The position numbers were made by a program, and so were the translations under genes. From a virus, in IMG/VR virus record IMGVR_UViG_3300033273_000167, positions 1-56,374 of that record: DNA of 56,374 nt. One strand, given 5' to 3'. Shown here one piece after another: positions 1 through 56,374 of this stretch (the first letter of the stretch is position 1; every line of letters starts with the position of its first letter). A model generated the notes under the pieces. It was not told the DNA's origin and searched no databases. It saw nothing but the letters and a program-made list of their open reading frames with translations.

Positions 1-98
1 AATGCCCATCCACCAACCTCCCGACCAAGCTTCGCGTGGTCAAGAGCACCAGGCATGGCTCGAATCTAACTTCCCGAATACTCGTCACACCCAGGTAG
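1..98. other. Non-terminase sequence at window start (intron end or contig-end artefact)
   Basis: Terminase similarity starts at about base 99; the same frame has a TAG at 96-98 and nothing terminase-like before it. This stretch looks richer in G+C (over half) than the phage genes. One frame is open from base 2 to a stop at 107-109, giving 35 codons I do not recognise. It could be the 3' end of an intron or other insertion in the terminase gene, or foreign sequence joined at the contig end. Confidence 0.5.
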
Positions 99-1163
99 AC
101 CTCTGGTAAAAACACCAAAGTAATTATCGTATCCACCCCACACGGTATGAATCACTTCTACCGTATGTGGCACGATGCGGAAAGAAGTAAAAATGAATAT
201 GTACCAACAGATGTTCACTGGTCCGAGGTTCCTGGAAGAGATGAAGTTTGGAAAGAACAGACGATTGCAAACACTTCGGAACAACAGTTTCGTGTTGAGT
301 TTGAGTGTGAATTCTTAGGATCTGTCAATACCCTTATAAATCCATCAAAACTAAAGAACCTTGTATATGAAAATCCAATCATTAAAAACGCAGGTTTAGA
401 TGTCTACGAAGAATCTCAAAAAGAACACAACTACCTTATTACTGTTGATGTTGCTCGTGGGTTGGGCAACGATTATTCTGCATTTATCGTGTTTGATATT
501 ACAGAGTTTCCCTATAAAGTAGTTGCCAAATATAGAAACAATGAAATAAAACCCATGTTGTTTCCAAGTGTTATCTTGGACGTTGCAAGAGGATATAATC
601 AAGCTTGGTTACTAATTGAGGTCAATGATATTGGAGATCAAGTTGCAAGTATTCTTCAATATGATTTGGAATATGAAAATATTCTTATGTGTGCCATGAG
701 AGGCAGAAACGGTCAGGTAGTTGGTTCTGGATTCAGTGGAAAAAAATCTCAACTTGGTGTTAGAACAACTGCAGCAGTTAAAAAATTAGGTTGCTCCAAT
801 CTCAAGACATTAATAGAAGATGACAAATTACTTACGACTGATTATGAAGTCATCTCAGAATTAACTACTTTTGCTCAGAAAGGAAATTCTTTTGAAGCAG
901 AAGAGGGGTGTAATGATGACTTAGCAATGTGTCTTGTTATATTTTCTTGGTTAGTTGCACAAGACTATTTCAAGGAGATGACGGAAAATGATGTAAGAAA
1001 AAGAATATATGAAGAACAAAAAAATCAGATAGAACAAGATATGGCACCATTTGGATTTATTTCAGATGGATTCAATGATGAAACTACTTTTGTAGATAAT
1101 TCTGGTGATAGATGGTATTCTGACGAATATGGTGATAGATCGTATATGTGGGATTATATGTAA
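99..1163 (+). CDS. 17: Terminase large subunit gp17, C-terminal part (5' incomplete)
   Basis: C-terminal part of the DNA-packaging motor subunit. It holds the end of the ATPase domain (VIIVSTPHGMNHFY, matching T4 gp17 STPNGLNHFYDIW) and the RNase H-fold nuclease domain that cuts the concatemer, with acidic residues in TVDVARG and in CNDDLAM. About 354 codons are present against roughly 550-610 for the family, so the Walker A half is missing. The frame closes at TAG 96-98, so there is no genuine start in the window; the first internal ATG is at 147. It overlaps the next start at 1163. Known family role: binds the portal gp20 and drives DNA into the prohead. Confidence 0.92.
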   Translation, partial: TSGKNTKVIIVSTPHGMNHFYRMWHDAERSKNEYVPTDVHWSEVPGRDEVWKEQTIANTSEQQFRVEFECEFLGSVNTLINPSKLKNLVYENPIIKNAGLDVYEESQKEHNYLITVDVARGLGNDYSAFIVFDITEFPYKVVAKYRNNEIKPMLFPSVILDVARGYNQAWLLIEVNDIGDQVASILQYDLEYENILMCAMRGRNGQVVGSGFSGKKSQLGVRTTAAVKKLGCSNLKTLIEDDKLLTTDYEVISELTTFAQKGNSFEAEEGCNDDLAMCLVIFSWLVAQDYFKEMTENDVRKRIYEEQKNQIEQDMAPFGFISDGFNDETTFVDNSGDRWYSDEYGDRSYMWDYM

Positions 1164-1387
1164 TGTCTTTCGATGATGATATTGAATTAGAACATCTATT
1201 ATTTCTTGAAAGGAAATGTAGAGTATGTGGAAAAATAAAAAATTTATTGAATGACTTTTATAAAACTAGAAAAGATAGAACTCTGGCATCATCATATTCA
1301 TATGAATGTAAAGAGTGTACTAAGAGAAGAGTTAACAGAAAAAATCTGAAAGTAAAGAATATTGTGTGGGAATACCCAGATTGGTGA
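1163..1387 (+). CDS. Small zinc-ribbon protein of unknown function
   Basis: A 74-residue protein whose ATG overlaps the last base of the gp17 stop (TAATG), which gives translational coupling. Two CxxC pairs are visible, CRVCGK near residue 18 and CKEC near residue 48, about 30 residues apart, followed by a basic stretch (KRRVNRKNLKVK). This is the layout of a small treble-clef or zinc-ribbon domain, similar to the zinc part of phage HNH proteins, but no His-Asn-His core follows. It may bind nucleic acid; its role in packaging is unknown. I chose 1163 rather than an upstream ATG at 1148 because of the coupled stop-start. Confidence 0.7.
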   Translation: MSFDDDIELEHLLFLERKCRVCGKIKNLLNDFYKTRKDRTLASSYSYECKECTKRRVNRKNLKVKNIVWEYPDW

Positions 1388-1424
1388 TATCATGCATAGT
1401 TTCCCCAGTGAAAATACCCCTTTC

Positions 1425-1432
1425 CATAAATA
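1425..1432 (+). promoter_or_regulatory. Late promoter (CATAAATA) before gp18
   Basis: One-base variant of the T4-type late promoter TATAAATA, 36 bases before the tail sheath start. Such sites are read by RNA polymerase carrying gp55, whose gene is in this window. Confidence 0.6.
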
Positions 1433-1467
1433 TTTTTAGATAAATTTGGCTGCGAGGGAAAAACAAG

Positions 1468-3684
1468 ATGCCACTAAATTTAGCATCTCCCGGTATTGTA
1501 GTAAGGGAAGTTGATCTGACAGTAGGTAGGGTAGACCCAACCTCTGCAGGTATTGGTGCAATTGTAGCACCTTTCGCACAAGGTCCCGTCGATTCACCTA
1601 CAATAGTCGGAAGCGAAAAGGATCTTTTAGAGACTTTCGGAAAACCATATAGCACGGATAAGCACTATGAGCACTGGCTCACTGCTTCTTCTTTCTTAGC
1701 ATATGGTGGATCACTACAGGTTGTCAGAGCAGACGATACAGATCTCAGAAATGGATTTGTTGCTGTAAGTAGTGCCACAACCTCAACTAAAATTAAGAGT
1801 TTAGATCATTACGAAGAACTTGGATATGATGAAAATACAATTACTGGTGTAGTTGTTGCGGCAAGAAATCCTGGTTCTTGGGGTAATGGTTTAAGAGTTG
1901 GTATTATTGATGCCAAGGCAGACCAAATCTTAGGTGTTTCTACATCTAACATTGGAGTTGGTTATGGAGTTACTCAGGCAGTTCCTGCTAATACAGTTAT
2001 TGCCGGAGCAGGAACAACTTCTTTATTGGATGGATATTTCAAAGGTCTTGTTACCGAAGTTGGTAGTGGTGAAATTGGAGTCAAAATACTTCAACATGTT
2101 TCTAGTGGAGGTACAGTAACTTCAATTGATTATCAACCAAACGGCAAATATAGATTTACCTCCACAGCTGGAGCAGGTACTACCGTTAGACTTGGAGTTA
2201 CCACTTCGGTAGGAGGTTCAATCAGCCTCACTACCAATCCGGAGGTCACATCAAGAAAAGATTGGTTTGATCAACAGACACTTTCATTAACTGCTACATC
2301 TTCTGTTAAGTGGAATTCACTGGCAGAAAGACCAGGAACCTCTGCATATGCTGCGGCAAGAGGATCTAAGTTTGATGAAGTTCATGTTGTTGTAATTGAT
2401 GGTGACGGATCTATTACCGGAAACAGTGGAACAATCCTTGAAAAAAATCTTGCTTTATCAAAAGCAAAAGACGCAGAGTATTCATTAGGTTCTCCTTCAT
2501 ATTGGAGAAAGTTCATCGCAAGTAACTCCGAATATATCTTCGGTGGTAATTCACCAGCTGGTATTGTAACTACCGGATTTAGTGGTAGCACCGCAGGTAG
2601 TTTTGCCATTGCTTCTGATGTTGGTTGGGATCAAAATGCAGAAGGAATCACCTTTGCGGCAAGTGGAAATTCTAACAATGTACTTACAGGTGGAAAAAAT
2701 TATAATGGATTAGCAGGAATTGGATCTACCGCTGCTGGTGGTGGAGCATTGAGTGCTGGATTATCTGGTTTAGTATCTGGATACAGTTTATTTGAAAACA
2801 CTGAAAGATTTGATGTAGATTTCATTCTTATGGGATCTGCCGGATACAGTAAAGAAGAAGCACAGGCACTTGCCAATAAGTGTATTTCAGTTGCCGAGAT
2901 AAGAAAAGATGCGGTGGCATTCATCTCACCATATAGAGGTGCTGCAATAACTGATACCTCTAGTGAAACTGCAGTAACTATTAGATCTGCAGAAACTACC
3001 ACTGAAAATGTAATTGATTTCTATTCTTCAATCACATCATCAACTTATGGAATTTTTGATAGTGGTTATAAGTATATGTTTGATAGGTTTGCAAACACCT
3101 TTAGATATGTACCACTGAATGGAGACATTGCTGGACTTTGTGCCAGAAATGATGCCAATAACTTCCCATGGTTCTCACCAGCAGGAACAAATAGAGGAGC
3201 AATCCTGAATGCAGTCAAACTTGCTTACAATCCAAGCAAAGCTGAAAGAGACAGACTTTATTCAAATAGAGTCAACCCTGTAATCTTCTCTCCTGGTGCC
3301 GGTATTGTTCTCTTTGGAGACAAAACTGGATTTGGTAAATCATCAGCATTTGATCGTATTAATGTTCGTAGATTGTTTATCTATCTCGAAGATGCAATCT
3401 CTGCTGCTGCAAAAGATCAACTGTTTGAATTCAACGACGAAATCACAAGAACTAACTTTGTGAACATTGTTGAACCATTCCTTCGTGATGTTCAGGCAAA
3501 GAGAGGAATTTTTGATTTCGTTGTCATTTGCGACGAAACAAATAATACTGCTGCAATTATAGATAATAATGAGTTTGTAGCAGACATTTATATCAAACCC
3601 GCAAGATCAATCAACTTCATCGGTCTTACGTTTGTTGCCACCAGAACTGGTGTTTCATTTGAAGAAGTTATCGGAAACGTTTAA
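1468..3684 (+). CDS. 18: Tail sheath protein gp18
   Basis: A 738-residue contractile tail sheath subunit (T4 gp18 is 659). The N-terminus (SPGIVVREVDLTVGRVDPTS) and the C-terminal region (FDRINVRRLFIYLEDAI, then FVATRTGVSFEEVIG) are typical of T4-like sheaths. The middle (about residues 100-450) is rich in Ser, Gly and Thr and would be the exposed, variable domains. It lies between a late promoter and the tail tube gene, the order found in T4. Extended sheath contracts to drive the tube through the host envelope. Confidence 0.95.
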   Translation: MPLNLASPGIVVREVDLTVGRVDPTSAGIGAIVAPFAQGPVDSPTIVGSEKDLLETFGKPYSTDKHYEHWLTASSFLAYGGSLQVVRADDTDLRNGFVAVSSATTSTKIKSLDHYEELGYDENTITGVVVAARNPGSWGNGLRVGIIDAKADQILGVSTSNIGVGYGVTQAVPANTVIAGAGTTSLLDGYFKGLVTEVGSGEIGVKILQHVSSGGTVTSIDYQPNGKYRFTSTAGAGTTVRLGVTTSVGGSISLTTNPEVTSRKDWFDQQTLSLTATSSVKWNSLAERPGTSAYAAARGSKFDEVHVVVIDGDGSITGNSGTILEKNLALSKAKDAEYSLGSPSYWRKFIASNSEYIFGGNSPAGIVTTGFSGSTAGSFAIASDVGWDQNAEGITFAASGNSNNVLTGGKNYNGLAGIGSTAAGGGALSAGLSGLVSGYSLFENTERFDVDFILMGSAGYSKEEAQALANKCISVAEIRKDAVAFISPYRGAAITDTSSETAVTIRSAETTTENVIDFYSSITSSTYGIFDSGYKYMFDRFANTFRYVPLNGDIAGLCARNDANNFPWFSPAGTNRGAILNAVKLAYNPSKAERDRLYSNRVNPVIFSPGAGIVLFGDKTGFGKSSAFDRINVRRLFIYLEDAISAAAKDQLFEFNDEITRTNFVNIVEPFLRDVQAKRGIFDFVVICDETNNTAAIIDNNEFVADIYIKPARSINFIGLTFVATRTGVSFEEVIGNV

Positions 3685-3703
3685 TTTAGAGGTATAAGAA
3701 ACA

Positions 3704-4303
3704 ATGGCAAACCGTCAACAAGTAAACACCTTACCATTAAGGACCATTAGTGACTTTAAAAGTAAACTGAAGGGTGGTGGTGCAAGACCTAATCTGTTTG
3801 AGGTGGAACTCACGTTCCCCTCAATCGTTGGAGTCCAAGATGAAAATGAAGTAATTGAAAATTCCAGATTTCTTGTAAAGGCAGCAAACTTACCTGCTTC
3901 TACAGTTGCCAACATTGATATTCCTTTTAGAGGAAGAATTCTAAAGATTGCTGGTGACAGAACATTTGAAACCTGGACAATTACAGTTATCAATGATACT
4001 TCATTCTCCATCAGATCAGCATTTGAAAAGTGGATGAATACCATCAATAAACTCAATGATGGAACTGGAGAAACAGACCCAGCACTTTATCAGGTAGATG
4101 CTAAAGTTCATCAACTTGATCGTGAAGGAAGAACTCTTAGGAAATATGTTTTTAAAGATGTATTCCCAACGAATATTTCTGCAATTGATCTAAACTATGA
4201 AACCACTGATACCATTCAGGAGTTCACCGTAGAAATGCAGGTTCATTTCTATGAAGCATTCAAAGGTAATGCTCCACAATCCGGTGGTGAGAACATCAGC
4301 TAA
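3704..4303 (+). CDS. 19: Tail tube protein gp19
   Basis: A 199-residue tail tube subunit (T4 gp19 is 163) directly after the sheath gene. Visible family features are the N-terminal FKSKLKGGGARPNLFEVELT, the NLPASTVANIDIPFRGR loop and the TFETWTITVIND strand. Stacked hexameric rings form the inner tube through which DNA passes. The TAA stop lies inside a GCTAAATA late promoter for the portal gene. The gp3-like gene at 9767 has a similar N-terminal fold pattern and is a separate, more distant relative. Confidence 0.93.
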   Translation: MANRQQVNTLPLRTISDFKSKLKGGGARPNLFEVELTFPSIVGVQDENEVIENSRFLVKAANLPASTVANIDIPFRGRILKIAGDRTFETWTITVINDTSFSIRSAFEKWMNTINKLNDGTGETDPALYQVDAKVHQLDREGRTLRKYVFKDVFPTNISAIDLNYETTDTIQEFTVEMQVHFYEAFKGNAPQSGGENIS

Positions 4304-4306
4304 ATA
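4299..4306 (+). promoter_or_regulatory. Late promoter (GCTAAATA) overlapping gp19 stop
   Basis: Late-promoter variant that includes the gp19 stop codon (TAA 4301-4303), 30 bases before the portal start. The same GCTAAATA variant occurs on the minus strand at 55639. Confidence 0.5.
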
Positions 4307-4335
4307 GTAAAATAACAGTCTAGTTAGTTTATACT

Positions 4336-5991
4336 ATGGCAAAACTTTTTGGTTTTTCTATTGAAGATACAGAAAAAAAATCCAAGTCTATAGTTTCCCC
4401 CGTCCCCGAAAATAACGAGGACGGGGTTGATAACTATATTAGTAGTGGATTTTATGGTTCGTATGTAGATATTGAAGGGCAATATAGAACAGAATTTGAT
4501 TTAATAAAAAGATATAGAGAAATGTCACTTCATCCCGAAACGGATGGAGCAATAGAAGATGTCGTAAACGAAGCAATCGTTAGCGATCTTTATGATTCTC
4601 CAATTGAGATTGAACTTTCAAATCTCAATGCAACTGATAAGCTAAAAAAAGCAATTAGAAAAGAATTTAAATATATTAAAGAAATTTTAGACTTTGATAA
4701 AAAGTCTCATGAAATTTTTAGAAATTGGTATATTGATGGAAGACTTTATTATCATAAAGTAATTGATATGAAAAATCCTCAGGAAGGAATTAAAGAACTG
4801 AGGTATATTGATCCTATGAAAATGAAATTTGTCCGTCAAGAAAAGAAAAAAGACAAAAATGTCATTGGACCAAATATTCCTGGTCGTGATGAAACTAAGA
4901 ATGGTATTGCTCCTGAGATTGAAGAATATTTTGTTTATACTCCCAAACCAGCATATCCTACCAATAATTTAAGTGGTGGTGGAGGAACAAAAGGAACTAA
5001 AATTGCGAAAGATGCAATTACATATTGTACTTCTGGTCTTGTAGATAGAAATAAAGGAACTGTTCTTTCATATCTACACAAAGCAATCAAAGCACTCAAT
5101 CAACTTAGAATGATTGAGGATTCTCTTGTAATTTATAGATTGTCAAGAGCACCAGAACGTCGTATTTTCTATATTGACGTTGGCAATCTTCCAAAAGTAA
5201 AAGCAGAACAATATCTGCGTGATGTTATGATGCGTTATCGTAACAAACAAGTTTACGATGCAAACACGGGAGAAATTCGTGATGATCGAAAATTTATGTC
5301 TATGATGGAAGACTTCTGGCTTCCTAGACGTGAGGGTGGAAGGGGAACTGAAATCTCTACACTTCCCGGTGGACAAAACTTGGGAGAACTTGCCGATATT
5401 GAATATTTCCAAAAGAAACTTTATAGAGCACTTGGTGTTCCTGAATCTAGAATTGCTGCAGATGGTGGTTTTAATCTTGGTCGTTCTTCCGAAATTCTGC
5501 GTGATGAATTAAAGTTTGCTAAGTTTGTTGGTCGTCTGAGAAAGAGATTTGCTCAGATGTTCAATGATATGTTGAAGACTCAATTAATCCTCAAAAATAT
5601 TGTTTCTGTAGAGGATTGGGATAGAATTTCTGATCACATTCAATATGATTTCTTATATGACAATCAGTTTGCAGAACTCAAAGAAACTGAAATGTTGAAT
5701 GAGAGGCTTGGTGTTCTTGCAACGATTGAACCATATATTGGTAAGTATTATTCAACTCAATGGGTTCGTAGTAAAGTTCTCCGTCAAACTGATGCAGAGA
5801 TGATTGAAATGGATGAGCAGATTGAACAGGAAATTAAAGACGGAGTTATTCCTGATCCAAGTTCAATAGATCCTATTACAGGAGAACCATTACCACAAGA
5901 AGGTGAGCAGGGAATGATGGGTGATGTTCCTATGGAACCAGAAATTGATGGTGGAATTACTGATGCTGACGGTAAAGCTGCTGAGATATAA
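4336..5991 (+). CDS. 20: Portal vertex protein gp20
   Basis: A 551-residue portal protein (T4 gp20 is 524), the dodecameric ring at the head vertex through which DNA is packaged and to which the neck attaches. Recognisable conserved stretches are YREMSLHPETDGAIEDVVNE, RAPERRIFYIDVGNLPK and LYRALGVPESR; this gene is a standard cyanophage marker. The C-terminus is acidic and flexible. Its TAA stop forms part of the perfect late promoter TATAAATA at 5987, which serves the prohead genes. Confidence 0.96.
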   Translation: MAKLFGFSIEDTEKKSKSIVSPVPENNEDGVDNYISSGFYGSYVDIEGQYRTEFDLIKRYREMSLHPETDGAIEDVVNEAIVSDLYDSPIEIELSNLNATDKLKKAIRKEFKYIKEILDFDKKSHEIFRNWYIDGRLYYHKVIDMKNPQEGIKELRYIDPMKMKFVRQEKKKDKNVIGPNIPGRDETKNGIAPEIEEYFVYTPKPAYPTNNLSGGGGTKGTKIAKDAITYCTSGLVDRNKGTVLSYLHKAIKALNQLRMIEDSLVIYRLSRAPERRIFYIDVGNLPKVKAEQYLRDVMMRYRNKQVYDANTGEIRDDRKFMSMMEDFWLPRREGGRGTEISTLPGGQNLGELADIEYFQKKLYRALGVPESRIAADGGFNLGRSSEILRDELKFAKFVGRLRKRFAQMFNDMLKTQLILKNIVSVEDWDRISDHIQYDFLYDNQFAELKETEMLNERLGVLATIEPYIGKYYSTQWVRSKVLRQTDAEMIEMDEQIEQEIKDGVIPDPSSIDPITGEPLPQEGEQGMMGDVPMEPEIDGGITDADGKAAEI

Positions 5992-5994
5992 ATA
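5987..5994 (+). promoter_or_regulatory. Late promoter TATAAATA overlapping gp20 stop
   Basis: Perfect match to the T4-type late element. The gp20 stop TAA is bases 5989-5991 of it. It lies 26 bases before the gp67-like start. Confidence 0.7.
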
Positions 5995-6019
5995 GAAAAT
6001 ATAGTTATTATAAATTTTC

Positions 6020-6196
6020 ATGGAAGAAATTGTAAATTTAATCGGAGCAGATGAGTCTGCATCCGACATTAGTGACAAGATTAAGGATGTTTTGTATGCA
6101 AAAGCAGCAGAACGTATTGAAGGCATTAAACCAAAAGTAGGTGCATCCATGTTTGGTGATTCCAATGTAGACACAGAAGAGGAACAAGATGGCTAG
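6020..6196 (+). CDS. 67: Prohead core protein, gp67-like
   Basis: A 58-residue acidic protein starting MEEIVNLIGAD, with an ISDKIKDVLYAKAAERIEG helix that resembles the small prohead core proteins of T4-like phages. It sits between gp20 and gp21, where T4 has genes 67 and 68, and follows a perfect late promoter. T4 gp67 is about 80 residues and helps build the scaffold core, then is cut by gp21. The call rests mainly on position and the helix pattern. Its end overlaps the next start by eight bases. Confidence 0.65.
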   Translation: MEEIVNLIGADESASDISDKIKDVLYAKAAERIEGIKPKVGASMFGDSNVDTEEEQDG

Positions 6197-6458
6197 GACT
6201 TTATTGTTAGGAGATGAAATAGCATTACCTGTTAATACTGGTACTGCTACTAGTTTTTCTTCCGCGACTGTAGTTAGACTTGTCAATACAACAGGAACTG
6301 CACAGGTTATTACTGTTGTAGAAACTCAAAGTGGTACAGGTATTGGATCTTTTACAATGCTTGGTAATACGACAGAATTGTTGGAAAAAAATGCATCATA
6401 TTGTGTTTTTGCAAGTGCAGCAACTGTAAAAGGTACAAAAGTAGGATTCACAGGATAA
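6189..6458 (+). CDS. Small Thr/Val-rich putative virion protein
   Basis: An 89-residue protein, MARTLLLGDEIALPVN then alternating beta-type residues (ATVVRLVNTTGTAQVITVVE), with no membrane segment. Its composition resembles small head-decoration or beta-sandwich virion proteins. It overlaps the gp67-like gene by eight bases and ends three bases before gp21, within the prohead operon, so it is likely made late. No specific function is recognised. In position it replaces T4 gene 68 but does not look like it. Confidence 0.6.
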   Translation: MARTLLLGDEIALPVNTGTATSFSSATVVRLVNTTGTAQVITVVETQSGTGIGSFTMLGNTTELLEKNASYCVFASAATVKGTKVGFTG

Positions 6459-6461
6459 ACA

Positions 6462-7112
6462 ATGAAACTTATCACAGAAGAAGTAACAAACGTCAAAATT
6501 ATTACTGAAGGCAAAGGTGCCGGTAAGAAACTCTATATCGAAGGAGTTTTTCTTCAGGGTAATATCAAAAACCGTAATGGCAGAATGTATCCAATGGAGA
6601 CTCTTGCCAAAGAGGTCGGTAGATATAACGAAACTTTTGTTCAAAAAGGACGTGCTCTCGGAGAACTTGGTCACCCCGATGGACCTACCGTAAATCTTGA
6701 TCGTGTTTCTCACAAGATTATCTCTCTGAAAGCAGAGGGTAATAATTTTATTGGTAAGGCACAAATTTTGAATACCCCCATGGGTAAGATTGCATCTTCA
6801 CTTCTTGATGAAGGTGTAATGCTTGGTGTTTCTTCTCGTGGTGTTGGATCATTAAAAGAAGATAGAAACGGTGTAAGAGTTGTTGGTGAAGATTTTCAGT
6901 TGGCAACTGCTGCTGATATCGTTGCCGATCCTTCCGCACCTGATGCTTTTGTCAATGGAATTATGGAAGGAAAAGAGTGGGTTTGGGAAGGAGGAATTCT
7001 TCGTGAACAACTCGCAGAAAAGACTGAAAGAAGGATCAACACCCTTGTCGATCAAAAAATGCTCGAAGAGCATAAGTTGAACTTATTCAACGAATTCTTA
7101 TCAAATCTATAA
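6462..7112 (+). CDS. 21: Prohead core protease gp21
   Basis: A 216-residue serine protease of the T4 prohead protease family (T4 gp21 is 212). Seen: NRNGRMYPMETL near the N-terminus, the His-containing segment ELGHPDGPTVNLDRVSH near residues 68-84, and the Ser-containing segment GVSSRGVGSL near residues 125-134. These match the conserved His and Ser regions of the family. It cleaves gp23, gp22 and other core proteins during head maturation, which fits its place just before scaffold and capsid genes. Confidence 0.94.
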   Translation: MKLITEEVTNVKIITEGKGAGKKLYIEGVFLQGNIKNRNGRMYPMETLAKEVGRYNETFVQKGRALGELGHPDGPTVNLDRVSHKIISLKAEGNNFIGKAQILNTPMGKIASSLLDEGVMLGVSSRGVGSLKEDRNGVRVVGEDFQLATAADIVADPSAPDAFVNGIMEGKEWVWEGGILREQLAEKTERRINTLVDQKMLEEHKLNLFNEFLSNL

Positions 7113-7114
7113 TT

Positions 7115-7122
7115 TATAAATA
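7115..7122 (+). promoter_or_regulatory. Late promoter TATAAATA before gp22
   Basis: Perfect late element, overlapped on its right by a second ATAAATA-like run, 32 bases before gp22. The gp22-gp23 gap at 8282-8325 has no comparable match, so this site may drive both genes. Confidence 0.7.
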
Positions 7123-7153
7123 AATATAGATTAATACAAAAATATCTAATCAA

Positions 7154-8281
7154 ATGTCCGTTGGTAGCAATTTACAAGAAATGGAAAACGTAGTAACCAA
7201 AGGCGCTGCTGCAGCTGATCCGATGCCAAAGGCAGGAAGCAATGCTTCCGGTGTTTCGACACCTGGCCAAACTGGTAGTTACGAAGATCTCGGTGGCCCA
7301 ACCCCAGAAAATTACAAAGTAGACGACGATTCTGCAAAAATTGCAGAACCCAAAATCGCAACTGTCAAAGACATTGTGAATAGAGGTGCTAAACCTGCCG
7401 AACCCATGCCTAAGGGTATGAAGGAAGAGGAAGAGGTAGAAGGAGAAGTTGTCGAAGAGGAAGAAACCACTGCATCTGCTGAAGACGTAGTATCTGAAGA
7501 AGAGACTACCGAAGAAGAAGTGGTTACCGAAGAAGAGGAAGCACCTGAAGCAGAATACAACATCGAGGAAGATGTTGAAGCACTGCTTGCCGGTGAAGAA
7601 CTCTCCGAAGATTTCCAAGAGAAAGCACGCACCATTTTTGAAACTGCTATCAAGACAAAAGTTGCTGAAGTTCAAGAAGAACTGAAAGCACAATATGAAG
7701 CAACCCTCGAAGAGGAAGTTTCGGCAATTAAGTCCGAACTCACTGAGAGAGTTGATGCATATCTTGAGTATGTTGCTGAAGAGTGGATGACTGAAAATCA
7801 ACTCGCAGTTGAAGCAGGACTCAAGTCTGAAATGACCGAATCATTCCTCACCGGAATCCGAGGTCTTTTTGAAGAACATTATGTAACTATCCCTGAAGAA
7901 AAATATGATGTAACTGCCGCAATGGTAGAAAAATTAGATGAGATGGAAGATAAACTCAACGAGCAAATTAATAAGAATATTGCTCTCAATCAAAGATTAG
8001 CTGAGTCGGTTGCTGATGTAATCTTCTCCGAGGTCTGCGAAGGTCTGGCACTTTCACAGAAGGATAAACTCGCTTCTCTTGCCGAAAATGTTGAGTTTGA
8101 TAGTGAAGAAACATATCGTGAGAAACTGGTAACTCTGCGTAAGTCTTACTTCCCAGAGAATGCCGGAGCTCAAAGAGACGAGTCAGAAAACATTTCTGAA
8201 AATTCAGAAATTTCTGCACAACCAACTACTGGTTTAATGGAATCATATCTTGACACTCTGACTAGAGTTTCGCAAAAGTGA
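7154..8281 (+). CDS. 22: Prohead scaffolding protein gp22
   Basis: A 375-residue scaffold protein, longer than T4 gp22 (269). Residues about 90-150 are an extremely acidic Glu-rich stretch, followed by long helical coiled-coil segments (for example EKARTIFETAIKTKVAEVQE). An N-terminal repeat-like pattern, AADPMPKAGSNASG and later KPAEPMPKG, may mark protease sites or flexible linkers. It lies between gp21 and gp23 as in T4. The protein forms the inner core of the prohead and is then degraded by gp21. Confidence 0.9.
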   Translation: MSVGSNLQEMENVVTKGAAAADPMPKAGSNASGVSTPGQTGSYEDLGGPTPENYKVDDDSAKIAEPKIATVKDIVNRGAKPAEPMPKGMKEEEEVEGEVVEEEETTASAEDVVSEEETTEEEVVTEEEEAPEAEYNIEEDVEALLAGEELSEDFQEKARTIFETAIKTKVAEVQEELKAQYEATLEEEVSAIKSELTERVDAYLEYVAEEWMTENQLAVEAGLKSEMTESFLTGIRGLFEEHYVTIPEEKYDVTAAMVEKLDEMEDKLNEQINKNIALNQRLAESVADVIFSEVCEGLALSQKDKLASLAENVEFDSEETYREKLVTLRKSYFPENAGAQRDESENISENSEISAQPTTGLMESYLDTLTRVSQK

Positions 8282-8325
8282 TTTTTTAATTATACGTCAA
8301 ACTAAAAATTTTAAGGTAAATTCAA

Positions 8326-9696
8326 ATGCAAGGTTTCAATGCTGAAAGCCTTCAGGAGAAGTGGGCACCTATCCTCAACCATGAGGGTCTCGGTGGCATC
8401 GAAGATGCACACAAGAGAATGGTAACCGCAGTTCTCCTGGAGAACCAAGAAAAAATGCTTAAGGAAGAAAGAGAATTTCTTTCTGAAGCTGGTCCAACTA
8501 ACTCAACCGGAGCCGGAGTTGCTAACTTCGATCCCGTTCTGATCTCCTTGATCAGACGTGCAATGCCTAACCTGGTCGCATATGACCTCGCAGGTGTTCA
8601 ACCAATGAACGGTCCTACCGGACTGATCTTCGCAATGCGTTCCCGTTACTCTTCACAGAGTGGAACCGAAGCTCTGTTCGACGAAGCAGATACTGCATTC
8701 TCAAACAGTGGTATTTCTACCTCTGGACTCTACACACCTGGTTCCGATGGTTCCGGTGTTGGTTTAGGTACAGGAACTGGTGGTGCTACTAGCTCCAATC
8801 CTGCTGCTCTGAACCCAAGCACTAACCTGACTCAGGCTGCTTACGGTGTTGGTCAGGGTATGGACACCGCACAGTCTGAAGGACTGGGTGCTACTAATGA
8901 TAATGACTTCAACGAGATGGCATTCTCGATTGAGAAAGTCACCGTTACTGCGAAGTCAAGAGCACTGAAAGCCGAGTATTCACTCGAACTCGCACAAGAC
9001 CTCAAGGCAATCCACGGTCTGAATGCTGAGGCTGAGTTGGCAAACATCCTGTCAACTGAGATCCTCGCAGAAATCAACCGTGAAGTTATCAGAACCATCT
9101 ACAAGACTGCTAGGACTGGTGCTGAAACTAACGTTGCTAACCAAGGTACTTTCGACCTCGATGTTGACTCCAACGGTCGTTGGTCTGTTGAGAAGTTCAA
9201 AGGTCTGATTTTCCAAATCGAGCGTGATGCAAACCGCATTGCCCAAGAGACTCGTAGAGGAAAGGGCAACATGATTCTGTGTTCCGCAGACGTTGCTTCC
9301 GCACTGACCATGGCAGGAGTCCTCGACTACACCCCTGCACTCAACGCAAACCTGAACGTTGATGATACCGGTAACACCTTCGCAGGTGTACTTGCTGGTA
9401 AGTATCGTGTATACATCGATCCATATTCCTCTAACGGAACTACTGATCAGTATTACGTTGCTGGTTATAAGGGTTCTTCACCTTATGACGCAGGTCTGTT
9501 CTATTGCCCATATGTTCCCCTCCAGATGGTTCGTGCCGTTGGAGAGAACACCTTCCAGCCTAAGATTGGCTTCAAGACTCGTTACGGTCTTGCTGCTAAC
9601 CCATTCGCTAGTGCTGCAGGTGGAGCTGACACCGGCAAACTCAAGGTTAACGACAACCGTTACTACAGAAGAGTCACCGTCAAGAACCTCATGTGA
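8326..9696 (+). CDS. 23: Major capsid protein gp23
   Basis: A 456-residue major head protein (T4 gp23 is 521). Conserved regions include GLGGIEDAHKRMVTAVLLEN, VANFDPVLISLIRRAMPNL, and near the C-terminus FQPKIGFKTRYGLAANPFA. The N-terminal helical arm removed by gp21 in maturation is present, as is a Gly/Ser/Thr-rich insertion around residues 130-165. One 60-base line counted by hand (from 8521) is about 53% G+C, against roughly 37% in a sampled replication gene, which suggests codon choice for high expression. It ends in a strong UUCG terminator. Confidence 0.97.
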   Translation: MQGFNAESLQEKWAPILNHEGLGGIEDAHKRMVTAVLLENQEKMLKEEREFLSEAGPTNSTGAGVANFDPVLISLIRRAMPNLVAYDLAGVQPMNGPTGLIFAMRSRYSSQSGTEALFDEADTAFSNSGISTSGLYTPGSDGSGVGLGTGTGGATSSNPAALNPSTNLTQAAYGVGQGMDTAQSEGLGATNDNDFNEMAFSIEKVTVTAKSRALKAEYSLELAQDLKAIHGLNAEAELANILSTEILAEINREVIRTIYKTARTGAETNVANQGTFDLDVDSNGRWSVEKFKGLIFQIERDANRIAQETRRGKGNMILCSADVASALTMAGVLDYTPALNANLNVDDTGNTFAGVLAGKYRVYIDPYSSNGTTDQYYVAGYKGSSPYDAGLFYCPYVPLQMVRAVGENTFQPKIGFKTRYGLAANPFASAAGGADTGKLKVNDNRYYRRVTVKNLM

Positions 9697-9717
9697 TCCA
9701 CGATTCACATATTTCTT

Positions 9718-9745
9718 CAAGAGGGTCTTCGGACCCTCTTTTTTT
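9718..9745 (+). terminator. Rho-independent terminator after gp23
   Basis: Perfect stem GAGGGTC-TTCG-GACCCTC with a C(UUCG)G loop and seven T residues, 22 bases after the gp23 stop. A late promoter variant begins two bases after the T run. Confidence 0.93.
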
Positions 9746-9746
9746 A

Positions 9747-9754
9747 TCTAAATA
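9747..9754 (+). promoter_or_regulatory. Late promoter (TCTAAATA) before gp3
   Basis: Variant late element immediately downstream of the gp23 terminator, 13 bases before the gp3 start. It restarts transcription into gp3-uvsY after termination of the capsid message. Confidence 0.5.
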
Positions 9755-9766
9755 CAAATAAAAACG

Positions 9767-10312
9767 ATGTCGTCTTTTGCAAACCAGATAAACAATAGAA
9801 ATTTTTTATCTCCGGTTGGTTTTAAATTTACTCTATCAAAAGACCCTAAGATTTCTTTCTTTTGTAATTCTGCAAGGATACCTGAGATTAGTTTAGGATC
9901 GGCAATACAACCAGCGTATCTCAAAGATCTAGATGTTCCTGGAGATAAATTGACCTATGGTGATTTTTCCTTAAGATTTTTGGTTGATGAGAATATGGAA
10001 AATTATATGTCAGTTCATAATTGGTTGACTGGTTTAGGTTTTCCGGAGACTGCAAAACAATTTAGAGATCTGATAACTAATGATGATGGACAAAGAGATT
10101 TAAACGAACAATTTAGTGATGGCAGTCTTCACATTCTGAATAGTAATTTTAGAGATGTTGCTATCGTAAAATTTAGAGATTTATTTCCAATTTCCTTAAC
10201 ATCATTAGAATTTGAATCATCAGATTCTGACATAAACTACTTTACAGCAGAGGTCACTTTCAAGTATACTGTCTATAATGTGCTAGCTGCTGATAACAGA
10301 ACACCCTTATGA
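9767..10312 (+). CDS. 3: Tail completion / sheath stabiliser protein gp3
   Basis: A 181-residue protein close to T4 gp3 (176) in length and in order in cyanophages (23-3-uvsY). The N-terminal SPVGFKFTLSKDPKISFFCN and the GDKLTYGDFSLRFLVDENMENY block give a tail-tube-like fold pattern. gp3 caps the growing tail tube, ends elongation and helps the sheath attach. The stop is shared with the UvsY start (ATGA). An alternative reading is a second tube-like protein, since it has weak similarity to gp19. Confidence 0.75.
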   Translation: MSSFANQINNRNFLSPVGFKFTLSKDPKISFFCNSARIPEISLGSAIQPAYLKDLDVPGDKLTYGDFSLRFLVDENMENYMSVHNWLTGLGFPETAKQFRDLITNDDGQRDLNEQFSDGSLHILNSNFRDVAIVKFRDLFPISLTSLEFESSDSDINYFTAEVTFKYTVYNVLAADNRTPL

Positions 10313-10743
10313 TGGACCTTGAAAAAATTCAGGAGATGTGGGAGAACGATTCTACCATTGACCCTGATAATCTACATGATGAGTCACTAAAGATACCACA
10401 ACTTCACTCAAAGTATTATACAATCTATAATACGATTACCCTTTTGCGTGAAAAGGCAAGAGAGACTTATAATCGTGTTCGATTGGAAAGACACAACTAT
10501 TACACTGGAAAGGCACCAGCAGAAGTTTATGTAGAAGACCCTTTTCCATATAAAGTCAGGGATAAAGAGGCACTTCAGAGATACATGGAAGCCGATGATA
10601 AGTTAAATAGTATTGACCTTAAGATTCGCTACTATGATGTGATGCTTAAGTTCTTAGAAGAAATTATTAAAACAGTTGCTAATAGAACTTTCCAAATAAA
10701 AAATGCCATTGAGTGGCACAAGTTCCAAGCAGGGTTTAACTAA
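10309..10743 (+). CDS. uvsY: Recombination mediator UvsY
   Basis: A 144-residue protein (T4 UvsY is 137). It begins MDLEKIQEMWENDSTIDPDNL, has helical segments rich in Lys and Arg (LREKARETYNRVRLERHNYY), a TGKAPAEVYVEDPF loop and the closing NRTFQIKNAIEWHKFQAGF that matches the T4 C-terminus pattern. UvsY loads the UvsX recombinase (gene at 31635) onto single-stranded DNA covered by gp32. The start could be ATG 10309 or 10312; the former overlaps the gp3 stop. It overlaps the next gene by one base. Confidence 0.88.
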   Translation: MMDLEKIQEMWENDSTIDPDNLHDESLKIPQLHSKYYTIYNTITLLREKARETYNRVRLERHNYYTGKAPAEVYVEDPFPYKVRDKEALQRYMEADDKLNSIDLKIRYYDVMLKFLEEIIKTVANRTFQIKNAIEWHKFQAGFN

Positions 10744-10934
10744 TGTACGAAGAAGAAGACGATTATTATAGTATAGAGATAAACATTCGTGGAATACGAA
10801 TGATCCATAAAGGTCTCTGTATGGCAGTGAAGAATTGGGCTGGAGGAGATCCAGAGGAACAAGAGGACTTAATTGCCATGAGAGACAATTTTTATCGACT
10901 TGTTTTAGAACACCAGTTTCAAAATATGGACTAA
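10743..10934 (+). CDS. Small acidic protein between uvsY and uvsW
   Basis: A 63-residue protein, MYEEEDDYYSIEINIRGI and a helical C-terminus ending EHQFQNMD. Its ATG overlaps the uvsY stop, and its TAA is inside the ACTAAATA late element before uvsW. A small gene in this place is usual in T4-like cyanophages, but I know no function. It has no membrane segment or cysteine pair. Confidence 0.65.
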   Translation: MYEEEDDYYSIEINIRGIRMIHKGLCMAVKNWAGGDPEEQEDLIAMRDNFYRLVLEHQFQNMD

Positions 10935-10937
10935 ATA
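10930..10937 (+). promoter_or_regulatory. Late promoter (ACTAAATA) before uvsW
   Basis: Late-element variant containing the preceding stop codon (TAA 10932-10934), 24 bases before uvsW. In T4 uvsW is a late gene, so a late promoter here fits. Confidence 0.5.
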
Positions 10938-10960
10938 TTCATAGGTGAATCTTATGATTA

Positions 10961-12424
10961 ATGTCTCATTTGATAATATCAAAGAAAAACGAGGTATATC
11001 TTCAAGTAAAAGCAGAACCACATGTCTACTACGAGTTAGCAGACCAATTTACTTTTGAAGTACCTGGTGCAAAATTTATGCCCCAATACCGTAACAAGTA
11101 CTGGGACGGAAAAATTCGATTATTCAATACCCAGAATGGAGAGATATATGTTGGGTTATTGGATAAACTTACACAGTTTTGTGATAACCACGAATATACA
11201 TACGAATTCGTAGAGAATAAGTTTTATGGTCTTCCGTTTGAGACCAACGATATGATATCTAAAGAGGGTGTCAAAGATTATATGACATCCATATCTAAGT
11301 ATGCGCCGAGAGATTACCAAGTTGAGGGAGTATACGACGCCCTACGACATAATAGAAAGTTGTTGATATCCCCAACTGCTTCTGGAAAGTCTCTGATGAT
11401 ATACTCGATTGTGAGATATTACGTTGAGAAAGGACAAAATACTCTGATAGTTGTTCCGACGACTTCCTTAGTAGAACAGATGTATAAAGATTTTGCAGAC
11501 TATGGTTGGGACGTAGGTTCATTTTGCCACAAGATCTATGCAGGACGTGAAAGAGAAACGGATTCTCAGGTAATCATTACAACCTGGCAGTCTATCTACA
11601 AACTTCCTCGTAAATATTTTGCTAGATTCAACGTGGTTGTTGGAGATGAGGCACACCAGTTTAAAAGTAAGTCATTAATATCTATAATGACTAAACTTGG
11701 AGATGCAAAATATCGTTTTGGATTCACGGGAACACTAGATGGTACACAAACTCATAAGTGGGTTCTTGAGGGATTGTTTGGACCTTCCTACAAGATTATC
11801 AGAACGGAAGAACTGATGGCAAAGGGACATGTTGCTAAATTGGATATCAATGTACTTCTACTGAAGCACCCAGCACATAAGTTTGAAACATTTGAGGATG
11901 AAGTTCAATACATTATCAACCACGAACGTCGAAACAAGTTTATTAGAAATCTTGCTTTAGATCTTAAAGGTAATACTCTTATTCTTTTCTCAAGAGTGGA
12001 AGGTCATGGACAACCACTTTACGAAATGATAAATACGAATAGGGTGGATACTCGTCATGTATTTTTTGTCCACGGTGGTGTGGCAACAGAAGACAGAGAA
12101 AAAGTAAGGGAGATTACTGAACAAGAAAACAACGCAATTATTGTTGCTTCATATGGAACGTTCAGTACAGGAATTAACATTAAAAACCTCCATAATGTTA
12201 TTTTTGCTTCTCCATCCAAATCTAGAATTCGGAATCTCCAGTCTATTGGACGCGTGCTCAGGAAAGGCAATAACAAGACAAAGGCAACTCTCTATGACAT
12301 TGCTGACGACATATCCTACAAATCCAGGAGAAACTATACACTTAATCATTTAATAGAAAGAATTAAAGTTTATAACGAAGAGAATTTCAATTACGACATA
12401 GTAAACATACCGCTGAAAAACTAA
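10961..12424 (+). CDS. uvsW: RNA-DNA and DNA helicase UvsW
   Basis: A 487-residue superfamily 2 helicase, near the 503 of T4 UvsW. Visible motifs in order: motif I SPTASGKS about residue 137, motif II GDEAH about 229, motif III FTGT about 254, and motif VI QSIGRVLRKG about 427. The N-terminal 110 residues form the substrate-binding domain. UvsW unwinds R-loops and branched DNA, switching replication from origin to recombination-dependent mode. The stop overlaps the next start (TAATG). Confidence 0.94.
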   Translation: MSHLIISKKNEVYLQVKAEPHVYYELADQFTFEVPGAKFMPQYRNKYWDGKIRLFNTQNGEIYVGLLDKLTQFCDNHEYTYEFVENKFYGLPFETNDMISKEGVKDYMTSISKYAPRDYQVEGVYDALRHNRKLLISPTASGKSLMIYSIVRYYVEKGQNTLIVVPTTSLVEQMYKDFADYGWDVGSFCHKIYAGRERETDSQVIITTWQSIYKLPRKYFARFNVVVGDEAHQFKSKSLISIMTKLGDAKYRFGFTGTLDGTQTHKWVLEGLFGPSYKIIRTEELMAKGHVAKLDINVLLLKHPAHKFETFEDEVQYIINHERRNKFIRNLALDLKGNTLILFSRVEGHGQPLYEMINTNRVDTRHVFFVHGGVATEDREKVREITEQENNAIIVASYGTFSTGINIKNLHNVIFASPSKSRIRNLQSIGRVLRKGNNKTKATLYDIADDISYKSRRNYTLNHLIERIKVYNEENFNYDIVNIPLKN

Positions 12425-12864
12425 TGGGAGATGAATTTTACGCAATCATAAAACTAATATCAGGTGAAGAAGTGTTGTCACTTGTCTCTATTGATGAAAA
12501 TGATGGAGATCCTTTGATTGTAATGCAAAATCCAATCACAATGAAAGTATTACATTCCTCTCACGGAATGCATATCAAAGTAAAATCATGGATGGAAATG
12601 GCATCTGATGATTTCTTTATTGTAAAACCTGATAAGATGATTACAATAACAGAAACTAAAGATGAAAGATTAATTGAAATATATAACAATTATCTCGAAG
12701 ATGAAGACACCATAGATACTTACCATAATCCTATGGATTCAGAAACTCAGAAAACATCTGGTAAAGTAAAACCATCTCAAAAGATGGGATACATTACAAC
12801 AGTAGAAGAAGCAAGAAAACACCTAGAGGATCTTTATAATCTTAAAGATACTAAAGAAAGCTAA
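12424..12864 (+). CDS. Sm-like beta-barrel family protein, copy A
   Basis: A 146-residue protein of a family found four times in this window (also 23048, 28576 and 28877). The shared pattern is a hydrophobic strand, SGE followed by V or I (KLISGEEVLSLV), a NP motif (MQNPITMKV), an SW motif (VKSWMEM) and a closing KMITITE then an acidic helix with a Tyr. This resembles a small five-strand Sm/Lsm-like barrel, but that is inference from pattern only. The C-terminal 50 residues are an extra acidic and basic tail. It is coupled to uvsW and precedes gp55. Confidence 0.6.
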   Translation: MGDEFYAIIKLISGEEVLSLVSIDENDGDPLIVMQNPITMKVLHSSHGMHIKVKSWMEMASDDFFIVKPDKMITITETKDERLIEIYNNYLEDEDTIDTYHNPMDSETQKTSGKVKPSQKMGYITTVEEARKHLEDLYNLKDTKES

Positions 12865-12913
12865 ACTCTCCTCTTCAACCCTAACAAAGGTATTCTACTT
12901 ATAATTCACTATG

Positions 12914-12941
12914 TTGTCAAGCCCTAAAAGTATGGTATAAT
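12914..12941 (+). promoter_or_regulatory. Sigma-70 promoter for gp55
   Basis: TTGTCA (12914-12919), 16-base spacer, TATAAT (12936-12941). A host-type promoter for the late sigma factor gene makes sense because gp55 must be made before late promoters can work. An inverted repeat (AATAATAT 12942-12949 and ATATTATT 12956-12963) lies around the expected transcript start. Confidence 0.8.
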
Positions 12942-12975
12942 AATAATATCTTATAATATTATTGAGTAATGAACT

Positions 12976-13500
12976 ATGCCCAAGAAGAAATCAGAACATT
13001 ATGTAAATAACAAAGAGTTGTTAGAGGCAATGATCAACTACCGTGCTAGGGTAGAAGTATCATATAAAAAAACTTTCAATAAAGACCTCACTGAGTTGCC
13101 GAAGCAAGAAAGAGGAAAGCAATGGGAAGGTAAACCACCCATCCCAAACTATCTTGGTGAGTGTTTCTTGAAGATTGCAACACACCTCTCATATAAACCG
13201 AACTTTGTGAATTACATGTTCCGTGAGGATATGATTTCTGACGGCATTGAGAACTGCGTTCAATATATTCATAACTTCGATCCAGAGAAGTCTAAGAACC
13301 CTTTCGCATACTTTACTCAGATTATTCACTATGCCTTCCTGAGACGCATCCAGAAGGAGAAGAAGCAACTGGACATCAAGACCAAGATCATTGAGAAGAC
13401 TGGATTTGATGAGGTAATGATGGTTGACGACAGCTTGCTTTCTGGGCACAGTTCGGACTATAATCAGATTAAAGATCAGATCCAATATCGTAACCGATGA
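12976..13500 (+). CDS. 55: Late-transcription sigma factor gp55
   Basis: A 174-residue minimal sigma-like protein (T4 gp55 is 185). Matching signatures are YVNNKELLEAMINYR at the start and the region-2-like segment EDMISDGIENCVQYIHNFDPEKSKNPFAY followed by a helix FLRRIQKEKKQ. gp55 directs host RNA polymerase to TATAAATA sites, of which about 21 exact or variant copies occur here. It has its own sigma-70 promoter, and its last four bases overlap gp47 (ATGA). Confidence 0.93.
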   Translation: MPKKKSEHYVNNKELLEAMINYRARVEVSYKKTFNKDLTELPKQERGKQWEGKPPIPNYLGECFLKIATHLSYKPNFVNYMFREDMISDGIENCVQYIHNFDPEKSKNPFAYFTQIIHYAFLRRIQKEKKQLDIKTKIIEKTGFDEVMMVDDSLLSGHSSDYNQIKDQIQYRNR

Positions 13501-14531
13501 AAGTTGCCATCATCACAGATACCCACTATGGTGCTCGTAAGGGTTCTAAGCACCTCCATGACTATTTTGAGAAGTTCTATGATGATGTCTTCTTTCCTAC
13601 CTTGGAGGCAGAGGGGATTGATACTGTCATTCATATGGGTGATGCCTTTGATAGTCGCAAGTCAATTGACTATCAGAGTTTAGAGTGGGCAAAACGTGTA
13701 GTATTCGACAGACTCAAAAAATATAATGTTCATATGATTGTGGGAAACCATGATTGTTATTACAAGAATACTAATAACGTAAACTCACCAGAACTTCTTC
13801 TGCAGACGTATAGCAATATTAAAACCTACAGTACAGTAACAGAAGTTACTATAGATAAATTAAAGATATTGTTCATTCCTTGGATCAATGCGGAAAACTA
13901 TCAAGATACTGTCGAATCTATCAAAGTTTCTAATAGCATATGCGCGATGGGGCACCTTGAGCTCAACGGATTTAGAGCGCATCGCGGACACATCATGGAA
14001 GAGGGTATGGCGTGCGACGTATTTGAGAAGTTCGACAAAGTGTTTTCAGGACACTACCATACACGGAGCGACAACGGAAAGATCTTCTACCTAGGCAATC
14101 CTTATGAGATGTTCTGGAACGATGTGAATGATACTAGAGGGTTTACCATCTTTGATACGGATACCCTCACTCACACTCCAATTAACAATCCTTATAAATT
14201 ATTTTATAACATCTATTATGAGGATACCAATCACAAACTCTTTAATGCGACCGAATATGAAAACAAAATTGTAAAAGTAATCGTTCGTAAAAAGTCAAAT
14301 CCAAAAGACTTTGAGAGGTTTATTGATAAATTGTATTCTGTGGGAGTTCAGGATCTCAAGATTATTGAAAACTTTGAAATCCAAGAATCTGAAGAGTTTG
14401 AGATTGATGAAGAAGAAAACACAATTTCTATTCTTAATCGTTATATTGATGAATCAGAGTTTGAACTTGATAAAAGCATTATCAAAGGTATCTTCCAAGA
14501 TTTGTATCGGCAAGCTTGCGAAGTAGAGTAA
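13497..14531 (+). CDS. 47: Recombination nuclease subunit gp47 (SbcD/Mre11-like)
   Basis: A 344-residue metallophosphoesterase (T4 gp47 is 339). The five phosphoesterase motifs are visible: DTHYGAR near residue 8, GDAFDSRK near 48, GNHDCYYK near 84, GHLELNGF near 152 and GHYHTRSD near 185. With gp46 it forms the Mre11-Rad50-like complex that resects DNA ends for recombination-driven replication. The 3' part (about residues 240-344) is the acidic gp46-binding region. Translation is coupled to gp55. Confidence 0.95.
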   Translation: MKVAIITDTHYGARKGSKHLHDYFEKFYDDVFFPTLEAEGIDTVIHMGDAFDSRKSIDYQSLEWAKRVVFDRLKKYNVHMIVGNHDCYYKNTNNVNSPELLLQTYSNIKTYSTVTEVTIDKLKILFIPWINAENYQDTVESIKVSNSICAMGHLELNGFRAHRGHIMEEGMACDVFEKFDKVFSGHYHTRSDNGKIFYLGNPYEMFWNDVNDTRGFTIFDTDTLTHTPINNPYKLFYNIYYEDTNHKLFNATEYENKIVKVIVRKKSNPKDFERFIDKLYSVGVQDLKIIENFEIQESEEFEIDEEENTISILNRYIDESEFELDKSIIKGIFQDLYRQACEVE

Positions 14532-14807
14532 ATGTTTCTTCTAACTCTCAGAGATAATAAAGACGATGGTGCTTATGCTGTTCAGGACAGATATGGGCAT
14601 AAGGTTCTGTTTTTGTTTGAAGAAGAGGATGATGCAGAAAGATATGCTATGATGCTGGAAGATGAAGAAGATGCTATAATGGATATTGTAGAAGTTGATG
14701 ATGAACTTGCAATAAAAACTTGTAAGCACTATTCTTATAAGTATGCAATTATTACACCTAATGACATTGTGATCCCTCCTAAGAATGATAACCTTCAAAA
14801 AGATTAG
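14532..14807 (+). CDS. DUF3110-like protein between gp47 and gp46
   Basis: A 91-residue protein with the DUF3110 pattern known from cyanobacteria and plastids: FEEEDDAERYAMMLEDEEDA, then VEVDDELAIKTC and the closing TPNDIVIPPKN. It follows gp47 directly and overlaps the gp46 start by 23 bases, so it is translated with the nuclease complex. The family has no firm biochemical function. The gene was plausibly taken from a cyanobacterial host and kept in the gp47-gp46 junction. Confidence 0.7.
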   Translation: MFLLTLRDNKDDGAYAVQDRYGHKVLFLFEEEDDAERYAMMLEDEEDAIMDIVEVDDELAIKTCKHYSYKYAIITPNDIVIPPKNDNLQKD

Positions 14808-16497
14808 ATACAAGAATTTTTTAAGTTCCGGTAACACATTTACAGAGATTGATTTTCAACAACATCATACGAATTTGATTGTCGGAACAAATGGTGCTGG
14901 TAAATCCACGATGCTGGATGCACTTACGTTTGTTCTGTTCAACAAACCATTTCGCAAAATCAACAAACCTCAACTAGTCAATGCTACAAACGAAAGAGAA
15001 TGTGTTGTAGAAATTGAGTTTTCTATCAATGGTAGGGATTATCTTGTTCGTCGTGGAATTAAACCCAATCTTTTTGATATTGAAGTAAATGGTGCTCCTC
15101 TTCATAAGGAAGCAGATGATCGTGCTAATCAACGTATCCTAGAAGAAAATATTCTCAAGGTAAATTATAAATCTTTTACTCAGATTGTGATTCTGGGTAG
15201 TAGCACTTTTGTGCCTTTTATGCAATTGACTACTTCCAATCGTCGTGAGGTGATTGAGGATCTTTTGGATATTCGTATCTTCTCTGCGATGAATAGTCTC
15301 ATCAAAGATAATATTCGTACAAAGAGAGAACAGATCAAAGCATTGGATCTGAAGAAAGATACTCTTAAGGATAAGATGAAGATGCAGCAAGAATTCATCG
15401 AAGAACTTGAGAATCGTGGCAATGCAAATATTGATGCTAATAATCAAAAGATCAATAAGTTAGACGAAGAAGTTGTTCATTACATGAATCAAAATTCTAT
15501 CCTTGAGGAGGGAGTTCAAAGACACACTAAAGACCAAGAAAATTTTATTGGTGCTGGAGATAAGTTAGTAAAACTAAACAATCTTAGGGGTAAAATTTCT
15601 CAAAAGGTAAGTACAATTACCAAAGAACATAAGTTTTTTGCAGAAAATACGGTTTGTCCCACCTGTACTCAAACTATTGAGGAAGAGTTTCGTGTAAATA
15701 GAATTGAAGATGCTCAAAATAAGGCAAAGGAACTTAAAGATGGTTATGAAGAACTTGAAAAAACAATTGAGTTCGAACAGGAGAGAGAGCGTCAATTCAA
15801 TGCCCTATCTAAGGAGATCACAAAATTAACGCATGGCATTTCTCAAAACAATACTCGGATTAGCCTCAATCAACGACAAATCAGAGATCTTGAACATGAA
15901 ATTCAAACTATTGCCAGTAACTTACAAAACAGAAATACTGAACATGAGAAGCTAGAAGAGTTTAGAGAAAATCTCCAAAAGACAATTGAATATCTCTCAG
16001 ACAAAAAACAAGAAATCGTACATTACGATTTTGCCTATTCTCTACTTCGGGATGATGGCGTAAAAACAAAAATCATTAAGAAGTATCTTCCATTCATTAA
16101 TCAGCAGGTCAATCGTTACCTTCAGATGATGGACTTCTACATCAACTTTAAACTTGATGGGGAGTTTAATGAAACGATTGAATCACCTATTCACGAAAAC
16201 TTTTCTTATAGTTCTTTTAGTGAAGGTGAAAAAATGAGAGTCGATCTTGCACTTCTTTTCACTTGGAGGGAAGTTGCAAGACTCAAAAACTCTGTGAATA
16301 CTAACCTGCTGATTATGGATGAAGTATTTGATTCTTCACTTGATGGTTTTGGAACTGAAGAGTTCCTTAAGATTATTCGTTATGTTATTAAGGATGCCAA
16401 TATCTTTGTCATTTCTCATAAGACAGATTTGCATGACAAATTTGAAAGTGTCATACGATTCGACAAAGTAAAAGGTTTTTCACGTATGGTGTCTTGA
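14785..16497 (+). CDS. 46: Recombination nuclease ATPase gp46 (SbcC/Rad50-like)
   Basis: A 570-residue SMC-like ATPase (T4 gp46 is 560). Seen: Walker A GTNGAGKST at residues 34-42, long coiled-coil arms, a zinc-hook CPTC near residue 292, the ABC signature SFSEGEKMRVDLAL near 477 and Walker B LLIMDEVFDSSLD near 507. It partners gp47 in end resection. The start ATG lies within the end of the DUF3110 gene. Confidence 0.96.
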   Translation: MITFKKIRYKNFLSSGNTFTEIDFQQHHTNLIVGTNGAGKSTMLDALTFVLFNKPFRKINKPQLVNATNERECVVEIEFSINGRDYLVRRGIKPNLFDIEVNGAPLHKEADDRANQRILEENILKVNYKSFTQIVILGSSTFVPFMQLTTSNRREVIEDLLDIRIFSAMNSLIKDNIRTKREQIKALDLKKDTLKDKMKMQQEFIEELENRGNANIDANNQKINKLDEEVVHYMNQNSILEEGVQRHTKDQENFIGAGDKLVKLNNLRGKISQKVSTITKEHKFFAENTVCPTCTQTIEEEFRVNRIEDAQNKAKELKDGYEELEKTIEFEQERERQFNALSKEITKLTHGISQNNTRISLNQRQIRDLEHEIQTIASNLQNRNTEHEKLEEFRENLQKTIEYLSDKKQEIVHYDFAYSLLRDDGVKTKIIKKYLPFINQQVNRYLQMMDFYINFKLDGEFNETIESPIHENFSYSSFSEGEKMRVDLALLFTWREVARLKNSVNTNLLIMDEVFDSSLDGFGTEEFLKIIRYVIKDANIFVISHKTDLHDKFESVIRFDKVKGFSRMVS

Positions 16498-16511
16498 TAC
16501 ACCAAAGAACA

Positions 16512-16658
16512 ATGCAAGTCCCAAACTGGAAGCATCACTCTAAGAAGGAGCAGAAACGAAAACTCAAACCACAAGCAATGAGGGCACGAAAAGAGGCACT
16601 CAGACACTTCAAGAACCGTCACATGACCCTGCCTAAACAGCAGGGTTCTTTTGTATAA
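16512..16658 (+). CDS. Small basic protein, 48 residues
   Basis: A short frame, MQVPNWKHHSKKEQKRKLKP, continuing ARKEALRHFKNRH and ending SFV. It is very rich in Lys, Arg and His, so it may bind nucleic acid. It starts 15 bases after gp46. Its last codons run through a terminator hairpin (16627-16652) and its stop is inside a TATAAT box. No strong ribosome site is seen. It is likely but not certain to be translated. Confidence 0.5.
   Translation: MQVPNWKHHSKKEQKRKLKPQAMRARKEALRHFKNRHMTLPKQQGSFV
16627..16652 (+). terminator. Rho-independent terminator after gp46
   Basis: Stem CCCTGC-CTAAACA-GCAGGG followed by TTCTTTT. It lies within the last codons of the 48-residue gene and immediately before a TATAAT box, so one operon ends where the next begins. 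Confidence 0.75.
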
Positions 16659-16659
16659 T
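16654..16659 (+). promoter_or_regulatory. Probable -10 box for the VWA gene
   Basis: TATAAT preceded by TTTTG, 22 bases before the next start at 16682. No good -35 is seen at 16-18 bases, so the promoter would rely on the -10 or on an activator. Confidence 0.5.
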
Positions 16660-16681
16660 ACTTCCATACGAACGGAACACT

Positions 16682-18802
16682 ATGACAGTTTCACACGAGA
16701 TCAAGTCGCAACTTGCTAAACTCCTGGCAACTGAAGATCTTGTTGTAGAGCACAAGAAAGTTGAAACTGCCTGCTTTAACGTACATACTCGTGTGTTGAC
16801 TCTTCCTATGTGGGAGAAAGCAGGCAATGAAGTTTACGATATGTTGGTCGCACATGAGGTTGGTCATGCACTATATACGCCAGACCGTAACTGGTTGAAA
16901 GAAACGAAGATTCCTCCACAGTTTGTAAACATTGTGGAGGATGTTCGTATTGAAAAGTTGATGAAACGTCGTTATCCTGGTCTTCCTAAGACCTTCTACG
17001 CTGGATATCAAGTTCTTGCCGAGGAAGATTTCTTTGGTGTTGAGTGTGATGATGTTACCAAGATGAACCTTGCAGATCGTGTGAATCTGTATTTCAAGAT
17101 TGGTAACTTTATTGATGTTCCTTTTGGTGAAGACCTTGAGATGCCCATCCTTCGTATGATTGAGGGGTGTGAAGATTTTGATGATGTTCTTCTGGCAGCA
17201 AAGGCACTGTATACTTATTGCCAAAATCAACTGAATACTGATACAAAGACTGAAATGGATTCTCTGGAATCTCAAGGTCAAGGGCAAGGTGAAAGTCCTA
17301 CCGAGCAAGTCACCGAGCAAGGAGATACTGATATCACTGACGATGGTGAATCTTCTACGGCAGAGTCTGGAGAGACCACTGAAATCGAAGAAGAGGAAGG
17401 ACCTTGTGGTGGTACTAATAATGATGTAGAAATCAAAACTGTAGAAGCACTGGAAAACGCAATCAAGGATCTTGCCTCTACTGATGGATATGAGAATATC
17501 TATGTAGAAGTGCCGAAACTTGATCTTGATAAGATTATTGTTCCCAACTCCAAAATTCACCAAGAGTGTCGTGAGATCTGGGATGGATATCAATATCAGG
17601 AAGCATTTGATGATGTTGATGCTGAGTTTACAAAGTTCAAAAAATCTGCACAAAAGGAGGTGAATTATCTTGTCAAAGAATTCGAATGCCGTAAATCTGC
17701 AGACTCTTATGCTCGTGCTACTGTTAGTCGGACTGGAGTGCTCGATACATCTAAGTTACATACTTATCGATACAATGAAGACCTGTTCAAGAAAGTAACA
17801 ACTCTTGCCGATGGTAAGAATCATGGTCTGATTTTTATCTTGGATTGGAGTGGTTCGATGGGAGATGTGTTGTTGGATACCGTCAAACAGATGTGTAATC
17901 TTGTTTGGTTCTGTAAGAAGGTTGGTATTCCTTTCGATGTTTATGCATTCACCAATGAGTATCCTTTGTTTACATACAAGGAAGATGGTTCTAGGGATGT
18001 AAAGGACCTTTCATATGAAAAGAAGGACGGTGTGTTTTACATCAATGAGTGGTTCTCTATGATGAATTTCCTGACTCATAAAGTCAGCACCAAAGAACTG
18101 GAAACTCAGATGAAGCATCTGTTCCGTTTGGCATATTATTTTGATTGCACCACTCGTTCTTACTACAATATTCCTCCCACTATGGGTCTCTCTGGCACAC
18201 CCTTGAATGAGACTATGATTGCTTTGCATCAAATTCTTCCCAAGTTTAAGAAGGAGAACAAGGTTCAGAAGGTTCAGTGTGTTGTGTTGACTGATGGTGA
18301 AGGATATCCTCCTAAGTTCCATCGTGAGCTCCAACGTCATTGGGAGCACGAACCTTTCATTGGCACCGGTTCGATTGGACACAACTGCTTTCTTCGTAAT
18401 CGCAAGACAGGTCACACTTATTCTATGGATGTTCAATGGAATAAGATGACTGATGTATTCTTGGAAGATCTCAAAACAACTTTCCCCGATGTAAACTTTA
18501 TTGGTATTCGTGTTCTTGCTTCTCGTGATGCGGGAGCATTTATCAGAACTTACTGTGGATATCATGGAGAACTTCATGATAAAGTTATGAAGGATTGGAA
18601 GAAGCAAAAGTCATTCTCCATTAAAACTTCTGGTTATCATTCTTACTTTGGACTTTCTGGTAATGTTCTTTCCAGTGACTCTGAGTTTGATGTTGATGAT
18701 GGTGCTACCAAAACCCAAATCAAATCTGCCTTTGTCAAAAGTCTTCGCACCAAGAAAATGAACAAAAAAATTCTGAACGAGTTTATTGAACTTGTTGCCT
18801 GA
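16682..18802 (+). CDS. HExxH- and VWA-domain protein, partner of the MoxR/CobS-like ATPase
   Basis: A 706-residue protein. Near the N-terminus it has VAHEVGHALYTP (HEVGH at residues 58-62), a zinc metallopeptidase-type motif with Glu in VNIVEDVRIEKLM downstream. The middle (about 185-245) is acidic and low complexity. A von Willebrand A domain follows, with the metal-site motif ILDWSGSMGD near residue 387 and later TDGEG. VWA proteins paired with MoxR/CobS-type ATPases (as here, gene at 19202) usually act as chaperone-like complexes. Cyanophage annotation often links the pair to cobaltochelatase CobT/CobS, but the protease motif points elsewhere. Its stop overlaps a late element. Confidence 0.8.
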   Translation: MTVSHEIKSQLAKLLATEDLVVEHKKVETACFNVHTRVLTLPMWEKAGNEVYDMLVAHEVGHALYTPDRNWLKETKIPPQFVNIVEDVRIEKLMKRRYPGLPKTFYAGYQVLAEEDFFGVECDDVTKMNLADRVNLYFKIGNFIDVPFGEDLEMPILRMIEGCEDFDDVLLAAKALYTYCQNQLNTDTKTEMDSLESQGQGQGESPTEQVTEQGDTDITDDGESSTAESGETTEIEEEEGPCGGTNNDVEIKTVEALENAIKDLASTDGYENIYVEVPKLDLDKIIVPNSKIHQECREIWDGYQYQEAFDDVDAEFTKFKKSAQKEVNYLVKEFECRKSADSYARATVSRTGVLDTSKLHTYRYNEDLFKKVTTLADGKNHGLIFILDWSGSMGDVLLDTVKQMCNLVWFCKKVGIPFDVYAFTNEYPLFTYKEDGSRDVKDLSYEKKDGVFYINEWFSMMNFLTHKVSTKELETQMKHLFRLAYYFDCTTRSYYNIPPTMGLSGTPLNETMIALHQILPKFKKENKVQKVQCVVLTDGEGYPPKFHRELQRHWEHEPFIGTGSIGHNCFLRNRKTGHTYSMDVQWNKMTDVFLEDLKTTFPDVNFIGIRVLASRDAGAFIRTYCGYHGELHDKVMKDWKKQKSFSIKTSGYHSYFGLSGNVLSSDSEFDVDDGATKTQIKSAFVKSLRTKKMNKKILNEFIELVA

Positions 18803-18808
18803 TAAATA
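18801..18808 (+). promoter_or_regulatory. Late promoter (GATAAATA)
   Basis: Late-element variant sharing bases with the VWA gene stop TGA (18800-18802), 24 bases before the next start. Confidence 0.5.
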
Positions 18809-18831
18809 TTTTTATAGTATAGGTATTAAAA

Positions 18832-19128
18832 ATGTCTAGATTTGGAGACTTACTTGGAGGTAGAAGGGCAGCTCCTGCTCCAGAACCTGTAGTGGAACCT
18901 GTAGTAGAAGAACCTGTAGTAGTTGCAGAATCTCCTATTGTGGATGAAGATACTACAAATTATGATGAAGTAATCGAAGAAGAAGTTTATGAAAGTGACG
19001 TATCACTCCACGATATGTCAAAGAAGGAACTTGAGGACTATGGTCGCACTGTCGGTATTGAACTGGACAGAAGGCATTCTAAAAAAAGATTGGTTCAGGA
19101 GTTGGAAGAGTATTTGGCCGATTCTTGA
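18832..19128 (+). CDS. Acidic protein with C-terminal SAP/HeH-like helix pair
   Basis: A 98-residue protein. Residues 12-60 are repeats of Pro-Val-Val-Glu (EPVVEPVVEEPVVV) and acidic linker; the C-terminal 35 residues (DMSKKELEDYGRTVGIELDR then SKKRLVQELEEYL) match the short helix-extended-helix pattern of SAP, HeH or Rho-N domains, which bind nucleic acid or protein. It follows a late promoter between the VWA and ATPase genes. Such domains are frequent in cyanophage proteins. Function unknown. Confidence 0.65.
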   Translation: MSRFGDLLGGRRAAPAPEPVVEPVVEEPVVVAESPIVDEDTTNYDEVIEEEVYESDVSLHDMSKKELEDYGRTVGIELDRRHSKKRLVQELEEYLADS

Positions 19129-19144
19129 ACTGTCCACTCTACCC

Positions 19145-19172
19145 CTGACTCTGCCTCAATCTGCCCTATAAT
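19145..19172 (+). promoter_or_regulatory. Probable sigma-70 promoter for the MoxR/CobS-like gene
   Basis: CTGACT (19145-19150), 16-base spacer and TATAAT (19167-19172). The expected transcript start near 19179 supports ATG 19202 over an upstream TTG at 19181. Confidence 0.6.
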
Positions 19173-19201
19173 AACTTCAGTTGAAACGAACAACCTACAT
19201 C

Positions 19202-20266
19202 ATGTCTTTCTCTGCTGATTACATCCGCACTTCACTACAGGGTCTTTATGGTGAATCTGTAACGAGTGCAGATATTCGTGCATGGTGTGCGATGAATGGT
19301 GGTAACTATCAGACCATTACCAACAAACTTTCTGATTACAAAGTTGGTCGTGGTAAATGGAACCTGACTATTCAGGAAAAACTTGAGCAAAACTATCAGG
19401 CACCTGCTGCTATGCCTGCTGTCGAACAAAACCTTATTCCCCAGAAAGATGATTCCTTCGTCAAGTTTGGCAACTTCAGTGATCTTAAAAAAATTATTCA
19501 GTCCCGTCTATTCTATCCGACGTTTATTACTGGTCTCTCTGGCAACGGTAAAACGTTCTCGGTTGAGCAAGCGTGTGCTCAGTTGGATCGGGAACTCATC
19601 CGTGTAAACATTACTATTGAAACCGATGAAGATGATCTTATTGGTGGTTTCCGCCTTGTTGATGGTGCAACCGTCTGGCACAATGGCCCAGTCATTGAAG
19701 CACTCGAACGAGGAGCTATCTTGCTCCTTGACGAGATCGACCTTGCCTCTAATAAAATTCTCTGTCTCCAAAGCATCCTTGAAGGAAATGGAGTCTTTCT
19801 TAAAAAAATCGGAAAGTTTGTTCGACCCAGTGAAGGTTTCAATGTCATCGCAACCGCAAACACTAAAGGCAAAGGTTCAGACGATGGACGATTCATTGGA
19901 ACTAATGTGCTCAACGAAGCATTCCTTGAACGATTCCCAGTAACCTTTGAACAGTCATATCCGACCCCTGCACAAGAGAAGAATATTCTGATGAAACTCT
20001 CCGAGGATACTGACTTTTGTTCTCGTTTGGTTGATTGGGCAGACATCATCCGTAAGACTTTCTATGATGGTGGTATCGATGAAATCATCAGCACCCGTCG
20101 TCTGGTTCACATCATCCGTGCCTATGGTATTTTTGGTAACAAGGCAAAAGCAATTGATGTTTGCACAGCACGTTTTGATGATGAGACTAAGCAGGCATTT
20201 CTTGAACTGTATGACAAGGTAGATGCTGATTTCCAAATGCCCGTTGACGAGACTACTGTCTCCTGA
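19202..20266 (+). CDS. cobS: MoxR/CobS-like AAA+ ATPase (cyanophage CobS)
   Basis: A 354-residue AAA+ protein. Walker A GLSGNGKTF lies near residue 110 and Walker B AILLLDEIDLAS near 173, followed by sensor-type NVIATANTKGKG near 216 and an Arg-finger region LERFPVTFE. The N-terminal 90 residues are a small helical domain. In cyanophages this gene is commonly called cobS (cobaltochelatase subunit). Together with the VWA gene upstream it forms a MoxR-VWA pair, so a remodelling or chaperone role is just as possible. ATG 19202 was chosen from the promoter position. Confidence 0.85.
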   Translation: MSFSADYIRTSLQGLYGESVTSADIRAWCAMNGGNYQTITNKLSDYKVGRGKWNLTIQEKLEQNYQAPAAMPAVEQNLIPQKDDSFVKFGNFSDLKKIIQSRLFYPTFITGLSGNGKTFSVEQACAQLDRELIRVNITIETDEDDLIGGFRLVDGATVWHNGPVIEALERGAILLLDEIDLASNKILCLQSILEGNGVFLKKIGKFVRPSEGFNVIATANTKGKGSDDGRFIGTNVLNEAFLERFPVTFEQSYPTPAQEKNILMKLSEDTDFCSRLVDWADIIRKTFYDGGIDEIISTRRLVHIIRAYGIFGNKAKAIDVCTARFDDETKQAFLELYDKVDADFQMPVDETTVS

Positions 20267-20272
20267 TATAAT
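20244..20272 (+). promoter_or_regulatory. Sigma-70 promoter inside end of the cobS-like gene
   Basis: TTGACG (20244-20249), 17-base spacer and TATAAT (20267-20272). It lies in the last codons of the ATPase gene. The expected transcript start (about 20278-20280) falls on the ATG of the next gene, which would make that message leaderless. Confidence 0.8.
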
Positions 20273-20277
20273 AGATT

Positions 20278-20679
20278 ATGACTAATTCTTGGTCCATGCT
20301 TTACGATGAAATTTTGAAAATGGATGAAAACGATTTTACTATTAGTATGATAGACAATTCTTCAGGTTCTATTGACTTGATCAATCCTAGAACACCTTGG
20401 AAGTATAACGAGGAAGAGATTCTGAAAGAACTCCTTGAGTATATTCGGGGAACTTACAATCAGCACTATTCTGCTGGTGATGACAAGATTCAAACTCTTG
20501 ATCTGATTGAAGCTTGTGGTGATGGTGAAGCATTCTGCCGTAGCAACATTCTCAAATATGCCTCTCGTTATGATAAGAAAGGCACCGCACGTCGTGACAT
20601 TATGAAGATTTTGCACTATGCTGTGCTTCTGATGCATTTCAACGATAAGAATGCACAACGTGAAACCTACAACCAATGA
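20278..20679 (+). CDS. DUF3310-like protein
   Basis: A 133-residue soluble protein. Its second half (YNQHYSAGDDKIQTLDLIEA, then SNILKYASRYDKKGTARRDIMKILHY) has the spacing of the DUF3310 phage family: HY, I-Q-x-D-I, a N-x-x-KY-R-K core and a D-x-x-K helix. The N-terminal 55 residues are specific to this protein. The start is uncertain: ATG 20278 would be on a leaderless transcript, and ATG 20296 is an option. It lies between the MoxR-like ATPase and clamp genes. Biochemical role unknown. Confidence 0.7.
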   Translation: MTNSWSMLYDEILKMDENDFTISMIDNSSGSIDLINPRTPWKYNEEEILKELLEYIRGTYNQHYSAGDDKIQTLDLIEACGDGEAFCRSNILKYASRYDKKGTARRDIMKILHYAVLLMHFNDKNAQRETYNQ

Positions 20680-20696
20680 AATTGAAAGAACGTACA

Positions 20697-21362
20697 ATGA
20701 AACTGTCTGATAATGCCCTCGCAATCCTTAAGAACTTTGCTGGAATTAACAACTCGATTCTTGTGAAGGAGGGTAACAAACTCCGCACTATTTCTGTTGC
20801 AAAGAACATTCTTGCCGAAGCAGAAATCAAAGAAGAGTTCCCCCGTGACTTTGCCATTTATGATCTGAACCAGTTTCTGAATGGTCTGAGTCTGCACCAA
20901 GATCCTGATCTTGATTTTCAGCAGGACACGTATCTGAGCATCAAAGAAGGCAAGCGTCGTGTGAAGTACTTCTTTGCCGATCCTAATGTCATCATTGCTC
21001 CTCCTGAAAAGGACATCACTCTTCCTACTCAGGATGTTTGCTTCCAGATGGATAGTGTAACTCTTGAGAAACTGGTGAAAGCAGCAGCAGTTTATCAACT
21101 TCCCGATCTCTCTGCAATTGGTGAGGCAGGTGTGATCAAACTGGTTGTTCGTGATAAGAAGAATGATACTTCTAACGAATATGCAATTGTGGTTGGTGAG
21201 ACTGACAAAGAGTTTACTTTCAACTTCAAGGTAGAAAACATCAAGATTATTCCTGGTGCCTACGATGTAGTTGTGTCATCTAAACTTCTGTCCCAGTTTA
21301 CCAATACTCAGCACAATCTGAAGTATTATATTGCTCTGGAACCTGACTCTACATTTGGATGA
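20697..21362 (+). CDS. 45: Sliding clamp gp45
   Basis: A 221-residue clamp (T4 gp45 is 228), starting MKLSDNALAILKNFAGINNS, which aligns with T4 MKLSKDTTALLKNFATINSG and decides the start against an upstream ATG at 20676. Also visible are FAIYDLNQFLNGLSL and FNFKVENIKIIPGAYDVVV. The trimeric ring tethers gp43 polymerase to DNA and, in T4, also activates gp55 late transcription. The end overlaps speD (ATGA). Confidence 0.94.
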   Translation: MKLSDNALAILKNFAGINNSILVKEGNKLRTISVAKNILAEAEIKEEFPRDFAIYDLNQFLNGLSLHQDPDLDFQQDTYLSIKEGKRRVKYFFADPNVIIAPPEKDITLPTQDVCFQMDSVTLEKLVKAAAVYQLPDLSAIGEAGVIKLVVRDKKNDTSNEYAIVVGETDKEFTFNFKVENIKIIPGAYDVVVSSKLLSQFTNTQHNLKYYIALEPDSTFG

Positions 21363-21694
21363 GGCATATACTTTTTACTCTAAAACAATGTCCCTTTGGA
21401 CTTTTGGATGATGAGGCACATATTCGCAATGTTCTTGCCAATGCTGCACAATTGTCTGAAAGCACATTGCTGGATATTTCTTCCCACAAGTTCAGTCCTT
21501 GTGGGGTAACTGCCATAGCACTTCTTGCGGAGTCACACATTTCAATTCACACATGGCCTGAAAAACATATGGCAGTTTGTGATGTGTTTACTTGTGGGGA
21601 GCATACAAATCCTAGATCTGGTGCTACCTACATGTATGAAGCAATGGGTGCTAAAGATATTGTAAGTGAATTTTTTACTAGACCATTGAAATGA
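21359..21694 (+). CDS. speD: S-adenosylmethionine decarboxylase proenzyme SpeD
   Basis: A 111-residue proenzyme that makes decarboxylated SAM, the aminopropyl donor for spermidine. The self-cleavage segment AESHISIHTWPE is present: Ser59 would become the pyruvoyl group, with His64 and Cys79 (DVFTCG) in the spacing of Ser63, His68 and Cys83 in bacterial class 1B enzymes. It is slightly shorter than bacterial forms. speD is a known cyanophage auxiliary gene; here it is wedged between clamp gp45 and clamp loader gp44 with four-base overlaps on both sides. Confidence 0.93.
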   Translation: MRHILFTLKQCPFGLLDDEAHIRNVLANAAQLSESTLLDISSHKFSPCGVTAIALLAESHISIHTWPEKHMAVCDVFTCGEHTNPRSGATYMYEAMGAKDIVSEFFTRPLK

Positions 21695-22632
21695 GTGATT
21701 TTATTTGGGTTGAGAAGTATCGACCAAAAACAATTGAAGAATGTATTCTTCCAGAGAGCACTAAAAAAACGTTCCAATCTTTCCTAGATAAAGGAGAGAT
21801 TCCTAATATGCTTCTTGCTGGTCCTCCTGGTATCGGGAAGACTACAGTGGCAAAGGCACTCTGTAATGAACTTGGGGTAGATTGCTATGTCATCAATGGA
21901 TCCGATGAAGGACGTTTTCTCGATACGGTCAGAAACAATGCGAAAAACTTTGCTTCGACCGTCTCACTTTCATCAACTGCAAAACACAAAGTCATCATCA
22001 TTGATGAGGCAGATAACACGTCCAATGATGTACAACTCCTCTTACGGGCGTTTATTGAGGAGTTTGCTGGTAACTGCAGATTCATCTTCACCTGCAATTA
22101 CAAAAACAAAATCCTCGAACCACTTCATTCCCGTTGCACAGTGGTTGAATTCGGAATTAGGGGAAAAGATCGACAAACCATTGCCGCCCAGTTCTTCAAA
22201 CGTATCCAACAAATCTTGGATACAGAAGGTATTGAATATGATAACAAGGTCCTGGTAGAACTCATCAATAAGCACTTTCCCGATTGGAGGAGAGTTCTTA
22301 ATGAGTGTCAACGATATTCTGTCAGTGGAAAGATTGACTCTGGCATTCTTGCTACGTTCTCTGATGTTGCTGTAAATGAACTTGTCAAAAATCTTAAGGA
22401 TAAGAACTTTGCTGAGGTGCGAAAGTGGATCGTTAGTAATCTGGACAATGATACTACTGTACTTCTCCGTCGCATTTATGATGCTTGCTACGAAGCCTTG
22501 GTTCCTGGTTTTATTCCTGCTGCTGTCCTTATTCTCGCTAAGTATCAGTATCAGGGAGCGTTCGTAGCAGATCAAGAGATAAATATGCTTGCTTGTCTAA
22601 CTGAACTAATGGTGGAGTGTGAATTCAAATGA
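21691..22632 (+). CDS. 44: Clamp loader large subunit gp44
   Basis: A 313-residue AAA+ ATPase (T4 gp44 is 319). Walker A GPPGIGKTT is near residue 46, Walker B IIDEAD near 104, and the SRC Arg-finger motif near 148. Four copies with one gp62 open and load the gp45 clamp. Its last residues, ECEFK, are encoded in the first copy of a perfect 20-base repeat; the inserted gene downstream ends in the same residues. Confidence 0.95.
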   Translation: MSDFIWVEKYRPKTIEECILPESTKKTFQSFLDKGEIPNMLLAGPPGIGKTTVAKALCNELGVDCYVINGSDEGRFLDTVRNNAKNFASTVSLSSTAKHKVIIIDEADNTSNDVQLLLRAFIEEFAGNCRFIFTCNYKNKILEPLHSRCTVVEFGIRGKDRQTIAAQFFKRIQQILDTEGIEYDNKVLVELINKHFPDWRRVLNECQRYSVSGKIDSGILATFSDVAVNELVKNLKDKNFAEVRKWIVSNLDNDTTVLLRRIYDACYEALVPGFIPAAVLILAKYQYQGAFVADQEINMLACLTELMVECEFK

Positions 22633-22633
22633 A
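22614..22633 (+). repeat. 20-base direct repeat, left copy
   Basis: Identical to 23033-23052. It encodes the end of gp44 (ECEFK-stop) and the ATGAA start of the inserted gene, and contains GGAG and an EcoRI-type GAATTC. Confidence 0.97.
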
Positions 22634-23051
22634 AGGTATGAATGGGTTAGTCGGAATCTTTGAGGGAATGACAAAAAATCAAAAAACTCAAATGGGTGTT
22701 GCAAGATCTCAAGTTTATTTTACTCAACGAGGATATATTTGTCATCCAACTCCACCTGATTGTCAATGTGATTGGGATATTATTATCTCAAAACCAAATG
22801 AAAGTCCACTAAAAGTTCAAGTAAAAACAACTGGAAATAAGGTTAAAAGTGGAAACTATGCCGTTGGTTTAAAAGATGGTGGATATATAGATGGAGCATT
22901 TGGAAAAGTTCCTAAAGACTATGATATCCTGTATGCTTTGGATGCGGATGGAAATGAGTGTATTTGGGAACAACATGAACTTACTGAAAATGTTCATTCA
23001 GTTCATATGAAAAAAGTATTAGGAAGAATTGAGGAGTGTGAATTCAAATGA
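22629..23051 (+). CDS. PD-(D/E)XK endonuclease-like protein (putative homing nuclease)
   Basis: A 140-residue protein. The core CDWDIIISKP then LKVQVKTTGNK has the Asp, hydrophobic strand and Q-x-K layout of the PD-(D/E)XK fold used by I-Ssp6803I-type and related small nucleases. The N-terminus (NQKTQMGVARSQVYFTQRGY) fits the helix before the active site. It lies between gp44 and a small conserved gene, bounded by a perfect 20-base repeat, with ATGA coupling on both sides. It is most likely a free-standing mobile endonuclease. Confidence 0.75.
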   Translation: MKGMNGLVGIFEGMTKNQKTQMGVARSQVYFTQRGYICHPTPPDCQCDWDIIISKPNESPLKVQVKTTGNKVKSGNYAVGLKDGGYIDGAFGKVPKDYDILYALDADGNECIWEQHELTENVHSVHMKKVLGRIEECEFK

Positions 23052-23052
23052 A
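23033..23052 (+). repeat. 20-base direct repeat, right copy
   Basis: Identical to 22614-22633. It gives the endonuclease-like protein the same ECEFK-stop ending as gp44 and supplies GGAG and the start junction for the gene at 23048. The repeats are 419 bases apart. Confidence 0.97.
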
Positions 23053-23335
23053 TGTAAAACTGATTCGTATGTGGTCCGGTGAAGATGTTGTTGCCGACCT
23101 GATTGAAGAAAAAGAAGACTCTATCGTCTTTTGTAATCCTATTGTTGCCGTTCCTGCTGGTAATGGTCAGATGGGATTTGCTTCCTGGTCTCCTCTTCTC
23201 AAAGGAAAGGGTGAAGAACTGGAAGTAACTAAAAAGTATATTGTATACATTGCTGATACTCAAGAACAAATTGAGGAACAATATCAGGAAATGTTCTCTG
23301 TCTTGAAAACACCAAGTAAGAAGTTGGTACTATGA
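23048..23335 (+). CDS. Sm-like beta-barrel family protein, copy B
   Basis: A 95-residue protein of the same family as 12424, 28576 and 28877: KLIRMWSGEDVVADLIEE, a NP motif (VFCNPIVAVP), an SW motif (FASWSPLL), a YIVYIAD strand and the final helix EQIEEQYQEMF. It is a compact version with only a short tail after the barrel pattern. It is coupled to the inserted gene upstream and to a membrane protein downstream, within the clamp-loader operon. RNA binding is a possibility from the Sm-like pattern, not shown. Confidence 0.6.
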   Translation: MNVKLIRMWSGEDVVADLIEEKEDSIVFCNPIVAVPAGNGQMGFASWSPLLKGKGEELEVTKKYIVYIADTQEQIEEQYQEMFSVLKTPSKKLVL

Positions 23336-23532
23336 AAAGTAAAAGAACAAAACTACTGGCACAAATGAAATCATCTCATTATTACATTTTTTGGGGAATT
23401 GCTACTGCTGCAGTTGTCTTCGGTCAACTTTATGTTGGAACTGGGTATCGTGTATTGCATCAGGATATGCGAGAACTGCTGAATAAGGTTGATGGAGTTC
23501 TTCTTCATAGAAATGATAGGGGTCTATTATGA
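23332..23532 (+). CDS. Small single-pass membrane protein
   Basis: A 66-residue protein with a basic start (MKSKRTKLLAQMK), one hydrophobic segment about residues 18-40 (IFWGIATAAVVFGQLYVGTG), and a charged C-terminus with a short helix (DMRELLNKVDGVLLHR). The positive N-terminus suggests an N-in orientation. It is joined by four-base overlaps to genes on both sides in the gp44-gp62 operon. Function unknown. Confidence 0.65.
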   Translation: MKSKRTKLLAQMKSSHYYIFWGIATAAVVFGQLYVGTGYRVLHQDMRELLNKVDGVLLHRNDRGLL

Positions 23533-23789
23533 GTCTTCTGAAAATTGATTATAAAACTTTGATTGAACCAAGAGTGAAGACCACACCCCAGAACGTTCAA
23601 GAGGCAAATGAAGCACTGTTTCGTGCTAAAATGACACTACCTGCTGCCGCAAAGCATTGTGGTATGACCCATAAGGAAATGAAGTTGACCTTTTGGGAAT
23701 TTTTGAAGTACAACAAACCTGATTATGAAATCCCTGAAATCTCTGAAAACACCTCTTCGGTATCCGGGAGGGAAGTCGAAAGCAATTAA
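23529..23789 (+). CDS. Small protein with helix-turn-helix-like segment
   Basis: An 86-residue protein. Residues about 28-62 (ALFRAKMTLPAAAKHCGMTH, then KEMKLTFWEFLKYN) have the spacing of a helix-turn-helix and may bind DNA. The C-terminal 22 residues overlap the dam gene in another frame by 65 bases, an unusually long overlap here. Conserved-looking gene of unknown function in the clamp-loader operon. Confidence 0.6.
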   Translation: MSLLKIDYKTLIEPRVKTTPQNVQEANEALFRAKMTLPAAAKHCGMTHKEMKLTFWEFLKYNKPDYEIPEISENTSSVSGREVESN

Positions 23790-24621
23790 AACTCTTTCTC
23801 AGTGGTATCCAAAAGTAATTACTGAGTATCGTGAACCATTCATTGGTGGTGGTTCTATTGCTATTGATATAACTAAGGCAAATCCAGACATTCCTGTCTG
23901 GATCAATGACCTGTATGTGCCTCTCTATAATTTCTGGGTACAACTGCGTGATCGTGGGCAGGACCTCTCTGAGAGTGTCAGAGAACAGAAAGAGAAGATG
24001 CTTGAGAGTGGCACACAAGATGAGAAGGATAAGTTTGCTAGGGATCTGTTTGATCGTTATGCCAATGAAATTGACACATATGATAATTTCCAGAAGGCAG
24101 TCGCATTCTTTATCATGAACAAGTGTAGTTATTCTGGTTTGACTGAGAACAGCACTTTCTCACGCACTGCTGCTAATGCTAATTTTTCTTTGGTTGGTGC
24201 AGATAAACTTGCTCAATTTTCTGGGGTAATCAAAAACTGGAAGATTACTAATATTGATTACTCTGAAGTAATGAATGCCGATGGACCTGAGAATACTTTT
24301 GTGTTCCTTGATCCTCCTTATGACATCAAAGACTTTCTGTATGGAAAGAATCGTGAGATGCATAAATCATTCGATCATGAGGTATTTGCTGAAAATGTAT
24401 ATAAGTGTCCTCATAATTTTATGATCACTTATAACGATAATGAAAGATTGAGAGAACTATACAAAAATTATTATCTCAATGAATGGAAACTCCGTTATTC
24501 AATGGTTCATCGTGGTGATAAGAATACAGATGACAATGTGAAGACTGAACTTCTGATAACAAACTACGATATTACTGGTAGTGATAATAGTGTAATCCTC
24601 AATCTTCTTCTTGATCTATGA
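23725..24621 (+). CDS. dam: DNA adenine methyltransferase, Dam-like
   Basis: A 298-residue D12-class N6-adenine methyltransferase (T4 Dam is 259). Seen: the SAM-binding start LKTPLRYPGGKSKAIKTL, motif I EPFIGGGSIAI near residue 39, NKCSYSGLTEN, and catalytic motif IV FVFLDPPYD near residue 196. It methylates A, probably in GATC, which could protect phage DNA from host restriction or mark it. The start ATG lies 65 bases inside the preceding gene. It is coupled to gp62. Confidence 0.9.
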   Translation: MKSLKSLKTPLRYPGGKSKAIKTLSQWYPKVITEYREPFIGGGSIAIDITKANPDIPVWINDLYVPLYNFWVQLRDRGQDLSESVREQKEKMLESGTQDEKDKFARDLFDRYANEIDTYDNFQKAVAFFIMNKCSYSGLTENSTFSRTAANANFSLVGADKLAQFSGVIKNWKITNIDYSEVMNADGPENTFVFLDPPYDIKDFLYGKNREMHKSFDHEVFAENVYKCPHNFMITYNDNERLRELYKNYYLNEWKLRYSMVHRGDKNTDDNVKTELLITNYDITGSDNSVILNLLLDL

Positions 24622-25001
24622 CCGAACTGAAAGACTGGCTCAACTCTATCAATCAAACTAAGAAGCATTTGATTGATGAAGATCCCTCATTGGAAAAAGA
24701 GTATCCTCCTTATATTGTTAACCGTTGTTTCTCCGGACACATCGATACTTTGATGTTTGCCAATGAGATGAATAAGTATAACTTTCTTCCAAAGAAACTG
24801 CAATATGATTTCTTTATAAATATTGTGAGGAAAAAGAAGAGGTTCTCTCCCTGGCTCCGACAAGATAAGATCAAAGATCTTGATTATGTCAAACGTTATT
24901 ATGGTTATAGTAATGAAAAGGCAAAACAAGCACTACGGATCTTGACAAAAGAACAACTTACATTTATTAAATCAAAATTTGATACTGGAGGATCGAAATG
25001 A
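24618..25001 (+). CDS. 62: Clamp loader small subunit gp62
   Basis: A 127-residue form of the loader small subunit; T4 gp62 is 187, so the C-terminal part is short as in cyanophages. YPPYIVNRCFSGHIDTLMFA matches the T4 gp62 pattern, followed by NEMNKYNFLPKKLQYDFF and KKKRFSPW. It completes the gp44-gp62 loader for gp45. It overlaps dam and regA by four bases each. Confidence 0.88.
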   Translation: MTELKDWLNSINQTKKHLIDEDPSLEKEYPPYIVNRCFSGHIDTLMFANEMNKYNFLPKKLQYDFFINIVRKKKRFSPWLRQDKIKDLDYVKRYYGYSNEKAKQALRILTKEQLTFIKSKFDTGGSK

Positions 25002-25438
25002 GTGTCGTTAGAGAAAGTGAAGTGAAATGGTCACCAGAACAAATGGTGGAAGTGCTTCTTGGTGAACCAGATGACTTCCTAAAAGTACGTGAAACTTTGA
25101 CTCGTATCGGAGTTGCATCTAGGAAAGAGAAGAAAATCTATCAGTCCTGTCATATTCTTCACAAGCAAGGTAGATACTTCCTTGTTCATTTTAAGGAATT
25201 GTTTGCACTTGACGGTAAACATGCAAACTTGACAAAGAACGATGTTCAACGTCGGAACCGTATTGCTCAACTGCTTGCTGATTGGGGTCTTATTGGCATT
25301 GTTGATGTAGAGAAGATTCAAGATATCGCACCACTTAATCAGATCAAAGTCTTGGCATATAAGGATAAGCAAGACTGGATTCTTGAGACCAAGTACAACA
25401 TCGGTTCTAAGAAGAAGAGAACCGAAGAAACTGAATGA
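24998..25438 (+). CDS. regA: Translational repressor RegA
   Basis: A 146-residue RNA-binding repressor (T4 RegA is 122). DDFLKVRETLTRIGVASRKEKKIYQSCHILHKQGRYFLVHFKELF is the RegA core, split here as DFLKVRETLTRIG and YQSCHILHKQGRYFLVHF; RIAQLLADWGL follows. It has an N-terminal extension of about ten residues and a basic C-terminal tail. RegA binds start regions of early messages and shuts off their translation. Gene order 44-62-regA matches T4 apart from the insertions. Confidence 0.93.
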   Translation: MSVVRESEVKWSPEQMVEVLLGEPDDFLKVRETLTRIGVASRKEKKIYQSCHILHKQGRYFLVHFKELFALDGKHANLTKNDVQRRNRIAQLLADWGLIGIVDVEKIQDIAPLNQIKVLAYKDKQDWILETKYNIGSKKKRTEETE

Positions 25439-26340
25439 AGTTTCAAAAGTGTGGTCAATTATATAAATTTAACTCTGACAATATAATTACCAATAAAATA
25501 GAAACGATTGAGATTGTAGAAGAAACAAAAAGTATAGTTGACTTTATCATTTCTTCTACAATTGGTATTTTTGATTGCGAACCAAATTCTGTCTATCTCA
25601 GAGGATCTTGCATTGACAGAAAAATAGAAAATAATACAACTATCGATATTGATATTGTTTTTGTTTTTGATGACGAAACTTTTTATAATAAAGTTTACAA
25701 TTTAAGAGAAGAAATTTCTTTTTGTAAGTTTCCATATGTGGAAAACAAAATGTTTATTACTGATGCTCAAAAAGAAATTGAAAAAAATATTTTAGAAAAA
25801 TTTAAAAAAAATGTAGAGATTGATGTTGAGTTATCATGTGAAGAATTTTTTCAAGAAGACTATCAAAAAAGATTTTTATCTAAACAAGTTTATGGCACAG
25901 GAAAAAATTTATCCCTATCAAGATTAAGCAAAGAAATTTTTTATCAATCACTAAAAAGTGACATATTACCAAACAGAAAAAAATATTGTCTAAAAAAACT
26001 TTATGAATTAAAAAACCAATTTTACCTGAAGGTAAATTTTTTTGATGGTGCGGAAATTAGAGTTCTTAAGAGTTTGATAAAATTATTTTATAGGCAATAT
26101 TCTTTAGATCTGCATCTTAATGAAAATTGTTTTAGTAAAGATGTTTACTATTGCCATAACATCCTAATTAAAACTTATCCACAATTGTCGAGTTACATTG
26201 AGAAAGTTCTTGATTTATTCTTAAATGTTGATAATTATTCTCATAATGATATACGATTGATATTGACTGAGTTGGAATATGTTATCAATGAAATTGAGTA
26301 TCTTTCTGATAATTATAATGAAGTAGAACTTTTCGTATAA
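25435..26340 (+). CDS. AT-rich nucleotidyltransferase-fold protein
   Basis: A 301-residue protein with the polymerase-beta-type nucleotidyltransferase signature: SVYLRGSCIDRK, then TIDIDIVFVF (D-x-D) and a third acidic strand VEIDVELS. The rest is helical and rich in Lys, Phe and Tyr. It is not tRNA CCA transferase or a known phage enzyme by eye; an MNT-like or 2-5A-like role is possible. Sampled lines have only 18-27% G+C, well below neighbours, and codons are A/T-ending, which suggests recent transfer. It overlaps regA by four bases. Confidence 0.7.
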   Translation: MKFQKCGQLYKFNSDNIITNKIETIEIVEETKSIVDFIISSTIGIFDCEPNSVYLRGSCIDRKIENNTTIDIDIVFVFDDETFYNKVYNLREEISFCKFPYVENKMFITDAQKEIEKNILEKFKKNVEIDVELSCEEFFQEDYQKRFLSKQVYGTGKNLSLSRLSKEIFYQSLKSDILPNRKKYCLKKLYELKNQFYLKVNFFDGAEIRVLKSLIKLFYRQYSLDLHLNENCFSKDVYYCHNILIKTYPQLSSYIEKVLDLFLNVDNYSHNDIRLILTELEYVINEIEYLSDNYNEVELFV

Positions 26341-26354
26341 ACTAAAAAAAACTG

Positions 26355-26362
26355 AATAAATA
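26355..26362 (+). promoter_or_regulatory. Late promoter (AATAAATA)
   Basis: Late-element variant 29 bases before the structural-type gene at 26391, with a hairpin between them. Confidence 0.4.
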
Positions 26363-26363
26363 T

Positions 26364-26389
26364 AAGGAGGTATGCATACCTTCTTTTTT
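26364..26389 (+). terminator. Terminator-like hairpin carrying an SD sequence
   Basis: Arms AAGGAGGTATG and CATACCTTCTT pair along their length (one G-U; the central bases must form the loop), followed by T residues. The left arm contains a perfect Shine-Dalgarno AAGGAGG. ATG 26391 follows at once, so the hairpin could end the upstream transcript or control translation. Confidence 0.55.
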
Positions 26390-26390
26390 A

Positions 26391-27731
26391 ATGGGTAGAC
26401 TAAGTATAAAATCAAAAAGTTTTAAAGAATATTATCAAAACGAAATTGATAAGAAAAAACTTGCTGCTCAAAAATTAAAAGAAGAACAAAAAAAAGAATT
26501 TAAAAGACAACAAATAGAAGAAATAGTAAGACGTTATAAATCTGATTGGAGAAGTGAACTTGATGAGGCAATGACCACTAGTGCATTGATGTCCACAGTT
26601 CTCCCTGCAGAGGGTGAGGTTGATCTTAGCACTGCAGTTCCAACTTTTACTTTTTCGGGTCCTGGTCATGGTGGTGGATTTAATTCGGATCATAAATCGT
26701 TTATAAGTCAACATAGTCAATACGATACTGTAGTTGTAAGAGTTACTTCTAGTAGCTCTGATTGGTCACTGCATCCTGATGGACCATCTCTGACTGATGA
26801 TGAGGCTTTTAGCACCATCGGATCAGGTGGAGTGGGTAGTAAGATAGTTGTGATACCCTTAGATAGAAGATACACAGGATTTTTTTATACCGCAAGAGAT
26901 GATGGTAGTATTACGTTTAGAACCACATTTCAACGAAGATCTCCATTGAATGTGTTTGTTGCTCTTGATGATCCAGAGGCAAGTGCTTTTATTCGGGATG
27001 GTTCTACAGATAACTTATCCAGAGCAGAAAAGAAAAAGAAACTTGAAGACCATCTAAAATCAGGTCAAGAATATTTGGATAAAATGTTTGGTGAGGGTAT
27101 GCCAAAAGGTGCTACTGAGATTTCAGACTATGAACCACAGCAGAGTTTTTCTCATATTGCACAAGCATTACCATATACTGATGAGGATGATGCATTTGAT
27201 AATGATTACTATAAAGGTCCACCACCAGACATAGATGACGACTCTGACTTTGATCCTGATAGTTTTGAATATGCATCTGCCGATTTTCCGAAAGGAGATC
27301 CTTCTAAGGCTCCACTGCCGATACGGAATCCTATGAGTCCTGGGATGCCAGGAAGACCAGGAAGTGGTGGTCGTCCATTCACTGGAGGACCAGGGAGAGG
27401 TTCTTACCCGATGGCAAAGGCAAAAAGAAAAATGCAGATTGCTCACCATGAACCACAGGGAGAATTTCTTGAAGAGAAAAAGAGACTCAAGTCTCCAAAG
27501 AATGTTGTTGATAAAATTCCTGGTTATTATGATGGTAAACCGGCACCACTTGGTTTCCCAATAGAAGAACCACCTAAGATGAAGAATGGATATCATCCCG
27601 ATTTGGTGGATGGTAAGAAGGTGGCAAATAGATATAACCGATTAGATCCGATTAGTGCTAAGGCAATGCCACCAACCGGTAATCCACATATTGATAGAAA
27701 GGTCAGAGCAGCAGCAAAAAAATCGAAGTAG
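26391..27731 (+). CDS. Putative virion structural protein
   Basis: A 446-residue protein. The first 50 residues are a Lys/Glu-rich coiled coil, residues about 60-200 are a beta-rich domain, and the rest is Pro/Gly/Asp-rich. The C-terminal block (EFLEEKKRLKSPKNVVDKIP, then YYDGKPAPLGFPIEEPPKM and NRYNRLDPISAKAMP) is a tail I recognise from cyanophage virion proteins. Expression from a late-type promoter fits a structural role. Specific location in the particle is unknown. Confidence 0.65.
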   Translation: MGRLSIKSKSFKEYYQNEIDKKKLAAQKLKEEQKKEFKRQQIEEIVRRYKSDWRSELDEAMTTSALMSTVLPAEGEVDLSTAVPTFTFSGPGHGGGFNSDHKSFISQHSQYDTVVVRVTSSSSDWSLHPDGPSLTDDEAFSTIGSGGVGSKIVVIPLDRRYTGFFYTARDDGSITFRTTFQRRSPLNVFVALDDPEASAFIRDGSTDNLSRAEKKKKLEDHLKSGQEYLDKMFGEGMPKGATEISDYEPQQSFSHIAQALPYTDEDDAFDNDYYKGPPPDIDDDSDFDPDSFEYASADFPKGDPSKAPLPIRNPMSPGMPGRPGSGGRPFTGGPGRGSYPMAKAKRKMQIAHHEPQGEFLEEKKRLKSPKNVVDKIPGYYDGKPAPLGFPIEEPPKMKNGYHPDLVDGKKVANRYNRLDPISAKAMPPTGNPHIDRKVRAAAKKSK

Positions 27732-27764
27732 TGTATTCCGAACTCTTAATTTTTAAAAGTGTGC

Positions 27765-27772
27765 TATAAATA
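27765..27772 (+). promoter_or_regulatory. Late promoter TATAAATA before hsp20
   Basis: Perfect late element. The expected transcript start (about 27778) falls within the left arm of a UUCG hairpin. Confidence 0.7.
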
Positions 27773-27774
27773 TA

Positions 27775-27797
27775 TGTGGATGCCTTCGGGGTCCACA
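27775..27797 (+). promoter_or_regulatory. Stable hairpin in hsp20 leader
   Basis: TGTGGA and TCCACA enclose a C(UUCG)G-closed loop. It sits at the 5' end of the predicted hsp20 message without a T run, so it is a leader structure, not a terminator. Further down, UCUC (27806) may pair with GAGA in the SD region (27820-27823). Confidence 0.65.
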
Positions 27798-27829
27798 CAA
27801 TCAAATCTCGCTTTACAAGGAGAAGTACA

Positions 27830-28264
27830 ATGACTGACTTAATGAAGTATAACGCCGCTAATTTGAATCAGCTGTTAGATCGTATAAATAGAAACAGCAT
27901 TGGTATGGAAGAATACTTTGATCGTCTGTTTAATCTGCACGAAACGACGACAAACTATCCTCCGTACAATCTAGTCACGGTTAGTAACGTAGAATCGAGA
28001 CTAGAACTAGCATTAGCAGGTTTCAAAAAGAAAGAAGTTTATGTCTACACACAAGACGGTAAACTCTTTGTCGAGGGACAAAAGGAAGACAAAGAGACAG
28101 GAACAGAATATGTCCACCGAGGAGTGGCTCAGAGATCTTTCACCAGATCTTGGACCCTCTCAGATGAAACGGAAGTTAGATCAGTTGTATTTGAGGATGG
28201 GTTACTGAGTATTACACTTGGTAAAGTCGTCCCAGATCATCACCAAAGGAAGGATTATTTGTAA
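27830..28264 (+). CDS. hsp20: Small heat-shock protein Hsp20
   Basis: A 144-residue small heat-shock protein of the cyanophage type. The alpha-crystallin core runs about residues 45-140: YNLVTVSNVESRLELALAGF, KKEVYVYTQDGKLFVEG, SFTRSWTLSDETEV and FEDGLLSITLGKVVP. It holds unfolding proteins during infection and may assist virion assembly. ATG 27830 has the SD AAGGAG seven bases upstream, so an upstream ATG at 27776 was rejected. Confidence 0.93.
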   Translation: MTDLMKYNAANLNQLLDRINRNSIGMEEYFDRLFNLHETTTNYPPYNLVTVSNVESRLELALAGFKKKEVYVYTQDGKLFVEGQKEDKETGTEYVHRGVAQRSFTRSWTLSDETEVRSVVFEDGLLSITLGKVVPDHHQRKDYL

Positions 28265-28317
28265 ATTCTGACGAATTTCTGCTGCCATTTATACAGAAAT
28301 GTATCGTAGTGATACAA

Positions 28318-28323
28318 TATAAT
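28318..28323 (+). promoter_or_regulatory. Possible -10 box before the 27-residue gene
   Basis: TATAAT just after a small GTATC-GTAGT-GATAC hairpin (28301-28315). No convincing -35 is seen. Confidence 0.4.
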
Positions 28324-28354
28324 ATAGATAGTTATGTACTAAGGAGGACGACTT

Positions 28355-28438
28355 ATGAACTTCACAGCCGCCACTCTTACAATTGGGACCGTAATGACTC
28401 TTTTTTTCAACGGTCTCCTTGGGAGCGCATTTCCCTAA
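28355..28438 (+). CDS. 27-residue hydrophobic peptide
   Basis: MNFTAATLTIGTVMTLFFNG, then LLGSAFP: a short peptide long enough for one membrane helix. It has the best Shine-Dalgarno in the region (AAGGAGG at 28341-28347, seven bases from ATG). It lies alone between hsp20 and the Sm-like genes. It resembles tiny photosynthetic or toxin-type membrane peptides only in size; no match is claimed. Confidence 0.6.
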   Translation: MNFTAATLTIGTVMTLFFNGLLGSAFP

Positions 28439-28473
28439 TGGACCCCCTACAGCAGAAATCTTTCTAACAACTC

Positions 28474-28481
28474 CATAAATA
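28474..28481 (+). promoter_or_regulatory. Late promoter (CATAAATA) facing a terminator
   Basis: Late-element variant with no gene before the terminator at 28503-28543. Transcription from here would give an RNA of roughly 55-60 bases. Confidence 0.5.
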
Positions 28482-28502
28482 AAACTGAATATCGTCGCCG
28501 CA

Positions 28503-28543
28503 GGGGATCGACTGGCAAAATCCAGTTGACTTCCCCTTTTTTT
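28503..28543 (+). terminator. Rho-independent terminator overlapping a -35 box
   Basis: Stem between GGGGATCGACTGG and CCAGTTGACTTCCCC with a small internal mismatch, then seven T residues. The right arm contains TTGACT, the -35 box of the promoter for the next operon, and the T run lies in its spacer. Confidence 0.85.
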
Positions 28544-28554
28544 ATTGGTATAAT
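28526..28554 (+). promoter_or_regulatory. Strong sigma-70 promoter for the Sm-like/gp43/uvsX/gp41 operon
   Basis: TTGACT (28526-28531), 17-base spacer and TATAAT (28549-28554), with an extended-10 TGG just before it. It lies 22 bases from the first start at 28576 and should give early expression of replication genes. Confidence 0.9.
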
Positions 28555-28575
28555 AGTCCGAGAAGTAAACTAAAA

Positions 28576-28917
28576 ATGTCGATTAAGATTGCACTATTGA
28601 AATCTGGTGAGTCAGTTATTGCTGATATTAAGGAACTTGTACAGGAAGATCAACTTCGTGGATATCTTTTCAAGCAACCTTTTGCTGTAAATATGTCACC
28701 TTCATATGGATTTCTTACAGAAGATGAATCTGGTGAGGATGATGATAACATGAGTGTATCATTTAGTCCCTGGATTCCTTTTACCACTGATGAAGAAATT
28801 CCTGTGCGATATGATTGGTTGGTGACAGTCGTAAGTCCGGCAAAAGAAATTCAAGAACTTTATGAGGAGATGATCAATGGACAAAGTGATCAAAGTAATT
28901 CTACTGACGAACAGTGA
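28576..28917 (+). CDS. Sm-like beta-barrel family protein, copy C
   Basis: A 113-residue member of the family at 12424, 23048 and 28877: KIALLKSGESVIADIKEL, LFKQPFAVNM in place of the NP motif, an acidic loop (TEDESGEDDDN), then FSPWIPF, a WLVTVVSP strand and the final helix IQELYEEMI. It is the first gene of the early polymerase operon and overlaps copy D by 41 bases in another frame. Function unknown. Confidence 0.6.
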   Translation: MSIKIALLKSGESVIADIKELVQEDQLRGYLFKQPFAVNMSPSYGFLTEDESGEDDDNMSVSFSPWIPFTTDEEIPVRYDWLVTVVSPAKEIQELYEEMINGQSDQSNSTDEQ

Positions 28918-29134
28918 GAGGTTGATTAGTGAGATTGTAGAAATTGGTGCCGACATTGGTGAACCAGACTGCAAACTTATTAATCCTATGGAAATCTGGG
29001 AGGGGAATAATCTTTGCTCTTGGATGATGGATCATACTAATCAAACAGAGTTTATGATTAGTTCCGATAAAATTATTACTATTGCTGATCCGAATTCGGA
29101 TCTTCTTGAAAAATACTTGGAAAAAATCAACTGA
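28877..29134 (+). CDS. Sm-like beta-barrel family protein, copy D
   Basis: An 85-residue member of the same family: VILLTNSERLISEIVEIG (NSE replacing SGE), KLINPMEIW, LCSWMMDH, DKIITIADP and the final helix LLEKYLEKI. Copies C and D lie side by side, which suggests local duplication. The start lies within copy C and the end overlaps the gp43 start by one base, so it is translated together with DNA polymerase. Confidence 0.6.
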   Translation: MDKVIKVILLTNSERLISEIVEIGADIGEPDCKLINPMEIWEGNNLCSWMMDHTNQTEFMISSDKIITIADPNSDLLEKYLEKIN

Positions 29135-31635
29135 TGCGATTCTATACAAACGTTCAAATGGTCGGGGATCACTTCTTGGTCCGTGGGTATGAAAATGGTC
29201 GTCATTTTGCAACCCGTGAGAAGTTTTACCCGACTCTTTTCGTGCCTTCAAACAAAAAGTCAAAGTATAAAACTCTTGAAGGTGAATACGTTGAATCAGT
29301 AGAACCTGGCACCGTTCGTGATTGTAGGGATTTTATCAAGAAGTACGAGGGTGTAGAGAACTTCAAGATCTACGGCAATGACCGATACATCTATCAGTAT
29401 ATTTCTGAGATGTATCCTGAAGAAGAGATCAAGTTTGATACCAGTAAGATTAAGATTGCCACAATTGATATTGAGGTTGCATCGGAGAATGGATTCCCTG
29501 ATGTAGAATCTGCTGCCGAAGAAGTCCTTTTGATTACGGTGCAGGACTATGCAACCAAACAGATCAGAACTTGGGGTCTGGGACCTTTTGATAATAAACA
29601 AAAGAATGTCATCTACAAAGGATTCAGAACTGAGTATGAACTTCTGAATGACTTTATCAACTGGTGGATGATTGAAGAGAATACTCCAGAAGTTATCACT
29701 GGTTGGAACAGTGAACTATACGATATTCCATATTTGGTTCGTCGTATTGATCGTATTCTCGGTGAAAAGTTGATGAAACGTATGTCGCCATGGGGTTTGG
29801 TGACAGAAAGAGAGGCAATCATTATGGGAAGAAAACACATTTCTTATGATATTGGAGGTGTCACGCAACTAGATTACCTAAATCTTTATAAGAAGTTCAC
29901 TTATAAAGCGCAAGAATCCTATCGTTTGGATTACATTGCGAGTGTGGAACTTGGGCAAAAGAAACTCGATCACTCTGAGTTTGATACGTTCAAAGATTTC
30001 TATACTAACGGGTGGCAGAAGTTTGTAGAATATAACATTATTGACGTGGAACTTGTTGACCGTATGGAAGACAAGATGAAACTGATTGAACTTGCAATTA
30101 CTATGGCATATGATGCCAAAGTAAACTATAATGATGTGTTCTTTCAGGTTCGTATGTGGGATGCGATCATTTATAATTATCTCAAAAAAAGAGATATTGT
30201 GATTCCGCCCAAGGAACGTTCTGACAAAGATTCAAAGTATGCAGGTGCTTATGTCAAGGAACCGATTCCGGGAAAGTATGATTGGGTGGTCAGTTTTGAC
30301 CTTAATAGTCTGTATCCTCATCTTATTATGCAATATAATATTTCCCCGGAGACACTTCAGGATACCAGACACCCAACTGCCACAGTTGATAAGATACTTA
30401 ATGAAGAACTAACCTTTGAGATGTATAAGGACAATGCGGTATGTGCCAATGGTGCCATGTACCGGAAGGATGTCCGTGGGTTCTTGCCAGAACTGATGGA
30501 AAAGATCTACAAGGATCGAACCATCTACAAAAAGAAGATGCTTGCTGCGAAACAAGACTATGAAAAGACTCCAACTAAGGCACTGGAGAAAGAGATTGCA
30601 CGATGCAACAATATTCAGATGGCTCGCAAGATTCAACTCAACTCTGCATATGGTGCTATTGGTAATCAATATTTCCGTTACTACAAACTGGCCAATGCGG
30701 AAGCGATTACGCTTTCTGGTCAAGTCTCTATCCGTTGGATTGAGAATAAGATGAATGGATTTCTAAATAAGATTTTGCAAACGGATGGTGAGGATTATGT
30801 CATCGCATCTGACACTGATTCAATCTATCTTAATATGGGACCTCTTGTTGATAAATTTCTTAGTAATAAGTCTGGCGATAAAACAGCAGTTGTTGCGTTA
30901 CTTGATAAGATCTGTCAGGACAAGTTGGAACCATTCATCGAACAGTCTTATACGGAACTTGCGAATTACGTTCAGGCATATGAACAAAAAATGATTATGA
31001 AACGTGAGAACATCGCAGAACGTGGTATCTGGACTGCAAAGAAACGATATATTCTCAACGTATGGAACAGTGAAGGAGTTCAGTACAATGAACCCAAACT
31101 AAAGATGATGGGTATTGAGGCAGTCAAATCATCTACCCCGGCACCTTGTCGTCAGATGATTAAGGATGGTCTCAAACTGATGATGAATGGAACGGAAGAA
31201 GATGTGATTAACTTCATTGATGAATCCCGTAAGAAGTTCAAGCAACTTCCACCGGAGGAGATTGCCTTTCCCCGATCTGTGTCTGATGTTGTGAAATATA
31301 GGTCACCATCGGATATCTATGTGAAGGGAACTCCTATTCATTGCCGTGGTGCACTTCTCTTCAATCACTATATTAAGGAGAATAAACTAACCAATAAATA
31401 CTCACTTATCAATAATGGTGAGAAAATCAAGTTCATTTATCTGAAGAAACCTAATACCATTCAAGAGAATGTGATCTCTTTTATTCAGGATTTTCCAACA
31501 GAACTGAATCTTGACAAATACATCGACTATGACCTACAATTTGAAAAGAGTTTTGTAGAACCACTCAAAGCAATCCTTGATGCCATTGGGTGGAATGTTG
31601 AGAAAACTGTAAACCTTGAACTATTTTTCGCATAA
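29134..31635 (+). CDS. 43: DNA polymerase gp43
   Basis: An 833-residue family B polymerase (T4 gp43 is 898). The 3'-5' exonuclease motif TIDIEVASENG is near residue 110. Polymerase motifs are motif A SFDLNSLYPHLIMQYNISPE near 387, motif B RKIQLNSAYGAIGNQYF near 496 and motif C IASDTDSIYLN near 557. It replicates the genome with gp45, gp44/62, gp41 and gp61. In T4 the gene is controlled by its own product and by RegA. Confidence 0.97.
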   Translation: MRFYTNVQMVGDHFLVRGYENGRHFATREKFYPTLFVPSNKKSKYKTLEGEYVESVEPGTVRDCRDFIKKYEGVENFKIYGNDRYIYQYISEMYPEEEIKFDTSKIKIATIDIEVASENGFPDVESAAEEVLLITVQDYATKQIRTWGLGPFDNKQKNVIYKGFRTEYELLNDFINWWMIEENTPEVITGWNSELYDIPYLVRRIDRILGEKLMKRMSPWGLVTEREAIIMGRKHISYDIGGVTQLDYLNLYKKFTYKAQESYRLDYIASVELGQKKLDHSEFDTFKDFYTNGWQKFVEYNIIDVELVDRMEDKMKLIELAITMAYDAKVNYNDVFFQVRMWDAIIYNYLKKRDIVIPPKERSDKDSKYAGAYVKEPIPGKYDWVVSFDLNSLYPHLIMQYNISPETLQDTRHPTATVDKILNEELTFEMYKDNAVCANGAMYRKDVRGFLPELMEKIYKDRTIYKKKMLAAKQDYEKTPTKALEKEIARCNNIQMARKIQLNSAYGAIGNQYFRYYKLANAEAITLSGQVSIRWIENKMNGFLNKILQTDGEDYVIASDTDSIYLNMGPLVDKFLSNKSGDKTAVVALLDKICQDKLEPFIEQSYTELANYVQAYEQKMIMKRENIAERGIWTAKKRYILNVWNSEGVQYNEPKLKMMGIEAVKSSTPAPCRQMIKDGLKLMMNGTEEDVINFIDESRKKFKQLPPEEIAFPRSVSDVVKYRSPSDIYVKGTPIHCRGALLFNHYIKENKLTNKYSLINNGEKIKFIYLKKPNTIQENVISFIQDFPTELNLDKYIDYDLQFEKSFVEPLKAILDAIGWNVEKTVNLELFFA

Positions 31636-32642
31636 TGGATTTTCTAAAAGATATTGTAAAAGAGATCGGAGATGACTACACAAAACTCGCAGCAGACATC
31701 GACGAAACTGAAACTTTTGTTGACACAGGTTCGTACATTTTTAACGGACTTGTTTCAGGGTCTATATTTGGTGGTGTATCTGGGAATAAGATTACTGCCA
31801 TTGCTGGCGAGTCTAGTACTGGAAAAACTTTTTTCAGCCTTGCGGTCGTCAAGAATTTTCTTGATAGTAACCCTGATGGGTATTGTTTATATTTTGACAC
31901 TGAAGCCGCTGTTAACAAGTCTCTACTCGCAAGTCGTGGGATCGATCTTGAACGCACAGTTGTTGTCAATGTAGTTACTGTAGAGGAGTTTCGTAGTAAG
32001 GCACTTAAGGCAGTTGATATTTACCTCAAAAAACCTGAAGATGAACGCAAACCATGTATGTTTGTGCTAGACTCTCTGGGGATGCTTTCAACTGAGAAAG
32101 AGATTACTGATGCACTCAACGACAAACAAGTTCGGGACATGACAAAATCCCAACTTATCAAAGGTGCTTTCAGGATGCTTACTCTCAAGTTAGGTCAAGC
32201 AAACATTCCAATGATCGTTACGAATCATACCTACGATGTCATCGGTGCTTATGTTCCTACCAAAGAAATGGGTGGAGGAAGTGGTCTCAAGTATGCCGCA
32301 TCAACAATTATTCATCTTAGCAAAAAGAAAGAAAAGGATGGAACTGATATTGTCGGAAATCTTATCAAGGCAAAGACTGCTAAGTCACGTTTAAGTAGGG
32401 AGAACAAAGATGTTACGGTGCGTTTGTATTACGATGAGCGTGGTCTTGATCGATATTATGGTCTTCTTGAATTGGGAGAGGCTGCTGGGATGTGGAAAAA
32501 CGTTGCAGGTCGTTATGAAATGAATGGTAAAAAGGTCTATGCCAAACAGATTCTGAAAGAACCTGAAACCTATTTCACTGAAGAAGTAATGCAGCAACTT
32601 GATGCTGCCGCGAAACAAATTTTCTCCTATGGAACGAATTGA
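31635..32642 (+). CDS. uvsX: Recombinase UvsX
   Basis: A 335-residue RecA-like strand-exchange protein (T4 UvsX is 391). Walker A GESSTGKTFFSL is near residue 57, Walker B region CMFVLDSLGML near 138, and the DNA-binding loop region GGGSGLKYAAS near 214. Works with UvsY and gp32 in recombination and recombination-dependent replication. Overlaps gp43 by one base and gp41 by 14 bases. Confidence 0.95.
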   Translation: MDFLKDIVKEIGDDYTKLAADIDETETFVDTGSYIFNGLVSGSIFGGVSGNKITAIAGESSTGKTFFSLAVVKNFLDSNPDGYCLYFDTEAAVNKSLLASRGIDLERTVVVNVVTVEEFRSKALKAVDIYLKKPEDERKPCMFVLDSLGMLSTEKEITDALNDKQVRDMTKSQLIKGAFRMLTLKLGQANIPMIVTNHTYDVIGAYVPTKEMGGGSGLKYAASTIIHLSKKKEKDGTDIVGNLIKAKTAKSRLSRENKDVTVRLYYDERGLDRYYGLLELGEAAGMWKNVAGRYEMNGKKVYAKQILKEPETYFTEEVMQQLDAAAKQIFSYGTN

Positions 32643-34002
32643 GACTACGATTCTCAAAAATTTAATATACAATGAGGAATATTCCCGCAAAGTTATTCCA
32701 TTTATTGAACCAACATATTTTGAACAAAGGAGTGAAAAAGTAATCTTTGAAGAGATTACTCAATTTATTGTCAAATACGGATCTGCGATCACAACTGAAG
32801 CACTAAATATTGAGGTTGAGAACAGAACTGATCTAAACGAGAGTGAAATCAAAGAGACGAGAGACATTTGTAACTCATTCACAGACTCTCCGGTAGATCA
32901 TCAATGGTTGCTAGACACCACTGAGAAGTGGTGTCGTGACCGTGCCATTTATTTGGCACTAATGGAAGCAATTGGCATTGCCGATGGACAAGACGAAAAG
33001 AAGAATCGTGATGCGATTCCTTCTATTCTTTCGGATGCTCTGGCAGTATCCTTTGACAATAATATTGGACACGATTACTTACTAAACTACGAAGAACGAT
33101 ATGACTTCTATCACAAGAAGGAAGACAAGATCCCGTTTGATCTCGAATACTTTAACAAAATCACGAAAGGTGGTTTACCTAACAAGACTCTTAACATCGC
33201 GCTTGCTGGTACGGGTGTCGGCAAGTCTCTATTCATGTGCCATGTCGCTAGCTCCGTGCTGCTCCAAGGACGGAACGTTCTCTATATTACAATGGAGATG
33301 GCAGAAGAGAAGATTGCTGAACGAATTGACGCAAACCTCCTGAATGTTCCTATTCAGGACTTGACAGAACTGCCTAAGTCTATGTTTGAAAACAAAGTGA
33401 CTAAGTTGGCGGCAAAAACACAAGGTTCTCTTATAATTAAAGAGTATCCTACTGCGAGTGCACATAGTGGACACTTTAAGGCACTTCTTAATGAACTTGC
33501 ACTTAAGAAGTCATTTAGACCTGATATTATTTTCATTGATTACCTTAATATATGTGCTTCCAGCAGGTATAAGTCAGGCATGTCTGTCAATTCATATAGC
33601 TATATTAAGGCTATTGCAGAAGAGCTTAGAGGGTTGGCTGTCGAAGCCGAGGTCCCTATCGTATCTGCCACCCAGACCACTCGTTCTGGTTATGGTAGCT
33701 CTGACGTTGACCTTACTGACACTAGTGAGTCCTTTGGTCTCCCTGCTACTGCTGATCTTATGTTTGCCCTTATTAGCACTGAGGAACTTGAACAACTTGG
33801 TCAGATAATGGTGAAGCAGTTGAAGAATCGATATAATGATCCGACAATGAATAAAAGATTTATTGTTGGTATTGATCGTGCCAAGATGCGTTTATATGAT
33901 TGTGAACAGTCCGCACAAAATGATATCCTTGACTCTGGGCAAGAAGAGGAGTATAATTACGAAGAGAAACCCAAAAAATCTTTTGAAGGGTTTAAATTCT
34001 AA
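32629..34002 (+). CDS. 41: Replicative helicase gp41
   Basis: A 457-residue DnaB-type helicase (T4 gp41 is 475). MERIETTILKNLIYNEEYSR aligns with the T4 N-terminus and favours ATG 32629 over 32599. Walker A LAGTGVGKSLF is near residue 188, Walker B IIFIDYLNI near 305, and ATQTTRSGYGSSD is the conserved sensor region. The hexamer unwinds the fork and recruits gp61 primase. It overlaps uvsX by 14 bases. Confidence 0.95.
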   Translation: MERIETTILKNLIYNEEYSRKVIPFIEPTYFEQRSEKVIFEEITQFIVKYGSAITTEALNIEVENRTDLNESEIKETRDICNSFTDSPVDHQWLLDTTEKWCRDRAIYLALMEAIGIADGQDEKKNRDAIPSILSDALAVSFDNNIGHDYLLNYEERYDFYHKKEDKIPFDLEYFNKITKGGLPNKTLNIALAGTGVGKSLFMCHVASSVLLQGRNVLYITMEMAEEKIAERIDANLLNVPIQDLTELPKSMFENKVTKLAAKTQGSLIIKEYPTASAHSGHFKALLNELALKKSFRPDIIFIDYLNICASSRYKSGMSVNSYSYIKAIAEELRGLAVEAEVPIVSATQTTRSGYGSSDVDLTDTSESFGLPATADLMFALISTEELEQLGQIMVKQLKNRYNDPTMNKRFIVGIDRAKMRLYDCEQSAQNDILDSGQEEEYNYEEKPKKSFEGFKF

Positions 34003-34283
34003 TGAACGGTTACTTTTCTGTATTTGATCCCACTGGTAAGAAGATTGCCGATTGTGGTTCTCTTCGTGATGCTATCAATCTTGTCGGTATGAGAAATGCC
34101 AGATGGGACGGACATTACTATCAATTCAAACCAGTTTATAATACTATTGATGTCAACACTAAAAAATATTTTTCATCGGATGATATTGTCGTAAACATGG
34201 ACGGTGGTGTTGGTGGATCTTGGACCGTTGAAAGTCCTAAACCTGTACTAAATGAAAATCAACAACAATCTTTAGAACTATGA
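34002..34283 (+). CDS. Small conserved cyanophage-type protein
   Basis: A 93-residue soluble protein, MNGYFSVFDPTGKKIADCGS, followed by RDAINLVGMRNARWDGHYYQ and a Gly-rich C-terminal part. One cysteine, no membrane segment. Coupled to gp41 and to mazG. No function known to me. Confidence 0.6.
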   Translation: MNGYFSVFDPTGKKIADCGSLRDAINLVGMRNARWDGHYYQFKPVYNTIDVNTKKYFSSDDIVVNMDGGVGGSWTVESPKPVLNENQQQSLEL

Positions 34284-34687
34284 GTAAAATTGATTTTGAA
34301 CGTTATGAAAAGTTTGTAGATGCCGTCACTTCTGATGCTTCTACTGACTTTGTAGCACTTTCTGATCGTCTTGTTGAACTGGATGAGAAGGGTGCAAACA
34401 TTGAACGTCTTCTTACTGCCGGTGTTGGACTTAATGCTGAAGGTGGAGAGTTCCTTGAAATTGTGAAGAAGATGATCTTCCAAGGTAAACCCTTCAATGA
34501 AGATAATCGTGAGCATATGATTATTGAACTTGGTGATTTGATGTGGTATGCTGCTCAGGCATGTATGGCACTTGAAGTTTCTTTCGATGAAGTGATTGCA
34601 CGTAATGTAAAGAAACTTGAGAAACGTTATCCTGGTGGATCTTTTGATGTATACTATTCTGAGAATCGTGCGGAGGGAGACCTGTGA
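34280..34687 (+). CDS. mazG: MazG-like nucleotide pyrophosphohydrolase
   Basis: A 135-residue all-alpha MazG-family enzyme. The metal site pattern is clear: EGGEFLEIVKK near residue 54 and ELGDLMWYAAQ near 80. Phage MazG has been proposed to act on nucleotide alarmones or to recycle host nucleotides; substrate here cannot be told. It is a common cyanophage auxiliary gene. Coupled on both sides (ATGA in front, GTGA behind). Confidence 0.9.
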   Translation: MSKIDFERYEKFVDAVTSDASTDFVALSDRLVELDEKGANIERLLTAGVGLNAEGGEFLEIVKKMIFQGKPFNEDNREHMIIELGDLMWYAAQACMALEVSFDEVIARNVKKLEKRYPGGSFDVYYSENRAEGDL

Positions 34688-34872
34688 GTGAAGAAAAAAA
34701 AGTAACAGTAGAAATGTCTGTATATCAGGCAGCAGCAGTTCGTCAAGCACTGTTCATGGACACGAAAGATTATACATATGATACTAAGTCTGTGCCAGAA
34801 CGTGTTGCTCAAATTCGTGAAGCAATCGTTAGTATTGATGATCAACTTGAAGAAATTCTTAAAGAGGACTGA
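34684..34872 (+). CDS. Small helical protein before tRNA-Ala
   Basis: A 62-residue protein beginning at GTG overlapping the mazG stop, MSEEKKVTVEMSVYQAAAVR then VAQIREAIVSIDDQLEEILK. It is likely a short coiled-coil or helical hairpin. Its TGA is in the loop of a hairpin (GAGGAC 34864-34869, GTCCTC 34874-34879) just before tRNA-Ala. Confidence 0.6.
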   Translation: MSEEKKVTVEMSVYQAAAVRQALFMDTKDYTYDTKSVPERVAQIREAIVSIDDQLEEILKED

Positions 34873-34879
34873 GGTCCTC
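34864..34879 (+). other. Hairpin immediately upstream of tRNA-Ala
   Basis: GAGGAC-TGAG-GTCCTC six bases from the tRNA. No T run. It may help tRNA 5' processing or separate the tRNA from the message. Confidence 0.5.
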
Positions 34880-34884
34880 CTCTC

Positions 34885-34957
34885 GGGGTTATAGCTCAAT
34901 TGGTAGAGCACCTGCTTTGCAAGCAGGGGGTTAGGGGTTCGAGTCCCCTTAACTCCA
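34885..34957 (+). tRNA. tRNA-Ala (TGC)
   Basis: Acceptor GGGGTTA pairs with TAACTCC, D stem GCTC/GAGC, anticodon stem CCTGC/GCAGG with loop TTTGCAA (anticodon TGC), and T arm AGGGG-TTCGAGT-CCCCT. A late promoter begins on the base after the discriminator A. Confidence 0.95.
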
Positions 34958-34965
34958 TCTAAATA
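34958..34965 (+). promoter_or_regulatory. Late promoter (TCTAAATA) next to tRNA-Ala
   Basis: Late-element variant touching the 3' end of tRNA-Ala, 15 bases before the gene at 34980. The same arrangement recurs at 35579. Confidence 0.5.
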
Positions 34966-34979
34966 CTTCAAAAAGTATT

Positions 34980-35531
34980 ATGGCATCGATTGCTGAAACT
35001 TTATTAGCTCTCAATGAAATTCTTCAGGACTATGATACTGAAGTAAAAAGTGCTGGACCTTTGGTTACAACTTTATTCGTTTTTTCAAAAGAGAGATCTG
35101 AAGCTAGAGAAAAAGTAAAAGCAGCATTTAAAAAAAGAAATATAGATGCACAACAAGTAAAAGTTCCAAAATCTACATTTGAAGGACTTAGAGTATCTGA
35201 AAGTGCTAGATCATATTTGAATATTGTATTCAAACCCAAGAAGGGTGGTGGATCTGGTGCTGGTGCAGCACTGACTAAAATGGCAGAGTCTGCTCAAGCA
35301 GTTCAATCTAGAAAGGAAAGGGAGAAAGAAAACCCACAACAACCTGAAGCACCTAAACCAGAACCACAGAGAACTGAACCAGTAGATACTAAACCAACAT
35401 CACAACCACAAGTAAAGCAGGAACCAGCACCAGTACCAAAACCAGAGGAAAAGAAAAAGAAAAAACCGCAGAGTGAATTGCAAAAAAGAATGTATGCTGC
35501 TGGAGAAAAATTAGGATTGTCCGATGAATAA
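34980..35531 (+). CDS. Short paralog of the gene at 35595
   Basis: A 183-residue protein. The first about 100 residues resemble the N-terminus of the gene at 35595: DYDTEVKSAGPLVTTLFVF against DFDVTVKSASSKSTTLIVKG, AAFKKRNIDAQQVKVPKST, IVFKPKKGGG and then a segment around ESAQ. The C-terminus is Pro/Glu/Lys-rich and low complexity, ending KRMYAAGEKLGLSDE. It looks like the N-terminal domain only, without the large C-terminal domain of its partner. Function unknown. Confidence 0.7.
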   Translation: MASIAETLLALNEILQDYDTEVKSAGPLVTTLFVFSKERSEAREKVKAAFKKRNIDAQQVKVPKSTFEGLRVSESARSYLNIVFKPKKGGGSGAGAALTKMAESAQAVQSRKEREKENPQQPEAPKPEPQRTEPVDTKPTSQPQVKQEPAPVPKPEEKKKKKPQSELQKRMYAAGEKLGLSDE

Positions 35532-35549
35532 AAAACAAGTTGATAATAG

Positions 35550-35580
35550 GGGTTACGAGTTCGAATCTCGTTAACTCCAT
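35550..35580 (+). repeat. tRNA-Ala 3'-end duplicate (minihelix-like remnant)
   Basis: GGGGTTA and TTAACTCCA match tRNA-Ala, and the T loop TTCGAAT is closed by CGAG/CTCG, which differs from the tRNA stem GGGG/CCCC by paired changes. There is no D arm or anticodon arm, so it folds as an acceptor-plus-T-arm hairpin. It cannot be a working tRNA. Confidence 0.85.
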
Positions 35581-35586
35581 AAATAA
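35579..35586 (+). promoter_or_regulatory. Late promoter (CATAAATA) next to tRNA-end duplicate
   Basis: Late-element variant overlapping the CCA of the duplicated tRNA end, 9 bases before the gene at 35595. It parallels 34958. Confidence 0.55.
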
Positions 35587-35594
35587 AAATAAAA

Positions 35595-36935
35595 ATGAAC
35601 TTTGGGGAAGAGGTTTATAGCATTGTAACTTCATTTAGAGATTTTGATGTTACAGTTAAATCTGCATCTTCTAAAAGCACCACTCTTATTGTGAAGGGTC
35701 CCGATCGGGCATCGATGCAAAAGAAGGTTGAAGATGCATTTAGAAAATCTAGAATACCTAATAATAAAATCACGAGGCAAAAAGTAGGAGCATCCTCTTT
35801 TCCTGCTACGGTTGTAAATTTGACCAATGATAAAATGGTCATTCTTTATAAACCAGTCAGAAAAGGTGCGGACAGAGGAGCACTACAAACTAGAAATGTT
35901 GAGTCTGCACAATGTTTATACGCGGCATTAGCTTTCCGTTCTCTGGGTAGAAAAATAAAAGTAGAGGATGTATCAACATCAAATTTTGAAAGATGTAAAA
36001 ACTTTATTGATGTTGATGCCAAGTTTGAAGATATGTTGAACATCTCTGAGGATTGGATCAACTCCTCAATTCAAGGTGCAAATGAGTTATACTCTCAAGT
36101 TGATAAAAATATAAATTGGACATTTCATAGGGGTAGTAAAAAAGTTGCTATTATTGAATCTAAGTTGAAAGAGTTGAATAGAAAAGAAAAACTATTCAGT
36201 AATATCAATAAGTGGAGTCCTGCCGATTTTTACCTCGTATCTAATACGATGTCTGAAGCAGATTGGAAAATGTTGAAAGAAGCATCAACAATAAAAGGAT
36301 TGAATCAGTTGATGGTAAATCTTATTAATGATAAAAAATTAATAGGAGTTTCTCTTAAAAAAATATCAAAAACTGCTAAACCATTCAAGTATTATAATCT
36401 CACTAAAGATAGGAATGCCGGTGATATTCAATATGTAAAAACCATTGTATTCAAAAAGGCAGATAATCCATTGAGTGCTATGGATACTTTTACTATCTGG
36501 AAGCCTGGTGGTAAGTTTGAAATTCAATGGAGATCTGATTCTGGTGGACCATCAGGATGGAAAGGTGAGATTCAGGGAAGTTCTGCCAATCAGGGAAAAA
36601 TTTCTTTTGGACCTCTAAACAAAATGTTGAAATCTATGGGTCTTCCAGAAATACCTAATTATACAAATAGTCCAAAATTGAATGATGAAAAACTCATTCG
36701 GGAAATATACAATGATATTCAGAGTATTCAAAAAATGAATATGACTGAAGATGAGTTTCTTGCTCAAGTAAAACTTAAGGATGATAAGTGGAAGTATGCT
36801 AAATTTACTGGAGTTAAATTTGCGAAGATACTTGAATCTCAACCAAAGAAGGTTCAAGATAAAATAGTTCAAGAAATGTATTTTTATGCCAACTCACAAT
36901 CACCAGACTCCGGACCTTATGGTAAAATAGAGTGA
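35595..36935 (+). CDS. Two-domain protein, possible PD-(D/E)XK-like C-terminal domain
   Basis: A 446-residue protein. Residues 1-110 are shared with the upstream paralog. The C-terminal domain includes NKWSPADFYLVSN and LIGVSLKKISK, an arrangement of Asp then S-L-K-K that recalls PD-(D/E)XK nuclease cores, followed by WKPGGKFEIQWR. The function call is weak: it could be a nuclease or a virion protein. The stop overlaps the next start. Confidence 0.65.
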   Translation: MNFGEEVYSIVTSFRDFDVTVKSASSKSTTLIVKGPDRASMQKKVEDAFRKSRIPNNKITRQKVGASSFPATVVNLTNDKMVILYKPVRKGADRGALQTRNVESAQCLYAALAFRSLGRKIKVEDVSTSNFERCKNFIDVDAKFEDMLNISEDWINSSIQGANELYSQVDKNINWTFHRGSKKVAIIESKLKELNRKEKLFSNINKWSPADFYLVSNTMSEADWKMLKEASTIKGLNQLMVNLINDKKLIGVSLKKISKTAKPFKYYNLTKDRNAGDIQYVKTIVFKKADNPLSAMDTFTIWKPGGKFEIQWRSDSGGPSGWKGEIQGSSANQGKISFGPLNKMLKSMGLPEIPNYTNSPKLNDEKLIREIYNDIQSIQKMNMTEDEFLAQVKLKDDKWKYAKFTGVKFAKILESQPKKVQDKIVQEMYFYANSQSPDSGPYGKIE

Positions 36936-37159
36936 TGAACCCACAAATTGACGAACTATTACAGTCCTTTGAGACCGACTCAAAGACACCGAAAAGGAAG
37001 TATAATGATTTCCTGGCACACGTTTACACCACCTTTGACAAGCACATCTCATTATGCAAGTCAGATAAGATGATGAATAAATATAAGAAAATGAGGAATA
37101 GTGTCCTTAGTTACATCGTTGCAAACGAAAAATCTATAATTAAAAAACTGAGTAAGTAA
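36935..37159 (+). CDS. Small basic helical protein
   Basis: A 74-residue protein, MNPQIDELLQSFETDSKTPK, then KYNDFLAHVYTTFDKHISLC and a Lys-rich end. The ATG shares its first base with the TGA of the preceding gene, and its own stop overlaps the next start. No recognised domain. Confidence 0.6.
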   Translation: MNPQIDELLQSFETDSKTPKRKYNDFLAHVYTTFDKHISLCKSDKMMNKYKKMRNSVLSYIVANEKSIIKKLSK

Positions 37160-38385
37160 TGAAGAGCTTCTTCCAATTTTTATCCGAGTCCACCGCAGTT
37201 CAGCAGGCAGCACGTCTGGGACTGAAGAGTGATGGTCATGGTGGATGGTATGATAAAAATGGTGAGTTTGTTGCAAAGACTGAGAAAGGTAGATTAAAGT
37301 TTTATAATAAGCGTCAAAGAATTGGCAGACAGGATCCTCCACAATCCGATAAAGAAAAGAATCTTTCTGCAACTTCATACGAAAAGCAAACATCACAAGA
37401 ACCTGCACCAGAACAACCCGCAGCACAACAGCAACAGACACCTGCTCAACAGGGACCACCCCCAGTAGAAAAAACTAAGGGAACACTTACTATTGCATTT
37501 GGTCGATTTAATCCACCAACAACTGGACACGAAAAACTTTTGGATACGGTAGCATCAAATTCTGATGATGGTGACTATATTATTATCCCATCACGCAGTC
37601 AGGATAAGAAGAAGAATCCATTGGATCCTGATACAAAAGTATCGGTCATGCGTCAGATGTTCCCTCAGCACGGGGAGAGAATTGTTAATGATCCTCAGAA
37701 CAGAACTATTTTTGATGTTCTAAAGAAGGCGCATATGGATGGATATGCAGGTGTTCGTATCGTCGGTGGTGGTGATCGTGTAGCAGAATTTGAGAAACTT
37801 TCTAATAACTATAATGGAAAACTTTATCAATTTGATAACTTGGAAGTCCTTTCTGCGGGTGATAGGGATCCTGATGGTGATGACGTTTCTGGCATGTCTG
37901 CATCCAAGCAAAGAAAGGCAGCAGTAGAAGGAGACTTTGCATCATTCCGCAAAGGTGTTCCATCAACTCTGAATAATAAGCAGGCAAGAGAACTTTATAA
38001 TAATCTTCGTGCCGCAATGCAAATTAAAGAGGGTTGGAATATGTGGGAGATTGCTCCCAAGTTTGATTGGAAAGGACTTCGTGAAAACTTTATTAGTGAT
38101 AAAATTTTTAGAGTCGGTGAACTTGTAGAAAATATTAATACCGGTCTTGTAGGAAAGATTATTCGTCGTGGAACTAATCATTTGATTTGTGTTACGGAAG
38201 ATAAGATAATGTTCAAGTCCTGGATTAAGGATGTATCAGAGGCAGTTACTAATAGTGATTCACCATCAGGTGTTCCTGCAGACCAGAGATTAGTTGGTAC
38301 TGATGCACATCGTAAATACGTTGAAAAATTAGTTCCTGGAAGTGAGCAGGGAAGGCAGTTTATAAATAAATATAGAAAAAAGTAA
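37159..38385 (+). CDS. Nucleotidylyltransferase (NMNAT-like) domain protein with virion-type ends
   Basis: A 408-residue protein. Residues 18-55 (LGLKSDGHGGWYDKNGEF and on) are a segment typical of cyanophage virion proteins; 60-105 is a Pro/Gln linker; 108-270 is an adenylyltransferase domain with FGRFNPPTTGHEKLL (TTGH at 121-124 as the T/HxGH motif) and VSGMSASKQRKA as the second motif. The C-terminal part (VGELVENINTGLVGKIIRRG) is another virion-protein type module. Nicotinamide or related mononucleotide adenylylation is the family reaction. Its placement suggests a virion-carried enzyme. Confidence 0.8.
   Translation: MKSFFQFLSESTAVQQAARLGLKSDGHGGWYDKNGEFVAKTEKGRLKFYNKRQRIGRQDPPQSDKEKNLSATSYEKQTSQEPAPEQPAAQQQQTPAQQGPPPVEKTKGTLTIAFGRFNPPTTGHEKLLDTVASNSDDGDYIIIPSRSQDKKKNPLDPDTKVSVMRQMFPQHGERIVNDPQNRTIFDVLKKAHMDGYAGVRIVGGGDRVAEFEKLSNNYNGKLYQFDNLEVLSAGDRDPDGDDVSGMSASKQRKAAVEGDFASFRKGVPSTLNNKQARELYNNLRAAMQIKEGWNMWEIAPKFDWKGLRENFISDKIFRVGELVENINTGLVGKIIRRGTNHLICVTEDKIMFKSWIKDVSEAVTNSDSPSGVPADQRLVGTDAHRKYVEKLVPGSEQGRQFINKYRKK
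38361..38368 (+). promoter_or_regulatory. Late promoter TATAAATA within end of upstream gene
   Basis: Perfect late element coding for the last residues of the upstream protein, 35 bases before ATG 38404. Confidence 0.6.
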
Positions 38386-38403
38386 GAATTACTAGATCTT
38401 CCA

Positions 38404-39723
38404 ATGGATAAAAATATTTTTGAAGAAGGTCCTCGCAGAGGTCATGCCGCCGGAGATACGAGTATTGAGCAGCAAGCATCACAACTTGCTTCTGATATTA
38501 GGTATAAAGCAAGACAAAAAATGAAGGGAACTTCGGGATCTAACATGAGTCCTGGACAAGTTCAGCAACTTTATAGATCTTTGCTTGGATCTTCAACAGC
38601 ACCAGGTGCCGTCAAGGCAATTGTAAAGAAGAAATTATTCAAGGAGCAAGTAGATACTGGTGTTATTCCTGTATCTGAACATCTTCAAGGTTCTTCGTCT
38701 GACGTTCTTACTAGAGTTTTTTCGGAAGCAGAAGATAGAAAGTTTGTTATCAAGGTAGTAGATAAGGCAACTGGTAATACTTCTTATAGAAAAGCAGATC
38801 GTGCTAAGATTGCCGAACTGAGAGCAAACAAAAATATTTCTTCCGTTGAGATCACTGGTCGTAAAGAACCAGATGCTGCCTATAAGGGTGATCCAAAATC
38901 AAACTATGGTGGCAAAAAAGCAAAGAAAGATTATGATGGTGACGGAAAAATTGAATCCGGAACTGCAGAGTACATGGGTTCAAGAGACAAAGCCATCAAA
39001 AAAGCAATGGCAAAGGAAGAGTTTATTGCTGATGCAAAAGAAGAGGATAAGGAAGATAAGAAACTTGATGTGATGAAGGGTAAGAATGAGGTTAAAATCA
39101 ATCCTTCCCTTGGAGAATCAATCAAAGCAGAACTTGATGCTCTGAAAGCAAAAAAAGTTGAAGAAGCAATGGCTGCAGCAAAAGCAGCAGGTCCTTCTCC
39201 TGAAGAAAAACAGCAACTTATGAATAAGGATAAGATGTTGAAGAAAAAAATTATGATGCAGAAGCAGATAATGCAGATGCAAAAGCAAGGAAGACTTCCT
39301 CTGAATTATAGTGAAGAGTGTGAAAAGTGTGGTGGAGATCATGATACCAAAGATCATGATGGTAAGAAAGCAGAAAAGGATGGTACTTTTGATGCATTGA
39401 GAACAATGAAACCCGATGCTGAAAAAGATGATCCAAGATCAATGCCAACCAAAATCAATCTTGCTAAGAACAAGTTGAGAGCAATGGGTCTCAAGATGTC
39501 TTATGATATGGAAGGTGAAATGACTGAAGAATTATCTATTGATCAGCAGATGAAAATCTCTCAGGATTATAATAGAATGACTCCTGAGCAGAAGAAAGCA
39601 GCAGTTAAGAAAGCATTATCTGGTATTAAAAAAGGTACTCCTAAAAAGGACACCAGAACTGATGCTCAGAAAATGACTGATGCAACTGGTCCTCGTCCTG
39701 GTTCTCGTTACAGAGGTGACTGA
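38404..39723 (+). CDS. Lys/Ala/Met-rich putative virion protein with EF-hand-like loop
   Basis: A 439-residue, highly charged protein. It has a calcium-loop-like KDYDGDGKIESGTAEYMGS near residue 180, common in cyanophage structural proteins, a Met/Lys/Gln-rich helix (KKKIMMQKQIMQMQKQ) and a CEKCGGDHDTKDHDGKK site that could bind metal. Probably a virion or internal head protein made late. The end overlaps the next start. Confidence 0.6.
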   Translation: MDKNIFEEGPRRGHAAGDTSIEQQASQLASDIRYKARQKMKGTSGSNMSPGQVQQLYRSLLGSSTAPGAVKAIVKKKLFKEQVDTGVIPVSEHLQGSSSDVLTRVFSEAEDRKFVIKVVDKATGNTSYRKADRAKIAELRANKNISSVEITGRKEPDAAYKGDPKSNYGGKKAKKDYDGDGKIESGTAEYMGSRDKAIKKAMAKEEFIADAKEEDKEDKKLDVMKGKNEVKINPSLGESIKAELDALKAKKVEEAMAAAKAAGPSPEEKQQLMNKDKMLKKKIMMQKQIMQMQKQGRLPLNYSEECEKCGGDHDTKDHDGKKAEKDGTFDALRTMKPDAEKDDPRSMPTKINLAKNKLRAMGLKMSYDMEGEMTEELSIDQQMKISQDYNRMTPEQKKAAVKKALSGIKKGTPKKDTRTDAQKMTDATGPRPGSRYRGD

Positions 39724-40079
39724 TGCCTGCCGTATCTAAAGCACAGCAACGGTTTATGGGTATGGTCCATGCCGTGAAGAAGGGAGATATGGCAGCACCT
39801 TCTCCCGAAGTTGCTCAAGCAGCAGCATCAATGAAGAAGAAAGATGCGAAAGATTTTGCATCAACAAAGCACAAAGGTCTTCCTGAAAAGAAAGTTGCAA
39901 AGGAAGAAACTAAGTATGACAGATATGACAGAGAGAAAAAAGAATTTGCCAAGTCAGATAAAAGAATGAAGTTTGGTAAATTTTATGCTCAAGCAAAAGA
40001 TGCAAGAGATCGTCTTCGTCCTGGTGAAGTTAGAAGATATGATAAAGAAAAAGGAAGATATGTATCAAATAAAGGATGA
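39723..40079 (+). CDS. DUF3008-like protein
   Basis: A 118-residue basic protein whose first 55 residues (MPAVSKAQQRFMGMVHAVKK, then KDAKDFASTKHKGLPEKK) match the DUF3008 pattern seen in many phages and bacteria. The C-terminal half is Lys/Asp/Arg-rich. Translation is coupled to the preceding virion-type gene. The family has no established function. Confidence 0.7.
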   Translation: MPAVSKAQQRFMGMVHAVKKGDMAAPSPEVAQAAASMKKKDAKDFASTKHKGLPEKKVAKEETKYDRYDREKKEFAKSDKRMKFGKFYAQAKDARDRLRPGEVRRYDKEKGRYVSNKG

Positions 40080-40112
40080 ATGTCTATATAGAATAGACTT
40101 ATAGTATAGATC

Positions 40113-40316
40113 ATGTTAGCATTTTTACTTCCACTCGCATCAAAGGTAATCAGAGATGCCGTCGCAAAGATTCCTGAAAATGAGGAACTCGGTGAGAAAC
40201 TCATTGAGATCTGTCTTGTTATTCTTTCTAAAGCGGTTAAGTTAACCAAGACCGATATGGACGATCAACTTCTTGAGGTTGTTGCCAAGGCAATCAAGAA
40301 CAGAGAAGCTGAATAA
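40113..40316 (+). CDS. Small amphipathic protein
   Basis: A 67-residue protein, MLAFLLPLASKVIRDAVAKI then GEKLIEICLVILSKAVKLTK. Two hydrophobic helical stretches are too short or charged to be sure membrane helices. No ribosome site is obvious. A perfect late promoter follows it. Confidence 0.55.
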   Translation: MLAFLLPLASKVIRDAVAKIPENEELGEKLIEICLVILSKAVKLTKTDMDDQLLEVVAKAIKNREAE

Positions 40317-40318
40317 TA

Positions 40319-40326
40319 TATAAATA
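40319..40326 (+). promoter_or_regulatory. Late promoter TATAAATA
   Basis: Perfect late element three bases after the preceding stop and 35 bases before ATG 40361; AAGG lies in front of that ATG. Confidence 0.7.
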
Positions 40327-40360
40327 TCTGTATAAGAAATTTTTATAAAGGTAAGGGAAC

Positions 40361-40918
40361 ATGGCTCTTTGGGGCAATAAAGACTTAGTAACTGCTACTG
40401 GAACTATTTCAATTGATGTTAGTGCGTTGACTGTAACTGGTAATTCAACTCAATTTTCTACACATGGTGTAAGTGAAGGTGATGTTATCACCGTTGGTGC
40501 AGGTGCTACTTATGGTTATGCAATTGTCGAATCTGTTGCAAGTAATACATCTTTGACAATTAGTGATGTTGAATCGCTTGTATCTCCACATAACAGTGAA
40601 ACTGGAACTGACGTTCCTGCTGGTGCAACATTTGAAATTTCGACAGAACCACTTTATACTGTAAAGGATTCTACTTATAGAGCACCTGCAGCAAAGACTA
40701 CTGGATTTTCAACTAGTCCTGTGACTACCAGTGTGTATGGTATTGATGAAAATGAAGTTAGTACTGCATCTACAACTGCATATGCTGTAGGTCACTCTGG
40801 ATGGGTTGGTATTACTACTTATACTGATACTCACGGAAATCTGAGAGTTAAGCATGAAGTTCTTGTTGCTGGAGGAATTTTAACTACTGCAGATAGTGTT
40901 GAGGAAAATTTGATTTGA
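40361..40918 (+). CDS. Beta-rich putative virion protein
   Basis: A 185-residue protein, MALWGNKDLVTATGTISIDV with repeated Thr/Ser/Val/Gly strands (TVTGNSTQFSTHGVSEGDVI). The composition and strong late promoter suggest a head or neck decoration protein. It has no signal peptide or membrane segment. No specific T4 counterpart is recognised. Confidence 0.6.
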   Translation: MALWGNKDLVTATGTISIDVSALTVTGNSTQFSTHGVSEGDVITVGAGATYGYAIVESVASNTSLTISDVESLVSPHNSETGTDVPAGATFEISTEPLYTVKDSTYRAPAAKTTGFSTSPVTTSVYGIDENEVSTASTTAYAVGHSGWVGITTYTDTHGNLRVKHEVLVAGGILTTADSVEENLI

Positions 40919-40929
40919 TGTAACAGAAT

Positions 40930-41301
40930 ATGAGATTTGATGAGTTGAATGATAGTAACTATTTACTCTTTGCTATAAAATTTTACGATAATCCTCAGGC
41001 AGTAACCAAGGATGATTTTGAAGACGATTTGAAACGTATCAAATACATCAAGAGGTTGCTAAAAAGATACAAAAATAGTGGGGAACTCAAAACTCATCTC
41101 ATATTAAATCATTTAACTGTCTTATTTAATGTTTTTAATGATGCAGCAGTTCCCTTACTGTTCTATAATTTGGAACGTGATCTTTGGCCTTATATAAAGA
41201 GTTTTCTGTTATTTTTGAATAGGATACCAGAGTATCCAAGAACAATAATCAATGATATTAAAGAGGACAGTTATTGTTTATCAGAGTTGCATTCAATCTA
41301 A
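40930..41301 (+). CDS. Conserved cyanophage-type protein
   Basis: A 123-residue helical protein, MRFDELNDSNYLLFAIKFYD, then KRIKYIKRLLKRYKNSGELK and LNHLTVLFNVFNDAAVPLLF. This is a type of protein I associate with T4-like cyanophages, function unknown. Its stop overlaps the next ATG at 41301. Confidence 0.65.
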   Translation: MRFDELNDSNYLLFAIKFYDNPQAVTKDDFEDDLKRIKYIKRLLKRYKNSGELKTHLILNHLTVLFNVFNDAAVPLLFYNLERDLWPYIKSFLLFLNRIPEYPRTIINDIKEDSYCLSELHSI

Positions 41302-41510
41302 TGGACGATAAAAGATTAGAAAATATAATAAATATGGTTCGTTCTCTTAGTTTTAAAGAAGATGCACCAACAATGAGTAGTGCCGCTGGAGGAATCGCAG
41401 GAATTAGACCTGGAGAAGATCCTCCTGTAAACTTAAAAAAGAAAAGACCACCAATCATTGCCAGAGGATTGATGCCTGGTGCAAGAAAGAGATGGAGTGG
41501 TAAAGGATAA
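41301..41510 (+). CDS. Small Pro/Lys/Arg-rich protein
   Basis: A 69-residue protein, MDDKRLENIINMVRSLSFKE, then a Gly/Pro segment and a basic end (RKRWSGKG). The start at 41301 was chosen over 41274 because it overlaps the stop of the gene before. Overlaps the next gene by one base. Function unknown. Confidence 0.6.
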   Translation: MDDKRLENIINMVRSLSFKEDAPTMSSAAGGIAGIRPGEDPPVNLKKKRPPIIARGLMPGARKRWSGKG

Positions 41511-41920
41511 TGTTCTCAGATCCAAAGGTGGCAGTCCTTGAATCTAAACTCGATATGTATGAGGATCTCTCTAGGGAGATGCTCGCAAAGTTAGAGTCTG
41601 CTGTAGAGAAGATATCAGAAGGTAATAATCGTATTGCTCAAATTCTTACGAAGCACGATGAAAGAATTGAGCAGAGTATGAAGACAGATACTCTAATCAT
41701 TAAAATGATTGATGAGTTGAAAGAATCGGAAGAAAAGAATAATAAAATCATCCACGAAAGAATTGATAGAATACAAGTAGAAATTAAAGCATTCTCCAAG
41801 TTCAGATGGCAGGTGGGAGGAGTTCTGATCGTTGGAGCACTGATCTTAGGTGTCGGTAGTAGAATCGCACCTTTCTTGTTGACTCCTGAATCACAGCAAG
41901 TTATAATAGAGAGACAGTAA
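41510..41920 (+). CDS. Coiled-coil membrane protein (XhlA-like layout)
   Basis: A 136-residue protein with a long coiled coil (DPKVAVLESKLDMYEDLSRE and on to about residue 100) and a single membrane helix WQVGGVLIVGALILGVGSRI near the C-terminus. The layout resembles hemolysin XhlA-type and holin-associated proteins. It is a paralog of the gene at 51980, which begins DAKLAVLESKIESY. Could help lysis or membrane association. Confidence 0.6.
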   Translation: MFSDPKVAVLESKLDMYEDLSREMLAKLESAVEKISEGNNRIAQILTKHDERIEQSMKTDTLIIKMIDELKESEEKNNKIIHERIDRIQVEIKAFSKFRWQVGGVLIVGALILGVGSRIAPFLLTPESQQVIIERQ

Positions 41921-41932
41921 AAATCTCTTGTA

Positions 41933-42904
41933 ATGGATCTGGTTGACTCCAAATATATTGGTCTAGTATCTTCTCGTCTCCAGAAATTCAAGAGAGTAAA
42001 AGATAATCTTTATAACTTCCGGTGCCCTATCTGTGGGGACTCGCAGAAGAATAAAAACAAGACACGGGGATACATCTACCAGGTCAAGAATAACACTAAC
42101 TTCAAGTGCCATAACTGTGGTGCTAGCATGTCTTTCAATAACTTTGTGAAGCATGTAGATCCAACACTTCACAAACAGTATACCCTTGAAAAGTTTAAGG
42201 AGGGACATACTGGTAGAAACTTTGTGGTCGAAGCACCTAAACTGGAATTTACCAAACCAGTTTTCAAAAAATCAATTAATCTTCCAAAGGCATCAAGTGA
42301 TCCTGTGGCAAAAGAATATCTGGTAAATCGAAAGATTGATCCTGATAAGTTTTATTTTGCTGACAAGTTCATGGAGTGGACGAATACGCAAAAAAGAACA
42401 TTCGACACCATCACTAGGGACGAGAGTCGCATCGTGATACCAATGTATGATGGTGACAAGAATTTGATTGGTTTTCAGGGTAGAGCACTGGGAAAATCAT
42501 TCACTAAATATATCACCGTGATGTTAGACGAGGAGGCACCAAAAGTTTATGGACTCGACTCAATTGACAAAACCTCTCCCGTCTACATTACAGAAGGTCC
42601 TTTTGACTCAACGTTCATTCGCAACTCGATTGCTATGTGTGGAGCTGATGCTGATATCAGTAGTTGGGGGATTAGCAATCCTGTGTGGGTCTATGATAAC
42701 GAACCACGCAACAGAGAAATTGTCGAACGAATCCGAAAGACAATTGACACTGGTGACTCCATAGTTATTTGGCCAACTAATATCGAACAGAAGGACATCA
42801 ATGATATGGTTCTTGCTGGACATGATGTTATGTCTATGTTAGAATTGAATACCTATTCAGGACTACAAGCAAAGATTAAATTTAACAACTGGAAAAAAAT
42901 ATGA
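41933..42904 (+). CDS. 61: DNA primase gp61
   Basis: A 323-residue primase (T4 gp61 is 342). The N-terminal zinc finger is visible as CPICGD near residue 24 and CHNCGAS near 52. The Toprim-type acidic motif ITEGPFDSTF is near residue 220 and VWVYDNEPRN near 250. It makes short RNA primers with helicase gp41. It is separated from gp41 here and joined to nrdA by a four-base overlap. Confidence 0.92.
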   Translation: MDLVDSKYIGLVSSRLQKFKRVKDNLYNFRCPICGDSQKNKNKTRGYIYQVKNNTNFKCHNCGASMSFNNFVKHVDPTLHKQYTLEKFKEGHTGRNFVVEAPKLEFTKPVFKKSINLPKASSDPVAKEYLVNRKIDPDKFYFADKFMEWTNTQKRTFDTITRDESRIVIPMYDGDKNLIGFQGRALGKSFTKYITVMLDEEAPKVYGLDSIDKTSPVYITEGPFDSTFIRNSIAMCGADADISSWGISNPVWVYDNEPRNREIVERIRKTIDTGDSIVIWPTNIEQKDINDMVLAGHDVMSMLELNTYSGLQAKIKFNNWKKI

Positions 42905-45198
42905 GCAACGGTACGAAGGTCGTAAAGAGAAACGGAAAAACAGAACCTCTTGATTTGAATAAACTTCATGTCATGGTTGAGGAAGCATGTAAAGACCTGG
43001 CAGGTGTTTCTGCAAGTCAAGTAGAGATCCAGTCTGGTATTCAGTTTTATGATGGTATTACTACTGCAGAGATTCAGGAGATCCTGATTCGTTCTGCAAG
43101 TGATTTGATTGATCTAGACCACCCCAACTATCAGTTTGTTGCAGCAAGGTTGCTTTTGTTTGCCACTCGTAAGCAACTGTATGGTCGTATGCATGAAACT
43201 CCAACAGTAAGAAAGCATGTTGAGCAATGTGTTGAACGTGGAGTCTATGATTCTGAGATCTTAGATCTGTATACAGAAGAAGAGTTTGACAAACTCCAAG
43301 CAATGATTGATCATCATCGTGATTATCTGTTCACATATGCTGGATTACGGCAGGTTGTGGATAAATATCTAGTACAGGATAGAAGTAGTGGGACTCTTTA
43401 CGAAACCCCACAGTTCATGTATCTTTTGATTGCTGCAACTATCTTTTCAAAATACCCTAAAGAGACACGTCTCGATTACGTAAAGAAGTACTATGACGCA
43501 ATCTCCAGGCACAAAATCAACATTCCCACACCTATCATGGCAGGAGTGCGAACTCCATTGCGACAATATGCTAGCTGTGTTCTTGTTGATGTTGATGACA
43601 CCCTCGATAGTATCTTTAGCTCTGATATGGCAATTGGCAAATACGTTGCACAAAGGGCGGGAATCGGTATCAACGCAGGTAGAATCCGTGGCATCAACAG
43701 TAAGATCAGAGACGGAGAAGTGCAGCACACAGGTGTTGTCCCATTTCTCAAAAAGTTTGAGGCAACTGTCCGATGCTGCACTCAAAATGGCATCAGAGGT
43801 GGATCAGCAACTGTCCACTTTCCAATCTGGCACCAAGAAATCGAAGATATCTTAGTTCTTAAGAATAACAAAGGAACAGAAGACAATCGCGTAAGAAAAC
43901 TTGACTACTCTATTCAAATCTCGAAAATCTTTTACGAAAGATTTATCAAAAACGAAGATATCAGTCTATTCTCACCTCACGATGTCCCAGGTTTGTACGA
44001 TGCTTTTGGGACTGATGATTTTGATAACCTCTATCTGGGTTATGAACAAGATGGATCAATTCCACGCAAGACTATCGGAGGTCAAGAGTTATTTTTCGAC
44101 CTCTTGAAAGAGAGGGCAGAAACTGGTAGAATCTACATCATGAACATCGACCATTGTAATTCTCACTCGTCCTTTATGGACAAGGTTGAGATGAGCAATC
44201 TGTGTCAAGAGATCACTCTCCCTACCAAACCACTCCAACACATAGACGATCCAGATGGTGAAATTGCTCTTTGCATTCTTAGCGCTATTAATGTTGGTAA
44301 AATTAGGGATCTTGAGGATCTTGATGTTCTTTGTGATCTTGCTGTTAGGAGTCTTGATGAACTCATTGATTTTCAGGGATATCCTGTCAGAGCAGCAGAG
44401 ATTGCAACGAGAGCACGTCGTTCGTTAGGTATTGGGTTCATTGGACTCGCACATTATATTGCCAAGAATGGCACTGTCTATGACGATCCTGAGACCTGGA
44501 AACTGGTTCATGATCTAACTGAAGCATTCCAGTATTATCTGATTCGTGCTACAGTAGAACTTGCCAAAGAAAAAGGTGCCTGCGAGTATAGCAGCCGAAC
44601 AAAATATGGCAATGGAATTCTTCCAATTGATACATACAAAAAGGACGTAGACGAGATTGTTCCGAATGAGCTTCACTATGATTGGGAGGGTCTTAGGTCC
44701 GACATTCTTGAATATGGAGTACGGAACTCAACACTGTCCGCACAAATGCCTTCAGAGAGCAGTTCCGTTGTGTCAAATGCAACCAACGGAATCGAACCAC
44801 CTAGAGGATACTTGTCCATTAAGAAAAGCAAAAAAGGACCACTCAAGCAGATTGTTCCTCAATATGCTACTCTCAAGAATCATTACGATCTTCTCTGGGA
44901 GATGAATTCTAATCGTGGTTATATCAATGTTGTTGCAGTGATGCAAAAGTTCTTTGATCAGGCAATTTCTGGTAACTGGAGTTATAATCCAGAACACTAT
45001 CCTAACAATGAAATTCCTGTGTCAGTTATGGCACAAGATCTTTTAACTACATATAAGTACGGTTGGAAGACCAGTTATTATCAAAATACATATGATATCA
45101 AGACTGATGAGGTAGAGGAATCTACAGAGTCACTTGATAGTTTAATTTCTCAACTAGAACAAGCCGAGGAGGAAGAGTGTGAGTCTTGTAAAATTTAA
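42901..45198 (+). CDS. nrdA: Ribonucleotide reductase large subunit NrdA (class Ia)
   Basis: A 765-residue subunit (T4 NrdA is 754). Seen: N-terminal ATP-cone (VVKRNGKTEPLDLNKLHVMV), catalytic-cysteine segment RQYASCVLVDVDDTLDSIF, the active-site MSNLCQEITLP, GGSATVHFPIWHQEIEDILV, and the C-terminal redox pair CESCKI. It reduces NDPs to dNDPs for phage DNA synthesis. It overlaps nrdB by 20 bases. Confidence 0.97.
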   Translation: MSNGTKVVKRNGKTEPLDLNKLHVMVEEACKDLAGVSASQVEIQSGIQFYDGITTAEIQEILIRSASDLIDLDHPNYQFVAARLLLFATRKQLYGRMHETPTVRKHVEQCVERGVYDSEILDLYTEEEFDKLQAMIDHHRDYLFTYAGLRQVVDKYLVQDRSSGTLYETPQFMYLLIAATIFSKYPKETRLDYVKKYYDAISRHKINIPTPIMAGVRTPLRQYASCVLVDVDDTLDSIFSSDMAIGKYVAQRAGIGINAGRIRGINSKIRDGEVQHTGVVPFLKKFEATVRCCTQNGIRGGSATVHFPIWHQEIEDILVLKNNKGTEDNRVRKLDYSIQISKIFYERFIKNEDISLFSPHDVPGLYDAFGTDDFDNLYLGYEQDGSIPRKTIGGQELFFDLLKERAETGRIYIMNIDHCNSHSSFMDKVEMSNLCQEITLPTKPLQHIDDPDGEIALCILSAINVGKIRDLEDLDVLCDLAVRSLDELIDFQGYPVRAAEIATRARRSLGIGFIGLAHYIAKNGTVYDDPETWKLVHDLTEAFQYYLIRATVELAKEKGACEYSSRTKYGNGILPIDTYKKDVDEIVPNELHYDWEGLRSDILEYGVRNSTLSAQMPSESSSVVSNATNGIEPPRGYLSIKKSKKGPLKQIVPQYATLKNHYDLLWEMNSNRGYINVVAVMQKFFDQAISGNWSYNPEHYPNNEIPVSVMAQDLLTTYKYGWKTSYYQNTYDIKTDEVEESTESLDSLISQLEQAEEEECESCKI

Positions 45199-46363
45199 GA
45201 CAAACAAAGAAGAACGTCCAAAGGTCGATTCAATGACCGTTTTCAACGCAGAAGAAGTTGATACCAAAAAACAACCAATGTTTTTTGGAAAACCACTAGG
45301 TATTCAAAGATATGATTCTTACAAGTATCCAGTCTTTGACAAACTCACAACACAACAACTTGGATATTTCTGGAGACCTGAAGAGGTCTCCCTCCAAAAA
45401 GACCGTGCGGACTATCAGACATTACGCCCTGAGCAGAAGCACATTTTTACCAGCAATCTTAAGTATCAGATCATGCTGGATTCTGTACAAGGGCGTGGTC
45501 CTGGGATGGCTTTTATCCCTTACTGTTCACTCCCTGAGTTAGAAGCATGTATGGAAGTCTGGGGATTCATGGAAATGATCCACAGTCGTTCATACACACA
45601 TATCATCAAGAACGTCTATTCAGACCCTTCAGATGTGTTTGATCACATTCTGAATGATGATCGTATCGTAGAACGTGCCATGAGTGTTACTCAGGCATAT
45701 AATGATTTCATTAATGCTGCACACCAGTATGATAATTCACAAGAGTGGGCACACGCATTAGAACAAGTCCCCTACGCACAAGACGCAAGGTATGAACTCA
45801 AGCGCAAACTCTTCAGAGCAGTTGCAAATGTTAATATTCTTGAAGGTATTCGCTTTTACGTATCCTTTGCTTGCAGTTTTGCTTTTGGCGAACTCAAACT
45901 TATGGAAGGAAGTGCAAAAATCATCGGTCTGATTGCCAGAGATGAGAATCAGCATCTTGCCATCACTCAGAATATTCTGAAGAAGTGGAGAGAGGGTGAT
46001 GATCCGGAGATGAAGAGAATCTTCCAGGAGGAGGAGCAGTGGTTGATCAATACTTTTGAGAATTGTGTCAACCAAGAAAAACTTTGGGCAGAGTATCTGT
46101 TCAAGGATGGATCTATGATTGGTTTGAATGATAAACTGCTTCAGCAGTATGTAGAATGGATTGCCAATCGTAGGATGAAAGCAATCGGACTCAAACCAAT
46201 CTATGACATACCTGCAAAGAATAATCCACTTCCTTGGACAGAGCATTGGATTTCTTCCAAAGGACTCCAAGTTGCACCACAAGAAACCGAAGTCGAATCC
46301 TATATCGTTGGAGGAATCAAGCAAGACGTTACAGAAAACACCTTCGCAGGATTCTCATTATGA
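45179..46363 (+). CDS. nrdB: Ribonucleotide reductase small subunit NrdB (class Ia)
   Basis: A 394-residue subunit (T4 NrdB is 388). Iron-ligand motifs are visible: MEVWGFMEMIHSRSYTHII (Glu, Glu-x-x-His, Tyr) and RDENQHLAITQNIL. It houses the tyrosyl radical cofactor used by NrdA. GTG 45179 has a GAGGAGGA site about 8 bases upstream; ATG 45233 is a possible alternative start. Downstream, another frame begins inside its 3' end. Confidence 0.95.
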   Translation: MSLVKFKTNKEERPKVDSMTVFNAEEVDTKKQPMFFGKPLGIQRYDSYKYPVFDKLTTQQLGYFWRPEEVSLQKDRADYQTLRPEQKHIFTSNLKYQIMLDSVQGRGPGMAFIPYCSLPELEACMEVWGFMEMIHSRSYTHIIKNVYSDPSDVFDHILNDDRIVERAMSVTQAYNDFINAAHQYDNSQEWAHALEQVPYAQDARYELKRKLFRAVANVNILEGIRFYVSFACSFAFGELKLMEGSAKIIGLIARDENQHLAITQNILKKWREGDDPEMKRIFQEEEQWLINTFENCVNQEKLWAEYLFKDGSMIGLNDKLLQQYVEWIANRRMKAIGLKPIYDIPAKNNPLPWTEHWISSKGLQVAPQETEVESYIVGGIKQDVTENTFAGFSL

Positions 46364-46478
46364 TGAATTTGAGGCATTCCGTGAGGATGCCCTAAGAGCA
46401 TATAGAGACGCAGCATTGTCTGACGCATATATGTTTGGTGACTATGATGGATATGAAGCATATAAGGAGGGTCAATAA
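46203..46478 (+). CDS. Small acidic tyrosine-rich protein overlapping nrdB end (start uncertain)
   Basis: The coding signal is in the last about 40 residues, YDEFEAFREDALRAYRDAAL then FGDYDGYEAYKEGQ, beyond the nrdB stop. The only in-frame ATG before it (46203) would give a 160-base overlap with nrdB, and no NTG lies at the junction with a good ribosome site; a TTG lies inside the overlap. The stop is in the loop of a terminator. Confidence 0.45.
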   Translation: MTYLQRIIHFLGQSIGFLPKDSKLHHKKPKSNPISLEESSKTLQKTPSQDSHYDEFEAFREDALRAYRDAALSDAYMFGDYDGYEAYKEGQ

Positions 46479-46493
46479 GACCCTCTTTTTTTT
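46467..46493 (+). terminator. Rho-independent terminator after the nrdB block
   Basis: Stem GAGGGTC-AATAA-GACCCTC with eight T residues. The loop carries the stop codon of the gene before, and the last T starts a perfect TATAAATA. Confidence 0.92.
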
Positions 46494-46500
46494 ATAAATA
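46493..46500 (+). promoter_or_regulatory. Late promoter TATAAATA fused to a terminator
   Basis: Perfect late element that begins with the last T of the preceding terminator, 28 bases before ATG 46529. Confidence 0.75.
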
Positions 46501-46528
46501 TCCTTATAAAGGGTATAAAGAAATTAAG

Positions 46529-47587
46529 ATGAAATCCTTATCGCAATCAGAATACGGAGAACTTAGGGATCTCTACAGTAGTGTCTACGCTCCCAAAGAA
46601 GATACTATCCTTGAAGGTTTTACAGATGAAGATCTGGATTTAACTGACGAAGAGATTGAAGAGCAAGTAGAAGAATTCTTTCTTGAGTGTATTGAAGAAG
46701 GATATGACATCGATGAGATTGAAAGAGTAATTTGTGAAGCAGTAGATGCAGAGTTGGAAGTTCTTAATGAGGTAACCAGCCCAGCAAAGGTTGCTGCCGC
46801 AAGAACAAAACTGAATGTTAGTAAGCAAAAAGTTGGTGGTTCTTCAGAGAAGAAAGCATCCACACTTTCCAGAGTCAAGAGTGCTGCCAGCAAGGTCAAG
46901 TCTGGTCTTAAAGCAGCAGGTAAGGCAGTACAGGGTACTGTAGGAGTTACCGCAAGAGCAGTAGGAACGGCACAGAGAGCAGCTAGTGCAGTTAAGGGTG
47001 CTGCCAAGAAAGGATATGAGAGAGGCAGATACGGTTCCAGTGGGAAACCTTCTTCTAGTTCTTCATCATCAGGTGGCGGATCTTCCTCTGATTCTTCCTC
47101 AAGTGGATCTTCTTCATCAGGTAGCTCCTCTTCTGGAGGTGGTGGTTCATCATCAGGTGGATCTTCCGCAGCACCTAAGAAGAGAAAGGATGGTCTTCTG
47201 AAGAGAGGATTGAAGAAACTTGTTAGAGGCATCAGTAAGGGTGTCTCTACTGCTGCAGGAGCAGTCAAGGCTGGTGCTGATTCAGTCACTGACAGAGCAA
47301 GAAAAGAAGAGTTGGAAGCAACCGGATTGTTCTCTGACAAGGAGATTGAAGCAATCATGGAAGCAGAAATGAGTGAGGGTTACAAAGAGATTGATGCTAA
47401 AAAGCACGGTCGCATGTATGACAGATACAAGAAACTGAGATCTGCTGCTATCAAGGATGCTCAGGATTCTGGTGAAGCATCTGGAACAAACAGAATGAAG
47501 ATGGGTAAGATGAGTGCTGTTATTGACAAGTCCTCTGAAAATCTGAGAAAGAAGCAAACTAAAGATCAACTCACCGGTAGAGGTTGA
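46529..47587 (+). CDS. Ser/Gly-rich basic putative virion protein
   Basis: A 352-residue protein. The first 90 residues are acidic and helical (TDEDLDLTDEEIEEQVEEFF), residues 90-170 are Ala/Lys-rich, and about 173-215 is a Ser/Gly-only stretch. The C-terminus is Lys/Arg-rich with a conserved-looking EATGLFSDKEIEAIMEAEM. Such acid-base layouts are common in cyanophage head proteins that contact DNA. It is flanked by terminators and late promoters. Confidence 0.6.
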   Translation: MKSLSQSEYGELRDLYSSVYAPKEDTILEGFTDEDLDLTDEEIEEQVEEFFLECIEEGYDIDEIERVICEAVDAELEVLNEVTSPAKVAAARTKLNVSKQKVGGSSEKKASTLSRVKSAASKVKSGLKAAGKAVQGTVGVTARAVGTAQRAASAVKGAAKKGYERGRYGSSGKPSSSSSSSGGGSSSDSSSSGSSSSGSSSSGGGGSSSGGSSAAPKKRKDGLLKRGLKKLVRGISKGVSTAAGAVKAGADSVTDRARKEELEATGLFSDKEIEAIMEAEMSEGYKEIDAKKHGRMYDRYKKLRSAAIKDAQDSGEASGTNRMKMGKMSAVIDKSSENLRKKQTKDQLTGRG

Positions 47588-47614
47588 TATAAAACTCACA
47601 TAATTCTTTGAGAA

Positions 47615-47643
47615 AGAGAGGTCGCATAGACCTCTCTTTTTTT
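47615..47643 (+). terminator. Rho-independent terminator
   Basis: Stem AGAGAGGTC-GCATA-GACCTCTCT with a T run that passes into TATAAATA at 47643. Confidence 0.92.
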
Positions 47644-47650
47644 ATAAATA
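47643..47650 (+). promoter_or_regulatory. Late promoter TATAAATA for the HNH gene
   Basis: Perfect late element sharing its first T with the terminator before it. ATG 47659 is only 8 bases away, so the message would have almost no leader. Confidence 0.7.
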
Positions 47651-47658
47651 AAAATAAA

Positions 47659-47943
47659 ATGCCAATAACAGAAGCACAAAGAAAACGGTGGTCAGAAAGA
47701 GCAGATTACATAAGAAGTAGAAAAAATATTCCTTGTATGGACTGTGGTCAAACTTTCCCTGACTATTGTATGGATTTTCATCATTTAGACGAGGAAACGA
47801 AAAGTGAAGCTATAGGCAGAAGTTCTTTCATTAGCAAAATGTCTATGAGGTCCAAGAAAGTAATTGATGAAGAAATTGAAAAATGTGTGATTGTATGTGC
47901 GTGTTGTCACAGAAAAAGGCATCATGCACTTGACAAATCATAA
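47659..47943 (+). CDS. HNH homing endonuclease-like protein
   Basis: A 94-residue protein with zinc pairs CMDCG and CACCHRKRHH and the catalytic DFHHLD centre of the HNH fold. Its length is that of free-standing phage HNH nucleases with little extra DNA-binding domain. It has its own terminator and late promoter in front, so it looks like a self-contained insertion. ATG 47659 was chosen because the earlier start lies before the promoter. Confidence 0.85.
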   Translation: MPITEAQRKRWSERADYIRSRKNIPCMDCGQTFPDYCMDFHHLDEETKSEAIGRSSFISKMSMRSKKVIDEEIEKCVIVCACCHRKRHHALDKS

Positions 47944-47976
47944 AAAACTACCTAGAATAGGTTTGTTCCCGTTAAA

Positions 47977-47984
47977 GATAAATA
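47977..47984 (+). promoter_or_regulatory. Late promoter (GATAAATA)
   Basis: Late-element variant 22 bases before the GIY-YIG-like gene. Confidence 0.5.
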
Positions 47985-48006
47985 ATAGCTCATTGAGATC
48001 TATAAG

Positions 48007-48471
48007 ATGAGCTATGAGAATCCTTGGTTATACTTGGAACAACCTTTTGATAGTGATTCTATTGGGGACAACTTTGGTTTTGTTTATAAAATTACCAATC
48101 TCCTCAACGGTCGATCGTACATTGGAAGAAAGTATTTTTGGTCTTTTAGAACGCCACCAGGAAAGAAACGAAAACAAAAACAAGAGAGTGATTGGAAGCG
48201 GTATTACGGATCTTGTCCAGAATTAAAAGAAGATATCAAAAAGATTTCCAATAGAACTTTCTTTAAGAGAGAAATTCTTTCCTTACATAAGACAAAGGGA
48301 ACTTGCAACTTTGAGGAAACGAAACAACTGTTCTTAAATAATGTCTTATCTGAGGCACTTGACAACGGAGAGCCTGCGTTCTATAATAGCAACATTCTCG
48401 GACGCTACATGCGAAAGGACTATGGTAACTTTGGAAGAAACACTGACAGTGACACACGACTGGGCAGTTGA
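48007..48471 (+). CDS. GIY-YIG-like endonuclease domain protein
   Basis: A 154-residue protein with FGFVYKITNLLNGRSYIGRK, which is the GIY-YIG pattern with its first strand as FVY and second as YIG-R, followed by WKRYYGSCPELKEDIKK and a late Glu/Asn-rich part. Proteins of this type are frequent in T4-like cyanophages, either as homing or repair nucleases. Its end overlaps the next gene by 50 bases. Confidence 0.75.
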   Translation: MSYENPWLYLEQPFDSDSIGDNFGFVYKITNLLNGRSYIGRKYFWSFRTPPGKKRKQKQESDWKRYYGSCPELKEDIKKISNRTFFKREILSLHKTKGTCNFEETKQLFLNNVLSEALDNGEPAFYNSNILGRYMRKDYGNFGRNTDSDTRLGS

Positions 48472-48625
48472 CAGAATGCACACTCTCTGTGATATGAAAT
48501 CTGATGAAGTGTTAGAATCTGTTGAAAATGCTCATGCCCTTCGAATGGAGTTTGCTGAATGGTTAGATCCAGAAGTAGAAGATCATGAAGTTTACTCACT
48601 TGAATATCTTGGAGAAGATGATTAA
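48422..48625 (+). CDS. Small acidic helical protein
   Basis: A 67-residue protein, MVTLEETLTVTHDWAVDRMH, then ENAHALRMEFAEWLDPEVED. ATG 48422 with AAAGGA in front was chosen over an upstream ATG at 48341 that overlaps the GIY-YIG gene further. Overlaps the lysozyme gene by 8 bases. Function unknown. Confidence 0.55.
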   Translation: MVTLEETLTVTHDWAVDRMHTLCDMKSDEVLESVENAHALRMEFAEWLDPEVEDHEVYSLEYLGEDD

Positions 48626-49196
48626 AGCATTTCTTGGACTTGGATTCCTTGCAGTTGCATTTGTTATTGATGCACCTAAAGAAGAGGTTACAACAAAACC
48701 AAACCTCGTCGAGATTCCTGTAGTCAAATTTGAAAAGACTTGGAAGTGTCCTGACTGCACTCCAAACGAAAAGTATGTTTTATCCGAACTTCAGAAACAT
48801 ACTAAAATTTCTGATAGAAATGCACTAGCAACTATTCTTGGTAATATCAAACAAGAAAGTAATTTCGTTGCTAACATCTGTGAAGGTGGAGTAAGAGTAT
48901 CTTATAGTGAGTGTACTCGCGGTGGTTATGGTCTCATTCAATGGACATCCTTAGGACGTTATAATAATCTTGGTAAGTTCTGTGCCAAGTATGAATGTGA
49001 TCCCAGTAGTCTTGAGGGTCAAGTTCGTTATATGATCAACGAAGATCAATTTCAAAAAGTTTTGCCATCATTCGAAGGACGTGGAAATAGTATCAGTCAA
49101 TACATGATTCCTGCCTATTATTGGTTAGGATGGGGTATCAAGGGTAATAGGGAATATTACTCATATAACTATAGTAAGAAACTAGTTTTAGCATGA
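48618..49196 (+). CDS. Exported phage tail lysozyme-like protein
   Basis: A 192-residue protein. It begins with a signal- or anchor-like helix (MIKAFLGLGFLAVAFVIDAP). The following domain has ALATILGNIKQESNF, then GGYGLIQWTSLGRYNNL and a later YYWLGWGI, the pattern of phage tail lysozyme (a lysozyme-like peptidoglycan hydrolase) with Glu in KQESNF as likely catalyst. GGAGAAG supports ATG 48618. It could act in lysis or at injection. Confidence 0.82.
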   Translation: MIKAFLGLGFLAVAFVIDAPKEEVTTKPNLVEIPVVKFEKTWKCPDCTPNEKYVLSELQKHTKISDRNALATILGNIKQESNFVANICEGGVRVSYSECTRGGYGLIQWTSLGRYNNLGKFCAKYECDPSSLEGQVRYMINEDQFQKVLPSFEGRGNSISQYMIPAYYWLGWGIKGNREYYSYNYSKKLVLA

Positions 49197-49681
49197 TTAA
49201 AAAAGCAATCGAAACGATCAAAGAAATTTTCATTCCTAATAGTGAGTTTGAAGAAGATAAAGTAATCTGTGAGATTGATGATGAAGTAATTGATTGTGCC
49301 GAACTAGAAGCACCTATTCATGAATGTGGTCCCAGTCACTTTAGTCATGGATATAGTCCTTATGGTAATATCCCTCCAGAAAATAGGTATACTGGTGTTC
49401 CTGCTCCAATAGTTCTTCCCGATGATCCTTGGTTTGGCCCTTCTATCTACAAGTCTCAGAAGCAACTTGATTATATGGAAAAAGAGACTGAAATGAAACG
49501 TCAAGAACGAGAGCAGAATTTCTCTGTTGAACCTGATGATATTCATCAGAAAATGTATGAGATTGCTACTAAGAATCAAAATACTACTCTTCAGTTAAAT
49601 CCTCTGGGTGGTTCAGAAAACTTTCATGAAGGACCTGGTGGTTGGATGTCTGGTAATGGTATGGGGCAGTTTCAACAATGA
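49193..49681 (+). CDS. Pro-rich protein of unknown function
   Basis: A 162-residue protein, MIKKAIETIKEIFIPNSEFE, three or four cysteines early (VICEID, VIDCAELE, HECGPS) and a His/Pro/Gly-rich middle (HFSHGYSPYGNIPPENRY), then a coiled coil. No membrane segment. It is coupled by four-base overlaps to the lysozyme gene and the next gene. It looks like an accessory to the lysis cluster by position only. Confidence 0.55.
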   Translation: MIKKAIETIKEIFIPNSEFEEDKVICEIDDEVIDCAELEAPIHECGPSHFSHGYSPYGNIPPENRYTGVPAPIVLPDDPWFGPSIYKSQKQLDYMEKETEMKRQEREQNFSVEPDDIHQKMYEIATKNQNTTLQLNPLGGSENFHEGPGGWMSGNGMGQFQQ

Positions 49682-49890
49682 ATCAAGATTGGCGTTATAG
49701 TGATGAAAGAATGGATGTTCGTACACAAGGACTGAATATTCTCCTTAAGAAGTTTGGATCTCAGATTTGTTCTGATGGATCACCTAGATATACTAACCAA
49801 AGTATTTACGAATGTGTGCACGATTGGGTTTCGCAAGGTAATGTAAATACTAATGGCATTGTCAAATACTATGAGGCATATTATGCGTAA
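49678..49890 (+). CDS. Small conserved cyanophage-type protein
   Basis: A 70-residue protein, MNQDWRYSDERMDVRTQGLN, then FGSQICSDGSPRYTNQSIYE and CVHDWVSQGN. I associate this pattern with T4-like cyanophages; function unknown. It overlaps the secreted HExxH protein start by eight bases. Confidence 0.6.
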   Translation: MNQDWRYSDERMDVRTQGLNILLKKFGSQICSDGSPRYTNQSIYECVHDWVSQGNVNTNGIVKYYEAYYA

Positions 49891-50551
49891 GACTATTCTT
49901 GCTATGTTGGCAGCAGTTTCTCTAACAACTCCTGCACTTGCTGACTCTAAGATCACCAAGGGTTTCAATACTATGGATGCAATGGGGTGTATGCTACTTC
50001 GAGAGTGTACCGATGGAGTCGATAAAATCGAGAGTATCGCAACTATTGCTGATGAGTATCCCGATACTGATTATAGTATTGTTGCTGACGAGTTCAACAC
50101 AATGCTCGTTGCCTTGGAGCAAGTTGGAGTTGGGGTGTTTCTAGCAGATAGTAAGTATTTTCCTGATAGTCATCGTGGTGTTTATCATACTGTTGGTAAT
50201 AACTTCTTCCTGAATAAAAAGTATATGGACAGCACCAATTACCTGATGCAAGTAATGCGTCATGAGGGATGGCACGCTGCACAGGATTGTATGGCAGGAA
50301 CGATTGAGAATAGTCTTATTGCTATCATCAAACCCGAAGATGAAGTGCCAATGATCTGGCGTGTGTTGGCAGAACGTATGTATCCTGAACACGCAGTTCC
50401 ATGGGAAGCAGAGGCAGGATGGGCAGGTCGTACTGAGAATATGACAATGGAAGCACTACAAGCTTGTGCTGCCGGGGAGATGTGGAAGGTCTATGAACCA
50501 ACTCCATTGACCCGTAAGTATCTGGTTGAAAATGGATACCTTGATAAATAA
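49883..50551 (+). CDS. Exported protein with HExxH motif
   Basis: A 222-residue protein with a signal peptide, MRKTILAMLAAVSLTTPALA, cleavable before DSKITKG. It carries MRHEGWHAAQDC, an HExxH zinc-peptidase motif, in a 232-codon frame whose later part has WEAEAGWAGR and an acidic helix. Four cysteines could be oxidised after export. ATG 49883 has GAGG nine bases upstream. A protease acting on the host envelope is one possibility. Confidence 0.7.
   Translation: MRKTILAMLAAVSLTTPALADSKITKGFNTMDAMGCMLLRECTDGVDKIESIATIADEYPDTDYSIVADEFNTMLVALEQVGVGVFLADSKYFPDSHRGVYHTVGNNFFLNKKYMDSTNYLMQVMRHEGWHAAQDCMAGTIENSLIAIIKPEDEVPMIWRVLAERMYPEHAVPWEAEAGWAGRTENMTMEALQACAAGEMWKVYEPTPLTRKYLVENGYLDK
50543..50550 (+). 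promoter_or_regulatory. Late promoter (GATAAATA) at gene end
   Basis: Late-element variant overlapping the stop of the exported HExxH gene (TAA 50549-50551); the next start is 94 bases away. Confidence 0.35.
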
Positions 50552-50602
50552 TCTTATCCTACACGGAAAAACACCCAAGAAGAGTTCTGCGAAAGCTCCT
50601 TG

Positions 50603-50611
50603 TGTTATAAT
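50603..50611 (+). promoter_or_regulatory. Extended -10 sigma-70 promoter
   Basis: TGTTATAAT: TG-n-TATAAT with TATAAT at 50606-50611, 33 bases before ATG 50645. The -35 is weak (TTCTGC, 15-base spacer). Confidence 0.6.
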
Positions 50612-50644
50612 GGTGAACTCTTTGTTGGATAATCTTTTTCAAGT

Positions 50645-50839
50645 ATGACAAACTTAACAAGAGATGTGTTGATCAAGACCATCGTCGCAAAGGAAATGCA
50701 AATGTGCGACAGTCCTGATTACACACAAAAACTAAAGACGACTTATCACAAATGGGAACACGAATCTAGTTCTGTTCTCTGTCAAAAATTTAATCAACTA
50801 GAGCATACAAACATCACTGTAGATTTGCTTCAACCATAA
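50645..50839 (+). CDS. Small soluble protein of unknown function
   Basis: A 64-residue protein, MTNLTRDVLIKTIVAKEMQM then KLKTTYHKWEHESSSVLCQK. No membrane segment. It is the first gene after an extended -10 promoter, so it is probably made early; its TAA stop lies inside a CATAAATA late element. Confidence 0.55.
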   Translation: MTNLTRDVLIKTIVAKEMQMCDSPDYTQKLKTTYHKWEHESSSVLCQKFNQLEHTNITVDLLQP

Positions 50840-50842
50840 ATA
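50835..50842 (+). promoter_or_regulatory. Late promoter (CATAAATA) overlapping stop
   Basis: Late-element variant containing the stop TAA 50837-50839, 22 bases before ATG 50864. Confidence 0.5.
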
Positions 50843-50863
50843 GCAGAGCCATGCCTGCTACAC

Positions 50864-51313
50864 ATGCCAGAAGAAGTCAAAACTCCTGAGGTAAAGAAGG
50901 AAGAACCTAAAAAGAAAGGTCCTCTCGGAAAACTAAAGGAAAAAGCAGAAGACTCTGAAGAACAACTTGCTATCGTTTCCACCTTTGTAAGACTGGGTAT
51001 CCTTATCTGGTCAGGTGGTATTTTGACTTTGAACTATGTAACCATTCCTAGTTTCCCACAAGGAAAGATCGACCCAACTTTCATCGCCTCTGTTTTTACA
51101 GGCGTTTTAGCGACGTTCGGCGTCCAGACTGCCAAGAGTAAGAGCAATGGAAATGGTGGTTCCCCTGCTGGTGGTGTCAGCAAGGCTGATATGGAGAAGT
51201 TAATTGAAAGAGCAACCCAAACTGCCCCTGCTCAAACGATTAGGATTGAGCAAGCACCAATCAAAATCGCAGGACAAAATGATGGAGAACCCCCAGTCAG
51301 ACCAACGATCTAG
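50864..51313 (+). CDS. Membrane protein with two helices, holin candidate
   Basis: A 149-residue protein. The N-terminal 40 residues are Lys/Glu-rich, then two hydrophobic segments about residues 42-66 (VSTFVRLGILIWSGGILTLN) and 74-94 (TFIASVFTGVLATFGVQTAK), then a Gly/Ser linker and a soluble tail. Two membrane helices and a position two kb after a lysozyme-like gene fit a class II holin, but this is inference. Its end overlaps the next gene by 35 bases. Confidence 0.55.
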   Translation: MPEEVKTPEVKKEEPKKKGPLGKLKEKAEDSEEQLAIVSTFVRLGILIWSGGILTLNYVTIPSFPQGKIDPTFIASVFTGVLATFGVQTAKSKSNGNGGSPAGGVSKADMEKLIERATQTAPAQTIRIEQAPIKIAGQNDGEPPVRPTI

Positions 51314-51872
51314 TTTTAAGTGGGCAGCACTAACAGTGGGAACATTGTTTGGTGTTGCTCATATTGGAGTTTTGGGTCATCTGATGAATCGAACTCAGAT
51401 ACCCAAAATTGATCTGCCTTTGAATGATTATAGTTCTTATGTCATTCGTGCAGGTAAGGATGGTTATACGATTGAATATAAAGGTAATGATCCGAAGATT
51501 ATGACCACTACCAAAGACATTAGAAAATCTAATGGATTATTTGGTATTGGTGGTAAATCAGAGGTTACTACTTATGAACAATATACGATGAATGGTGCCC
51601 GCCATATGGGTGGAGGTGCTGGGGGAAAGTTGAGTGCAAAAAGAGAAGAGTGTATAAAGGCGGCAGGTGGTGGAGAATCGACCGGGAGAATAGTCGGTGC
51701 TAGTATCGGTTCTTCTGCCGCATCATTTTTCACTGGAATTCCATATATAGGATGGGTCGCTGCTGGATGGATTGCCATGTTAGGTCAAAACACTGGTGCT
51801 GAAGTTGGTGGTGAACTTGCAACATCTATGATGGAAGGATGCGATGAACTTACTGCTGAGACCACTGAATGA
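51279..51872 (+). CDS. Membrane protein with Gly-zipper C-terminus
   Basis: A 197-residue protein. An N-terminal membrane helix (AALTVGTLFGVAHIGVLGHL) follows a short polar start. Toward the C-terminus is a Gly/Ala/Ser-rich segment (GRIVGASIGSSAASFFTGIP then YIGWVAAGWIAMLG), of the glycine-zipper type that inserts into membranes. The ATG pair at 51279/51282 has AGGAC in front. Likely part of the lysis-like cluster. Confidence 0.55.
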   Translation: MMENPQSDQRSSFKWAALTVGTLFGVAHIGVLGHLMNRTQIPKIDLPLNDYSSYVIRAGKDGYTIEYKGNDPKIMTTTKDIRKSNGLFGIGGKSEVTTYEQYTMNGARHMGGGAGGKLSAKREECIKAAGGGESTGRIVGASIGSSAASFFTGIPYIGWVAAGWIAMLGQNTGAEVGGELATSMMEGCDELTAETTE

Positions 51873-51999
51873 TGTAAATGATGTAACTTGGAGTATCATT
51901 ATTAGTTTGGTGATATTGCTTTTTGGGGTAGGATATTACATATATACAATTATGAGTATGGCATTCGAGGAATTAGAAGATGAGCGATCTGACAAATAA
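51844..51999 (+). CDS. 51-residue single-pass membrane peptide
   Basis: MNLLLRPLNDVNDVTWSIII then SLVILLFGVGYYIYTIMSM and an acidic end (AFEELEDERSDK). One clear membrane helix at about residues 17-36. It begins inside the preceding gene and overlaps the next by 20 bases, the tight packing seen for real genes here. Confidence 0.55.
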   Translation: MNLLLRPLNDVNDVTWSIIISLVILLFGVGYYIYTIMSMAFEELEDERSDK

Positions 52000-52369
52000 A
52001 GATTCTGAACAAGATGCTAAACTTGCTGTATTGGAAAGCAAGATTGAAAGTTATCGTGAGCGTATTATTGCTCTTGAAGAAGAAACAAAAGATGTTTCTG
52101 TTATCGAAAGCACTTTAGAGAATGCTATTCGTCGAATTGAAATGGTCCATAGTCGTATTGATAAGACTGAAGAAAAAATTAAAGAAATTAGACAACAAGC
52201 TATAGACAACAAGATTTGGATTCAGAGAGCATCTGCTGTCATTGGTGCAGCAGTAACTCTTATTGGAATTATTGTTGCATTGCCACAAGAAGCAGATTCA
52301 AAGGAGGTTAATTATGGGAGCAATGGTTCCACCCAGCAGGAAGTCCTGTTACAACTTTCGAGTGATTGA
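51980..52369 (+). CDS. Coiled-coil membrane protein, paralog of 41510
   Basis: A 129-residue protein: DAKLAVLESKIESYRERIIA and a coiled coil to about residue 75, then a membrane helix (AVIGAAVTLIGIIVALPQEA) and a short tail. The opening resembles the gene at 41510 (DPKVAVLESKLDMY). The XhlA-type layout and neighbours suggest a lysis accessory role. Confidence 0.6.
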   Translation: MSDLTNKDSEQDAKLAVLESKIESYRERIIALEEETKDVSVIESTLENAIRRIEMVHSRIDKTEEKIKEIRQQAIDNKIWIQRASAVIGAAVTLIGIIVALPQEADSKEVNYGSNGSTQQEVLLQLSSD

Positions 52370-52772
52370 GATCAACCGTGTTGTTGACGGTGATACTATT
52401 GATGTCACCATTGATCTTGGGTTTGACTTATATAAGAAAGAAAGAGTTAGAGTTGCAGGCGTTGATACACCGGAAAAAAGGACCAGGGACCTAGAAGAAA
52501 AGGAGTTGGGAATTGAAGCAACGAATTGGCTCAAGGAGGCACTGGATGGTGCCATTGCTGGGGATGATGATCTTGTTATTCGTACTGAGCTTGTTGGTGG
52601 TGTCGGTAAGTACGGTAGACTTCTCGGATGGTTATACATCGGAGATGCAGAACTTTCACTTAACGAATTAATGATTGAAGAAGGTTATGCCTGGGCATAT
52701 GATGGAGGAACAAAACAGAAGAACTTTGAAGAACTAAGAGAAATTCGTCGTACCAAAGGTACGTTAATCTAA
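52314..52772 (+). CDS. Thermonuclease (SNase-like)
   Basis: A 152-residue staphylococcal-nuclease-fold protein: VVDGDTIDVTIDLGFDL, then RVRVAGVDTPEKRTRD, DLVIRTE and GKYGRLLGWLYIGDAELSLN with a closing EEGYAWAYDGG. These match the catalytic Asp, Arg and Glu positions of the family. AAGGAGG six bases before ATG 52314 fixes the start. No signal peptide is seen. It may degrade host DNA or nucleic acid released at lysis. Confidence 0.88.
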   Translation: MGAMVPPSRKSCYNFRVIEINRVVDGDTIDVTIDLGFDLYKKERVRVAGVDTPEKRTRDLEEKELGIEATNWLKEALDGAIAGDDDLVIRTELVGGVGKYGRLLGWLYIGDAELSLNELMIEEGYAWAYDGGTKQKNFEELREIRRTKGTLI

Positions 52773-53017
52773 TGCAGAAAGTAATCAATGTACTCGCACT
52801 TGCGTCTTTTGCTGTATCTACTGCCATTGTTGCTGGTGGTGCTTATGTCTATCTCAACAAGGATGCAATGATTGAAAGTGCAAAACAAGCAGCAACTAAA
52901 GCAGCAACAGAGGCAGTTACATCAGCACTTCCCGGACTGTTAGATGCTGCCATGCCAGAGATTCCTGAAGTAACAGGTGGTGCTGTTCCTACCGGTGGTG
53001 GATTGCCTAGTTTCTGA
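52772..53017 (+). CDS. Small membrane protein with Ala/Pro-rich tail
   Basis: An 81-residue protein with an N-terminal hydrophobic helix (VLALASFAVSTAIVAGGAYV), a helical Lys/Ala segment and a Pro/Gly tail. It is coupled to the nuclease gene by a one-base overlap. It may be anchored in the inner membrane. Function unknown. Confidence 0.6.
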   Translation: MQKVINVLALASFAVSTAIVAGGAYVYLNKDAMIESAKQAATKAATEAVTSALPGLLDAAMPEIPEVTGGAVPTGGGLPSF

Positions 53018-53060
53018 GAACTCTATGAGAATTGATATATAAATTAGTTATTTTATTGAT

Positions 53061-53186
53061 ATGACAGTAGCTAAACCTAGAAGAAGATCTAAACCTCAAC
53101 ACGGTAAAAGTGATAATAAGTTTTTTCTCTATGTAATGTTCTATCATTTCTTCGAAGGACTTGCTGGCATTTTTAAGAATGATTGA
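53061..53186 (+). CDS. 41-residue basic-hydrophobic peptide
   Basis: MTVAKPRRRSKPQHGKSDNK then FFLYVMFYHFFEGLAGIFKN: a very basic start and a short hydrophobic end. The stop shares its last base with the next ATG (TGATG), which supports it as real. No ribosome site is obvious, and a weak TATAAATT lies 16-23 bases upstream. Confidence 0.45.
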   Translation: MTVAKPRRRSKPQHGKSDNKFFLYVMFYHFFEGLAGIFKND

Positions 53187-53953
53187 TGGCAGAAATTCCT
53201 GAAATTAGAATACGATCTGTGGATGTTCCACAGGTGCCTGATTACTTAATGGAACCACCACAAGCAATTCCTAGTTCTGTTCCTGTTACGGTTCAAATAG
53301 GATTTCCTGTGGTGGATCTTCCTGGTTGTGTTGAGGCACACGAAACAAAGAATCCTAAGAACAATCAGATTGTAGACGATGATCAAAGGGGTGTTCTGAC
53401 TTTTTGTGATGGGCACATACCGTCTTTTAATCCTATTAATTTTAATGATGAAGTAGAGTTACCGACTCCTAAACCACCTATTCCTCCTTACAAGGCACCA
53501 GAAGTTCCAGGAATACCAGAGATTCCTAAGGATGTCATACCAAAAGCAGAGAAGGAAGAGGTGCCTTGTCCTGGTCCTAATGCACCTAGAATCGGTGATG
53601 TAGCACAAAATAAGAAGGAGAAGGTTTCTGGGTTTGAGTTGCAGACTGTAAATGGTCAGCAGATATGTGTAACTCTTTACGAACCAATCCCATTCACAGA
53701 GCAGTATCTACCAGCACCACAAGTCGTAGCATCAACTGCCGGTATTGCTGCTGTTGCAACTACATCTGCTTTGTTAGCAAAACCAGTGGCAGATCTTTTA
53801 CTTAAGGTAGTAAAACCACTAGTAAAGAAAACAATTAAAAAAATTGCTGCTAAGTTAGGAAAACATCAGCAGCATTATAGTGTATCTGAACGTAGAGAAA
53901 TTCAGAGAGAACTATCTCAGGCAATCAGAATTATGAAAAATATGAAGAAGTAA
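53186..53953 (+). CDS. Pro-rich putative virion or membrane-associated protein
   Basis: A 255-residue protein: MAEIPEIRIRSVDVPQVPDY, several Pro/Val-rich stretches, cysteine pairs (PGCVEAHE, LTFCDGH, PCPGPN, QQICVTLYE), and a C-terminal hydrophobic helix (STAGIAAVATTSALLAKPVA) followed by a Lys-rich end. It ends where the convergent minus-strand gene ends, with no terminator between. Function unknown. Confidence 0.6.
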   Translation: MAEIPEIRIRSVDVPQVPDYLMEPPQAIPSSVPVTVQIGFPVVDLPGCVEAHETKNPKNNQIVDDDQRGVLTFCDGHIPSFNPINFNDEVELPTPKPPIPPYKAPEVPGIPEIPKDVIPKAEKEEVPCPGPNAPRIGDVAQNKKEKVSGFELQTVNGQQICVTLYEPIPFTEQYLPAPQVVASTAGIAAVATTSALLAKPVADLLLKVVKPLVKKTIKKIAAKLGKHQQHYSVSERREIQRELSQAIRIMKNMKK

Positions 53954-54829
53954 TTATTCGATTGCACCACCAAGATCTTCTGCTCTTCTTGATGTTCTTG
54001 TGGGTTTAGGAATAGTATGAGCGTGTGGTTTGATGTAATTTACATTTTGAACCACCACATCGGCACATATTTTATAATAAGGGCTTCTGGGATGAAAATT
54101 TATTCCCTCCTTTATCAACTGCCCACAATTCTTAAGTCTGGCGATCTCAAAATCCAATCTCTTATTGGCTGCTGCCTGTCTCATCAAATCAATGTTTGCT
54201 GCCGCAGCTTGTTTGCATTGGTCTTGTAGTGTTTTATCTAATGGTGTGCTCCAAGTCATGGAGAAACCAACACTTAAATTGTAATTATCTTTCTGTCCTG
54301 TTCTTACCGGAACTCTGTATAAAATATCGCCAGGATTGTCTGGTGCGCCATCCCCGATTGCATTTCCATCATCATCAAAGTCTCCGGACAAATCTCTCAT
54401 ATCATAAACATTATCATAGTATTCACCTTGAAATGGTTTCTGGGCGGATACTGCTCCTGTTACATACGGCGTAAAGTTCATAGTGGGACCTTGACACTGG
54501 ATTCCCCCGCCGTAAGTATTAGTGATATATGGGCCTTGTAAAACCTGAATTGCTTGATTAGTAACCGAGCCTGAGCTGTTTGCTACAGGCGCAGCAGTCG
54601 CACTCACACCTCCGACTTCCGCACTTGCAGGTAGGGCATTTGCAATACTTGTTAGACATAAGACTACTGGGAGAAGATACTTGTTGTAGTTGTTATACTT
54701 TCTACTTCTGTCGTCCTTTGGATAATCGTCTGGTTGCTTAGTCCCGGACCTTGATAGGTCTCCGTAAACTGAAATGCATTTCCCGGATTTGTTTGTGTAA
54801 AGGATGGTTTGCTTGTCACACCTGTCCAT
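53954..54829 (-). CDS. Exported protein, third of minus-strand cluster (start unclear)
   Basis: A 291-codon frame. A signal peptide (KYLLPVVLCLTSIANALPASA) starts only about 45 codons in, and no ATG, GTG or TTG is found near it; the only ATG (54829) lies inside the gene at 54664-55107, giving a 166-base overlap. The mature part has a beta-rich domain, an acidic SGDFDDDGNA loop and a helical C-terminus with NKRLDFEIARLKNCG and a second cysteine in KICADV. Product probably exported. A lost start, non-standard start or frameshift from the upstream gene are options. Confidence 0.65.
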   Translation of the reverse strand: MDRCDKQTILYTNKSGKCISVYGDLSRSGTKQPDDYPKDDRSRKYNNYNKYLLPVVLCLTSIANALPASAEVGGVSATAAPVANSSGSVTNQAIQVLQGPYITNTYGGGIQCQGPTMNFTPYVTGAVSAQKPFQGEYYDNVYDMRDLSGDFDDDGNAIGDGAPDNPGDILYRVPVRTGQKDNYNLSVGFSMTWSTPLDKTLQDQCKQAAAANIDLMRQAAANKRLDFEIARLKNCGQLIKEGINFHPRSPYYKICADVVVQNVNYIKPHAHTIPKPTRTSRRAEDLGGAIE

Positions 54830-55107
54830 GTTGAAGTCACTCCGTCAATAGTTACTGTATTTGTTCCAGTTCCAGGTGAAAGATTACCTGATGCTGTAAT
54901 TCCACTTCCTGTAGCAGAATATTGATAACCGGTGTTATAATCCATCGAATTGATGGTTTCTACTACTTTAGATTTTGTTTCAGTTGTGCTAGTCATCGAG
55001 CCCTGTGTGAAGTTTGGTACAACCGGAACGGAAAATGCCGGTTGTACAAACCCATGGATTGCACCAAGAATCAACCCTAAACCGATTGCTTCTTGTAATC
55101 TAGTCAT
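54664..55107 (-). CDS. Exported protein, second of minus-strand cluster
   Basis: A 147-residue protein with a signal peptide-like start (LGLILGAIHGFVQPAFSVPV). The mature part is Thr/Ser/Gly-rich and beta-type, with NPGNAFQFTETYQGPGL. That segment resembles TPGAAFSFSQSYTQ in the first protein of the cluster, so the two may be paralogs or share a domain. Twelve bases separate it from the first gene. Function unknown. Confidence 0.65.
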   Translation of the reverse strand: MTRLQEAIGLGLILGAIHGFVQPAFSVPVVPNFTQGSMTSTTETKSKVVETINSMDYNTGYQYSATGSGITASGNLSPGTGTNTVTIDGVTSTWTGVTSKPSFTQTNPGNAFQFTETYQGPGLSNQTIIQRTTEVESITTTTSIFSQ

Positions 55108-55119
55108 TGGTATTTAACC

Positions 55120-55614
55120 TCAGTCGATCACAGTGATTTCGGAAACGAATTGTCCGATTGCCGTAGAACCTGCACCGCCAGCAGTCACCGTAAGGACATT
55201 TGCTGAGGTTACAGTACCGGCAAGATTACCAGCAGTACCAGAAGCATATGAAGTTTGTCCGGTCAGATTAGCAACTTCTCCTACTGTAGGAGCACTAGTT
55301 GGGATCGCATCAGCCTGTGTATAAGATTGACTGAAGGAGAATGCTGCTCCAGGAGTATCTTGAGTTGCTGCAATCGTTCCTGGTGAATAAACACCATTAG
55401 TGATAGTACCGGCAGAAACTGTATTTGCAGTTGTACCGTCCGTAGTATCTATATTACTACCTGAGATACTGAACGTCGAACCAATTCTAGATGCGGTTGT
55501 TCTAGCAGCATCAACAGAGAGTTGAACACTTGCCGCATGTTTACTAACAAGACCACCAGCATAAACAGGTGTTGTCATCAAAAGCATACCAAAAGCAATC
55601 AGAGATTTTTTCAT
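55120..55614 (-). CDS. Exported protein, first of minus-strand cluster
   Basis: A 164-residue protein with a clear signal peptide, MKKSLIAFGMLLMTTPVYAGG. The mature part is rich in Thr, Ser, Gly and Ala (SVQLSVDAARTTASRIGSTF, then repeated TxxNT/AGT segments), which suggests a beta-rich extracellular or outer-surface protein. I associate similar proteins with T4-like cyanophages, with no known role. It follows a minus-strand GCTAAATA late element. Confidence 0.75.
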   Translation of the reverse strand: MKKSLIAFGMLLMTTPVYAGGLVSKHAASVQLSVDAARTTASRIGSTFSISGSNIDTTDGTTANTVSAGTITNGVYSPGTIAATQDTPGAAFSFSQSYTQADAIPTSAPTVGEVANLTGQTSYASGTAGNLAGTVTSANVLTVTAGGAGSTAIGQFVSEITVID

Positions 55615-55638
55615 TATTTGCTATCAGCAATTTGAAAT

Positions 55639-55646
55639 TATTTAGC
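55639..55646 (-). promoter_or_regulatory. Minus-strand late promoter (GCTAAATA)
   Basis: Reads GCTAAATA on the minus strand (TATTTAGC on plus), the same variant as at gp20, 24 bases before the first minus-strand start. It would give late expression of the exported cluster. Confidence 0.55.
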
Positions 55647-55657
55647 ATTTGATAAAT

Positions 55658-55665
55658 TATAAATA
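55658..55665 (+). promoter_or_regulatory. Late promoter TATAAATA
   Basis: Perfect plus-strand late element, 24 bases before ATG 55690, divergent from the minus-strand site at 55639. Confidence 0.7.
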
Positions 55666-55689
55666 AATCACGATGTATTGAACATTACA

Positions 55690-55935
55690 ATGAAACTGAC
55701 CGATCAACAAACACATTTGACACAATTGGTAGAACAGAGAACCACATTGTCACAACAACTTGAAGGTATTCAAAATCAGACAACTAGAACGAGAGAACTT
55801 CTTTTAAAAACTCAAGGAGCAATTGAGTATCTGGAAGCAGTAGGAGTTAAACTTCCAGAACCAGAAGTTACTGAAGAAGTTGCCGAAGAGGTTGCTGAAG
55901 AAGCACCTGCAAAGAAAGCATCAAAGAAAGGTTGA
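55690..55935 (+). CDS. Small coiled-coil protein
   Basis: An 81-residue protein, MKLTDQQTHLTQLVEQRTTL, then QLEGIQNQTTRTRELLLKTQ and an acidic/Lys tail (EEVAEEAPAKKASKKG). It is predicted to be mainly coiled coil. ATG 55690 fits the late promoter; a TTG at 55678 is less likely. Its TGA overlaps the TTGACG of the tRNA promoter. Function unknown. Confidence 0.65.
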   Translation: MKLTDQQTHLTQLVEQRTTLSQQLEGIQNQTTRTRELLLKTQGAIEYLEAVGVKLPEPEVTEEVAEEVAEEAPAKKASKKG

Positions 55936-55960
55936 CGCAAAGACTCAGAGGGTCTATAAT
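55932..55960 (+). promoter_or_regulatory. Sigma-70 promoter for tRNA cluster
   Basis: TTGACG (55932-55937), 17-base spacer and TATAAT (55955-55960). It overlaps the stop of the gene before and leads into the tRNA-Arg, tRNA-Asn and tRNA-Thr genes. Confidence 0.85.
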
Positions 55961-55969
55961 ATCTGAGTT

Positions 55970-56019
55970 GAGAGGCAAGACACAGATAAGAGGGGACGAC
56001 AAACTGTTCCCCGCCTCTC
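55970..56019 (+). other. Leader inverted repeat before tRNA-Arg
   Basis: GAGAGGC and GCCTCTC can pair around an inner GGGGA/TCCCC pair. It may help release or process the tRNA precursor. Confidence 0.5.
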
Positions 56020-56023
56020 TCAT

Positions 56024-56097
56024 GACTCAATAGCTCAGCTGGATAGAGCAACTGCCTTCTAAGCAGTCGGTCGTAGGTTCGAATCCTACTTGAGTCG
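56024..56097 (+). tRNA. tRNA-Arg (TCT)
   Basis: Acceptor GACTCAA/TTGAGTC, D stem GCTC/GAGC, anticodon stem ACTGC/GCAGT with loop CTTCTAA (anticodon TCT), T arm GTAGG-TTCGAAT-CCTAC. It would read AGA codons, which are common in these genes. Confidence 0.95.
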
Positions 56098-56223
56098 TAA
56101 CGGATTGGCGACATCCGTGCTCACATCTCCGAGAGAAAAAAGAATCGGAACATCGACCCATGTGAGAGAGAGGCGGGACCCCTCTTGGTGCCACCGCTGC
56201 TGACGAGTAGCGGTTATTCTTAT
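56098..56223 (+). other. Spacer of the tRNA cluster with inverted repeats
   Basis: No tRNA or gene seen. CTCACAT and ATGTGAG form one inverted repeat, and ACCGCT (56193-56198) and AGCGGT (56209-56214) another. These may be processing elements. Confidence 0.5.
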
Positions 56224-56295
56224 TCCTCTGTAGCTCAGCGGTAGAGCCGACGACTGTTAATCGTCTGGTCGCAGGTTCGCGTCCTGCCGGGGGAG
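56224..56295 (+). tRNA. tRNA-Asn (GTT)
   Basis: Acceptor TCCTCTG/CGGGGGA (with G-U pairs), D stem GCTC/GAGC, anticodon stem GACGA/TCGTC with loop CTGTTAA (anticodon GTT), T arm GCAGG-TTCGCGT-CCTGC. Confidence 0.92.
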
Positions 56296-56297
56296 TT

Positions 56298-56370
56298 GCC
56301 TGCCTAGCTCAGGTGGTAGAGCGGGGCTTTGGTAAAGCTCTGGTCGTCGGTTCACGTGCGTCGGTAGGCT
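56298..56370 (+). tRNA. tRNA-Thr (GGT), T arm mispaired
   Basis: Acceptor GCCTGCC/GGTAGGC, D stem GCTC/GAGC, anticodon stem GGGCT/AGCTC with loop TTGGTAA (anticodon GGT). The T stem GTCGG/GCGTC has two mismatches. This is at the last bases of the window, so sequence error is possible. Confidence 0.75.
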
Positions 56371-56374
56371 TGAC

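Follow-up and report, generated by a model that had tools for sequence, protein, structure and literature searches.

At one locus of a T4-like marine cyanophage, two versions of the same late virion gene follow one another, each behind tRNA-Ala sequence that touches a late promoter. We put the probability at about 0.78 that this arrangement arose when a foreign B-type block was joined behind a resident A-type locus, through block exchange between cyanophages. The window, that is, the whole stretch of DNA analysed, is part of such a phage; IMG/VR lists this record of 56,374 bases as viral. L-numbers denote relatives at the locus, with L001 for S-SCSM1, L002 for S-SKS1, L010 for S-CREM1, L053 for Syn1 and L050 for S-WAM2.

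Organization of the locus

The locus is kept in T4-like cyanophages, in which gp41 primase-helicase, mazG and small genes are followed by the T4-GC_533 gene and then by genes including the cytidylyl/NMNAT-like T4-GC_190. A tRNA-Ala lies directly 5′ of the late gene at the same place in S-SCSM1, S-SM2, Bellamy and SynMITS9220M01. The T4-GC_533 homologue of S-SCSM1 is annotated as a virion protein, and T4-GC_190 has been detected in S-SM1 virions (PMC3037559). TAAATA-type late promoters, with an element of the NATAAATA type, are established for cyanomyoviruses (PMC2984593).

An earlier, sequence-only reading of this DNA held that a tRNA-Ala is followed at once by a late element and a gene at 34980, and that a piece of the same tRNA recurs in contact with a second late element ahead of a gene at 35595. 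Both parts were confirmed, the first by ARAGORN, Rfam and the position of TCTAAATA against the tRNA 3′ end (Table 1). The intact tRNA-Ala is presumably functional. At the second site TAAATA starts at 35580, and the final CA of the tRNA piece together with TAAATA makes up CATAAATA; this junction is also present in L011, L017, L018, L019 and L023. Three more tRNA genes (Arg, Asn and Thr) were found by ARAGORN near the right end of the window (56023-56370). Just 5′ of the tRNA-Ala of S-SCSM1 stands a good promoter of the sigma-70 type (TTGACA, 17 nt, TATAAT; L001 4960-5003), and judging from this sequence, transcription may be early for the tRNA and late for the gene that follows it.

Table 1. 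Features of the virion gene locus in the window
Feature	Coordinates	Strand	Basis
Intact tRNA-Ala, anticodon TGC	34885..34957	+	ARAGORN; Rfam RF00005, 75.5 bits
Late promoter element TCTAAATA, beginning right at the tRNA-Ala 3′ end	34958..34965	+	Sequence; tRNA-to-promoter spacing survey
A-type virion gene (phrog_1462 / T4-GC_533), first 108 codons, 5′ part of ORF A	34980..35303	+	L027 match, tree
ORF A, 183 aa	34980-35531	+	Start 22 nt past tRNA-Ala
Junction of A-type gene and gene X tail; no close match on either side	35304..35330	+	Nucleotide alignments
C-terminal Pro/Lys-rich tail of gene X, continuing the A N-terminus in the same frame	35331..35531	+	Nucleotide identity to X of L043 and L013
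Putatively collapsed tRNA-Ala from another phage lineage, 31 nt (acceptor strands and T-arm), GGGGTTACGAGTTCGAATCTCGTTAACTCCA	35549..35579	+	Identity to L008 tRNA-Ala
Late promoter element CATAAATA, sharing the last two bases of the tRNA stump	35578..35585	+	Sequence
ORF B, full-length B-type virion gene, 446 aa (phrog_1462 / T4-GC_533)	35595..36935	+	phrog_1462 E 2.5e-62
Small gene, right-hand border of the exchangeable block, in both A- and B-type genomes	36932..37159	+	

ORF A is a fusion of an A-type gene with the tail of gene X

Nucleotide comparison showed that 34525-35303 is 93% identical to L027, with the match ending at codon 108, and that 35331-35467 is 93.7% identical to the 3′ part of a third gene, designated X, of L043, while 35351-35519 is 87.8% identical to gene X of L013. 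As read from these alignments, ORF A is a chimera in which 108 A-type codons are joined in frame to the tail of gene X. In L043 gene X is a 538-aa ORF that begins MKSF and lies behind a tRNA-Ala (L043 2548-4164), and in L013 it encodes 621 aa (L013 3657-5522). It stands directly before the B-type gene in L013 and L014, with 3 nt from stop to start and no late promoter between them, and in L008 a 29-codon scar, in which its first and last codons are joined, is apparently all that is left of it.

The NMNAT-like protein (37159-38385) and gene X share the start MKSF..F, which resembles the sequence that targets internal proteins of T4 to the capsid. By this likeness, both products may be head-internal proteins that are injected with the DNA.

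The double structure and the A/X junction were seen in this one metagenomic record only. In the viral and genome contig collections searched, from which near-identical records may be missing, no further contig with the A/X junction peptide KEREKENP was found, and the B-type junction pattern matched no contig beyond those already known. The segment just before the tRNA piece (35532-35548) had no informative relative, the sole IMG/VR match to the spanning pattern GTTGATAATAGGGGTTA being an unrelated contig. Because the full arrangement is confined to a single record whose junctions are unique, and A- and B-type strains plausibly coexist, a small but real probability attaches to a metagenomic assembly chimera of two such strains. 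However, in the sequences compared no exact stretch of k-mer length is shared at either junction, the A/X fusion is in frame, and independent contigs of other samples likewise contain tRNA stumps and A/B swaps, all of which argue for a genuine phage structure.

ORF A and ORF B are alleles from separate clades

Profile comparison showed that both proteins match phrog_1462, ORF B over nearly the full length (profile 40-487 of 488), while the ORF A match is confined to profile 52-121 of 488 (E 1.4e-5). The claimed resemblance of their N-termini was significant (31% identity and 52% positives over 109 aa, E 4e-9); it required the correction that it stops at about residue 108 of ORF A, beyond which lies the unrelated Pro/Lys-rich tail.

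Each ORF has its close relatives in other phages. The first 108 residues of ORF A share 98% amino-acid identity with the A-type gene that L027 carries in single copy, ORF B shares 93-94% with the B-type genes of L011 and L013, and from 35557 onward the window has 84% nucleotide identity to L011. The A-type gene stands alone behind tRNA-Ala in L027, L028, L029, L034, S-SCSM1 and others, and the B-type gene stands alone behind tRNA-Ala in L017, L018, L019 and L023 and behind a tRNA fragment in L011 and L012. The tree of the N-terminal domain placed ORF A beside L027 (100/96) and ORF B inside the B clade (97/96), and a tree forcing the two together was 198 log units worse (p-AU 0.0003). A survey of the locus for one- and two-copy states found exactly one place per record in 102/102 phage records with an ORF B relative. 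Given the separate clades, the rejection of the sister tree and the single copies elsewhere, ORF A and ORF B are xenologues brought together, not duplicates made in this lineage.

The sequence-only reading had suggested an old tandem duplication, in which tRNA end, promoter and gene were doubled within this lineage and then diverged, the first copy being truncated. The parts do stand in the same order and orientation, and the two N-termini are homologous, but the single-copy genes of other phages are far closer to each ORF than the ORFs are to one another, the AU test shows that they are not each other's closest relatives, the tRNA piece agrees fully with the tRNA of another lineage and not with the intact copy of the window, and records with two copies number 0 of 102. 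A tandem duplication is thus very improbable.

For the virion protein itself (T4-GC_533), no sequence relative was found in the PDB, and a Foldseek search of its AlphaFold model (pLDDT 79, pTM 0.47) against the PDB gave no match at E <= 0.001. Residues 1-90 of the ORF B model align to nucleotidyltransferase palm domains with Z 6.5-8.3, which may reflect only a common arrangement. As this match may be of that kind and no hG[GS]/DxD motif is evident in these residues, no nucleotidyltransferase function is claimed. A PD-(D/E)XK reading, built on the invariant D211 and S253-L-K255, was dropped, the acidic residue of E-x-K being replaced by an invariant serine.

The tRNA piece before ORF B comes from another lineage

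The piece aligns without gaps to the last 31 nt of the intact tRNA-Ala (26/31 identical), with a local score of 37 against a maximum of 24 over 1,865 tiles from the rest of the window on both strands. The second copy is not a complete tRNA, as it gave no ARAGORN match and no RF00005 match even at a permissive threshold. Its description as a tRNA 3′ end stood as far as the match goes; it can also be read as a whole tRNA without its middle, composed of the 5′ GGGGTTA, the T-arm and the 3′ acceptor strand.

At 31/31 positions this stump agrees with the tRNA-Ala of L008; L006 and L007 share the 25-nt 3′ end of that tRNA, and the tRNA-Ala genes of all three phages lie at this same locus. Compared with the intact tRNA-Ala of the window, two T-stem base pairs of the stump are altered, each with a matching change on the opposite side, indicating that the stump descends from a functional tRNA of another lineage. 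Among the relatives, no tRNA with the ACGAG T-arm was found before a B-type gene; those found there carry other alleles.

In the L008-type tRNA-Ala, GGGGTTA occurs at the 5′ end and in the variable loop, and a simulated deletion between the two repeats yields exactly the 31-nt stump, which folds as one minihelix (-13.9 kcal/mol, z -4.4). Since related stumps elsewhere retain the tRNA 5′ flank, we prefer, on sequence grounds, to regard the stump as a putative tRNA collapsed between its internal repeats; a plain 3′ fragment would look almost identical, as GGGGTTA occurs twice in the tRNA.

The second origin put forward earlier, insertion of a mobile element into the 3′ end of tRNA-Ala, catalysed by a site-specific recombinase and leaving a copy of the tRNA end, is hardly credible: although the repeat is direct and tRNA 3′ ends are classic attachment sites, the 56-kb record, a genome fragment, contains no match to a tyrosine or serine integrase (PF00589, PF00239; controls positive), the putative att core is the 10-nt TTAACTCCAT, the longest exact match of the two tRNA ends, the 26/31 match with its paired T-stem differences leaves no identical core, one short phage ORF lies between the tRNA copies, and stumps exist in relatives without any inserted segment.

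tRNA stumps and block exchange in relatives

In L011, L012 and L024 a single B-type gene is preceded by AGGAGTTTGAGTCTCCTTAACTCCA (one base different in L012), with local scores of 30-35 against shuffle maxima near 20. This stump directly follows GACTATCTYA, which also precedes the complete tRNA-Ala of L028 and L029. The result showed that a tRNA fragment needs no paralogue, a state in relatives that the sequence-only reading had itself named as refuting its interpretation. L021 and L022 carry GGGGTTATAACCCCA and GGAGTTATAACTCCA, acceptor strands alone that are one compensated pair apart; their alignment scores exceed shuffles only marginally, and the case therefore relies on position and symmetry. 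A more decayed form in L030, L033 and S-SKS1, with a score not above shuffles and identified by position only, is likely to derive from tRNA collapse as well. Loss of the tRNA by internal collapse, with the promoter kept, has probably occurred several independent times.

The movement of the block can be followed where near-identical flanks carry different genes. L030 and L031 have an A-type gene and L024 and L011 a B-type gene, and 1.8-4.8 kb of sequence upstream of the gene match at 98.4-99.7% identity. This match stops at the margin of the tRNA stump, -37/-39 relative to the start codon; where the contigs reach, 95-97% identity resumes at +1282/+1285, in the last ~55 nt of the gene. By this comparison of sequences, tRNA stump, late promoter and virion gene are exchanged as one block between these phages. 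The repeated unit recognized earlier (tRNA end, late promoter and gene start) is accordingly a real and movable block, with either a tRNA or a stump at its head.

The tRNA end was found -1 to 4 nt from TAAATA in 35/36 loci, which were chosen for a nearby tRNA and are not all independent; some lineages among them have tRNA-Leu or tRNA-Thr in place of tRNA-Ala.

Several further observations concern this site and its promoters. The T4-GC_533 position of S-SKS1 (L002 4380-5540) is unannotated and has open frames in different reading frames, and the gene may be broken or frameshifted in that record. In S-CREM1 (L010 3915-3960), Syn1 (L053 ~2820-2862) and S-WAM2 (L050 ~2660-2700), which have no tRNA here, the same site holds a stem-loop that encloses TAAATA (fold z -3.9 to -4.8) and is followed by a T-rich run, so that terminator and late promoter are combined in one element. 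In the window, late promoter elements directly follow the T-run of an intrinsic terminator at 9749, 46495 and 47645 (+), e.g. agagaggtcgcatagacctctctttttttaTAAATA. Terminator stem-loops are only weakly enriched ahead of TAAATA in the window (3/39 sites); control motifs gave 0-3 hits each, some of which overlap these very sites, and no conclusion is drawn from the enrichment.

A model for the origin of the double structure

In the scheme that we favour, the locus trades alleles of one late virion gene among cyanophages, the exchanged block running from the tRNA-Ala gene or its remnant, through the late promoter fused to the tRNA 3′ end, to near the 3′ end of the virion gene. A B-type block of another lineage, with its own tRNA-Ala, promoter and gene, would have been added behind the resident locus without clean replacement, and the resident A-type gene, cut back to its first 108 codons, would have come to run in frame into the tail of the neighbouring gene X. 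After arrival, the second tRNA, redundant beside the intact copy, probably lost 41 nt by recombination or slippage between the GGGGTTA repeats, which would have left the 31-nt minihelix against the late promoter. The order of these events is our reconstruction. ORF B is now the full-length gene and has its own late promoter; ORF A would give an N-terminal domain with a tail only, and both would be expressed. The likeliest agent would be general homologous recombination of coinfecting phages, with the conserved tRNA and the flanking genes as the homology.

A wider, tentative idea, which we consider possible though rather unlikely, is that the tRNA 3′ end with its late promoter forms a functional border that recurs among cyanophages, in which the tRNA or minihelix stump would serve as a homology patch and would insulate or process the upstream transcript, and the promoter would move with the gene. 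If so, the tRNA-Leu and tRNA-Thr in the same position elsewhere would be independent instances. The junctions of tRNAs with late promoters can now be tested for a general role as recombination borders in cyanophages. The tRNA remnant names both the donor type and the border, and is a readable footprint of late virion gene swaps in T4-type cyanophages. Such swaps would account for tRNA fragments in phage genomes without integrases, and the stumps point to loss of phage tRNA genes by collapse between internal repeats, the abutting late promoter being kept.

Comparison with known systems

Integrative elements at tRNA 3′ ends resemble the present structure in that a gene lies between direct repeats of such an end. 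Here, however, there is no integrase in the window and no identical core, the tRNA is that of another lineage, and we infer general recombination. The gene is that of the T4-GC_533 / phrog_1462 virion family, in the same place between mazG and the NMNAT-like T4-GC_190; unlike the other T4-GC_533 records, which have one version each, the window has two, one of them truncated and chimeric.

Mobile regulatory cassettes of T4-type phages, termed PeSLs, were reportedly described by Arbiol et al. in 2010 and by Comeau et al. in 2014. They combine an early promoter with a terminator stem-loop and lie in early hyperplastic regions, and module exchange through them between T4-type phages has been proposed to proceed via general recombination. 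With PeSLs taken in this sense, the likeness is that a stem-loop beside a promoter marks the border of unrelated or divergent gene modules swapped between T4-type phages, and a border of this type is present here, the swap edge of L030/L031 versus L024/L011 falling at the tRNA stump beside the late promoter. The differences are that the promoter here is of the late TAAATA type and not an early sigma-70 promoter, and that the stem-loop is a tRNA gene or a collapsed remnant without a T-run, not a terminator. A paper that cites the PeSL work judged PeSLs unlikely for its own region (PMC4503421). The double structure of the window is a new form of the already known module shuffling of T4-type phages.
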